Shown here: positions 1 to 64,000 of the stretch, in pieces
How positions within the stretch are numbered: position 1 is the stretch's first letter
Layout of the letters: every line of letters begins with the position of its first letter
Translations under genes and position numbers: made by a program
From: Coptis chinensis
Lineage: Eukaryota > Streptophyta > Magnoliopsida > Ranunculales > Ranunculaceae
Direction: 5' to 3'
NCBI GenBank assembly: GCA_015680905.1
Contig: CM027377.1
Span: 37,596,501 to 37,660,500, forward strand
Length of the DNA: 64,000 bases
The notes under the pieces: model-generated
Told to the model about the DNA's origin: nothing
The model's database searches: none
The model's input: only the letters and a program-made list of their open reading frames with translations

Positions 1-470
1 GGATGAATTTTCTCTCCCTTACTTTTTGTTTATATACCCCTACTTTTGCTAATTACAGATTTGCTCTCATCCATTCTAAATAAGACATCTCACCCCTTTC
101 ACTTTTTCTTTGCTTTTACTTTTTGGTGTCTTCTTGACCAATATAGGGTTAAGGATAAGTCTTCATAATTTTAAATAAGGGCCTCCATCTTTGGTCTTCT
201 GATTTGAGTCTTTTGACTGTTGACTTTGACTGGTTGACTTTGACTTTTTCAGCACTTTTCTATAGCAGCTACTGGTCTTCATAATAAGCGTGATTAAGGC
301 TCTTTTTGGTGCTAAGACGCAGCTTTTATGATAAGTGGTCTGAAATACTCCTTAACCTGAAAAAGGCAGTAAAAGCTATGAGTTGTCTTTTCGTTAAGTA
401 TAAGAGGAAATGTAATGCAGCAAAATACGGGTAATAAAATGCATATTTGGGAGCTGATCAATATACGAAG
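1..470 (+). repeat. LTR-like dispersed repeat, copy A (cut by window edge)
   Basis: This block matches 2760-3275 over most of its length in the same orientation: a pyrimidine-rich start, then a TTGACTTTGAC cluster (about 216-250), then a shared run around 'gtcttcataataagcg', 'gagttgtctttt' and 'aataaaatgcatatttgg' ending near 'ctgatca'. The composition (promoter-like AT-rich part, short internal ORFs only) is that of an LTR or other dispersed non-coding repeat. No matching coding region lies between the two copies, so I do not call one element. The family is not recognised. Confidence 0.5.
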
Positions 471-1109
471 ATGTAGTCAAAATGATCTTTGTCGTACACC
501 TGTCCCCATTCAACGCAGGTCCCTATGCGATCCCCACCACCCTTTGTCTTCCCATTATGTTTTGTTATAATAGATACTAGATAATGATGATCTCTAAGAG
601 AATGAGATTGAGTTATTTATAGATATTTCTACAGTATCCCCAACACTTGTTTTGCATAAGAGCTCATCAAGGTATGTAGTGTCTTCTAAGGATCAAAATC
701 AATGGACTGCTGTGTAGCGAAAAAGAAGCAAAAGGATCCAAGAGTGTTATTCAAGAGAAATAGAGCCTACGCTTGCAATGATGAAGAACGTAAAGTTGAT
801 AACGAAAAACAAAAAGATGAGACATCTTGAGGACTACACCAAAGAGTTTTGGGATGATACTTTGGGACTCACTTATGTGTGTTATGCTTGCGAAGGTTTC
901 TTTGCAACTATGAGAAAGCACAGACTCATCTTAGGAAAGATCATCCTAAAATTGTTAAGGAAATCATGACTATGAAGCAGGACTACTATATATACTTTCT
1001 TAGGTTCAATTGTAGGATGACTAGTATGTTATCTTATATATGTTAGGCTTGAAGCCTGTCGGTATAGTGTCTTTGTGTTCCTCCTTTTAATGATATAACT
1101 CTTAGGGAG

Positions 1110-1200
1110 ATCTGTAAGGTTGAACCTTTTGCAATAATAATAGGTGGGGGTCTGCCTTAACCATACCCCAGCTTAATTTTTCAAAAAAAAATAAAAATAA
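1110..1200 (+). repeat. Truncated retroposon tail sharing the SINE 3' end
   Basis: The run 'gggtctgccttaacc' followed by an A-rich tail also ends the tRNA-derived SINE at 3311-3676. Only the 3' tail is shared; there is no recognisable tRNA-like head here. It is most simply a 5'-truncated copy, or the tail of a partner LINE that uses the same 3' end. Confidence 0.4.
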
Positions 1201-1348
1201 AAAATTATATGCATACCTATTCTGGAATCTGGATATTGTACTCATGTTGATATGCGCAGTGCATAGGCATGCAATATTCATTGTCTTAAGTTGAATTCTT
1301 CCTTGCAAACTTTGGGTGGACAGACTGTATAGTTAATGTGTTGTTACT

Positions 1349-1848
1349 TGTTAGGCTACATGGCATCTACCCTTGGGGTTTGTAAGGGACATCGATCTTA
1401 CGTCCCACACACTCCACTCTACCTCACATGAATACTTACCTCACATGCTACCAAGAGAACTTGTCATTATCACCACTAGTTCACTCAACATAATCTACCT
1501 ACTCAGGACTACACATGTCACTACACTATGACAAGTACGTGTGAGGCATGCTAATACAAGGCTTCATCATTCACAACTAGAAAACTTCTCCACCCGAGGC
1601 TCTCTCTCTCTCTCTCTCATGGCTTCCAATGCATTTATATGTAAATGGAATGAAGTAGACTATAAACTCATTCCATACACACTCAAATCATTGTAATCAT
1701 CTCCACCACAACCTCCATGAATAAAGATGAAACCCAACCCTTGTGGACGTAAGCAATGACTATGTCGAACCACTTAAATTCTTGTGTCTATTTCTCTTTA
1801 TTATGTGCAATCTCTACTAATCAATACTTTCCCAATAAATCTCTAACA
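1349..1848 (+). repeat. Putative solo LTR of a Copia-type element
   Basis: The stretch begins tgttag and ends ctaaca (short inverted termini). Near its end it has the pattern 'cttgtggacgtaagc' ... 'cgaaccactt' ... 'cttgtgtc', the same R-U5-type order seen in the Copia LTRs at 19154 and 37268 ('cttgtggaagtaggc' ... 'aaaccacggtacatc'). A (CT)n run lies at about 1601-1619. No target duplication was found, so the limits are tentative. Fossil; no internal region is attached. Confidence 0.4.
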
Positions 1849-2409
1849 AGCTAAATTCATATATGGTGTAATGCCCAAATGCCTTTGGTTAAATTTGTGC
1901 ATTTACTTCTACTACTTTGAATCTGGTATATATCAAACTTGAATTAGTACTCGTTTATTTTTAAACTTTAAAACGTTAAGAGTTATATAGTTTCTTTTCA
2001 AATATTCCACTACATCATTTTAAGGGTAAAAGTTGAATACCTCTCTTGAGCCAGGATATTATGAAAAAAAAAAAAAAAAAAAAAAAAAACCCCATTGCAC
2101 AATCATGAGAAGTGGTTAAATTAAGAAGCAATTTATATAGGTTATGGTTTTATACGTGCAAGGTCAACTCAATGACTCAGAGGATTCACCTCAAGTTAGG
2201 GTACTTATGGATAGACTATATAGGCATCCTAGTTAACTACAAGGTCAAGCATTTAAGTGGTCAAACCAGCTGCAACTATGTTGATTAAGCTCAATACTGC
2301 TGGTGGATCATTATCTGGAAGAAGATATAATTGGTATTAATAGCAAAAAAAAATTACAGTTAGTTTCTTTGAAGACTTTGGTCTAGGATCCTAATATTTG
2401 AGTATTAGG
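1849..2409. other. Non-coding AT-rich stretch
   Basis: No gene seen. It contains a run of about 26 A at 2064-2089, possibly the 3' end of an unrecognised retroposon. Confidence 0.5.
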
Positions 2410-3275
2410 GTGTATTTGAGGTTCACCATGGAATGTTCAAGAAGAATGAATGGGAGTTTGATGAAGGGGGAAAGGTAGTTTCAATGGGTTGATCCTTTAA
2501 AGTTCCTACTTTGATTGGTTTTGCAAAAAGAATATGACTTATATTAAAATGAAGACTTGAATGAAAGCAGTGATATGAAACTTGAGTTGAATGAAAACAT
2601 TGATTAGAGCTTGCAAAACATAGAGAACTTGATAAACAACTTGGATTGAAAAGAACTTGATAAATAACAAAGAGGAAAAAAAAAAAAAAAAGACTTGGAA
2701 AAATAAATGACTTGAATTGAAAATCTACACTACTCCTACATGACCATAGATTAATTCTAGGTGCTCTCTCTCCTCTCACTTTTTAGTTTATATATTATAC
2801 CTTTTCCAAGTTACATATTTGCCCTCCTCCCTTGGATTCAAGCCACCTCATGAGTTTGCTTTATGTTTTTTCTTAGATGCAAGACACCTCATGAGTTTGC
2901 TTTTTTGCTTTATACTTTATGTTTTTTATTTTTGCTTTTGGTTTCTTCTTGAGCAAGTTTTAAGCAAGGCTACTTTTGAGACAAGGCCATAGGCTTCAGT
3001 CTTTTGGGTTTGGGTCCTTGACCGATGACCGTTGACTTTGACTTTGACTTTGACTTTTTAGCACTTCCTCATATAAGCTCGAGTCTTCCTAAACAGCGTT
3101 AATAGAGCTTCTTTTGGCGCTAAAGTGCATCTTTTACAATAAGTAGTCTGAAAAGGCTTGTGACATGCAAAGAGTAGCAAAAGTTATGAGTTGTCTGTTT
3201 ATAAAGTATAAGAAGGATATATTTGAAACATTATAAATATAATGTAATAAAATGCACATTTGGAGTCTGATCAGA
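2410..3275 (+). repeat. LTR-like dispersed repeat, copy B
   Basis: Related to 1-470 in direct orientation. Shared landmarks are the TTGACTTTGAC cluster (3028-3060, three near-perfect tandem units), 'tttagcacttcctcatata', 'ggcgctaaagtgc', 'atgagttgtctg' and 'aataaaatgcacatttgg' before 'ctgatca'. This copy extends further upstream and has an extra 'cacctcatgagtttgcttt' duplication at about 2847 and 2889. No coding capacity was seen. Confidence 0.5.
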
Positions 3276-3310
3276 TCCCCATTTAATTAATGTAAGAACT
3301 TATTTACACA

Positions 3311-3676
3311 AGAGCTTCTAACTCAATTGGTTGTGTACCCCTTTCTTCATGGGAGAGGTTGCAAGTTCGAATCTCACCAAGTGTTGGTTGGAATTTCTTT
3401 CTTGTGTAATTATGTGATGGGCCTTTGGGCCAGGTGAGCCTTCGGGCTAGAGATAGGGTGCCGCTAAGATGGGTGGACCAAGGAGTGAAAACAAGTCTTC
3501 ATTGACAAGGTGGATGCGGTTGGGTCTACTCAAAATGGCACATCGGCGAAAGTCTTCGGGCTAGGTTCCATTTGGGGTTGATGAGCCTTCGGGCAATGTA
3601 AGCCTTCGAGCTAGGGTCTTTCAATGTAACCGGTGTGGGTCTGCCTTAACCCTCTAAATATTTCAAAACAAAAAGA
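3311..3676 (+). repeat. tRNA-derived SINE
   Basis: The head carries RNA polymerase III internal promoter boxes: an A-box-like 'taactcaattggtt' (about 3319-3332) and a B-box-like 'gttcgaatctc' (3365-3375), spaced as in a tRNA. It does not fold into a complete tRNA gene: the body runs on for about 300 bases with repeated 'cttcgggct' phrases and ends 'gggtctgccttaaccc' plus an A-rich tail. Clear flanking duplications were not found. It is non-coding and depends on a LINE for movement. Confidence 0.7.
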
Positions 3677-5533
3677 AATGATTTTCTACTCTAAGCAGAA
3701 AATTTAATCTGTGAGTCCATCATTGCTTCACTCCATTAGGTAGAGGCTGCCTTTTTGGGGTACAAGTTTGCCCCAGGCCCAAAGTTTGCTTCCCTCCATG
3801 TACCTGTGAAGCAGTGAAGGTGATGGTAGCTTTTCTTTAACCTATTCTAATCTACATGAACCCTCCAAATCATGTTCTACGTAGCTCTAACAAAATGCTC
3901 TGAGCACGTGTAGTCTCATTTTTTCTAGAATTTTGACCGTTACCAGTTGAGGGGCGGGACTTACCTCTAAAGAACCTTTGTTCCTCTCATTCCAAATGGC
4001 ATAGATCAATGCACAAACATATGCCTTCTCACTTCAGTCTCAATGTTACTTCCTTGGCAAGTCTGCAAAACCATTCTGTAACTAAACTATTAGAAGCAGA
4101 ACCCATACCAAGCTTGGTCTTAACACCTTGCCAAATAAGCTTAGTCTAAGAACATTCAAATTAAATAAGATGCCTAGAGTTCTCTCACTACATTCCACAC
4201 AGACTACAACATGAATGATGTATAATATTATATTTTCACTTACCAATTAACAATTATTGTAAATGCATAAGGTAGTAGCTTATGCTTTCCCATAATGAAT
4301 GTGATACTTTAACAAGTACAACTGAAAACTAAAATGTACAAATGTTGTTGTATGGTGGAATCCTTGTGGAGAAGATGTACGTCATACTGCCTTGTCATTC
4401 TTTAAGAAGCCCAGGTGACAATGTACAGGCCGGCGAGTTGCAAAATCTAATAATAATAATGATGTTTAATTCACAAATAGGAAAAAAGTTTATTTTAATA
4501 GCTTCTAGCCACAACTAATAAATTTTGTACTTCCTTTTGGTTAAGATATATGCCACAACTAATCGTAACCATCATTATGCATAGTGAACGTCGGGTTGTT
4601 GGGTTGGTTATCGGTTTACCCTAATTGCCGGGGTTTGCGGTCTCCTCGTCTTGCTATCTCTCTATGTAGTATGTACCTCATTTTGCATGGAGATTGGGTG
4701 CTAGTGGTGCTACAAAGGGATTTGCTACTGCGTGCTAGAGATGTAAGGAGAACCAAGGCTCGAGTCATTACTAACTTGCGGATATTGCTTATCCGATTGG
4801 CATGCGACTCTTTTTTATACCTTAAGTGTGATGGACTAATATACACAACCAATGTATATTACATACGTGTCCAGCACAACTCATCACGGAAAAAAATTCC
4901 CTGACGAACTTGTAATAGCTCGCTCCATAACGAACCAATAACGACCTCCCAGTTTGATGTGATACCATAACGGTCAGTAACGTACGTGACAACTATCTTC
5001 ATCAAGACTATAGCTTTAGCCACACTCATCAATGCTTTGCCATTACTCTCCATCAATGCTCTATAAAGTCTCACATCAACAAGACCTGACCTGACATAAG
5101 AGAAGATAAAAGATCACCAAGAAGACTATAAAACGAGGAGAGCAACTACGTCTAAAGGATCGAAGTTCTCCAGAGAACTTAACACATGGGGAGCTCTCCA
5201 TCTATTCAGGGCTCTACGCTCCATGCTCCATGCTCAATTCTCCCTAGATCCACTCTAGGCATAATCTTTTTCACTTTCCATCTCACTCCATAAAGCCCAA
5301 TTCCAAACATGAACTAAGTTTGACTTGATTCCAATTCACTGGAGAATTGGATACATAGGCAGCTTGTACAGACCTGAGCTTAGTCAATATACCACATTTC
5401 CACCCAATTTTCCCACGATTCTGCACAAAAGGAACATTTACACTGAGGAATCTCTAGCTAGATTCTCCTATCGTAGGGAACATGGGCTGTGGTTTCCCAA
5501 ACTATACCGATGTGTAGAAAACATGTGCATCAA
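3677..5533. other. No gene recognised
   Basis: Several open frames of 60-108 codons occur on both strands (4584-4904, 4616-4852, 4859-5074, 5325-5651) but none has a recognisable domain, a conserved start context or splice partners. The part from about 5090 to 5330 has LTR-like local repeats ('ctccatgctccatgctc') but no boundaries could be set. Confidence 0.4.
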
Positions 5534-5803
5534 TGTTGGCATATATAAGTGTCCCCGAGCCTACTCTAATAATACTTTAGTTTATTTTATTGAATTTGTT
5601 TTGGATTGTCAGTTGTGGGCCATTCCAACTCAGATCTATGTCTCCATCTAACGGCTATTTGCCTCGATCTCTCCATGTCATGGAGAGAATGATCTCTCCT
5701 CATCACGACTCTTATTAAATTTTCAATTTCTCCATAAACTTGAATTTATGTCAATTCTATTAATATATTAGAGTAGGCTCGGGGACACTCATATATGTCA
5801 ACA
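5534..5803. repeat. Inverted-repeat (foldback/MITE-like) element
   Basis: Arms at 5534-5574 and 5761-5803 are inverted copies over about 40 bases: the left reads 'tgttggcatatataagtg' then 'tccccgagcctactctaa', and the right is its reverse complement with a few changes. The 190-base spacer is AT-rich and non-coding. No target duplication was identified, so the superfamily is unknown. Confidence 0.6.
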
Positions 5804-6241
5804 CTCTCCCTCAACGGGACACGCTGAAAATACACAAGTAGAAAGACTAAACATTTTCCTCTGGTAGGAGTTGAACTAGAAATACACAGTTAAAAGGACC
5901 TAGCAAGAGTTGAACCCAAAATCTCTCAGAAACCAAAGGCTATTAAATTGACAATTTCTCCATAATTAAGCTCTAACTTATGTACTGTTATTAGAAGCGA
6001 TATGAAGGTATACAAGAAATTTCTTTAGTTATTTAGTTGTCTCTTAATTAAGTATTTGAGTTAGTTAAGTCATAAATGCATGTTAGAGGCAGCTTAATTA
6101 GTTGTGTTAATTGAAGGGATGTTCAATAAATTCGCATGGAGTACCAGTACCAAAGGTATGCATATGTGCTTTTGATTACCCCGGTGATATGTATTTATGT
6201 GGTGATACATGAATGATATGTATTTTTCCTCAACACATCAG

Positions 6242-6514
6242 TAGGGCAGGGAATCGGGTCGAGTAGATCTAAATCTGACCCGACTCGATTACCGAATATA
6301 TTGGGTTCGGGTGCATTTTTATATTCGGTTCGGGTTCGGGTATGTCAGGTTCGGGTTCGGATATAATTTTTGGGCTTTTTTTGAATTTTTAGTGTTATCC
6401 AATCGGATCAATCGGGTTCGAATATTAAATTTTGGTTTTATTTGGGTTCAGATATTGTGAAACTATTCGGGTTTGGATTTGGATATAGCCATATCCGACC
6501 CGATCCCTGCCCTA
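6242..6514. mobile_element. hAT-type MITE
   Basis: Terminal inverted repeats begin 'tagggcagggaatcggg' on the left and 'tagggcagggatcggg' on the right (reverse complement). An 8-base flanking duplication differs at one position (cacatcag at 6234-6241, cacatcac at 6515-6522), the size expected for hAT elements. The 273-base body is rich in 'ttcgggt' phrases and non-coding. Confidence 0.8.
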
Positions 6515-6522
6515 CACATCAC

Positions 6523-7718
6523 CCTGAAAGCCAACTTTGATTACCATTGTAAGTGGGTCGGATCACTTAAGTCCACACCCACATGGATCAATGATCCATC
6601 TCTAATATAAGCTACTCCCTGGATCGTGGGATATTATGCACTATGGGTTATCCTACTAGATAGAATAGAATCTATCTTAAATCCCTTGTTGCGCAATTAA
6701 AAGTAGGGGGAGTTGGCTATTTTCTAGCTTTCTTTTAAATACCTTGTGTAGGTATTATAAACAGAGTAAGAAAAAGAACAGAAAACTATCTCAAAGATTT
6801 TACTCTCTACTTTCTCCATTCACCAAGGAGTGGGTTTAAAGTGTGGATTCTAAAGGTTGCATCTAGTAACAATCCTACTCAAGAGATGAGGCTTGTAACA
6901 ACAAACAAGGGTTATCATTCTTCATATTCGGGTTTCTTCAGCTAGGACTAAGGTATGTTCTATAACTCGAATTAGCATGTTAATGTGTGATTTACAACCA
7001 TGAAACACCAAGTTTTGACTAATACTAACATATATATGTATATATACACACACATCCTAGTAGATACCACTTGAGCCAAAACACTTTAGATGTGTCATCT
7101 TATGGGGTGATCGGCATTACATTATGAAATCATGTAAGCTAGCTTGTATTAGTTATTTTTTATGGTGATTCAATCGGGCGCCACACAAATTGGATTGGGC
7201 AGCCTCCAACCCAAGCCCAAACAGCAAAGTCCAAAAGAAAGCCCAGTACACCCCCACCTAAATCGCAAAAATCGGAAAAACCTTCTCAACCGGTATCATC
7301 TCTCTCGCGCACTCACCCACCAAAAAAGCAAAAAAAAAAATTGCATATTCTCGCTTTGAAACAAATTGCATTCGCCCGACTATTGGTATTACACAAATTC
7401 AAATTGTATTCGCCCGACAATTGTATTGACAACCACCGAATTTGATTTGAAATCTCGCAAGTCTGAACCCAAAAAGACAAAAAAAAAATTGTATTTTCTC
7501 GTTTTGAGACAAATTGTATTACAAATTGCATTCGAAATTACATGTAAGTGGAATTTGTGTTTGGAAGGGATATGAAAGTGACCAAAAAACAAAAATAAAC
7601 TTCTCAATTTTTTTAGTCCAAACGACCTGGCTATGTCACCTAAGAGAATGCCCAAAAGACCCCATCATATCGTCTAGCTAAAAACCCAAAAGTTTTGTCT
7701 CAAACGACACTCGGAAAC
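6523..7718. other. No gene recognised; local degenerate repeats
   Basis: Around 7360-7550 the phrases 'attgcattcgcccgac' and 'attgtattcgcccgac' recur, along with 'tttgaaacaaattgcat' variants, giving overlapping short open frames on both strands. I read these as repeat-driven and not as genes. Confidence 0.4.
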
Positions 7719-7876
7719 CGCTTAAGTGTACACTGAAACGACATGGCTACACCGTTTGAGTGTACGCTCAAATGACATGGTGACACCATTTGAGTGTATA
7801 CTCAAACGATATTGCAGAACCGTTTGAGTGTATACTCAAACGACATGGTGAGACCGTTTGAGTGTACACTCAAACG
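7719..7876. repeat. Array of five 34-bp units each centred on a palindrome
   Basis: Units start at 7719, 7753, 7787, 7821 and 7855. Each contains a 22-base palindrome with core 'tttgagtgtacactcaaa' (perfect at 7855-7876, with small changes in the others) joined by a 12-base linker such as 'acatggtgagac'. There is no convincing coding frame. Confidence 0.85.
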
Positions 7877-9144
7877 ACCGTATGGTTTCGTTATGGCGAG
7901 ACTGGTTGGATTAGTTTTTGGGCCGGCTTTGATGGCAAACTTGTAATATAGTAAATTTGTAATATTTCTTTTTTTTTAGGGGGGGGGGGGGTTTACCCAA
8001 TACAATTTGATGAGTGCCCAGTACAGGACCCTTTTTTATCTTTTGTTGTATTTTCAATTGACTTATGCATAAAGCTACAATTTGGTTAGTAGGTGCCTAT
8101 GAATGCACTTTGGACAGTTTTATTTTGACGCTCTAATTGTTAGTGTAATGTGATTTAACTATATCCGCGTGCATTAAATTAAAGCTTTAATTAAAGGAAT
8201 GTGATTGTACCTGGTTTTGGTTCTTTTCGGAGTTTCTGGAATGTGTTCTTATAAAATATTTTTGTAGACTCTTTCATCTTCACCGGCTCGAAAGATTGTG
8301 AATTCTTATAGTTACCTCTATGAATTTGTATTTGTGCTTATATTGGTCATATTATTATGTATATTATTATGTTTTTTTCAATACAGATTATGAAACAAGG
8401 GTTCAGTATAATGCAAGTTTGCAATTAAGGTTGTGTAATTGTTCGTTTTATTAAGTCTTAGGGTTTTACCCAATTTAGGGTCTGTTTTTGCCGAACATGT
8501 TGAAGAAATCGTCTATTGAAGATGAAGATGAGGCCTCACAGATACATTTTGTTGCAAAATTATCCACAATTAAGCTACTCTAATATCTATGGAAATTCAA
8601 AATACATTTTAAAAAAATTGAATGTGTTTTTCTTTATGTTTGGATTTATTTATTTTTTTTATATGATTTGAAGCTTTTCATACAACAAATGCAACATTTT
8701 AAGATGACAACCAGGACAGACAATCCTCCTTTGGTCCCATTGAATCTACAATTAAACTTAAAAGATTTGCTTTAAACATCGTAGGGTTAAAGTATTGCAC
8801 CCCAATAATACACACACAAAAAAACACGATCAACCCAATTTTACTTTTTACTTGTGTGTATTTGAGGGGAGACCCTAATTTCCCATATAGTGGGGAGGAA
8901 ATCCTAATTGGCTCATCTATAGGAGGAAATCCTAATTGGCTCATCACTAGTTAACCAAAACATTGTATAGCAGGGTTGTGTAAATGTGTGTGGGTAGTTA
9001 ACCCAAACATTGTATAGCAGAGTTGTGTAAATATTATTTTACGGGCTATTTGAGTTATAGGACCGAGCTTTTCAACTCTCCTTATGTGGGTTTGTTCGAG
9101 TATCACACTAGAATATATCTTGCCTTCATATATTATATAATATA
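7877..9144. other. No gene recognised
   Basis: It contains a homopolymer G run at about 7980-7991 and two direct duplications ('gaaatcctaattggctcat' near 8897 and 8926; 'acccaaacattgtatagcag' near 8954 and 9001). No open frame here has supporting evidence. Confidence 0.4.
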
Positions 9145-9600
9145 CTAGCTTGTAGGTGCATATGCACCGTTTCTTTTGAAAACATTTATATTTTTTTTAG
9201 AAAATTGGGACTACTGTTTTAGTCGCTAATCCGTTTTAATTTTCTAACAAATTGTTTTAAATGAAGTTTTAATTAAATTTTAAAAACCCATTTTTCAATT
9301 GGGAGAGAGATCTTGTTTTAATAGGATAATAATTCTCGTTTTAATTAGATATGCTAGATTTTCTCTTTTCAATAGGGGAGAAATTATTTTAATAGGAGAA
9401 TGATTTCCGCTTTAATTAGAAGTGTTAAAATTTGTTTTAATAGGAGATGAATTCTCGTTATAATAGGAGATGAATTCCCATTGTAAAAAAAAATATGGTT
9501 TTTCAAATAGGAGAGAAATTTCCGTTTTAATAGGAGATGACGTGGAATTTTAATAGAGCTCGAAAAATACTCCTTGGGAGCTTTAATATTAAAATATAGA
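9145..9600 (-). mobile_element. Small non-autonomous Helitron
   Basis: Read on the minus strand the element begins TC ('tctatattttaatattaa') at 9600 and ends CTAG at 9145. The 14-base perfect palindrome 'ggtgcatatgcacc' (9155-9168) lies 6 bases before the CTAG, the Helitron terminator layout. The flanks are A before TC (9601) and T after CTAG (9144), as expected for insertion between A and T with no duplication. The 456-base body holds degenerate repeats of 'ttttaataggagatgaatt' type and no coding region. Confidence 0.8.
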
Positions 9601-9686
9601 TATGTTGCCTTCACCTATAAACTTTTTCGTTAATTGTTCTTTCATTAATTGTTCTTTCAGAATTCTTCCAAGCCCATTATATGAAT

Positions 9687-9852
9687 GAACTCCGACTTAT
9701 ATGAACTCTACCACCAAAAGAAGCATGAACTCCGACTTATATGAACTCTACCACCAAAAGCGGACTCTCCCTATAAAACATCATCCCAAACAAAGTGATT
9801 TCAACTTATATGGAGAATCTCCCTATAAAACATCATCCCAAACAAAGTGATT
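9687..9852. repeat. Two adjacent local tandem duplications
   Basis: A 34-base segment starting 'gaactccgacttatatg' occurs at 9687-9720 and 9727-9760 (period 40). Directly after it a second segment starting 'ctccctataaaacatc' occurs at 9767-9800 and 9819-9852 (period 52). Copies are almost identical, so both duplications look recent. Confidence 0.85.
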
Positions 9853-10633
9853 TTGAAATTTAAGACCGTTGGATAATTTTGTAATATTGTAAGCTAATTT
9901 TGATTTGTCTAGATCCACATCTTCAAATATACCGATTTTTTCTAAAAATAATCTGGGGAGAATCACTTCCAAGGAGTTTTTTTTAGAGTTCGTAGGTGGA
10001 GTTCATATCACGAGCAGGTTGATCTTTTCCTGATAAACATCTCACCGTTGTTGAAGCAAGCAATCCGTTGTAAAGTGACTGGGAATAAGCGCAAAAAGAA
10101 CCATTGTGGATCTTTTCAAGTTGGGGTGAGGAGGAGTTAAAATTAACACGTGTTTTTCCTTTGTCAATTGGCATAATTAGTACCACTCTATCGATAACTG
10201 CATTATATCGGACAATATCCAACACCCACCAAACTTGAATTTTATAATGTGATTTTGCACTAAAATCATTAAAATTAAAATTAAAATTCTTGGCAAGTTT
10301 TACTGCAACATATCATCAGCATATACTCATGGAGCACACGCAATAGATACGAGTAAAACGAAAGAACGCGTAATACATATTTGAGGAAGCAATTTGAAAT
10401 ATAGTGGACGCGAAACACACATACATATGCATATATATGAGCCACTTATTCAGAACCCACCAACAACACAGAAACTTATATAATTAACCATACATAGCAA
10501 CCATAACACAGAACTGACACACTCTACTACTAAATCTTGCAGTAATAGCCGTTGATCGATCTCCTCCCACATCAGAAAACAACCAAGTACATCAAGGAGA
10601 AGAATGCATGCACACATGTTATTGTTTTCTTTC
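9853..10633. other. Intergenic, includes the probable oleosin 3' UTR
   Basis: No gene seen between the tandem duplications and the oleosin stop. The segment from about 10450 to 10633 directly follows the oleosin stop codon on the minus strand and probably contains its 3' untranslated region. Confidence 0.4.
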
Positions 10634-11053
10634 TTAGTGTCCACCACTACTACCAGTGAGTTGTTGCTGCCCGAACTCCTTAATATCTCTAGCCTTACTA
10701 GCCAACTTATGACGTGCCTGATCAAGTTGGTCAGCACCAGTTGGATGTCTACCCTTGATATAATCATACATCCATTTTAACGCAGTTATAGCGCCGATAC
10801 CAAACCCTCCAGACGTCACGAACCCACCGATAATCAAGACCACGGTGATAATTGCAGGTACTAAAACTGGACTACATATGACCAGAACTGGTGTTGCTAT
10901 AGTGAGCATAATCACTGTTCCTACCAAAAGTAGACCTGAAAGTAACAGAAGTGAACCACCAGCTGTTACTGCTGTTGCTGCTTTCACTAGTTGATATCCT
11001 AGTGAACGGTTTTGTTCTTGACGGCCGTGATGTTGTGGATCAGACATTTTCAT
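10634..11053 (-). CDS. Oleosin (low-molecular-weight form)
   Basis: A single-exon gene for a 139-residue lipid-body coat protein. The layout is a short polar N-terminus (about residues 1-22), a central uncharged hydrophobic hairpin of about 70 residues, and a charged amphipathic C-terminus. The hairpin turn carries the proline knot in exact P-x5-S-P-x3-P form ([12 protein letters not shown]), the hallmark of the family. Oleosins cover triacylglycerol droplets in seeds and pollen and stop them fusing. The C-terminal side lacks the extra block of about 18 residues found in high-molecular-weight oleosins, so this is the L form. Translation may start at Met1 or Met3; the first is in frame and I use it. 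Upstream G-boxes and RY-like motifs fit seed expression. Confidence 0.95.
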
Positions 11054-11160
11054 TAAATCTACGGTGGTGATATAATTGAGAGAGTGAAAAAAAATGTAAA
11101 TATATGATCACAAGACGAGTTGTGAAATTGAGATGTGTGTCTGGTGAAGGCTTATAGAGA

Positions 11161-11367
11161 GTGTTTATATAGCTGGAAAAGAATAAGAGGTGTTGTTGCA
11201 CGTGTTAGGAGGATGTGGCACGTGGGACCTAAAGGTTTGCATGAAACGGAAATGGTTAGTGTTTTGACACGCGGTTTTTGTCTTATTTTGAGGCGATATG
11301 CACGAAGAAGTCCGTATTATTTTGCGAAGTTAAAAGTTGAAAGACAAATCCCGTGTTTTCTCATGCA
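11161..11367 (-). promoter_or_regulatory. Oleosin promoter: TATA box, two G-box/ABRE cores, RY-like motifs
   Basis: On the minus strand a TATA box (ctatataaacac, 11161-11172) lies about 110 bases upstream of the oleosin start. Two CACGTG cores follow upstream at 11199-11204 and 11219-11224, and CATGCA/TGCATG cores occur at 11238-11243 and 11362-11367. G-box/ABRE plus RY is the usual combination for ABA- and ABI3-type control of seed storage genes. The motifs are seen directly; the regulation is inferred. Confidence 0.65.
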
Positions 11368-11399
11368 TTCCATCGACTAATAACCAGTTTTGGTGGAAT

Positions 11400-12060
11400 C
11401 TACTGCTCAAGTTTGTACAGTCTAAAAATGTCTAAATGTGGAGTTCCTACGTGTGTCAGGGAACACAGTGTTTACTGTTTAGGCTGGCAACTTGGCAATG
11501 TGGTGAGATTCTTGTGAGTTGATATTGAACTGGACTTTGAATTGGATTATTGGATTAAGCAATTTTTTTCAAGCCCAAAAAATTGAGTCCAACCTGACTT
11601 TTCAGTTTTCACTCGCCTAAACACAGTTATTATTCCAGCATTTCAGAATTTCAGATTGGTGTAATAACATTTAGCAACCCTCAACAAACTTGGTTTCATA
11701 GACCTAGGCTCGAATGCTACCAAATACGTGACAGAAAAATCGCGGTGAATGATGAAGAACCTATGTTCATCTCCATATTCGGCTACTATACCTGCTGCAT
11801 TAACAAGAGATTCACTTAATACTGTAACTTGGCATTTTGCCTTCAATCTTACGATTATTACAGAGTCTCTACATAAAGACTCCACACAAAACCTATCAAA
11901 AAGAGTATCCTAGTTCTCATTTCAATGTTCCGACATTAATAAGTAGGAGCATGACTAACATTATGGTTGCAGTTAGGTAGGAAAACTAGCAAAAGTAAGA
12001 TCTGATTAGAAGGTGTTTCATAATTAAGAATAGAACAGCGCAAGAATCTTGTAATCCAAG
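11400..12060. other. Intergenic between oleosin promoter and kinase stop
   Basis: No supported gene. The part just below 12061 is probably the kinase 3' untranslated region. An 80-codon frame at 11643-11885 on the minus strand lacks an ATG. Confidence 0.4.
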
Positions 12061-15000
12061 CTAGAAGAACTCAAAATCAAGATATTTACCCCCCGACTTC
12101 ATGTCTGTACCAACCATCCTTTTACTGCTACTTCCAACCCCGACAGTGTCAACTGTCCCAAGCTTCCCTGGCAAATCGGTCTCCATTGGCCTTGGCACTT
12201 CAGGAGGTGTACTGCAGCGTATCAATGCCCAATTGACACCCTCAAAGAATGGATGCTGCTTGATCTCAGTTGCTCCCCTCTTCACCCCAAGACGGTGTTG
12301 GGGCTCCTTTACCAGCAAACCCCTGATTAGATCCCTACTCGAGTAACTAGTTGCAGGTGAATCAGGGAACCTCAGCTGCTGTCCAACAACATTGAATAAT
12401 GTTGCTCGATTGCCGGATCCCTTGAATGGAGTCTTTCCATAGAGAAGCTCATGCAAGAAAATACCAAATGTCCACCAATCCACTGCACTTCCATGACCTT
12501 CTCCTTTGATGATTTCTGGGGCAAGGTACTCGTGCGTACCAACAAAAGACATAGAACGTGCGGCTGTTGGCTCAGCTAAAAGCTCAGGCAGAGTGGTAGT
12601 TTGCAGCCCAGTTTCAGCACGATGTTTTTGGGTTTTTTTCTTGCTTTTTTGAGGAAAGATTCGTGGAATGAAGCATGAAGGCTGGATACACACGGAAGAG
12701 GGCTCAATGCAGGCAGGTTGAACACAGAATGCACCACCAGCTCCTCGTTTGGAAGGATCAGACTCTAACGAATTCCTTATTAGGGTGGGTGAGACTACAC
12801 ATCTTAGAGAAAGATCAAAGTCTGAAAGCATTATGTGGCCATCATCACGAACGAGAACATTTTCTGGCTTCAAGTCCCTGTATACAACTCCAAGCATGTG
12901 CAAATACTCAAGGGCCAATAGTACTTCTGCTGCATAAAACCTGATTAACAAGACCAGGATTATCCACAGAAGGCAATAACTTAGACAAAATAAGAATAGC
13001 AAGTACCACCACCTAGGAAGACTAAAATTGCTAAAAAAAAAAGAAGAAAAAAAAAACAGGTAACAATTTAAATAACTTTTCCTTTGTAGCAACAAATTAC
13101 AATAAAAATAAATTAAACCATCAGTGTCTGCATTGAGCGTGAGCTTATGGCATTTTGATGCTTACATATTTAAGTAACAGATTGAGTTTAAGTATAGTTT
13201 TCAATAAGTCCAAGTCAACCAACCCAATTAAATAATAATTCTACTTCATGTAGGGCCATAATGTAGAGTGTAAGGTAGAGTGACTAGTTGAGGTGTGTCA
13301 CATGCACATGCGAACAAAATACACCAGAGATATCAAATAATAATTTGCTCAAAGCGGTGTTAGAAACAGAAACATACTTTTTAAATGCAATACTCCCCCC
13401 AAAAAATTTAAGTAAACCGAGGAAGGGAACAATAAATCCTGCATTAATTTACCAAGATTCAAGACTACCGAAAAGCTCCTTGAGCTCGGAGAGAAAGCAA
13501 AACCAACACACTACTTTGAAAATCCATTAACCAAGCTCAAAGAAATGAACACTGACAATTACACAATGGTGTAATCATTTTTATACATTTAGTCTGAAAC
13601 TTCTATCTTTTATAAGAGGTGATCAAGGTTAAAATGTTAAATGTTAGCGTTTTTTTCATTCTACCCCTCAACAAAGCAGAAAAAACCACCTCTACTGTAA
13701 CTATAGACATAAAGCATTCATCATTGACTAAACTTAGTTTTTCATCCTATCAGGAATAGAGAAAAATATGTAAAGAAACTAAAGATATACAACAGAAAAA
13801 GAAACTCACTTTTTTCAGGAAAAGACTAAGTTACATTGACACGGATAGGTGCGTTCGTATCCAACACGGATACAAAGTGTCTGACACTGCGAAATATAAA
13901 AAAATTGAGGTATATCATTTTCAAAAAAAACCACAGATACAAAGTATCTGCAATATGTGTCCGATATTTGTCCAACACGGACACGTGGATACATATCCAA
14001 CATGGATTATTTTGGAAAATATGGTGTCCATGTAACATATGAAAAGACTACCCCATGTGTAGATATATATATAATGAACGCAAGCATGCCCTTTAGCAAG
14101 CTCCTAAAATGCCAAAGCTGAAAATGCCCTTTTCTCAAAATAACATTCTCCGTCCATAACAGGAGGTCCTTAACCCTCAATAACCTTGCCATTTAGTTAC
14201 ATAAATCCCATACCCACACGGATACATAAAGGCTAACCCAGTGCGAGGTATGGGGAGGGTCAGATGTACTCATCCTCAATTAGAAAATTCATCTACTGCC
14301 ACATAAATGTACCATTTTGCTTTACATTCCTATCTATATATAGACCCACCTTTAAGGTATATAAGTAAGTGAATCTGATACCTTCCACATTTTGTTAGAA
14401 GGATGTGACATTATATATTTACATGGCATCTCTGCATATAACACTTTTAAAAGAAACTCAAAAACTCTTGCTTTTGACTGTCACACTTTCAAAGTGATTT
14501 CGCAACTTAATTAGAAATTCAATTATGAATATGCCATGAGGTGAAGTGTTTATCTAAGGAAGTCAGCGATAACCCCAAACTCTTTTCTAGCAGTTGGGTG
14601 TCATAGATGGTTTTAAGTGCAAGAGTTTAGAAGTATAAGCAACTTTATCTTAGTCATTACTCATTAGCATAGATGACACGACTGAGTACAGCCAACCATA
14701 TTATCATATTTCTGAGTTACACAGACACGGCAAAATACCAAAAATTGAGGTTTATCACATACAAATATACAATATGTGTGTGCGTTGTGTCCGACACAGA
14801 TACGTGGAAACGCATCCAACACTGATTATTTTTGAAATATGGCGTGTCCATGTAACTTGGACATAATTTGATTTTGAAGGAGGAACTACAAACTTACCGA
14901 ATTAGAGGAGTGCTAAATTAATTTAAGATTTGGTGAATAATCAGGATATACATCATAATACTTGTACAAATAAATCAGAAAATGGAACACGCTTTATTTT

Positions 15001-16757
15001 CTCTTTACAAGTTATGGTATCGATAACTTCACTAAAATCATTATTATTTTTTATTCCCCAAGATCATATCATTTTGTAACTATACAGGCCTGATTTTCTA
15101 ATTTATCGTCGCCAACTTATTACAAAGTGAACTAGAATTATTGTGTTGCTAAATAAGTAGTGCAATTCACAATCTACAAAAAGAATCACAAAGACCACCA
15201 TGTAAATCACTACTTTGCATGTGAAGTAATATTTGTGAAGAATGGCAATAGAGTTTCTAAATGTTCCGTAGAAATCAATGATCAGTCGAAAAATAGGTTT
15301 GAAGGCATGTATTGCCATAGAGTTTTCAACAAGGATAGAGGAAAGAATCAAGCTAACAAGACAAATGGTGCAAAATTTAAGAATGTTGCACTTTGTAAAC
15401 TAGAGAAAACAGTTCGGATGCACGTCTACACATATAATTGGGATGAACAATAAATATCACGACAAAAGAAATGGTAAACAATTGAATTGAGACATAAAAC
15501 TGTTATTCAGCATTAATAGCCATACCGTGCTGCATACTCAGAAAAGTGTTTTCCAGGTTGCCGTTGCCTCAGGGTATGCAGATCACCTCCTGGACAGAAC
15601 TCCATGACCAAACATGAGAACCTATCGGTCTCAAAATGTGTGTACAAGGTTGGTAGAAATGGATGGTCCAATAGTTGGAGAATCTCCCTCTCCGTCTGAG
15701 CTCTAGTCAACTTTTTCCTGCTTGCTAGGGAAGCTTTGTCCATAACTTTCATTGCAAAGTAGCACCTAGTCCCACTTAACTCTGAGAGATACACACTCCC
15801 AATGTCCCCACAACCAAGCCGTTTGAGCAGCCTAAAATGACTCATACCCAATATGCCATCCCGTGTTCTAACAGCAAGAATAGCTTTCCATCTAGGATCA
15901 TTTCCTTTGTGAGGCTTATTAGCACTGCCAGTAATATTGCTCCAATTGCTGTCATCACTGAGGCCACTACTATCACTCGCTCTGCTGACACTAGTTTTTG
16001 TACTCTCAAGTGAGTCTCCTTTCACACTCTCTTTAGCACTCTCACTATTTCTCTCCGCACTAAGCATACCATCACTAGTAAGTCCGTCACTCCTGTATGT
16101 ACTGGTGCAGCTGTTGACAATGCTCATAGCTGTGACAACACCCATACTTTCAATGCTGCTGAGGGGACTCACATTACCACTGGGGGGCAAAGAGGCATCC
16201 CAGACGCACTCCTTCTCGTCTGAATCTGGTGGGAGAGACGTGTTATCTGTAGCATGAGATCCACGAGGAACTGGAAATGTAGAAGGCGATGCTGCACCTA
16301 CATCAGTAGGCTCTTCAACCACACTTTCTGCAGGCGAGCGAACAGAGGTACTCAATTTCTGACCAGGAACCCAAATTGCAAGATCATCCAGAAATGGACC
16401 CTTCACAGACAAGCTTCTAACCAAGCATCCAGGCTCCACTTTATTCTGTCCAATTGCTACATAGACTGGCCTCATTAAATCCGTGTCAACTGGTTCCGGT
16501 GGATGACTAGCCCCAGAAAAAGAACTACGACCGCTCTCTTCGTTAGAATCACCACTGTCCTTAAAGGCTACAGTGTCAGGCATAGCTTCCTCCTGCTCAG
16601 GTAATGACCCTTTCCCTTTCCATGATTTTTCATTACCAGGTGATGCTGAATTTGGAGATTTTTTCCCCATGGATTGACCTTCCCTACGAGCATCCGGTAT
16701 CTGACCCACTACAGGCAACTTCCCCGAAACGATTTTTGAGTCCCGAGCTCTTTCCAT
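12061..16757 (-). CDS. AGC-VIII serine/threonine kinase, D6PK/PVPK-1 type
   Basis: Two coding exons, 15526-16757 and 12061-12940, separated by a GT-AG intron of 2585 bases that splits an Arg codon; together they encode 703 residues. The first in-frame ATG is at 16757. Residues 1-300 are a low-complexity Ser-rich region. The kinase domain begins near 311 with the Gly loop GCGDIGSV, then the ATP-binding Lys (AMK, about 337), catalytic RDLKPEN (Asp about 433), and DFD in place of DFG (about 451), the mark of plant AGC-VIII kinases. A Cys-rich insertion ([13 protein letters not shown]) follows before the activation segment [11 protein letters not shown], also typical. The tail ends FEFF, a PDK1-docking-type motif. 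Relatives phosphorylate PIN auxin exporters at the plasma membrane. The N-terminus is longer than in D6PK itself; the exact orthologue is not claimed. Confidence 0.93.
13829..14040. mobile_element. MULE-like MITE in the kinase intron, copy 1
   Basis: Inverted termini read 'gttacattgacac' on the left and 'gttacatggacac' on the right (reverse complement). A 10-base direct repeat 'gaaaagacta' flanks it at 13819-13828 and 14041-14050, the length expected of Mutator-like elements. It is 212 bases and non-coding. Confidence 0.7.
14716..14857. mobile_element. MULE-like MITE in the kinase intron, copy 2
   Basis: It shares the termini ('gttacacagacacgg' and the reverse complement of 'gtgtccatgtaac') and the inner phrases 'aaaattgagg', 'acaatatgtgt' and 'gattatttttgaaatat' with the copy at 13829-14040, in the same orientation. 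It is shorter. Flanking sequences (catatttctga, cataatttga) are only roughly alike, so it is probably older. Confidence 0.6.
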
Positions 16758-17317
16758 TTCTGACAAACTATCATTACATGTAATCCACTAAAAATTACAC
16801 AAACACTCAACCAAGCTTAATATTTCGACAATCTACCTTCCCCAGCGACAATTTTCTCAGAACTATCTTTAACTCTAGAAGTACAAACTAATGATATACC
16901 AAAGTTTGATAGTTCCCAACACACTCTATTCATTCACATAAACCTACAAAATATTTTAAAAAAAAATCACCAATTAATAGCTTGTAACTTTCTTCACATA
17001 TAATCAAGAAACAAGGATACATTTAAACACATTTCCAAATCAAACACTTGAACTAACAAAACCCACATATACTTCAAACCCTCTTCAAGATCAAGAACAT
17101 TGAACATAAAATATTCCTACTTTACCTCAAAAACAAGCAAAGAACATAAACATAAACAAGAAACTAAAAAGACCAAATCCCAAAACCAACACATTTTTCT
17201 TACTCTATATAACTTCACTTAAAACACATAGTGAAAAAAATTTACATGCAGGTAATAATGAAAGGATATTCATACACACTAACACACCAGTTCAAGAAAA
17301 TGACGAATCCTCAGAAC

Positions 17318-17339
17318 TTCTCTCTCTCTCTCTCTCTCT
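17318..17339. repeat. (CT)n microsatellite upstream of the kinase
   Basis: Eleven CT units lie about 560 bases upstream of the kinase start; on the kinase strand this is a GA tract. It may fall in the promoter or 5' untranslated region. Such tracts are common in plant promoters and can bind GAGA-type factors; no functional claim is made. Confidence 0.8.
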
Positions 17340-19148
17340 GCAATGAGTGAGAGAAGTGAGTGAGAATTTTTCTGCTTCTTGTTTTGCTTTTTGCTTTTGA
17401 TTATTTTTTTTATGTTTTTAAGTTGGGACTGAAAACACTACTGACTGGAAAGAAAGAAAGGAAGTCGTTTTCGTTTTGCTTTAGTGGGGTCCATGGACTC
17501 AATTCTGTTTTAACTTTTGGGGCCTACATAACAGTATTGTGGACCAACTCTGTACCCTTTTTAGTCTACACTTTGCTGTTTTATTCATGAAAGATACTGG
17601 GACTCGTTTTCTTTGACAATTTGTTCACTTGGTCCCTAGAATAAAAAAAATTCGATGCTAGTCTGATCCTATTTTTGGGCTACTTGGAATTTTGTTTTCT
17701 TTTATGAATCATTTTTTCCCCTGCTTTGATGTTTGAAATATGAATTATAGAAAGGATTATGAAGTACATTATCCATAATAACTCGTAAAATGATGTAGCT
17801 GGAGACATTTCTAGTACATGAACATTTTTTTCCCTCTTCAGAAAACAATTTAAGGCATGGAGAGAAGCAAAATGGTCTTTAAAGTGAAATATGCGATTGT
17901 TGGACCAGATGATCAGAAACTCTGACGGGTGCCCAACAGTTCTTTGTCTATGGCTGCTTGATGACCGGCATTAACAGCATACATCATTTTCATACAAGCC
18001 TGAAGGCTGTGGAGAAAACTGAGGAGATTCCACTTACTCGATCTGTTTATTTCAAGTTTTCAGCCATGGACTTAGTGCCAGATATGGGACCACGCACACT
18101 TCACCAATTCTCCTTAAGCTTGTTAACTTGATTATTGAAAAGAAAAGATGCTAGTACATAAATTCACATGAATCCTGAAGGAAATGTGGAACAAAGTGCC
18201 GTATGAAACTTAAAAAACATATGCAAAAGTGAGTTGCAATCTGGCTTATGGATAGTGTTCCTTTTGGCCCTCTTCCCCTTCAACATAGTTCCTTTTAACA
18301 CAGTCATCATTGCCAATGACATATCTCCTCTTCAATTGTACTTATCCACTTGGGTAATTGCAACCTTCACAATCTTTAAACAATTATATATGATTCAGCT
18401 TCGTCAAGTAATCAATTGTGGACTGCGTGAATTTTGATTTTGCCAATCACAATCAAACAAAACCAAATCAGTAAAAAGTGCACTTATTTTTTCTACTAAT
18501 GAGTTGTAAAATGATAAATGCATATCCCGATCAAGTTGACTTCGTAATTGTTAAGGAAAAACTCTTGAATTCCATAAACATTAGAACATAGTTAATTGGT
18601 GGTTCGCTAGTGTTAGAAGAAAAAAATAAAAGAGTCCATCACAATTTAACGCAGATAAGGAGTGAATCTGGCGTAGTTTGAGTAGCAATTATTGGCGGTC
18701 CGATCGCCTAACTCTGAGAAGTGATTTGATGAGCAATTTTCTTTTATGAGAGGTCGTTGGAGGAGTTTGTGGAGCTCTTCCAGTGGTTTATCGGATTGCC
18801 ATCTAGTGTAGTAGTTCAAAAGTAATCCATGAGTCCATAACACCATGTTTAAATTATTAGAGTTTTGAGTGCACTATTTAAGAGAATTTGAGAGGGAAAA
18901 ATATGAACAGAGAAAAGAAGAAGGTGAAGGTGTTTTGGGTGGTGGGTAATCTCGTATTAGATAATCATAGAGGGGCATTGGCATTTTGTTTCGGGCGGTG
19001 AGCTTATCGAGTACCCTTTATTTTCCATTGATCATCAAGCATTATACGTTCTGTTGTTCTTGTTCATGCGAAAGTAATGTCTATCAAGGCACGTGGGATT
19101 TGTGGATAGGAAGGTATTAGGTGTGACCCGTGTAAATTACTGTTGTAT
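17340..19148. other. Intergenic, no gene recognised
   Basis: Short open frames only (for example 17360-17590 and 18234-18437, +). A 53-codon frame at 17970-18131 (+) has protein-like composition but no ATG and no recognised family. The stretch ends at the target duplication of the Copia element. Confidence 0.4.
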
Positions 19149-19153
19149 AAAGA

Positions 19154-19800
19154 TGTCGGAGTTATCTCTCACATGAGGATGAGAAAGAAGTTATGTTTGC
19201 GTGAAGAGATCTGAGCTCGCGTGTGCTCAGATTGGTCTAAACCCAAAGGCGCAGGCGGTACTGGAAAACGAAACAGGCACTTGAGGGCGCACGCACTCGA
19301 CATTAGTTTTACCGAGAGCGCGCCCGCGCCCATGTTTAATTTCACAGTTTCTATTTTGCTACAGTAACCACGAGATTGTGGTTTACTATATAAACAGAAA
19401 CAAAGTTTTGGAAAACCTAAGCAACACGAAATTGAAACCTAATTTTGAAAGCAATCAAGATTGAGAGAAAACATTTGCAAAGAGAAAAGCATGTAAAGAT
19501 AGAGGAGTGATCTAGTAAGGTGGAGAAACTTGAGAGGAGTGATTGTAATCTTCGTTCCCACGTTATAAAAGAATTAGCTCTTGTGGAAGTAGGCATCATT
19601 GTCCAAACCACGGTACATCTTTGTATTGTGGTATGCTTTATATTTTCTTTGCATTATTATTTATTGTTAATAGTTGTTTAGAAAGTTGGGCATGCTAGGT
19701 TGGTTGTAGTCGATATTTAGAATTTGTCTGGAGTAGTAGTGTGTTCATATTACAAGTTATCTATGTAGTGAGAATCGATTGAAATCATTATTCCCCAACA
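19154..19800 (+). repeat. Copia 5' LTR
   Basis: 647 bases, TG...CA, matching 37268-37918. It includes a TATA-like 'actatataaacag' at about 19385 and the segment 'cttgtggaagtaggc' near the U5 part. Confidence 0.93.
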
Positions 19801-19908
19801 AGTGGTATCAAAGCTAGGTTAGATTAACCTAGGTGTTTTCCAAATTTTGCTCGGAAGGTGTTTGACAAAATTCTTGAGAGAAAGTTTGAGTTGAAATAGC
19901 TTGTAGAG

Positions 19909-21379
19909 ATGGATCATTCAATGAACACTTGCATGACTAGTCTGAATAGAGCAAACTACACTATTTGGAATGCCAAGATGGAAGACTTGCTCTATTGCAA
20001 GGACTTGGCACAACCCAATGAAAATGAGTGAGAAAAACCTGAAACGATTGCTGCGACTGAGTAGAGCAAGCTTGACAGAAAAGCAATAAGGTACATTCGA
20101 CTGTGGATTGACGACAATGTCTTCCACCATGTATCCCAAGAGCCTACTGCTTTTGGCTTGTCGAAGAAACTTGAAGACCTCTATGAGAAGAAGTCGGCCG
20201 GAAACAAAGTGTTGCTCATTAAGAAGTTTGTCAACACGAAGTACAAAGAAGGTTCTTCAATGTCTGAGCATCTTAATGAAGTACAGAATACCATCAATCA
20301 GTTGCACTTGATGAAGATTGATATGGGTGACGAAGTTGAGGCTTTGTTACCATTAAACTCTCTACCCGACAGTTAAAAGACTTTAGCAGTTTCTTTTAAC
20401 GGAGCCGCTAAGGATGGAGTTATTTCCATGGAAATGGCTACTGGGACATTGTTGAATGAGGAGACAAGAAAGGGTTCACAAAGCAACTCCTCTCACTCAG
20501 AGATACTTGTCATAGAGAAGCGGAGGAGAGGTAAAAGCAGAAAACCATCTCATTCTAGAGGTGATGACAGAAGCAAATCTATGGGTGAAGCTAGAATTCC
20601 TAAGGTAGAGAGACAATGTTACTATTGTGCCACCAAGGGTCATTTCAGGTATGAGTGCAGAACACTGAAGAGGGATGAGAAGAATAACTATGGACATGAA
20701 GACATGGTAAAGAGGAACGAAAACACAGGCAGAGATACTACCGCACTAGTAAACGATGATCTAGTAGGAATTGTGTCAGATTGTGGTGTGTGTTGTCTTA
20801 GGCTAAGTCCAATGGCTCCCTATCCCTTTTAAAAGTAGAGCTAAAGTCAACAGATTTTACTCTCTATCATTAATTTCCTCTTTATATATACAAAGGATTT
20901 TACTCTCTATCTCTATTTTACTCTCTATATATATAGAGAGTAAAATAGAGATAGAGAGTAGAATCCTTTCTATATATACATAGAAAAATAATGATAGAGA
21001 GTAAAATATGTTGACTTTAGCTCTACTTTATTGACTTTAACACTACTTTTAAAGGGATAGGGAGCCATTAGACTCAGCCTTAGTACCTTATGCCAGGATA
21101 CAGAGTGTGTGATAGATACAGGAGCATCCTATCACGTCACACCGCACAGGGGATTCTTCACTACCTACAACTATGGTGAATTTGGTGAGGTAAAAATAGG
21201 TAACAGTGGAGTCTTAAAGATTGTAAGCATTGGTGATGTTCATGTAGAAACAAATATCGGCTACACCTTAACACTCAAGGATATAAGACATGTCCCTGAC
21301 ATTTGGCTAAGCCTAATTTCTCCTGGGAAGTTAGATGATTATGGCTTTCTAAACTCATTTGGTAACGGGGTATGGAAAC
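19909..21379 (+). pseudogene. Copia gag and protease remnant
   Basis: The start of the capsid region lies just inside the 5' LTR. A CCHC zinc knuckle is present near 20617-20660, and an aspartic protease active-site region (DTGAS type) near 21109. A 279-base MITE sits between the two. The region ends where the Gypsy element inserted. Broken fossil. Confidence 0.85.
20801..21079. mobile_element. PIF/Harbinger (Tourist)-like MITE inside the Copia element
   Basis: The two ends are long inverted copies starting 'ggctaagtccaatggctc' (left) and 'ggctgagtctaatggctc' (right, reverse complement). TTA flanks both sides (20798-20800 and 21080-21082), the 3-base duplication of PIF/Harbinger elements. 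The centre is a second inverted palindrome of 'tttactctctat' phrases around 'tatatatagaga'. The terminal phrase 'aagtccaatgg' is shared with the PMD-gene element at 38026. Confidence 0.82.
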
Positions 21380-21687
21380 TGTATTGACCCTAAATCTCTC
21401 TCTCTCACAATCTCTCTCTTTTCTCTCTCTCACTATTCTCTCCCCTTTTCTTACCCTAGCGGCCTCCTCTTTCTCATCTCACTTCTTCTTTTTATATACC
21501 TCTCCTCCCCTTCTAGGCCGTCCATCTGTCGCATCATCGCATGGCTCTTCTTCATACCGTACGTATGCCACATCGCGGTCTAGGGTTCCGCGGTACTGAT
21601 CTCGTACTTCCCCTCTTTTCCATCTTATGTTGCGTCCTATCCGCTGCACAGCTGACCCAGTCCAACTTCCAACACTATGCCACTACA
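21380..21687 (-). repeat. Gypsy (Tat) 3' LTR
   Basis: 308 bases, the partner of 34039-34347. Its left edge abuts the Copia protease region. Confidence 0.9.
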
Positions 21688-21837
21688 AATGCCCATTCTC
21701 GACTCCGCGGTCCTGTTAATGGATCTGGGGTCGAGAACTTTCCTGGTTACTCTCTTTTCACTATGCACGTTTCCCTTTCCTCGATTTGCATGTGATGGGA
21801 CTGCACTCAGCTCGCGCCTTTTCAGCCGCCCCTCGTA

Positions 21838-24800
21838 TATAACACCCCATGTTTTTATACGTATTTTTCTATTTAATTAATTAAATAAATTGTTTATTTT
21901 AAAAATTCGTCGGATTGGACTCGGGATACGTGGGCTTGGTTTTGGGCCCGAGTCTGTGTTGGGCTTGGGTTTCGGACCCAAGTATATAAACACATTGTTC
22001 TAGAAAATAGGGTTCAGAGAATAATAAAATAATGAAAATGGAAGCAGATGAAAATTTGGATTTCTCGGAGGTGGAGCGGCGGCTCGGACTCGGAGAAATT
22101 CGTAGGAGCTGTTCATACCGGTGAGTAGATTTTATCTCTCACCACTACTAGAACTATGATTTTGGTGTGTTTAGAACTTATGAAATTACTGTCCATATAA
22201 ACTGTTATTGTGAGTAGTTACTTTTTCTAGTTCGGCGTGAATATGGAAAAAGAAATAAGCTTTATTGTTCAAAAATTCTCAGCTTAGTATTTGTCTAGTT
22301 CATTCTGCGTCATGGGTCGAATAGAACAATGTTCCCTGGTGCCGTATGGAGTGATGGAGGTTTGAAACTCCAAATCTTTGAACTGCTGGCTCTCTAAAGT
22401 GACTGTTATGACAGCGCAAGCCATCGTAACAACAACAAAAAAATCGTTGGGTTCATTGCTTTAGGTGCAGGTGATTTGAATTGTTTTGGTTGGTGGAGTG
22501 TTGTGTTTGTTGTTGTGGGTTGTATTGGTTTTGGTGGTTGAACTGTCGGAGGGCTGTCGAGTTTGAAATGGGGGTCGTGTAGGGTGTGTGAGGGCGATAG
22601 ATGAGAGCTGTCGAAGCTCCATTAATGGCGGCCAGAAATCTCCAGTCTGATTTTGGATCTAGATGTTGTATGTTGGGTTTTTGTTTGTTTTTGACTGGGT
22701 GATTGAGGGTTTCGATGGGTGTTATAGGGTGCTGTTAAAGCTTGGGAAAAGCTTGTAACAAGCATTAATGGCGGTCACGATTTTGTGTTAGATCTAGATT
22801 GATGAAGAGTTGGATTTAAATGATTTTAGGATTTTGGCTTTTGTAAAAGTGGTTTGGGTTGTTATGGGGAGTCGAACCAACTTGAGGAGGAGATGAAGGG
22901 TGGTGGCGTCTTGAAATTCTGGGTAGTGGAGCTGGAGGAGGAAGAAGATCAGAAGATCAGTTGTAATGGTTGGGCCTTGGGCCGAATCCACTTGCTATTT
23001 GGGCCATAACCTAGTTTTGTTCTTTGGGCCAATTTCTATTTGCTTTCCTTGGGCCCGGTTTCAGTTGTGATTAGTTGGGCCTTATTTGATTTGTTTCTAT
23101 GGGCCGATTTTATTAGTTGATGGGGCCAGCTCACTTTTTAGTTTTGATTGGGCCGGTTTAAGTTTAATTTTCGGGCCGAACTCAGTTGTGTTTTGGGCCC
23201 GTTTCTAATATTGCTTGGGGCCAGTCCATTGGACTTAAAATAGATCTTTCTGGGTCTTTACATGTTTGGACTTTCGGGTTCTAAGGTTTGGGCTTGGCCA
23301 GTTGGGTCCGAACCATGACCTTAGCCATGAGCCCATGAGCCATGCACCGTGACTTTGACCATCGACCTTTTGACTTTGACCATGATGGGTTGACTTTGAC
23401 TTTGACCATGATGTGTTGACTTTGAGCCATGCACCTTTGACTTTGACTTTGACCATGATGGGTTGACTTTGACTTTGACCATGATGTGTTGACTTTGAGC
23501 CATGCACCTTTGACTTTGACTTTGACCATAGTTGACTTTGACCGTTGACAAGAGTTGACTTTTAACCCGGATTATGATTTGGGCTATTTGGATAGGTCTA
23601 GGGCTATTAGCATACTTGACTTTAGGCTAAGACCTCTATATATACGTGTGTATGTGTATTAACTACTATGTGATTTTGCAGTATTTTATGATATGCAACG
23701 TTATGACACTAAGACATTCATGAAATTAATAACGCGTAAACCAAAAAAATACGTGAATCAAGATATTCTGTCGTTCTCTGAAATAATAATACATGAAATA
23801 AAGTTCAATAATGCGTAAATAAATTTACCGCACTCTTTTAGAACTCACCACGCCTCAAGTTTTGAAATTTAGTTTTTATGACTGTTGATGTCATAGGTTA
23901 GGTGGGCATTTATTGAATGTGCCATAAATGGCCCGTTAGCGTTATATAAGGGTATTCATTGAATGTGCCATGAATGACCAAATTGTTTGGACTACCCTAG
24001 AGAGGAACTAAAGTATTCGCCTTGCGGGTTAGTTGTATTCCTTGAGTGTACGGGAATGTAAGTTTGGGTATTCCTTGAATGTGGCGGGAATGACCTAAGG
24101 TACATAGGTTGTGAAATATGTGTATAAGAAAAGTAATTGATTAATTAATAAGAGAAATTAATTTGATTGTGCGAGTGTGTTTGGGTTTGCATTGGAATAC
24201 CTATAGGATATCGACAAATGATAGAAGTTCTAACTTTCTTTTGCAGGAGGGTAGGACTTAATAACCTTTTGTGCAGGGACGCGGTCCTACCCTTATACAG
24301 CAGTGGATATCGGTAAGTTTTAATGCAATGATTTAGATATTAAAACGAGTTATTATAATGAGTTAAGATAATATAAGTTTTGCTTGGGAAGAACTATGCC
24401 GGTTGAGATGACGGAACTACCTGTCTTCCAAGCTGAGAATGATTAGGTTATGATAGATTTAAAGTGTGAATTGGATAAGTAAAGTTTGAAATGTTTATAT
24501 GTATTTAGTCTACTCATACCAAAGAAATTCAATTTCTTTGACCCATGTTTGCTTTGTTTTGGCTAACGTGGGTGTGTTCTTAGGAACATAGGTGGAAGGC
24601 GGATGGAACCGGCGTGTGATTGGGATTCTCGCCTGGAGCAGTCTGGGAGTTTAGTTTATTAGGTCTGATCTTTTGGAAGGATGTAATAACATAGGTTACC
24701 TTTTTTATATGACATGAGAATACGATGTTGGAAATTGTTTTTATTTAAAGTTTGTTGATGTTTTATTGGGACAGAAGATAGACTTGTTATAAAGTAATAA

Positions 24801-24985
24801 AGAGAGGTTTTGGAGATGATTTTGTTGTTAAGTTGATCCTGTTGTGATGTGGGTTTTAGGTTTTGACATGTGTTGTATCCCCCGTCATAGCCTGGGTTTT
24901 TAGACAATTGAATATAGTGATGTTTGAGATATTTATATTTCAAATATTCATTTTTTTTAATTGTTTAGAAATTCGGGCTGTGACA
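21838..24985 (+). mobile_element. Solo LTR, Tekay/Del-type chromovirus Gypsy family
   Basis: It begins 'tataacaccccatg' and ends 'aattcgggctgtgaca', matching the common long-LTR termini of the TGTAACACCCC...TGTNACA type. A perfect 5-base duplication tcgta flanks it (21833-21837 and 24986-24990). At 3148 bases with no internal coding region it is a solo LTR left by recombination between the two ends of a full element. A TATA-like 'agtatataaacac' lies near 21981. It holds the TTGAC minisatellite at 23381-23526. Fossil. Confidence 0.85.
23381..23526. repeat. 73-bp minisatellite rich in TTGAC
   Basis: Two full 73-base units (23381-23453, 23454-23526) are built from sub-repeats of about 24 bases ('catgatgggttgactttg', 'catgcacctttgacttt'). 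TTGAC, the WRKY W-box core, occurs many times, with further scattered copies from 23346 to 23552. The overlapping open frames on the minus strand here are repeat reading only. Confidence 0.9.
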
Positions 24986-25356
24986 TCGTACCTCGCGCTT
25001 CCACGTGTCTCAATCTGGCTGGCGGTCTACCCGACTCCTCGAATTCCCCAATGTCAATAATTACCTCTTTGCCCTTCCTTTGTTTAAACTTCCTTCTTCT
25101 CCTTCTTTTTCATTTTATTCCCCCCTTCATCTTCTCTTTTTCACTGCTCCTCCATTTTTGCTCTCTTTCTATCTGTTTCCGGCTTGCGTGTGCTCCTTCG
25201 GTCTTCCGGCGGGTCCTTCCCCTCACTGGCTCTCTACTCAAGCATAAACACTCTCTTTTTGGTTATCGTCGGTACGTTTTCTAGGCCTTGCTTATTTTTG
25301 TTCAAGCTAAATAGTAAATTCTTTCCATTCTCTGCATCTGTCTCTCTGTTTTTCCG

Positions 25357-27792
<2,436 letters not shown>

Positions 27793-28624
27793 AAATACTT
27801 TATGTCTTCCGCACCTTTTGTAATAAGTCATGTTATCCCATCTAGGCCACTGATGGCAGTACAATTGTTGTGTTTATGTTTGAATATTAATCTCTTTCAT
27901 GTGTGATGTTTGATTTTGCTTAGCATATCTATCATCTCTTCCCCTGTGGTTTGGTCTCTTTACCTTACTCCGATGTAACTCTTTGCCCCCGCTTTTTTTC
28001 TCGATGTTTGGCTACTCCACCAACTTTAAGCCAGCCTCCATGCTCCTCGACTAGTTCCTTGCATTAGTGATAGGCTCGTTCCTCTCGTTGTTTTTATGAT
28101 GGTTGAGTATATCTACAAATGACTCCAACTCCCCTCTATCTCTCTCCATGTTTGGGCCTCATGCCCCCACGTGGTGCTAGTATCCCTACTCCACGAAGGG
28201 CTCCTCCCCCCCCCCCCTTGTCTTTTCCCGCACTGGGACTTCGTGTCCCATATGCAATTTGCACCGCTCCCCCACAGAGGGCTCATCCCATTCCGCAGTT
28301 CTGCAATCTCAGTAAGTCCCTTAAGGCAACTCATCTTGCCCCGGGCTCATCTCTAGCCTCGTATCAGCGAAGGGCTCAACCCTTCCGCTATCTCTCTCCA
28401 TCCTTGCACTCCATGCCCCACATACTATTTGCGCCTTTTTCCCGCTCCGCGGGTTTCATAGTTTTTGAAAAACCATTGGGGACCCTCCGCGGTCTCGTTA
28501 GCATTTCACGTCTCGTAGTTATTTTGGACTCCTACCTCTATAAAAGATGATTTCTTCTCAAAAGTGTTGTTGCATTATATATTTATGTACAGCGCCAAAT
28601 TCAGGCAATAGATTTCCATTACAT
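27793..28624. other. Tat element spacer between antisense ORF and integrase
   Basis: C-rich sequence with 'atctctctccatg' and 'ctccgcgg' repeats and homopolymer C runs (about 28206-28217). No coding region is supported; the open frames at 28113-28550 follow the C-rich repeats. Confidence 0.5.
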
Positions 28625-31600
28625 TCAAGTGTGAAATTTTTTTAACATTCTCACATTCCACGGCTTCTCTATCAGTTTGCCTTCCTGTGTCCGCAACCTG
28701 TAGGTGCCCGCCCCTCCAATATCCACCACCGTGTAAGGTCTCTCCCAGTTTGGACCCAGCTTTCCATCTTTCTCTTTCCTGGTGCTAGGTGTCACTCGGC
28801 GGAGCACCAGGTCGCCTATGTGGAACTGCCTTGGCTTGACCCTCCTGTTGTACTGTTTTTGCAACCTCCGGTGGTACTCCTCCAGCCTTATACGGGCAAT
28901 GTCTCTTCCTTCCTCTGCTAGATTCAGATATGCTGCTAAGATTCTCCAGTTTGAACCCTCCTCCACGACCTTTGTTCGCGTTGTAGCTGCCACCATCTCC
29001 GACGGGATCACAGCCTCCACCCCATAAGCCAATGAAAATGGGGTCTCTTGTGTGGATGACCGAGGTGTGGTCCAGTAGGCCCATAATACATGACTAAGCT
29101 CGTTGGCCCACCCACCCCCCCCCCCCCCTTCTTATCCTCCAACTTCCTCTTTAGGTTATTCATGATGGTCTTGTTAGAAGACTCTGCCTGTCCATTGCCC
29201 TCGAGGTTGTAAGGGGCCGAGAACCCCTATCTTACTTTGTAGGTTTGCAAGAACCTGGCCACCTTTGCTCCCGTAAACTGAGTTCCATTGTCTGCTATGA
29301 TGGCGTACGGCAACCTAAACCTGCAGATAATATTCTCCCATAAAAACTTGATGACTTGTGCTTCCTTCACCTGCAACAGGGGTACGACTTCAATCCATTT
29401 TGTGAAATAATCCGTGGCTGCAAGCATGAACCTCCTTCTACCATTAGCCATGGGCAGCAGTCCCACTATATCTATTGCCCACATTGCAAAAGGCCACGGA
29501 CTTGAGACATTGTGAAGGGGTTCAGCAGGGCCAAATATCAACTGTGCAAATCTCTGATATTTGTCACACCTCTTAGAAAATTCCACGACATCCCTCTTCA
29601 TGTGGGGACAAAAATACCCCTGTGTTAGTAGCCGATGTACCATTGTTCTCCCCGAATGGCTCCCGCAATATCCCTCATGTAGTTCTGCCAACACCTCCTG
29701 GGATAGTCGTGGACCCAAACATTTTAGAAGTGGTCCACTGAAGTTTTTCCGATATAACTCTCCTTCCAGTAGGACATATCTCCTAGATGTCTGCTCCCAT
29801 CTCCTTCTTTCTCTTTTATCTGTGACTTCCTTTCCTGCCAAAAAGTCCTTAATAGGCTCCATCCAACCCTCATTCTCTTCCGTGACCTGGCAAATCTCCA
29901 TCTCATCCTCGGTGCTCGGTTTCTACAGCATTCCCACGTGTATTATTCTCTCCTCCGACCCGAGAATTGCAACTGCTACATATGCTAGGGCATCAGCGTG
30001 CCTGTTCTCTCCCCGGCCCAAGTGAAGGAAACAGAGTTTTGTGAATTTCTCAGCTCATTTACGCACCACATCCAAATATCTTGTCATCCTGGGGCATCGA
30101 GCGGCAAACCTTCCGTTCACTTGACACACCACTAAGTTTGAATCAGAATAGACTGTCAGCTCCTTCACTCCCAAATCCTCGGCCATTCTCAATCCGGCGA
30201 TCACCGCTTAGTACTCTGCCTCATTGTTGGACGCCGCGAACCCGAGTATCATGGTTTGCTCTATTCTGCTATTATCAGGTATAACCAACACGACTCCTAT
30301 GCCGCTATATGCATCGGTAGCCGATCCATCCGCGAATACCCTCCACCCATTCCTCTTATCCCACGGGTCTAGAAGGTCTGGCTCACTCTCCCGCTCCGGT
30401 TCCATAATCATTTCCTCTCCCCACGTGGGATCCTCTGTGGAGAACTCTGCCACCGCCTGCGCCTTCTCTGCGGTTCTTATCTGATACTGTATCTTATAAG
30501 AACTCAGCATCACTGCCCACTTCAACATTCTACCAGATTTTTCCGTTCTCAGTGCTTGCCTCAAAGGCAAATTCGTTACCACCACCACCACATGTGCTTC
30601 AAAGTAGGGTTTCAGCTTCAGGGTTGAAAATACTAATGCCAAGGCATACCTCTCGATTCTACTATATCGTGTCTCTACATCTAACAAAGTTTTGCTCTGA
30701 AAATATAACGGCTTCTCCACCTTGTCGACCACCCGAATTAGATTTGAGCTGACTGCATACTTCGTGGCCCCCAAGCAAGTACAAATACAACTTCTCCCCG
30801 GTCTCGGGCCGTGACAGCAAAAGCATTTTGCCCAAATATTTTTTCAATTCCTAGAATGCCTCCTCACACTCCGCGGTCCATACAAAATCCGGTGTGCTCC
30901 TCAACAGTCGGTACAGCGGTCTACACTTATCAGACGACTTGGAAATGAATCTATTCAGAGCTGTGACCCTTCCTGCTAACCGCTGTACTTCCTTCACATT
31001 CTGCGGAGATGGCATCTCTACCAGGGACCTTATCTGCTCGGGGTTAGCCTCGATTCCCCTATGAGTAACGATGTACCCCAAAACTTTCCCTCAGTAGTCA
31101 CCCGAAAAGTACACTTCTCGGGTTCGGGTTTCAAGTTGTATTTACGTAGTATCCCGGGGTTTCTCGCAACCCTACATATGTTCCTCTTCTGACATACTTT
31201 TTTCCACCATGTCGTCTATATAAATCTCAATTCCCTTCCGAATCTTGCTTTCGAACATTTTCTCACCCAACCGCTAGAAGGTTGCCCCTGCATTTTTCAA
31301 ACCAAACGGCATCCTCGTATAGCAGTAAGTACCGCCCTCCACCACAAACGAGGTCTTCTCCTGATCGGGCCCATACATCGCGACCTGATTATACCCCATC
31401 GACGTGTCCATGAAGGAAAAAATCTTGAACCCGGCGTCCTGTCCACCAACTCATCTACTCGCGGCATGGGATAGCTGTCCTTTGGACACTCTTGATTTAC
31501 ATCAGTAAAGTCTACACACATATGCACTTTCCCATTCTTTTTTGGTACCACGACTATATTAGATAACTAGTCTGTGAACTCTACATCTCGGATTATTCAC

Positions 31601-33997
31601 GCCCCTTTCAATCTTACGACCTCTTCTCGGATCCCTTCAACATATTTTGGCCTAATATTGCGCATCTTTTGCCTCATGGGTTTGGCGTTATCTTTCATAT
31701 GCAAGTGATGACATGCGAACTCGGGGTCCAACCCAGTAACATCCTCTATTGTCCAAGCGAAGACATCTCTATTATCTGACAAGAACTGTATCAGCTTACC
31801 CCTCCACTCCTCAGGCAAACTAGATCCTATCGATGTGAACTTCTCCTCTTCCCCTATCCCAATATTCACCACCTCTATCTCGTCGAGTGTCTTTGGATCC
31901 GCCGCTGTCTCACCCTCCCCCTCCCCCGAGGTGCACTATAATCGCTATGCCAGCTTCTTCCTAGGATTGGAAGCCTCTCCTTCTGATCCGTCGATCAACC
32001 GCTTCACGGTTCCCCGATGATTGTTTTTTGCCGTAACCTGATCACCGTAGACCTCATACATGCCAGTAGGGGTGGGGAATCGTATTACCTAATAATACGT
32101 TGATGGGACCGCCTTCATCTCGTGAATCCATCGCCTTCCCAAGAAAGCATTGTATTGCGAAGCCAAATCCACCACCATGAAACGGGCAAAAGCTGTCACC
32201 GGTCCAGTTGTCACGGGCAGTAAGAGTTCCCCCATGGGCTCTATCATACTTCCGTTAAATCCATACAAATTAGTTTCGCGAAGGACGCAGCTGCTTAGGA
32301 TCAACTCCCACTTCCTCCAAGGCACCTCTGAACAACAGATCTACCGCACTCCCACAATCAATCAACACCCTTTTCACCATGTAATTCCCCATTTCCACTG
32401 TAATGACCAATGCGTCTTCATGTGGTAAGTCCACTGCTCGTAGGTCCGCGTTGCTAAACACGATTCTATCCTTTTTTGCCGCTGCCACCGCTTGCTGCCG
32501 AGGCTTATCCGTTCTCTCATTAATCTATTGGATGCTTGCGGTCCGCCGTATCTTGTCTCTATGAGCGTTATGACTCATAACCTCCCCGCTGTAAATCACG
32601 TTGATGGTTCCCAGTATCCTTCTTCCCTGTGGCGGCATGCGCTCATCATTCCGACCGTCTCTCACAAATTCTCCCATCCTCCCTTTTTCCACCATTCTCT
32701 GAACCAACCATTTTAGAGCATAACAGTCATTCGTTTCATGATTCTTTATCTGATGATATGCACAAAAAGGCTTCTCCGGTATCTCCATTGGCGTGGTTCG
32801 CGGTCCCTCATACCCCGGCAGACTCTTTATTAAGGGTAAGATCTCATTGAGCGGTTTGTTCAGTGGAGTCTGTTCCATCTCGCGGTATGGCTTCCTCTCC
32901 CTGTACTCTCTTCGAATTCCTTCTTGGCTTCCCTCTGCTCGCGCTCTATACCCGCGGTATCTCCCACTTTCTTTTTCCGACGTCCCCACTTTCTGGCTTT
33001 CTCGATCCTTCTCCAAAGACAACACGACCTTCCCTACCCTCTTGGAATCCTTCTGCATAGAATCTTCATATCTTATATACTTTTTCACTCGTGGATACAG
33101 TTCATGTAGTGTCGCGATTTCATTCTTGGCCACAGATTGGTGCACTCCTGTCCCCAGGCGCAAGCCTCTCTCAAAGGCTATCACCGCTGTCCTCTCATCC
33201 AGATTTTCAACTTTCAGTGTCTCTGCCTTGAACCAACATAGAAACTCCCTAACTGATTCCGTGGATCTTTGTCACACATTGAATAGAGTCGCGATGTCCA
33301 CCACCCGCTTTTTCTGATGTATGAAGTGATCTATGAACGCCTGCTCCAACTCATGGAAATTCTTGATGCTCCCCGCTGGCAGTCTGTAATACCAATCTGA
33401 TGCCCCTCCTTTAAGACTAGCCGGGAACATCATACATCGTAAACCGTCATACCGAGCCTCCTGCCAGAGTGGCATCTATTGCCGAAAATGATGAATGTGG
33501 TCCGCTGGATCCCCTTTGCCGTCATACCTCTCGAACCTCGGCTGGGCAAACCGCTTTGGAACCTCTAAAGCCCATATATCATTTGCTAGTGGGTTGCGAT
33601 TCAACCTAGCCACCACCTGACTGGCCGCTCCCCCGTGCTCCTTCGTCTGTCACCGGTTTGCCTTCCTATCATTGTCTATCATTTCTTGGACTTGCTCCAT
33701 TATCAACCCCGCTACCGGGTTTTCTACTAGATTCGGTCCGGGATCCTCCTCATCTTCAGATCCCTCATTTTCGGACCCCTCGCTTAGCTCTTCTCCAACC
33801 TCCTCCTCCGTCTTCTCTCTATCTCTTCGCAGCTCATCGTTCTCCTCTCTCAGCCTCTCAATCTCCTCTCGCATCAGGCGTGTTTCTTCTGCTGCTCGCC
33901 CTTCTTCTAGTTCTTCTCCCTCCTCAATCACCGCTTCCAGCGTCGGCTCATGAACCCTAACCTTCTTTGGCCTACCCACTTCTCTCTTCGGTGCCAT
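28625..33997 (-). pseudogene. Gypsy (Tat) gag-pol remnant
   Basis: In order on the minus strand: a gag start rich in acidic coiled-coil sequence (33997 down), the retrotransposon gag domain (about 33475-33270), a protease region (about 32440-32250), reverse transcriptase (about 31870-30850), RNase H followed by an archaeal-type second RNase H (about 30770-30200), and integrase with its zinc-binding and core parts (29900-29220) and C-terminal part (29032-28625). This order is Gypsy. Broken fossil with roughly ten breaks. Confidence 0.88.
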
Positions 33998-34038
33998 TTC
34001 TAAGTTGTTTTTCTCTCGTCACCACAGACAGCGCCAAA

Positions 34039-34347
34039 TGTATTGACCCTAAATCTCTCTCTCACACAATCTCTCTCTTTTCTCTCTCTCACTATTCTCT
34101 CCCCTTTTTTTACCCTAGCGGCCTCCTCTTTCTCATCCCACTTCTTCTTTTTATATACCTCTCCTCCCCTTCTAGGTCGTCCATCTATCGCATCATCGCA
34201 TGGCTCTCCTTCATACAGTACGTATGCCACGTCAGCAGTCTAGGGTTCCGCAGTACTGATCTTGTACTTCCCCTCTTTTCCATCTTATGTTGCGTCCTAT
34301 CCGCTGCACTGCTGACCCAGTCCAAATTCTAACACTATGCCACTACA
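34039..34347 (-). repeat. Gypsy (Tat) 5' LTR
   Basis: 309 bases; read on the minus strand it begins TGTAGTGG and ends CAATACA. It is pyrimidine-rich on the plus strand and nearly identical to 21380-21687. Confidence 0.9.
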
Positions 34348-34352
34348 AAAAC

Positions 34353-37216
34353 TGAGCAGAGGTTCCATTGTAGCAGCCAAAGGGAAGAAAATTTGTTCTC
34401 TTTACAAGACACAAGCTAGTTTGTGTAAAGCAGAAGTAAATGCGGCAGAAGAAGAAGCTTCCTCCGAACTATAATACAAGAGACTGTGTCATATGAGTGA
34501 AAAAGGCATGAAAGTTCTTGCCAAGCAAAAGGACTTGCCAGACATCAAAGGTACGCATTTAAATAGATGCACTCACTGTTTGGTAGGAAAGCAACACAGG
34601 GTGTATTTCTAAAGATTCCCGTCTCACAGAAAGGACAATGTCCTTGAGCTAGTTCACACTGACTTATATGGTCCTATGAAAGTAAAGTCCCACGGGGGAA
34701 CTTTGTACTTCTTGACTTTCATTGATGATGCATCAAGAAAGATATGGGCATATAGTCTGAAGACCAAGGATGAAGTACTTGGCGTGTTCAAGATTTTCTA
34801 TAGCATGGTGGAAAGAGAGACAGGAAAACCTTTGAAGTGTATTCGCTCAGATAATGGAGGTGAGTACATAGGGCCGTTTGAAAAGTATTGCAAAAGTCAT
34901 GGGATTCGTCATGAGCAGACCGTTCCCAAGACACCGCAACAAAATGGTATAGCCGAGAGAATGAATCATACCATTGTAGAGGATGAGATGCATGTTGTCT
35001 CACTCTAAGTTACTGAGAAATTACTGGATAGAAGCAATGCACACAACCGTACATGTGATCAACCAATCGCCGTCAAAGCCTCTAAATAGTGGTTATCCAG
35101 AGAGAGTATGATCAGGCAGAGATGTTGATTATGGATATTTGAGGGTATTTGGGTGTAGAGCATTTGTTCATATTTTCAATGATGAGAGATCCAAGCTTGA
35201 TGACAAAGCTAAGCAGTGTTTTTTTCTGGGTTATGGGGATGAGAAGTTTGGCTACAAACTCTATGATCCGATTAACAAGAAGGTAATCCAAAGTTGAGAT
35301 GTTGTGTTCTTGGAAGACCAAACCATAGCAGATTTTGAGGATGGTGAGAAGCTAGAAGCTTTCACTAATGATCTTGTTGATTCAGAACCAGAAGTTTCTA
35401 CTGTGGAACATGCAGAAGGCATTGAAAATGTAGAGAACCATGGGTTTGAAGCTCATGATAATAATCCTATTGCTCATGATGGGATAGAACCTATTGATAT
35501 AGAAGATGTAGATGAAGCGCATGAACCACCACTTGAGCAAGCAGAAGTGCATCCTCTTGAGGCACAAGAAAATGGCACAAGGAGGTCCGACAGAGAGAGA
35601 CAAGCTTCAACCAGGTATCTCCCACATACGTATGTTTTACTATCTGATGGTGGAGAACCTATGTACTATCAAGAAGCTCTTGAAGGTACAGACAAAGAGA
35701 AGTGGTTGAAGGCTATGCATGATGAGATGGATTCTTTACATAAGAATCACACTTATGAGTTAGTTGAGAAACCGAAAAGAAGAAAAAATTTCAAGAATAA
35801 GTAGATCTACAAAGTCAAGCATGAGGAGAATAATCTACACCCAAGGCACAAGGTAAGCTCGCCCTATTGTGAAGGGTTTCGGTCAAAGGAAAGTTTTTGA
35901 CTTTGATGAAATTTTCTCTTTTGTAGTGAAGATGACTTCTATCAGGGTAGTATTGGATCTAATGGCAAGTATGAACCTAGAGGTTGATCAAGACAGTTTT
36001 TCTTCATGGAGACCATAAAGAAGATGTCTACATGGACCAGCTAGAGGGGTTTTAGGTCAAAGGCAAGGAGCACCTAGTATGCAAGCTGATAAAGAGCTTG
36101 TATGGGTTAAAGCAAACACCGAGACAGTGGTACATAAAGTTTAATTCCTTTATGGCGAAGCAAGGATACAAGAAGTCTGCTTCCGATCATTGTGTGTTTG
36201 TTCAAAAATTTCCAGACGGGGATTTCATAGTGCTCTTGTTGTATGTGAATGATATGTTGATAGTTGGCACAAACATCAACAAGATATCCAAGCTGAAGAA
36301 AGACTTGAGTAAATCCTTTGAGATGAAGGATTTGGGTCAAGCAAAGTAGATACTTGGGATGTGGATCACTCGTGACAGAAAGAGTGGGAAGTTGTGGCTT
36401 TCTCAATAAAGCTACATTAAGAAGGTGTTGAAGAGATTCAACATGGATCAAGCAAAGCCAGTCAGTTGTCCGCTTGGTGGCCAGGTCCGCATGACCAAAG
36501 AGATGTGTCCAAAGGGTAAGCATGAGTAGAGTCAGATGGAAAAAATTCCTTATGCATCCACAGTGGACAGCTTGATGTATGCAATGGTGTGTACAAGATC
36601 GGATATTGCTTTCGCCGTTGGTGTTGTAAGCCGATTTCTGTCAAATCTGGGTAAGGAGCATTGGGAAGGTGTTAAGTGGATATTGAGATAGCTCAATGGT
36701 ACTTCCAAAGCGTGTTTGTGTTTTGGTGGAAGTAAACCCTTACTTGAAGGCTACACTGATGCAGACATGACAGGTGATGTTGACTCGATGAAGTCCACTT
36801 TCGATTATCTGTTTACTTTTGCAGGGGGAGCAGTTTCTTGGCAATCTAAGTTGCAAAAGTGTGTTGCCCTCCCACTACGTAAGTTATATTGCATTGCAGC
36901 CCATTGAATGTTGCAAAGAGATGCTATGGATGAAGAGATTCTTCGATGAACTAGGGCTAAAGCAGAAACAATTTGTAGTTCTATGTGACAGTTAGAGCGT
37001 CATCCATTTGAGTAAGAATCTGAGTTTTCATTCTAGATCCAAGAACATACATGTGTGTTATCATTGGATTAAAGAAGTACTCAAAAAGAAGCATTTGTGC
37101 ATCGAGAAGATCCATACCGACAAGAACGGGTCAGATATGATGACCAAAGTCTTACCGAAAGCTAAGTTTGATGTTTGTTGTGCTACCAGCGGAATGGTAG
37201 CAGACTCCTCCTATTG
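34353..37216 (+). pseudogene. Copia integrase, reverse transcriptase and RNase H remnant
   Basis: After the Gypsy element the Copia resumes in the pre-integrase region, followed by the integrase core (34650-35020), a linker rich in acidic residues, the reverse transcriptase with its YVND catalytic box (about 36240), and RNase H (about 36740-37190). The order integrase before reverse transcriptase defines Copia. Broken fossil with several breaks. Confidence 0.88.
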
Positions 37217-37267
37217 ATTTGGAAATTGTATGGAGGTATCCCCCCTCACTGTTCGGGAGGGAAAGAT

Positions 37268-37918
37268 TGTTAGAGTTATCCCTCACATGAGGATGAGAAA
37301 GAAGTTCTGTTTGCGTGAAGAGGTCTGAGCGCACATGCTCAAATTGGTCTAAACCCAAGGCGCGCCCGCACCCTTGGTACTGGAAAACAAAATAGGCACT
37401 TGAGGGCGCGCGTGCTCGACATTGGCCTTGCTGAGAGTACACCCGCGCCCATGTCTAATTTTGCGGTTTCTATTTTGCTACAGTAACCACGAGATTGTGG
37501 TTTACTATCTAAACAGAAATAAGGTTTTGGAAAACCTAAGCAACACAAAATTGAAACCCAATTTTGAGAGCAATCAAGATTGAGAGAAACCTTTGTAGAG
37601 AGAAAAACGTGTAAAGATAGAGGAGTGATCTAGTAAGGTGGAAAGACTTGAGAGGAGTGATTGTAATCTTTCTTCCCACGTTATAAAAGGATTAGCTCTT
37701 GTGGAAGTAAGTATCATTGGCCGAACCACGGTACATCTTTGTGTTGTGGTATACTTTATATTTTGTTTGCATTATTATTTGTTGTCAATAGTTGCTTAGA
37801 GAGTTGGGCATGCTAAGTTGGTTGTAGTAGATATTTAGAATTTGTTTGGAGTAGAAGTGTGTTCATATTACAAGTTATATGTGTAGTGGGGATCAATTGA
37901 AATCGTTATTCCCAAACA
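37268..37918 (+). repeat. Copia 3' LTR
   Basis: 651 bases, matching the left LTR at 19154-19800, preceded by a purine-rich 'gggagggaaaga' and followed by the aaaga duplication. Confidence 0.93.
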
Positions 37919-38025
37919 AAAGATTCAAAAAAAATAAAGATTTAACTGCAGCAATTGAATGGTGTTCACCATTCAAGACACACAGAAGTTGTTTTAAAAA
38001 CACGTATAGCTAACTTATGCACTTA

Positions 38026-41000
38026 GAGCAAGTCCAATGGAGGGCTGCTATAATGGGCTGTTAAAAGGTGCTACATAAGCTTTTTAGTAAGCCCAGCTAT
38101 ATTTAGCAGCCCAAAATCAAAAAACTGTTCTAATCACACTTTTTAGCAGTTGTTAATCTGCTTTCTGTCTATTAAATTGCAACAGACGGCAGAAACGTGA
38201 ATAGTTACTAAAAACGTGAATTTCTTTCTCTTCTCCATTTCTCTCTTCTCTCTCATCTCTTCCCTCTCAATCTCGCGGCATCCTCTCTCTCACCTCAATT
38301 TCTATTAGATTATTTTGATATACATTCACTAAGTATGAATTATTACAACTTTGAAATTCGATTTTATTGAGTTTATTTTGATTGATTGTGAGTTATTTTG
38401 ATTAGTTTAATGTTGAATTAGAATGTTGAATTGTTTGTTGAATTAGAATGTTGGAATTGATGTTTTAGAATGTTAGTTTGAAATTGTGTGTTTTGTTTAA
38501 ATTGAAGTTATAAAGAGGATATTATTGATTGAATTGCAAGTACCACGCAAAATGAGTAACAAGAGTAAATGATTTTTCGGTCGAAGATCAGTTAGTAAAT
38601 TGACACAAGAGTCGACGTCAGCGCTAAACGTCGATGAAGTCTATAATTTGCAAAACTCTCCAGTAATTGAATTTTCGGACCCAGTCGATCCACTAACACA
38701 TACAACATTGGTTAGAAACCCGGAAACTCACATCTCCCATCGTGTAAATATGGTAAGCATTTGATCATTAAATTTGATTTCTTTAACATCATAATTGTAT
38801 TTTCTTTAATTTTAATGAATAAATTTTTAGGGAGGGGGGGGAGATGAAATTGCAGTGTTGTTGGGCATCTGGCCATCTGTGGACAATTGGTGGAAGATAA
38901 TAGTTGCCAAAGGAGATTGTTTTGAAGGCATAAGAAATGAAATTTTACAATCTCTGTTTGGGTCATTGTTTCGATGTGGTTATCAAAACGCCGATCATGG
39001 TTTGATATACGCTTTGATTGAGCGGTGGTGGAACACAACTCACACTTTCCACTTTCCACAAAGCGAGATAGGCATCACTCCAATGGATGTTACTATGCTC
39101 ACGGGAATGAGCGTACGAAGGGGAAAGGCTGTTATGTTTGGAGAAGGTCAGTTCGCAACTTTTGATTATGCATAGCAAAAATGGTCGAATATAAGGTCGG
39201 AGCATTGGGCTAAAGGGGGTATTAAACCCTCATTTTTTGTGAATGAGTTCATAGAAAAGACGAAAGAGAATGACGAAGGTTGGTGCCTAACGAGTACAGA
39301 TCGGGAGAGATATTTGAGAGCATTCTATTTTTACTTAATCACGCAATGTTTCTTCCTCACGGGTGATAGTTCACTGAGATTAGGTTGGATAGAGTGTTTG
39401 GTTTGGTTAAATTACATGCATCAGTATGATTGGGGTGGTGCTATGTTTGGAGCTTTGATTTACGCGTTAGATCAAGCGTGCTGAGTCACAGCTAATGTTG
39501 CGGATGGTCAATGTGGTGGCTTTACCCCTCTTTTACAAGTAAGTTTTAAATTTTTAGTATTATAACTTTATGATAATATTATAATTTTTAAATTACGTAC
39601 AAGTTTGATTTTGATATTTGTTTTTATGATAGTATTGGTGGCATGAGTAACCTACCATGGATCCTCTTCTGAGACCGGACATGGACCGTGATATCGTCTC
39701 ACAGATTAGAGCGTGGATCAATGACTTTAAAGATCGCCGAACTGGTCAAGGACGCCTCAACATTCACTTACATCGTAACCAACTTGAGACTAGGTCGGCA
39801 TTGGCAATACAGTGGACACCATGGTTTCATACTCGATATATGGAATTAAATGTTGATGATGTGGAGGGAGATACCATGGATGATGTTTGGTTACGTGAGG
39901 CGATTCACCGTGTACGTCGTTTGTATAATCTTACAATGCGCCGTATCGTCTTTGAGTTTGGAGATATCATCGTGTGGTACCTGGGCAATAGGTGTTGTCA
40001 CCAAATCGTTGGGACACCTTTCATCCCACACCCTCCTCCAGAGAATATGTGCCCATTGGAAAAAGCCAGTTAATGGAGGTCCTATCTTAGAATGCATGAA
40101 GACTTGTGGCCACAAGCTTCTCTATATTTTGATGTGAATGGTGACTACGATAGTTACTGGGATCGCGTCTCAAAGGGTCCTATATTGCCCGCTAACATGT
40201 AAAAAGCTGCTAACATGGACTTTGGAGGATATAAGGCTATTAGAAGTGATTTTCGTATCTCACACCCTGCTGAGCCTTACTCTTCATCTCAAGGTCCTTA
40301 CGAGTCTTTTGTTCCAGCTCCTTCCGATCCGGATAACCCATGGAGCTATGGCATAGTTACATCTCAGGGAATGCATGCATGTCGCCATACCTATACCTCA
40401 TGTTGATCAAAGTTATCTTTCGAACCTTGTCCCGGATTTTGACACTCTAGATGAGGTTAGTATTTGGTTTATATTTTGAAACTTGAATTATATTTGGTTT
40501 ATAGTGATGATTTTTCTTAAAGTTATTGATTTTTTCGTAAGCTACACTTAGAGCACGATATGCCGAGTCGTAGCTAATGATGCATGGGATGTGTGATTCG
40601 TTTATGACTACAATCGATGAATACTATCATTATTTGGTGGCCGAGCGAGAAAAGAAGAAAGACACATGATAGAGTCGTGGAGTTAGAAGTGCAGGTGCTA
40701 AAACTGACATTGCGAGAATCACAGCGAGCAAGTAAATCAAAAAAGAGGCAAGTTGGCAAGGGTTCGAGCGGAAATTAGTTTAGAATTTGTTTTTATGTGT
40801 GTTTTGATTTACTTCTATGGATTTTGTTTAGTTGAATGAATTGAATCATATTTGTTTAATGAATGAATTTTGTTTAGTTGAATCATATGTGTGGATTGTT
40901 GTCTCTATTGTATGAACGAAATGGATTAGAATGGAATGAAGTGGAGTGAGTTTGTATATGAAAAGAAGAATGAGATTTGTCAGTTTTTGCGTCTGACAGG

Positions 41001-41285
41001 TACAAACGGCAGAGTTTCTGCCGTCCGTCCATTTAATTAAAACGGGATACGAACGGCATAGTTTTTACCGTCTGTACATAAATAACTAATAGACGGCAGA
41101 AACTATGTTGTCCGTCTCCCGAAACTTATTATGGCAGCTACTAACGAAGGTCTTAACTTTAGTTGAGTTTTTTACTCCTTCCAAAGTTAAGACCCTTTTA
41201 GCAGTTCCATTGGGATGATATTTTTGTGTTTGGGGTGCTATATTTGCCTTTAGCAACCCATATAGCCCTCCCATTGGACTTGCTC
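38026..41285 (+). mobile_element. TIR DNA transposon carrying a plant mobile domain gene
   Basis: The ends are inverted repeats starting 'gagcaagtccaatgg' followed by 'agggct' on both sides, then weaker similarity for about 50 bases. TTA flanks both ends (38023-38025, 41286-41288), as for PIF/Harbinger-type insertions. Subterminal 'acggcagaaac' phrases recur near both ends (38184, 41013, 41093). The only coding region is a PMD gene; no DDE transposase is seen in the element. It lies 100 bases downstream of the Copia target duplication. Confidence 0.8.
38552..40405 (+). pseudogene. Plant mobile domain (PMD, MAIN-like) gene, decayed
   Basis: The PMD is a transposon-linked domain also found in the host meristem-maintenance proteins MAIN and MAIL1. 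A leader exon (from ATG 38552, with a stop seven codons in) ends at about 38751. The main exon begins after an AG near 38830 and carries the domain start (LLGIWPSVDNWWK), the motif ITPMDVTMLTGM, and WLNYMHQYDWGGAMFGALIYALD, ending at 38831-39538. A third exon from 39633 (YWWHEY) has RLNIHLHRNQLE and the late motif RIVFEFGDIIVWYLG. Stops occur after 39170 and at 39481, and the frame is lost near 40020-40070. I infer a non-functional gene. Whether it drove transposition is unknown. Confidence 0.75.
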
Positions 41286-41393
41286 TTACGCAAACCGACT
41301 CTTTGTTTTTTCATTATCGAAAAAATCTTTTTATATTTTTTATTATTTTTTTTGGCTCTCTCACTCTTTACTCATTGTTGCTATTATATACCA

Positions 41394-42847
41394 CTAGATT
41401 GATGCACGCACGTTGTGCGTTTTGCTTAAAACATAGAAGGATAACATCGCCAATCTCTACTAAAAAACAAGGGTAAAATAGTCAAAACAAAACCAAGAGC
41501 AATAAAGCCCACTCAATAAATAGAATCCAATCAAAAGCAAAATGACTAATAAAAGCCAATCAAAACCACAAAATAAAATGAATGAGAAAGTCTAAATTCA
41601 AAATCAAGTAATAACAAATTTTATATATACGATTAAGATAAAGAAAAAAATTACTTGCCTCTGACGATTTCTCCTTAGGCTCCTCAAAAGATTTTGATAC
41701 CTGAGTTCAAAACCAATCAACTGTTAACAATTTTCTTAATCATCAATATGCCAAATGAGTTCCTTGACACCTTTAAAAATTCATCAACACGATTTTTCTA
41801 TTATATAAACAGTATAGTCTGAATACAATCAAAAGCGAGAACATGAACAAAAAAGACACTTAAAATAAATTGAGCTAGGAAACTTAAAATGAAATGTCAT
41901 TTCCGGAAACAGGTTTGGAACTAAATTGTAAGGTATCAAATACCAATATGAGTCGCAGACAATTTGTCGCAGGTCATGTATTCGGAAAGTTTTGGTACAT
42001 GGTTATATTGAGCATAAAAATATCACATAACCTAGTCCATGTGCGTTGTAAATGGCAAACGTCGTATCAATCAAACAAAATTTCAAAGGATTTTCACCTT
42101 CACGTGTACAATAAAGCATAACCCAAACCATCTAAAATTAATGCATCCAATGTTATTCTGACATAATTATCCTAGACAAAACCACTTGAAACAAATATCA
42201 AATCGTTTATACTTGTAACATCACATGTCAATCCAGGCAAAACAATCCCAACATGAGGACGATCATAGTTGTTTTAACCTTGAAATTTAACAACAAATAA
42301 CTCAATGTTCACACAAACACAACAAAAACCAAACATAAAAGCATCCAAGTCTCAGTTGCCAATTACAACTCTGTTTCTTCAATTCAACTACAACACCCAA
42401 AAACCATAAATCAAACAACCACAACAAAATAATTAAAATATTTAGAACAAAAATTGGTGGAAAAAACTTATATGGGAATTTAAGTTCTAAAGGCAATCAA
42501 ACACTTTGAATTTAAGTTTTGAAGGAAAATCAAACACATTGGTGATGAGATCGAAGAAAGAATTAAAAGTTTGGTTTTTGGTTGGTCACCATTGAGAATA
42601 TAGATCAACAATCTTCTTCGTTTTTTTTTTTTTTTTTTTTTTTTTATGAGAGAGTGACACAGGGTTGGGGTTTTGATTTTTTTTGGTGGTTAGTTACTTA
42701 CTTACCTCGGGTTTTGAATTAAATAACAGGAAAACCATATCAGATAAAAAATGACGACGAGATTTAGAAATACATAAAAAAAAAATTAAAAAAATAATAA
42801 TAATAATAATAATTATTATTCTACTGTTGTGGTAGTAGTACTGTAGA
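41394..42847 (-). mobile_element. Probable Helitron (3' end clear, 5' end tentative)
   Basis: On the minus strand the element ends CTAG at 41394, followed by T. A hairpin with stem ACGCAC/GTGCGT and 3-base loop (41406-41420) lies 8 bases before it, as in Helitron terminators. A candidate 5' TC ('tctacagtactactacc') preceded by A would be at 42847, but other TC starts are possible. The body is AT-rich with a run of about 24 T at 42623-42646 and no coding region recognised. Confidence 0.5.
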
Positions 42848-43288
42848 TGAGAGCTGCGATTTTTAAGATAGTTTAGATAGGAGAAGGGATTTACATGCTG
42901 CCTGCTGAATATGTACGTTGTTGGTATTCTTGGATTCGTTTCGTTTGTGCAGAATTGGTTTTGAGCACACTAACAACTGTAGTTCGTAAAAATATTACCA
43001 AAACTCAATTCCAATCCAAAGGCTAGTCTTTTTGCTTAACTACGGTGAAACATATATATCTTCTTTTTTTTTCCAATAATAAAAACATATATATCTTGTT
43101 ACTATTAAAAATTCTCACCAAAATTAAGGTATTGGTGGAAACTAAACAACTTTTAATTTTCGTTAAAAAAAAATGATTTTAAATCTGTTAATTTGCGAGG
43201 AACAGTTTTGTTGATTTGTGACGATCATTTTCAAGAAAGAATATTGTATAATTCTTCCATGGAATAGAAAGACGCCAACCCAAAACCA

Positions 43289-43811
43289 CTTTCAAAAAGT
43301 TTTAGACATGCCGTCCAATTAATCAGACGCCATGCTTACGTGTACAGTTAAATAACCACAAAGGGAATTTTGTATGGCACTTCGACCTCCTTCTGCTAAA
43401 GTCGATCAAGTGCATCACCAACCCACCATCACCCTGAGCTCGAATGTAACCACAAAGAGCAAATGTTGAGAATTTTCCATCATATATTCCATGCTCATTC
43501 AAATGCCCAACATTAATCAACCTATTACTAGCTAGCCGAACATTTTCGGCGAATGTAAAGATCAGTGTGTTGACCTCTTCGTTCTGCATTTTTGCAAATG
43601 TTTTGATTTATGAAGAAGAAGAAAAGCTAGAAGCCGAAATTGGAATTTTGTCTAGTGAAAAATCAGAATTTTGGGAAAGTGGAATTAGTCAAAGTCCACC
43701 TCACCAAGCCACATAAGCAAAACATATTTGGGGATTTATTTAACTGTACACGTAAGCATGCCCCCTCTGATTGATTAATTGAACGACATGTCTAAATTGA
43801 AACTTTTTGAA
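43289..43811. repeat. Inverted-repeat unit around a small ORF
   Basis: Arms at 43289-43352 and 43735-43811 are inverted copies over about 65 bases, sharing 'tcaaaaagttt', 'agacatg', 'caattaatca' and 'gcatgcttacgtgtacag' (with gaps). The left arm overlaps the end of an 88-codon minus-strand ORF (43323-43589). No target duplication was identified. Confidence 0.65.
43323..43589 (-). CDS. 88-residue ORF of unknown function inside an inverted-repeat unit
   Basis: It begins with ATG (MQNEEVNTLIF) and reads for 88 residues with fairly balanced composition, including a stretch IDFSRRRSKCHTK. I recognise no domain, signal peptide or membrane segment. Its last codons lie inside the left inverted-repeat arm, so the stop codon is part of the repeat. 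It may be a gene fragment caught between the arms, or chance. Confidence 0.3.
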   Translation of the reverse strand: MQNEEVNTLIFTFAENVRLASNRLINVGHLNEHGIYDGKFSTFALCGYIRAQGDGGLVMHLIDFSRRRSKCHTKFPLWLFNCTRKHGV

Positions 43812-43996
43812 GTATATTGTTTTTTTTAATAAAAAAAAAGTTGAAACCAAAGTGAAAGTTTGTGGTTGTTTTTTGTAAACCCTTACCCTTCCATGAAGTC
43901 TATTGTGTTCTCTTTAGCGAGCTGTGTTTGTTTTATCTCAGTAAGTACTTTCGAATGTTTTATTGTCACTAGCAAATTCATCACTCTAGTTATACG

Positions 43997-44072
43997 TGTA
44001 ATTCTACGCTGACACATTATTTTGACACAGTCAACCAACACACTGAGGTGGCTGGTGATGTGTCATGTCCAC
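43997..44072 (+). repeat. MULE left terminal inverted repeat
   Basis: 76 bases; the inner part ends 'gtgtcatgtccac'. It pairs with 49433-49509. The outermost 20 bases match the other end at about 16 positions. Confidence 0.92.
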
Positions 44073-44275
44073 CTAAGAAAAGTCAAACTCAATAATTTTG
44101 GATTTCTTATTTTTTTCTATTTTCTTTGTTTTAATCCAAAAACCCTTCGTATCTTCTTCTCTTTTTATTTCTCAAACACAATTCAGACCCACGCACTCTC
44201 TCTAACTATTAATTTGCACCAATCAAAAAACGCACTTTCTCCTTATTTGCAATTGTTTACTTCTTGTTTTTAGGA

Positions 44276-46877
44276 ATGGAGTCAAGAATTTCTAAATTTG
44301 ACGATATAAGTATGAGAATGTATGAGAAGGGCATCAGTGATAGAGAATTGGAAGAAACAATTGGTGTTGATGTGGGTATGGAGAATGAATTTGTTCAAGA
44401 CGAAAAAGTGGGAGATCTGGAAATAGGATGGTGTTTGATACTGTCGAAGGATTGTTTGAATATTACACTAAATACGGTTATGAGAATGGGTTTCCAGTAA
44501 AGAAAAGGTCTTCGTCGAAGGGAGATGATGGGGTGGTTAGATGGGTGCTTTTGCATGTTCTCGATCAGGCAAGATAGAGAGCACTTCAAGAAATGCTTTT
44601 AAATTGCATCCAGTTACCAAAACTCAATGCAATGCAAAGCTTAGAGCTGCTTTAGATTATGATGGAAAGTGGAAGGTGACATTTGTAGTACTTGATCATA
44701 ATCATGGTTTGAGTCCAGGAAAATCACGATATTTCATAAGAAATCGTAAATTGAACCGACGTGTTAAAAGAAAACTTGAGATAAATTATCAAGCGTGTAT
44801 TCGGCCAAACAAAAGCTATTCTTCTTTGGCGGTGGAAGCGGGTGGACTTGATAAACTGTCGAATTTAGGTAAAGATTGTCGCAATTATGTCGAGAAATCC
44901 AGACGATTAAGGCTTGGCAATGGGGATGCTGCAGCTGTTTAGAACTACTTCGCAAAAATGCAAGCAGATAATTATAATTTCTACTTCCTAATCGATTTAG
45001 ATAACGATGGTAGAATAAGGAATTTATTTTGGGCAGATGCAAGGAGCAGAGCAGCATATGAGGAGTTCGGTGATGTGATCACGTTCGACACAACTTACTT
45101 AACTAATAAGTATGACATGCCGTTTGCTCCTTTTGTGGGTGTGAATCATCACAGTCAGTCAATCTTGTTGGGTTGTGCTTTAATATCTCGTGAAGACACC
45201 AAGACTTTTTCTTGGGTTTTTCAGACTTGGCTTGGTTGTATGGGTGGTCATGCTCCTAATGTAATAATTACAGACCAGGACACAGCCATGCAAAATGCTA
45301 TAGAAATTGTGTTTCCAAATGCACGACATAGGTGGTGTATATGGCACATCATGAAAAAGTTACCTAAAAAATTACGGGCTCATAAGAAGTACGAGTCAAT
45401 TAAGTTTGAGATACAACAAGCTGTTTATAATTTCTTAACAACCACTAAATTCGAAGGAAGATGGAATAAGTTTATTGAGAAGTATGATCTTAAGGAAATT
45501 AAATGGTTAGATGGTTTGTATAAGGAGAGTCGTCGTTGGGTTCCTGCGTTTGTAAAAGATATTTTTTGGGCGGGAATGTCAAGTACTCAAAGAAGTGAGA
45601 GCATGAATGCATTTTTTGACGGGTACATCAATTCGAAGACTACATTGAAGCAATTTGTCGAGCAATATGAGAATGCATTACGGAGCAAGGCAGAGAAAGA
45701 AAACCAAGAAGATTTTAATTCCTTCAACTCCCGAGTCCCATGTATTACTCACTATAAAATTGAGAAACAATTTCAGGATGCTTATACAACTGCAAAATTC
45801 AAGGAGTTTCAGAAGGAGTTAACCAGGAAGCTCTACTGTGACGTGTCTTCAGTTAAAAAGGAATGTGACATTGAGGCATATGAAATTTCCAAAGATGTTA
45901 TGGTTGGAGAGGTAAATCTACAACTTACTTTTACAGTTTGCTTTAACCCATACGACAGTGACATCAAGTGCAATTGTCGTTTGTTTGAGTTTAGAGGAAT
46001 CTTATGTAAACACATTATTGTCGTATTGATTCAAAAAAAGATTCAAAATATACCTGAAAAGTACATTCTTCATCGATGGAGGAAAGATGTAAAGAGGTGT
46101 CACACAAAGGTTAAAATCAGTTACTTTGATTGGATACAAAACCCTGAGAATGAACGTTTTGATAGGATGTGTAATGCCTTCTATGAAACAGCAGACTTGG
46201 CAACCGACAATGAAGATAAGACAAATATTGTTATGAAGTGGATTAAGGGCTTGAATAATGAACTAAAGAAAGGCAAAGGAGCATGTGTGAGTAGTCAGCC
46301 TACTATATGTGGAAGTGATCAGCCTATTGCATATGGAAGTGATTAGCCTACTGCATGTGAAACTAGTGGTAATGTTCATACTACAACTAAGGATAATGGC
46401 CTTATTCGTAGTCCTTAATCAGTTCGTGGTGCAGGCCGTCCACCTTTCAAGCGGAAGACAAGCAAGGTAGAACAAGCTGTTAAAAAGTTGCAAGAAAAGA
46501 AGAAGAAAGAGGGGAAGCGAGAATAAGTCACTAAAATGAACCAAGGAAAGAAGAAGAAAGGGACGAGCGCAATTGAAAAAACAATTAATGATTTAGATTT
46601 AGAGAAGGTTAGCAAACAACCTTAATGATTTTACTTTTTTTTTAGCTATTTGCGCATTTGTATGAATTTTACGTTATATGTAGGACCCAATTGGTGGATC
46701 GGAAGTTATGGAGTCTGGCGAGACACAAGAAAGCATTCCATTAAAGGTTTCTATTTATCATAGTTTATTGTTGTTGTTGTTTTTTAAAAAGTTGTTTCAA
46801 TGAATTGGATTTATATTCTTGGTACGTAGGATATGATTGGTGGGGCAGAACTTATGGAGTTTGGTGGAAGCATTTAG
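44276..46877 (+). pseudogene. FAR1/FRS-like MULE transposase, decayed
   Basis: The layout is that of FAR1-related proteins and their MULE source: an N-terminal FAR1 zinc-binding region (44430-44740), the MULE DDE core (FDTTY near 45085, ITDQD near 45270, RSES near 45600), and a SWIM zinc finger (CNC...CKH, about 45970-46010). The long open part is 44958-46345. Exon 1 ends at 46607; two small related exons follow at 46684-46746 (DPIGGSEVMESG) and 46830-46877 (DMIGGAELMEFG). Breaks: frame changes near 44435 and 44543, a TAG at about 44939-44941 just before the core, and stops at about 46343, 46418 and 46524. It would normally cut and paste the element by binding the TIRs. I judge it inactive. 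Confidence 0.88.
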
Positions 46878-47789
46878 TAGGCATGAATGAAGAATGAGAG
46901 TTAGTCGAGTAAACTGTATGGAAGACGTACATGTGATAGGGAAAGAACGAGAGCAGTTTGTCTCTTTGCACTTGAGTTTTGTCTCTTAGCATGGTAGAGA
47001 ATTTTAAGTATCAGTTTTAGAAGATAGACACAGGTTTGCTGGCCGTGTTGTAGCTGGTTGTGTTTCACTGAACTCGTGTGTGAATTGTGAATCATGTTAA
47101 AGACCTTTGGTTATTTGGAAAAAGATTGTTGTTGATTCTTAACATAGTTCATTCTAGGTAACCTTAGTGTTTATTCTCTTAGTCTGTCATTTCTGTTTTT
47201 ACATTTGTTGCTTCCTAGTCAAGGATATTGCACTGTCAGAAATTAAAATTAAAACCACACTGTCAGAAACCGTCCAAACTATATTGTACTGCAGCTTGCA
47301 ATTTGTAATGTCAATAACCATGATTTCAAATTTGTATTGTAAAATTTCCGAAAGGGGCAATGATAGCTCTAGCCTGTAACTTTCTATGCACTACAGTCCG
47401 TAACAATTGATCAATTTCACCAAATACAAGCATATTACGTTACTGTTCTATAACAGACCAACTTCGCCGAAAAAACAATTAGCATTACAAGTCTGGCTCG
47501 AAATTGGCAATTGAAAATTGCCTTTGAATTTTATTATATAAACGAATATTCTAATGAGAACAAAAAACAGAAAACTAAATAACCATTGCTTCTAAATAAT
47601 GGATACAAATTACAGAGAGAACTAGAACTATACATTTGAATGAAGAGGAGCACAAAGGACGATGTTTTGAAATGATTACCAACTCCCACAATACAACGGG
47701 TAGTTGTAACATAAATAGAATAATCATTTCAAAACAAAATGGCTGGGTCAATTAGCAACATCCCTGCAGCCTCTCACAAACAAGACAGG

Positions 47790-49160
47790 TCATCTGTCCC
47801 ACATGGCCTGAAATATTGGAGGTCTATTCTTCAACCAAAGCACCATTTCCTTGTCCAGGGAAGATTTATTCACAACGTCATCTAGCATCGGACTACCAAA
47901 AACTTGAGGGGCACTCTTAAAAGACCATATTCTGTCTTTCAGCCACGGTCTCTAGGACTGCTTCTCCTGCCAGAAAAGGGTATTGTGAGCACACAGATAC
48001 AGACACACACACAAAAGACAACCATACTTCTGACGCTCTAAACATAAATCTGCATGTTCATAATCACAATTACAAACAAGAGTGTTATACAATGAGTGCA
48101 ACAAGAAAAGGAGCTTATGTTACTTACCACAATAAAGAATTTTGAAGTTCTCCCATAAGATCATTAGAGCCTGATGGATCGTGACCATGTATTTTGGACC
48201 TAATGTCATTTAACAAGGATTCCTCTGTATGAGAAACCATGCACTCAAGAAGTTCCTCAACAAGTGAACCTTCTCCTTTCTAGAGGACGGAAACTACCTC
48301 TTCAGGATTCAGTTTCTTCAGTGGGGGTGGAGCTTTTTTTGGGTCATGGTATATACATCTCATTACGTATCTCACCTGAAATAAACAAATACAAATCAGA
48401 TCATGGATCCAATAAGAATGAAACTACCGCTCTGTTGCATCATTATCTATCAATATAGTCAATTAATGGTTTCTGGAACACCATTTAACAAGAATATTGG
48501 TGCGTGAAAAGTATTCACAATTAATAGTTGTGCCTCCTTATCCAGTGATTACGATTGGAAAGAGAACTTGCACAACCTATCCAAAAATTTAAAAGGTAAA
48601 AAAGATACCAGTTTATGGCTAAGAAACCTTTTCTACCAAAGGTTGAGGAGATGATGGCTGGCTGAACTTGATGTTTTAATTAAAGAAGATATATACTCAT
48701 TATAATTTCTGTTAAGCTAAGTGACTATAGGGTAAATATACCCAAATCAAAATAATCTTCTTCAGATACATAGTTCAACTCACAAGATTCTAGCATCAAC
48801 CGATGCCGGTCCAGCATTCCATGACACTCCATAAGGACCTGGCGGGAAAAAAATAAGTGGCTATTACACTCAGAATTCACTTGACCATTTTGAAAACAGA
48901 ATACTTTTTGAGCGCTCCTTCAGTGCAGAATGGTGATTAAAGAAAAAATAAATAAAAATGAATAAACTAAAACATAGTATTATCCTTTCAGTTAGGCAAA
49001 TTATACAAACTCAGTATCCACAACACCATATGGGAAATTCTGATGAAAACCACTCATATTGTACCTTTTGATAAGCCCCTTCTCCAATCAAATTCAAATA
49101 GCTACCGCGACAGATTTGACTTCCACATAAACAAATAGAAGCTTCATACTCTTTCTTACT
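47790..49160 (-). pseudogene. Captured fragments of an ATXR3/SDG2-type H3K4 methyltransferase gene
   Basis: Four exon-like pieces with splice sites kept, in gene order on the minus strand: 49065-49160 (post-SET part, CLCGSQICRGSYLNL), 48784-48838 (HGMLDRHRLMLES), 48128-48375 (VRYVMRCIYHDPKKAPPPL ... KGEGSLVEELLE) and the terminal exon 47790-47966, ending FQAMWDR and a stop. These match the region after the SET domain and the C-terminus of ATXR3 as I know the family. Intermediate exons are missing between pieces 2 and 3 and between 3 and 4. Two in-frame TAG codons are present: after SVL in piece 3, where Trp is expected, and after EKQS in piece 4, where Gln is expected. Introns are kept, so capture was from genomic DNA. 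The SET domain itself is absent, so no enzyme can be made. Confidence 0.85.
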
Positions 49161-49432
49161 CTGCAATAAAAAAAAATAGTGATATCATCAAATGAGGAAA
49201 CCATCTTCTTCAGACATGATGAGTCATGACGAGATACAAACGGGATGTTCTTTGTCGACACTACATCAACCTATTTGGGTTTGATTTTGGGGTGGAAATT
49301 TTGGGAGAATGAATTTGGGTTATTCCAATTTTTTATTTCTAGTAGTAGCGGAGGAGAAAGAGAGCGGCGAGAAGGTAAACGTTTTTTTATCGCAGAAACG
49401 AAAAGAAAAATGGTATGTTTGATTTTTGCTAC

Positions 49433-49509
49433 GTGGACATGACACGTCACCAGCCACCTCAGTGTGTTGGTTGACTGTGTCGATATCCTGTGTCAGTGTA
49501 GTATTACTG
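49433..49509 (-). repeat. MULE right terminal inverted repeat
   Basis: 77 bases, the reverse complement of the left end with few differences; followed directly by the ctagttatacg duplication. Confidence 0.92.
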
Positions 49510-49520
49510 CTAGTTATACG

Positions 49521-51786
49521 GGTTTTTTGTCATTAAACTCCCACCGAAGAAACAACATTATTGTCTTCAATGGAAGTTTTTATGAGTCATGATTCATTCC
49601 TAATCAAGAAATGACGAGGGAAAAGAGAAAAACCAACCACATAGAAGTATAGAACTATCTATTGTAGCTTTGTAGTTAAGAAAGACGAACTGTATCTACA
49701 TGGAATCACAATTAAAAAAAATTCCTCCTGCCTAATTTGTACATAGCCGCGCTCGAAGGCCAGTGAATCCTAAAGAAGACAGGACAAGACAAGCCCATGA
49801 GGGCTTGCATGGCATGATTGAGAATAAAAGTGCACGAGTGGCCTTTAAAACGTACAGGTTTTGTAGAAGATAATACACCCAACCATGTTGGCCGTGCCCG
49901 TGTGGATGGCTTAGTCCAAGTCTCCAAGACAGTGACCTCTTTCAATGGATACAATTGGTTAGACTACACTGCACATGTTTTGGTAGGGTTTTGTCATTGG
50001 TGCTTTGTTAACTACATTTAAGAACCACGAAAATAAAAAATTGGGTTCCCTTGAGCTATAATGGCACATGGTCTTGTGTGTACCACAGGTTGTGGGGAGG
50101 ATAACTTAGCCAGGATGGATCCATAACTATTTGAGTGATTGTGCATTTGCACCACTAACATGGAGAGAGGGAAAAGACATGATTAGTAGAAGAAATCAAA
50201 CAATCTTAAGTATTAGAAAACATATGAATAGCTAATTAAAATGGTAAACATCAATGCAACTTAACTATTTAGGTTTTAGTTCTATGATGTAACAAATAAA
50301 ATCCATATTGCTTTCGAAGAATGCCACACTATACCATTTGGGCCAAACATGAACCATGAGTCCGTTTCTGTTAGGCCCGTCTTAAAATTAGGCTAACAAT
50401 TTAGGACCGTATTTATTCCTGTTAGACCGTATTTATTCCTGTTAGACCGTATAGTATAGTGCCAGCAGACAAAGAACACTGTGAGCGGAACATTGCTAGT
50501 TGGACACTTTCCAGTTAGCATTTCTTCCATGCTCCAAATAATGTAATACCTTGGATGCTATATATTATATAATGGATCAATTATTGGAGGTCACCAACAT
50601 AGTATAGTATGGCATGTGGAAAATTAGGCGTGATATTGATCATGAGTAGTTACTTTTCATTTTCAGTGATGATAAAACTTGACCAGTTAGTATACAAGTG
50701 AGGAACCCCATGAAAGCTTATAATCTATGGGAACATGATAGGTCAACAATGCCTTAGTGATTCTTATAGTGATTGAAATGATTAGCTGAATAAGTGAATA
50801 TATTATTTATCATAACATGCCTACATTCCAATTTTCTTTGGGATTCTGTTGGATCTATACCTTGCTTTTCTGAAAGATTGGGATTTCTGAAAGATTGGGA
50901 GTGTTGGAATGCTGAAAAGTGATTCAAAGGGAACCATTTCATGTCTCCTTTCTCACTTTATGCATTTGGTCCAATACAAAGGTCTTAGGTAGTGCTTGCC
51001 GTTATCACCACTCCCCACTATATGCCTAGTTTTTAATTTTGTTCTTTTTCCAAACCTTTGAATGCTTCATAAGAGTACCTAATATAAGTTGATTCCAAAC
51101 CCCCATATTAAGAACATTTTATCCACACTTGACATCCATTAGGCCACTTACCCAAATTCTTGTCGAGAAGCTCTAGATCTATGACGTCATTGGTGATTTA
51201 CTGACTTGTTATTGGCTTATTGCTCTCTCTCTCTGATTTTAAAGCTCAGAAGTCTAACCCTGAGTGCTTTAGTGCTTGTGACTTTTTGCTGTTGGATCGC
51301 TTCGAGTATAAAATATAATTTCTCAAGTCCATGAACAGCTATTATGCCAGTTTCCAAGTATTGTCTCGACCAGCAATTGCGATTCTAGATATCTTTCATT
51401 ATCATTACTACAAGGAATTTAGTACGCGTCATAAACAGCATTGCCAAGTTAAAGCGACGAGAACATCTAACTCACAAAGCCTTAATAATTTTAAACCGTC
51501 TCTCAAATGTTCTTCAAGAGTTAACGCAAGTACGTCACTTCTGTTATTACATGCTTATTAGTTCTTTTTCTTTGGACTAGATTACATGACATGCTTAGTT
51601 ACTAATGCAATAATGCAACATACATTTGTAAGAAGTTAACAAACGACTAATATCACCAGGGTGAAAAAACTCAAACCATTTTTCTAGTCTCATACATTTT
51701 TTATTTTTTTGCTTTTTTTATCAACAATGTCTGCAATTGGGTAACATTTACATCGCATATTGGCAACTGTCAGAGTTTGTTTCATA
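49521..51786. other. Intergenic, no gene recognised
   Basis: Open frames are short (49712-49954 minus, 49818-50021 plus, 51331-51561 plus) with no known domain. A perfect 20-base tandem duplication starting 'ccgtatttattcctg' lies at 50407-50446. The part just below 51787 is probably the hydratase 3' untranslated region. Confidence 0.4.
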
Positions 51787-55651
<3,865 letters not shown>

Positions 55652-56087
55652 TTTGGAACTTGAGAGTTACCGGAGAGTTGTGGTCAAATGACAATTTTAA
55701 CTTCCTGATTCTCCGTGTTTTTTTCCTCTACAACAGGCTTAATTATAACGTGATTGTTTGAATACTTCGGGGTTCAAATAGTCATTTCAACAAAGCCATA
55801 TTATGGTTGCCCCAGCTGTCGTAAGCCTTGCGTAACATTACATATAGCTCCACAGCCACCACTCAATTATGTTAGTCCCATGTGTTAGGCTCAAGTACCC
55901 CCAGATGCGAGGAGGCGTTTTTAGATGTATAGCAAGATTTGCTTATTCTGAAAGTCTCAATATCTATCAGACAAAATATGGAGCACAATAATTAACCTAT
56001 TGGTTGAAAGAAAACAGAGAAAGTAACATGAAAAAACGATTGCAGGGAACACATAATTTATGGACCTGTTTATTTCTGATAATCCCA
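55652..56087. other. Short intergenic promoter region of the hydratase gene
   Basis: 436 bases between the hydratase start and the stop of the upstream gene on the same strand. It must hold the hydratase promoter and the 3' untranslated region of the neighbour. No clear TATA box was identified. Confidence 0.5.
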
Positions 56088-59000
56088 TCATTGAAGAACT
56101 CGATGAACCCAACGTTCAAGGCCAAGCTGCTTCATAGGAGGTCCAAGATCTGGCTTACTTTTTTGGGGACACTGCCATTTCCCACTAGTCTCTGGCATCG
56201 CCACCTCATAGTGCAAATTTGTTTTTTCGTATAAAGGCTTTCTTCCTAGTCCTCCTTGTCCTTCATTTAGTGGTGACTTCAGTTTCATCTTCTTTACATA
56301 CTGAACATTGTTGTCTTGAGAATTATTCGAGCAGTTCATATCATTTTTATGCGTAGATTTATTCTTCTTCGTAGAAATGAAACCATTTGCTGCAGACTCA
56401 TTTACTCCCTTTTCTTTGTTGTTGCTGCATGAAATAGACATCTTGGAGGGAGGTTTGTTAGTTTCTGAATCTGCCTTAGATGTGCAATCAGCACCTCTTG
56501 TCCATCTTTGCCTTTCAGACACATCCTCTTTGTAGAAGGTTTTCTCAGGTGAACCATCATGCATGGTAAAGCTGGTTTCTGGCTTTTGTATAGAATCACA
56601 TTTACTCGAGCATGAAATCACACTTTGTTTAAGTCGGCCAGAACTATTCTCTTCCTTGTGTTTTCCTCCAACGGTTTCCTCATCACAAACCTTTGGGGTT
56701 GATTGCCTTTTCCCCAGACATATACCCTGAATTTTCCAAAAGAACAAAATATGGAAGAAAGCATTCAAAATTCTCACACAAGAATATTTTGGTAGTTAAG
56801 ATCAAACAAAAAATTTAGGCCGTCAGCATAATCTTGGACGAGCAGAGAACTTGAACAATATTCATCCAAGCAACAACGTGCTCTTGGGCCTTGGCAACTA
56901 TATTTGAGCATCACTTGTATGAGTATGCTTTCTCATATTTCTCAGAACTGAATAAAAAAACAAGTTATAGTTAGGACCAATACCTTGGTTCCAAATTCAT
57001 TGTGCTCTTCAGTATCAAACCCCACTTTCTCAAGTTCACTCTTTTTGGAAATAAAGCACTTGAGTTCATCTTCAGTGTCCAATGCAGGAGATTCATAAAC
57101 GTAGCTGGAAAACCAGTTTCTGATGTCAGGAGGTTCTGATAGATTTGAACAAAGAAGATACAATATAAATTAGCAAAATCAGGTTGATTCGCAAGAAGGG
57201 GTTGTTAAATTTGAAAAAGTTCTGTTATCATTGATACAAACCAGACAGTAGAGAGGCGGAGCAAGATGATCCAGGAATCTGCAAATAATAGAGAAAGATG
57301 AAGAAACTGAGACAATTTTAAGAAGAGGTTATAGCACAGAAAGAATATATACCATCTGAACTGGAGAAAGTTAGTAATATCTCGGATCTCGCTGCCAACT
57401 AAAAACCTTGATGGATCTGAAACCAACCATCACAATCCAACTGGATCACAGTCCATTACAAAGAAATGGTTGCAATGCAGACACAATCCAAAGTGCTTAG
57501 ATAGTTAGACGGTCTTTAAGCACTAGGCTTTCTCTTAAATCGACTAGTTCGTCAACGGACAACTTATATAGTGTCTTGAACAATTTCTTAATTTACGCTT
57601 ATTAATTTTTTTAATTTACGCTTATATATAACATTATATAAGCTGTGCAAGACACTATATAACATGCCCGTAAATGGACGTTCGTTTAAGAGAAAGCCTG
57701 CTTTAAGCACAAACTGATATGCAAGGGTTCTTTTGCACTCACTGAATCTAGTCTGAAGGTTTTCCAAACACCTACAGCTGCTCCTCGGACAAGGCCCAAT
57801 AGCTATATGTACACCAGCACATAAATGATAGGGAGCTACAACTTCATTTTAAAACTAGTGATCCATAGGCGCAGAACCAACACACACAACAAGAAGGAAG
57901 GAATTCCATATCATTTACGTTGATTAAAGACCCTCTGCAATTTATTTATGTTGCTACTTGCTAGAATTATCCTAGAGTAGTTGGGAATCATTGCAGGTGA
58001 CATACCCTTGAGTAAGGCCATGACTCGTGAGCTGGTCCTAAGTTGCGCTGACGCATGTTGGATTGTGTTGGAGGGCTACTTAATATAATTGCTAAGAGTT
58101 TTTTCATGCCTAATGGAATGGAACATTAAGAAATATGTTGACAAGCCCAGTATACCCGTTGGTCCTATATCACTTGTTGGCAACCCAAGCGCCCCCAGCA
58201 CCGATATTGTCATAACTCATACGTCATACATGCTAAAAGGCCTGATCCACATCATCATATATACATAATAGATATCATTTCTAACTTATGCAGAATGATT
58301 GAATTCATACACACACACCAACCAGTTCACCAGCATGAACTCAATTGGCACAACCTTCCAATCAATCCCTTTGTTGTCCAATCATAAGACAAGCAATGGA
58401 TAAAGGACCTTTTGTATGGTATAGACCATCTTCAATTGATTTCTAAGTCCTTTGCATATTTATTACAAATATGAGGTAGGGTCGTTTAACTCACCAAATG
58501 CTTATTGGCCAGCAGTAATAGTGCCATGTTACACTCCTAACACCTCGCACTACATTATGAATTGAGTGCCACGCGGAAATCTACTTGCCACCTCGATAAA
58601 ATGTTCTATACTAAAGAGAGACTAAAGACCCTAACTGTCTCTTTTACAAAGATCTATTAGTATATACTAATAAGTTTTAGAACATTTTTCCAACTTATAT
58701 TTCTCTTTATTTTTGCATAATAACTTCCAAGAAAGCAAGAATTAAAACTAGACGTGGCATTCTACGTAAACACTGATTTATTTTGGTTTAGCTAATTGTT
58801 CATACACATTTAAATCAAGAAAACTACCTTCATTTCCAACTGGTGCAGCTCTTCAGAATCAAAACCCATTTTTCCACTTTCACTATTCCCCAAAACCATA
58901 TCATCTTCAGTACCCAATGCAGGAGATTCATATACATAGCTTGAAAACCAGTTCTTTATATCAGGAGCCTCTGACAAATCTAAATAAATAAAATCAAACT

Positions 59001-59257
59001 CTCAAATTCACAAAACGGGGTTGCTAAATATCAAAAAAAAAAATAATTGGTTTAATACAAACCAGATGGTAGAGAGAGCGAGCAAGCTGAACCAGTAATA
59101 ATCTGCAAATAAGATGAAAATTTCAAGAAAACGAGACATCTTGAAGAATAAATTGCAGCAAGAAAAGAAATATTGTTACCTCTGAATTGAGAGAAGCGTT
59201 CTTGAAATGAAGATGTGGTTTTTTGTTTTCTGTAATTTCTCCAGATTTGGCAGCCAT
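56088..59257 (-). CDS. Unknown protein with a duplicated PDI(K/R)NWFSSYVYESPAL module
   Basis: Six coding exons: 59180-59257, 59063-59102, 58828-58979, 57242-57278, 56984-57135, 56088-56726; all introns are GT-AG, the phases close, and the product is 365 residues. I do not recognise the family. It starts MAAKSGEITENKK. Exons 2-3 and 4-5 are homologous pairs: a Ser-rich piece and a 50-residue piece with PDI(K/R)NWFSSYVYESPAL(G/D)TED, ending in an acidic segment. The last exon gives a 213-residue, Lys- and Ser-rich, probably disordered tail with a possible nuclear signal (KKMKLK) and a conserved-looking end PPMKQLGLERWVHRV. No signal peptide or membrane segment. The acceptor of exon 3 can be AG at 58980 or nine bases further in; in exon 5 only the inner one exists. 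Intron 3 holds a degraded exon-1 copy and a MITE. Confidence 0.8.
57352..57425 (-). pseudogene. Degraded duplicate of exon 1 in intron 3 of the unknown gene
   Basis: On the minus strand 'ggcagcgagatccgagat' followed by 'attac' matches exon 1 ('ggctgccaaatctggaga' then 'aattac'), and 'ccagttcagatg|gtatat' matches the exon-1 donor 'caattcagag|gtaac'. The start codon position reads TTG and a middle part is missing. The following intron also matches up to the exon 2/exon 4 acceptor 'atttgcag|att'. It marks the edge of the tandem duplication. Confidence 0.65.
57524..57700. mobile_element. MULE-like MITE in intron 3 of the unknown gene
   Basis: Inverted ends 'aggctttctcttaaa' on each side with further matching inside ('ttatatagtgtcttg'). 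A perfect 10-base duplication ctttaagcac flanks it (57514-57523, 57701-57710). It is 177 bases and non-coding. Confidence 0.85.
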
Positions 59258-60423
59258 TTTTTTTTTTTGGAAAACTTTAAGTTTTTTTTCGTGGCGCTTT
59301 TGTTTTTCTTCTTTTTCAAGTTTCCCGGGTTAAATTTGGCGGCAGTAATTTGAAAATGATGTGGGCTTTCCCGTAACGACCGTAAGCCCGGGCCGGCCCG
59401 GATTAAAAATTTCTACTCTACTACGAAACAAATTAAATTCTAACAGGAATTTAAAAGGAATTAAGCCAATATATGCATGCAACTATGGGCCTTTAATTAA
59501 TTCAGATTATAGGTTAACAATTTGATGTCTATATCTTGTAGAATATGCTTCATTATAATTATTTGTACAAAACTTTTGAAGAAATCAGTTAAAGGGTAAC
59601 ATTTTAAAAATAAAAATAATATCTACAACTAGTCAACTACTAATATTTGTAACCATCACTTTTTTACGATATAAACGAGGTGGAAGTGCCAGGTTTTAGT
59701 AGTAATAAATAGAGGATCGTCAGGTGGCAATATTCTCACAAAACAAATTTTGCTTTAATCGCTTTCTTCTTCATAAAGTGATAGATCGGGGTTTCAATTC
59801 TTATAGGGTCCTCTGATACCACGGTACTAAAATAGTAGCATCGGCGACATTACATTATCTTCTCACCGTTAGCTTTGAAAAGAAGCATCGAGTCTTGAAA
59901 CTCTAATTAACTATCAAAGGTACGAAATCCAAACACAATCCATTTCGATTTTTCAATAAAAACTATTTTATAATGTTTATCTGTAAATTTGTGTTTTACT
60001 TAAGTTACATTTTTTTTTTAAATCTTCAAGCTATAATGTTTATTGCAAATTTTTATGGATATATTGTTTGATTAAAGATCCAAATGAGATGTCATCATCA
60101 ATTGTGCCTATTAAACTTTTTTTTTTTTTTTTTTAATTTTTTATTTATTTATTTGTTTGTATCGAATCGTAAAGAGTTTGGCCATGCATTGTCTGGAAGG
60201 GATCAGAAGGTAGTTATCCAAAAATCCATTAGCTCTTTAGAGCGAAATTGGTTTCTTCTCATTTACTAGCTAAATATAGAAATTAAGACTGAATTGTGAA
60301 ATGGAAATTGGGGATTCATAATGGTTTTGACGTTACAAATTAATATGTTGCCACCAAACTTGCAATATTATATAAGGTGAGACTTTACCTTATATGTAAG
60401 CCAAAATGAGACAATGCTGCAAT
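59258..60423. other. Intergenic; promoter side of the unknown gene
   Basis: On the minus strand the gene start lies next to an A-rich leader, and 'ttggcgg' and 'tttcccgggttaaatttggcgg' phrases occur at about 59322-59342; TTTGGCGG resembles an E2F site, though one motif is weak evidence. No other gene was seen up to the hAT MITE. Confidence 0.4.
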
Positions 60424-60775
60424 TAGGGCTGTCAATGGGTTTCGATAACCCGATAACTGATCCGAACCAAATCGATAAAAAATGGTTTGGGTTTTGGTAA
60501 TTTGGTTTGCCTTCTACCGACCTGAAATCGATAAGATGTCATTTTAGTAATATTTATGATTAATTTTGTATATGTTTATCAATTGTGTGGCTAAAATTAA
60601 TTGATATAATTTAAGATTTAATTGATTTTATAGTTTTCGGTTCGGATTGGTTCGATTTCGATTTGTAATATATTTTATCGATTTGGTTCGGTTCGGTTTC
60701 GAGTTCCAAATTTTCTTATCAGTTCGGGTTCAGATTTTTCATAATCCGACCCAAACCGATCCATTGACAACCCAA
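60424..60775. mobile_element. hAT-type MITE
   Basis: The left end 'tagggctgtcaatgggt' and the right end 'ttgggttgtcaatggat' (reverse complement) are inverted copies. The flanks gctgcaat (60416-60423) and actacaat (60776-60783) agree at six of eight positions. The body is rich in 'ggttcggttt' phrases. 352 bases, non-coding, older than the copy at 52141. Confidence 0.7.
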
Positions 60776-61704
60776 ACTACAATGATGAAGAAACATATGT
60801 TGAGCATGTATGCTAAGGAGCAAAGACTTTCTTATTTATCTACAAATTTGATACATGTCCCGGCTTAGGTTTGCACAAGTCAACATTATCTAAAAGCAAA
60901 AAGACTAAAGAACAAAAACAAAAAGCAAAATGTGGTTTATCTCTTTCCTAGCTTGTTGACTTAAGCGAGTTTTAAGTGGCAACTATTGATGTTATAAGCA
61001 TATCAGATCACAATTTACTATCGCAAAATTTCCAATTATAAACAATACATTAAAACTATGTTTGTTTATGTTTTCTCTATAAAACATGGAGATGTTAATG
61101 CACTGAAAGTCACTAAAGTTTTTTTATTTATTTATTTAGGGAGCAATTTATTGGCATTTTTCAACTTTAAACACCATAGTTGAGATAAAATAGGTTTTGG
61201 TAAAGGTTGGTAAAGGTTTTGGTAAAGGTTCACCAAGACGATCCGCAGTTCCAACATCACCAATAGGCGTATCTTTCAATCTTAGAAACTAAACTATACT
61301 CTGTTAGTATGATGACCCTTATGAAAAAAAAACAAAAAAAAAACAAACAAAACAAAAACAAACAAATAGATAGTAGGATTTGTCATTTAGAATTGAAAGG
61401 ACTAGTGCAGCGTGTTGCACACTTGCACTTTTGTCTTAATTATTTGTAAAATTCATCATCAATGAAATTTTCACTCGTTAAATAAAATTTGTAAGTGTCT
61501 TCTAGCTTAGTTGGTAAAACCTTTGGGTGATAATACCACACAATTGAGTTACTGATATCTTTAAAAACAGGTTTGCCCACACATTTTAATTTACAAACAA
61601 AAAAAAAACCTATCTTGGGTTTGAAAAAAACAAAAACGGGACAATTATATGGAAGACTTCTATACACATATATACATCATTTTTTGTATAAGTATACTAC
61701 AGTA

Positions 61705-61705
<1 letters not shown>

Positions 61706-61742
<37 letters not shown>
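61706..61742. repeat. (AT)n microsatellite
   Basis: About 18 uninterrupted AT units. Confidence 0.95.
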
Positions 61743-61746
<4 letters not shown>

Positions 61747-62395
61747 AAAATAATTTTTGTACTATTCATTTTTTTAGCAGAAGCTGAAATTATAAACTGA
61801 ATCGGATAAGTTTCTAAATGGATTGAATCGTTAGTTGACTAAACTAAAGTAGATGAAATTTTGAAACTTGTTTAAATTTATATTTAAAACTTATCATTTA
61901 GTAAATTTGAAAATGTAATAGCTAAATACATAACCAAAATTCTAAGTTTTTTATGCGATTTTAGTTTTTCAAAAGACTAAAATATTTGTTGGAATTCTGA
62001 CACTCCGTTTGAAATTGTGAACATTGATGGGCAATACATTGTTACATTAAATTTTGGTGATATAACATAGTAGTTTTCTCAAATCTATTGGAGGGAGCGA
62101 AGCCTTATTAAAGGTATTTGTTTTTGTTTTACACTCAACCCCTCTGCTTCTAGCTGAATATGGGCAAAGATATTTCCCTTGTGATGATGTTTACCAAATT
62201 TATATATAGGAAAATGATACTTTTGTAGAACTCCAAACAATTATTCTACAAGTAAATATTATTTAACAAAGTTATACACAATATAATGGACAAAAAAGAA
62301 GAAGAATACAATTAGTGTTGGTTTAATTTATACTTGATAGTTGATACAGTACAAAACATAATAATGAGCTAACCTAAAAGTATATATATCGACTT

Positions 62396-63260
62396 TTGAA
62401 ATCTGGATACTTATCGGGATATATCCCCCTATATTGAGATATTTTATATTGGCCCATTTGTAAATATCACGATATATTAAGAAATATAGACAAATATCTA
62501 TTGAGTGTGGATTTTTTTTTCTCGGAAATAATGAAGTATGGATTGTGCCATTTCGTCATTCATCAATAACTCTATATAAAAAAACTCGTCGATTACTTTG
62601 GATTGTGGATATTTTTTGATATACATTATATACGTCATTATTATTTTTTTAAATATAATAAAGAATCGTCAATTGAATTGATATTGTCAACCAAGAACGA
62701 TGAATATTGGGGATCGATATATCTCTAATCATAGTACAAAATATTGCGATATATCGTAATATTTGTCGATATCTATTGAGATTTTGGATAAAGATAAATA
62801 AATATTACAATATGTTCAGAAAATATATACGACTGCAAATATCGGTGATATTTCAATGATATTTATGATATTTGGTGATATTTTGTGTATATAACAATTT
62901 TATTTAATATTTGTCATTATATTTCAAATAAATATAAATAATGTATCATGATATATCAAGAAATATCCGCAATATCTATTATATTTGTCGATATTTTGGA
63001 TATATCCATGATATTTGCATGTGAAACAATATCAAATATCCCCAAAAAGGGAGATATATCCACGATACATATTGAGAATTTGAGTATCGTTAAATACCCA
63101 TATCCTGATATTTTGTACTATGTCCCTCATAGGCTCATACTATAAACTTATCGTGATCTGTGTGGACATATTGATAATAGTTACAGTTGATACTATCAAA
63201 TGCATACCGTGGATATATATTAATATTGATTGCTGAATCCTCCTCTATCGTGATATACCA
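62396..63260. repeat. GATAT-rich degenerate repeat field
   Basis: Short palindromic phrases such as 'gatatatc', 'cgatatttg' and 'tgatatttggtgat' recur dozens of times without a fixed period. It looks like the inside of an unrecognised transposon or a decayed simple repeat. No coding region. Confidence 0.5.
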
Positions 63261-64000
63261 GGATACTATGGTATAGCACTAATACATGTTTTGTAGTCAA
63301 CTCAATTCCATGCCTTCCTGATTATCCTTTTATTCGATCTCCCTGAATATTACCATACCTGATAGTCTGATACACCTTTAAAATCCTATTGAGCTATATT
63401 AGTCTACTTGTTTAGGTTATTTATTTTTCAGTATAAACACTGTCCTATACTCCCATGCATGTTGTTACTATTTACCAAGTGTTGTATTGCAAATTTGTAA
63501 ATAACCGATGTGTGTGTTACTGTAATGGGGTGGACCTAATCTTTGCTTTGGTCTAGTATTGGTAAGTGATTATCCCGCTTAATCAATGACCATAAGTCCA
63601 TAAACTGCATGTATCTTCTAGCTGTAAAATTCTAACTATTCCTGATTTGCAAATTGTAACACATTTGTTAATCTTTTAAGTCACGCTGAGAAATCAAGGC
63701 ATGAGCGATCATTGTACTTAATCAATTCATACTCGAAATTTGCTCTGCACATCCAGTTATGTTGATTGTTATTAGCAAGTCCTTAATGAGTCATGAGATC
63801 TAGAATTTATTATGTCTTAAATTGCTTTTATAATGACCGAAAGCTTTTCGTGTTCATATTACTATTTTCTCACCTTGAAATAATTGGTTAAACCTTTTAT
63901 AACCCCAAAGAAATTCACAGCCGTTGGGTCTGGTTGCTTAACATGCAACGCCTGCAAGGGACTACTTAGGGAAGGCGGTGCAAAATAACTCAAATGTTTT
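63261..64000. other. No gene recognised at the right edge
   Basis: A short frame near 63918-63988 (+) reads with a CxxCxxC pattern and could be an exon of a gene continuing outside the window, but the evidence is too thin to call it. Confidence 0.35.

Follow-up and report, generated by a model that had tools for sequence, protein, structure and literature searches.

A transposase-bearing Mutator-like element with a decayed, reversed piece of ATXR3 in Coptis chinensis

The window analysed here, 64,000 nucleotides of Coptis chinensis DNA, contains at 43997–49509 a Mutator-like element (MULE, a cut-and-paste plant transposon), recognized by its terminal inverted repeats (TIRs), target-site duplication, transposase domains and captured host DNA. 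We consider it very probable (roughly 85%) that this is a transposase-bearing MULE of the FAR1-MULE-SWIM type, as assigned from domain make-up alone, whose lineage captured part of the histone methyltransferase gene ATXR3 once and then spread as a unit with that piece as passive, decayed cargo. The element is an ordinary case of gene-fragment capture, and a regulatory claim is unnecessary to explain it.

Borders and transposase gene of the element

The borders and 11-base target duplication proposed in an earlier, sequence-only reading held up. CTAGTTATACG is read on both sides as an exact 11-bp repeat, which fits the 9–11 bp criterion for MULEs and places the element between its two copies (Table 1). 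The TIRs pair over 102 nt with 84% complementarity, within the 100–500 bp typical of MULEs. Two other copies, at C3:100.30 Mb and C2:9.15 Mb, are collinear with the window over the entire element; their flanks differ, and each has a target duplication of its own (11/11 and 9/10 bases, by eye). Both ends of the window element therefore belong together, as expected of the complete TIRs of one element, and on the same grounds an origin of the TIRs from two different elements was rejected. Over all other copies inspected by eye, target duplications comprised 11 bases at L009, 9/10 at L010, 10 at E33, 9 at E24 and only 8 exact bases at E25; by the same inspection none was seen at L011. Near the right end, the sequence at 49266–49414 matches many genome places at 74–91%, several of them adjoining a TIR copy, and the ATXR3 locus is not among them.

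Table 1. Features of the element, in window coordinates
Feature	Position	Strand	Evidence
Left target-site duplication, CTAGTTATACG	43986–43996	none	read directly; same letters at 49510–49520
Left terminal inverted repeat	43997–44099	+	43998–44099 pairs with 49406–49507; further copies in genome
Transposase gene, broken	44276–46877	+	start codon 44276 by eye; last stop 46875–46877
Left capture junction	46918–46933	none	host-like sequence from 46934 on
Captured ATXR3-locus segment (3' exons, introns, 3' flank)	46934–49241	-	seven pieces, 87–96%, against C9
Unmatched stretch inside captured segment (filler or diverged)	47233–47334	none	no host-locus match
Last ATXR3 exon piece	47793–47951	-	match to C9 gene
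Junction, ~796 host bases missing, including two coding exons	48053–48062	none	imperfect microhomology
ATXR3 exon piece	48127–48369	-	interrupted by TAG 48280–48282 (host TGG)
Junction, ~571 host bases missing, including exons	48737–48741	none	comparison with host locus
ATXR3 exon piece	48740–48838	-	cut by the deletion
ATXR3 exon directly after SET exons	49062–49157	-	match to C9 gene
Right subterminal stretch	49242–49405	none	outside ATXR3-matching part
Right terminal inverted repeat	49406–49509	-	partner of left TIR
Right target-site duplication, CTAGTTATACG	49510–49520	none	exact 11-bp repeat of left one

Pfam domains found in the transposase were FAR1 (PF03101, ~44547–44714), MULE (PF10551, E 8e-38, ~45075–45359) and SWIM (PF04434, ~45960–46037). 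The gene had been described as a near full-length FAR1-type transposase; it is near full length but broken. Its coding sequence is split over three frames and contains an in-frame TAG at 44940–44942, so the window copy lacks the intact frame of an autonomous MULE. Its last stop codon probably lies in the exon that was read by eye. Among 19 other transposase loci, four of them partial, frames read without an intron model yielded no stop-free frame through the whole gene, the longest stop-free stretch being 627 codons (L022). When ATXR3-bearing copies were compared with 8 of 15 other loci, pN/pS was 0.16–0.34 for six loci and 0.38–0.84 for L026 and L027; judged by these ratios, the transposase shows purifying selection in the past.

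Source, anatomy and spread of the ATXR3 segment

The captured segment matches C9 at 65.8228–65.8272 Mb (L013 5252–9687) and lies in opposite orientation to the transposase. The host ATXR3 gene on C9 is the single source locus: a 69-residue stretch of it has one match in the genome, and its Pfam domains include GYF_ATXR3 (PF25531, 2e-7) and, for one SET exon, PF00856 (1e-4). An ATXR3 gene matching the fragment thus exists elsewhere in the genome, and the capture and convergent orientation seen from the sequence alone are confirmed by four minus-strand exon pieces that match this one locus. The proposed count of four captured exons stands as four pieces, but the matched stretch is larger than those exons, decayed and without SET exons. 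The SET domain is absent from the captured piece, whose match begins at L013 5252, immediately following the final SET exon. In the C9 gene itself, the last two ATXR3 exons show a possible frame break.

Host-locus bases are absent inside the segment in stretches of ~230, 48, 796, 571 and 506, and short matches are present at several of the breaks. The two largest missing stretches were considered as later insertions in the host; this was rejected because both contain ATXR3 exons, which makes them losses in the captured copy. The 48-base stretch is also present in three other genomic segments (L017–L019), which points likewise to loss in the captured copy. What remains is a decayed 3' piece of ATXR3 that lacks the SET domain and encodes nothing usable.

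The search for further copies with the same TIRs and ATXR3 insert found six other genome places that hold the piece, whole or in part, in a MULE context (seven with the window), two of them collinear throughout. The five best copies lie 4.4–5.3% from the C9 source and 2.6–4.3% from one another; in the copy tree, three of five inner branches have a support of only 0.67–0.73. Fifteen relatives lack the ATXR3 piece; 14 of these match the window up to 46908–46922 and then continue differently, and the match of the remaining one ends earlier, at 46284. Copies with the same insert in other flanks show that the element spread as a unit, and because they share junctions and lie at similar distances, we infer a single capture.

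In the proposed origin, an ancestor of the ATXR3-bearing copies would have exchanged the sequence following its transposase, in a single event, for 3' DNA of the C9 ATXR3 gene in reversed orientation. The copying probably ran through error-prone gap repair or through template switching within the element, as the missing internal pieces and the short matches at the breaks suggest. The enlarged element then spread in one piece to six or more further sites, at a time when the family transposase was active. The ATXR3 piece has drifted, and host methylation would have extended over transposon and captured part equally.

The 3' end of ATXR3 also occurs in dispersed segments of another kind, represented by L017–L019, which makes this a repeatedly copied region. 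These segments match the window element only at 47421–48062, at 86–93%.

Mutation pattern and competing readings

Two lines of evidence bear on the fate of the cargo. First, the captured exons gave a pooled pN/pS of 0.82 among five copies, a value based on few changes and non-independent pairs with two partial copies excluded, and the piece looks near neutral by this measure. The exons diverge less than the remaining captured DNA in 9/10 copy pairs, which, with so few changes behind the ratio, leaves room for weak constraint. The nonsense codon is found in all three copies that keep the site. Second, C-to-T changes in the captured part over five copy branches numbered 11/300 at CG, 20/660 at CHG and 34/2880 at CHH site-branches (Fisher p against CHH of 0.002 for CG and 0.001 for CHG), and those in the transposase part, with sites multiplied by five, 17/330, 9/285 and 22/2070, respectively. 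The pattern was uneven between copies (only 7/20 for C2:9.15). On the host side, which includes changes of the MULE stem, 4 C-to-T changes fell on 60 CG sites; taken by itself, the CG signal therefore lacks specificity. The changes resemble those of methylated DNA, suggesting that the host methylated element and cargo and that the ATXR3 piece is probably a silenced passenger.

The sequence-only reading had proposed that the captured piece gives rise to antisense or small RNA acting in trans on host ATXR3, and hence on the chromatin that silences the transposon. The convergence of transposase and ATXR3 piece is compatible with this, as are the presence without mismatch in the window element of 248/524 21-mers and 208/512 24-mers of the four host exons and the occurrence of the piece, or part of it, at seven places including the window. 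Such antisense action on ATXR3 is possible from these matches, yet we regard it as very unlikely: the mutations point to an element long methylated, a state that would restrict its transcription, and one review, in its available part, notes selection against the silencing of essential donors. Moreover, SOUL or WD40/DUF642 pieces take this slot in other copies; targeting chromatin is therefore no family trait. With unrelated genes in one slot, little constraint on the captured exons and the same kind of C-to-T changes in the captured part and the element's own part, a chromatin gene is in no way singled out.

We give still less credence to a sense ATXR3 transcript driven by the right TIR, yielding chimeric RNA or protein as in expressed Pack-MULEs. 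The piece is in sense orientation relative to that TIR and occupies the position of the second convergent gene, mudrB, in maize MuDR. Both convergent MuDR genes have TIR promoters according to the available text of PMC3310237. Against this reading stand the shared nonsense codon, the pooled pN/pS and the missing exons.

Equally hard to credit is a scenario in which the family slot, from transposase stop to right TIR, is refilled with ATXR3, SOUL or WD40 plus DUF642 under selection on the transposase, and ATXR3 small RNAs tie silencing to the dose of the H3K4 methyltransferase gene; if true, the host could not freely silence the ATXR3-bearing element. The reading we find least believable, that the ATXR3 fragment arrived in a MULE later and separately by another route, could draw on the repeated copying attested by L017–L019, but seven places pair the piece with MULE sequence, the two best copies are collinear at all junctions with different target duplications, and L017–L019 share so limited a stretch with the element.

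Published counterparts and other cargoes

The novelty attributed to capture alongside a transposase and to antisense orientation does not stand, since both were published earlier: the available text of PMC2528002 (2008) describes transposase-bearing grapevine elements with antisense captured pieces, together with the antisense idea. It includes a CACTA family with a PPR gene piece in opposite orientation, for which antisense regulation was suggested, and MULEs in which ULP1 pieces follow the transposase, in either orientation. As in Cactavine-5, where the captured part comprises coding sequence and a 3' untranslated part, the host piece follows the transposase and is oriented against it; as in Hatvine-6, copies have a common transposase and TIRs and the remainder varies; and as in a grapevine Mutator family containing introns and exons of a host cellulose synthase gene, introns were captured with exons (PMC2528002, available text). 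Unlike Cactavine-5 (CACTA) and Hatvine-6 (hAT), the window element is a FAR1-type MULE with ATXR3, and in contrast to the grapevine cases as described there, related copies here carry SOUL and WD40/DUF642.

KAONASHI/ULP1-carrying MULEs likewise bear a host domain downstream of the transposase, reversed in KI-MULEs, but ULP1 is described there as strongly conserved in eudicots, whereas the ATXR3 piece is decayed and confined to one subfamily (PMC2528002, PMC13317346, both from the parts available). With Pack-MULEs the element shares MULE TIRs, a 9–11-bp target duplication and a captured gene fragment; since these are defined as nonautonomous and a transposase gene, though broken, is present here, it falls outside the strict definition of a Pack-MULE (PMC3310237, available text). 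Like maize MuDR it has two convergent units between TIRs with the transposase read from one end, but its second unit is a captured host fragment rather than a MULE gene (PMC3310237, same text). Among the matches listed, judged by title, neither transposon capture of ATXR3/SDG2 nor Pack-MULE capture of a SET gene was found in print.

The family forms a natural series, with one transposase lineage, one slot, several cargoes in several copies each and a known ATXR3 source, with which one could test, under controlled conditions, whether the cargo alters silencing of the transposon or the donor gene. Cargo was assigned over 20 transposase loci, of which L026, L029 and L039 remained without an assignment; no ULP1 domain appeared in the selected frames scanned with Pfam. 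The sequence shared by the family amounts to ~570 bp, excluding 60 bases before the junction. In the copies read, the SOUL, WD40, DUF642 and ATXR3 frames run against the transposase. A family rule of strict antisense orientation was nevertheless rejected, as a SOUL-like stretch (71%) is reversed at L026 and the SOUL piece of L049 is inverted with respect to the TIR. For the WD40 part, matches elsewhere are at only 77–88%, and the DUF642 part (query 471–612) matches C8:89.53 Mb.

Structure of the element and source of its captured DNA

The sequence-only reading had described a MULE with complete TIRs, an 11-base target duplication and ATXR3-type DNA convergent to its transposase gene. All three were recovered: the element has inverted repeats of 102 nt at its two ends (84% complementary), and the duplication and opposed strands are listed below. 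The transposase gene, also claimed, retains its three domains but is broken by frame changes and a TAG at 44940-44942.

Features of the ATXR3-bearing MULE and of its host locus (bare coordinates are window positions)
Feature	Position	Strand	Description	Basis
MULE element	43997-49509		flanked on both sides by 11-bp duplication CTAGTTATACG	read directly
Transposase gene		plus	domains FAR1 (1e-10), MULE (8e-38), SWIM (7e-8)	Pfam
Partial ATXR3 locus copy	46934-49241	minus		match to C9
Two single-base insertions	L013 ~7484-7489 = C9 ~65,824,983-65,824,988			comparison with L017, L018, L019

A matching ATXR3 gene was indeed found elsewhere in the genome, the captured DNA aligning to the host locus on C9 (L013 5252-9687) in seven pieces at 87-96% identity. 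Upstream on the same C9 strand lie further exons belonging to a large gene, which includes a SET exon and a GYF domain named by Pfam after ATXR3; a 69-residue stretch of this gene had one match in a genome search. The captured piece starts directly after the SET exons and therefore lacks the catalytic domain. Host-locus stretches of ~571 and ~796 bases, each with exons, are absent from the window element, as are ~230, ~48 and ~506 bases closer to the 3' flank. Since several breaks of the captured piece show short matches between their two sides, as expected from template switching, we infer this as the capture mechanism.

Against all three dispersed fragments compared, the penultimate coding exon of the C9 gene contains two single-base insertions. 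In the sole ATXR3 gene found, these would alter the last part of the protein, reflecting either assembly error or real truncation. The fragments (L017 4310-6821, L018 and L019, at C4:97.93, C9:65.98 and C9:65.94 Mb) represent a second type of dispersed segment with the last ATXR3 exons, different from the window MULE; they are 97-98% alike across >4 kb, and their ATXR3 exons are interrupted by a ~1.36-kb insertion with 95-bp inverted ends.

Spread and divergence of the captured piece

A search for more copies with the same insert, proposed earlier, located the ATXR3 piece, whole or in part, in MULE context at six further places: C3:100.30 and C2:9.15 Mb, both complete and collinear with the window element, and C1:34.39, C3:99.28, C8:6.85 and C2:86.15 Mb, which are truncated, internally deleted or interrupted by other sequence. 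Counting the window, the five best copies differ by 2.6-4.3% from one another and by 4.4-5.3% from the host. The C8:6.85 copy is farther off (host distance 8.1%; 5.3-6.4% from these five). For the short C2:86.15 piece, compared over only 210 columns, the distances are 3.8% from the host and 4.8-7.5% from the five. The tree of copies is near star-shaped, with inner-branch support of 0.67-0.73 in three of five cases and 0.91 and 0.99 in the other two. From these comparisons we infer a single capture. The element then spread, probably by means of its own transposase or a relative's.

Transposase pN/pS (window 44943-46346; five ATXR3-bearing loci versus 8 of 15 others) was 0.16-0.34 against L024, L025, L028, L031, L034 and L035, 0.38-0.84 against L026 and L027, and 0.25-0.86 among the ATXR3-bearing loci. 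For the captured exons it was 0.82 pooled over the 10 pairs of five copies (0.55-1.26 in single pairs), C8:6.85 and C2:86.15 being excluded because they are partial. At 48280-48282, all three copies retaining the site have TAG; the host has TGG. The ATXR3 piece fits a passive captured fragment in the element lineage. In 9 of 10 pairs of copies, however, the captured exons diverge less than the remaining captured DNA, which speaks against full neutrality.

Across 2102 aligned columns of the captured part in five copies, 132 changes were unique to one copy, 65 of them C-to-T. Per site-branches, C-to-T changes numbered 11/300 at CG, 20/660 at CHG and 34/2880 at CHH (Fisher tests of CG and CHG against CHH gave p 0.002 and 0.001), and 17/330, 9/285 and 22/2070 in the transposase part, where the three contexts rank alike. 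In silenced plant transposons, cytosines in CG and CHG are usually methylated, and the pattern in both parts is consistent with deamination of such cytosines. As a sign of methylation it is indirect, and it differs between copies, only 7 of 20 changes being C-to-T in C2:9.15. Changes on the host side number 58. Of these, 24 are T-to-C and may instead record C-to-T on the stem leading to the MULE copies; another 11 are C-to-T, four of them at the 60 CG sites, so that copies and host cannot be told apart by the CG class alone.

Of 524 host-exon 21-mers, 248 are present in the window element. Judged from sequence, antisense RNA from the element could act on ATXR3, as the sequence-only reading suggested, but this is unlikely. 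The idea is not new in general form: PMC2528002 describes a captured gene piece 3' of the transposase in opposite orientation, as in the window element, and suggests antisense regulation. Donor-gene silencing through captured sequences is reviewed in PMC13317346.

Other cargoes of the transposase family

Used as a query against the genome, the transposase half produced 50 matches, and 40 of 196 candidates were scored, yielding 20 loci. The window match extends to 46908-46922 in 14 of the 15 loci lacking the ATXR3 piece and to 46284 in L038; ~570 bp of family sequence, common to most of the 15, comes next, then divergence. L026 has only ~190 bp of this sequence and L027 none. Past its match to window 46917, L027 has, beyond the family sequence, 13 bases (TAAACTGTATGGA) in common with the window element, followed by other cargo. 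These bases hint that the two junctions have a history in common.

Cargo groups, assigned by DNA match with Pfam on representatives only, cover 17 of the 20 loci, leaving L026, L029 and L039. Five carry the ATXR3 piece (L021-L023, L037, L040), five a SOUL-domain stretch (L025, L027, L031, L032, L034), two only an adjoining part of that stretch (L028, L033) and five a WD40 and DUF642 stretch (L024, L030, L035, L036, L038). Representatives scored 3e-20 and 3e-23 for SOUL, 2e-12 for DUF642 and 7e-5 for the WD40 repeat, the last below the curated cut-off. DNA match alone points to C6:87.970 and C1:34.315-34.318 Mb as candidate SOUL sources (81-95%) and to C8:89.53 Mb (94-98%) as a candidate source of the DUF642 part. 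The composite of WD40 and DUF642 gene pieces, seen in L035 5270-5611, L043 and L024, apparently records two captures within one element.

Three relatives read through the right end (E25, E33, E24) have both TIRs and target duplications of 8-10 bases. Two 3.2-kb elements, C8:14974095-14977327 (first part read, both TIRs present) and C2:87048509-87051744, share the family's TIRs and carry a SOUL piece; since neither has room for a transposase in addition, they are likely Pack-MULEs of the window element's family.

Other features of the window

On the minus strand at 12061-16787, two open frames match protein kinase (PF00069) and are probably exons of a single gene. Integrase domains PF17921 and PF00665, LTR-retrotransposon-like, lie at 29227-29922, minus strand.
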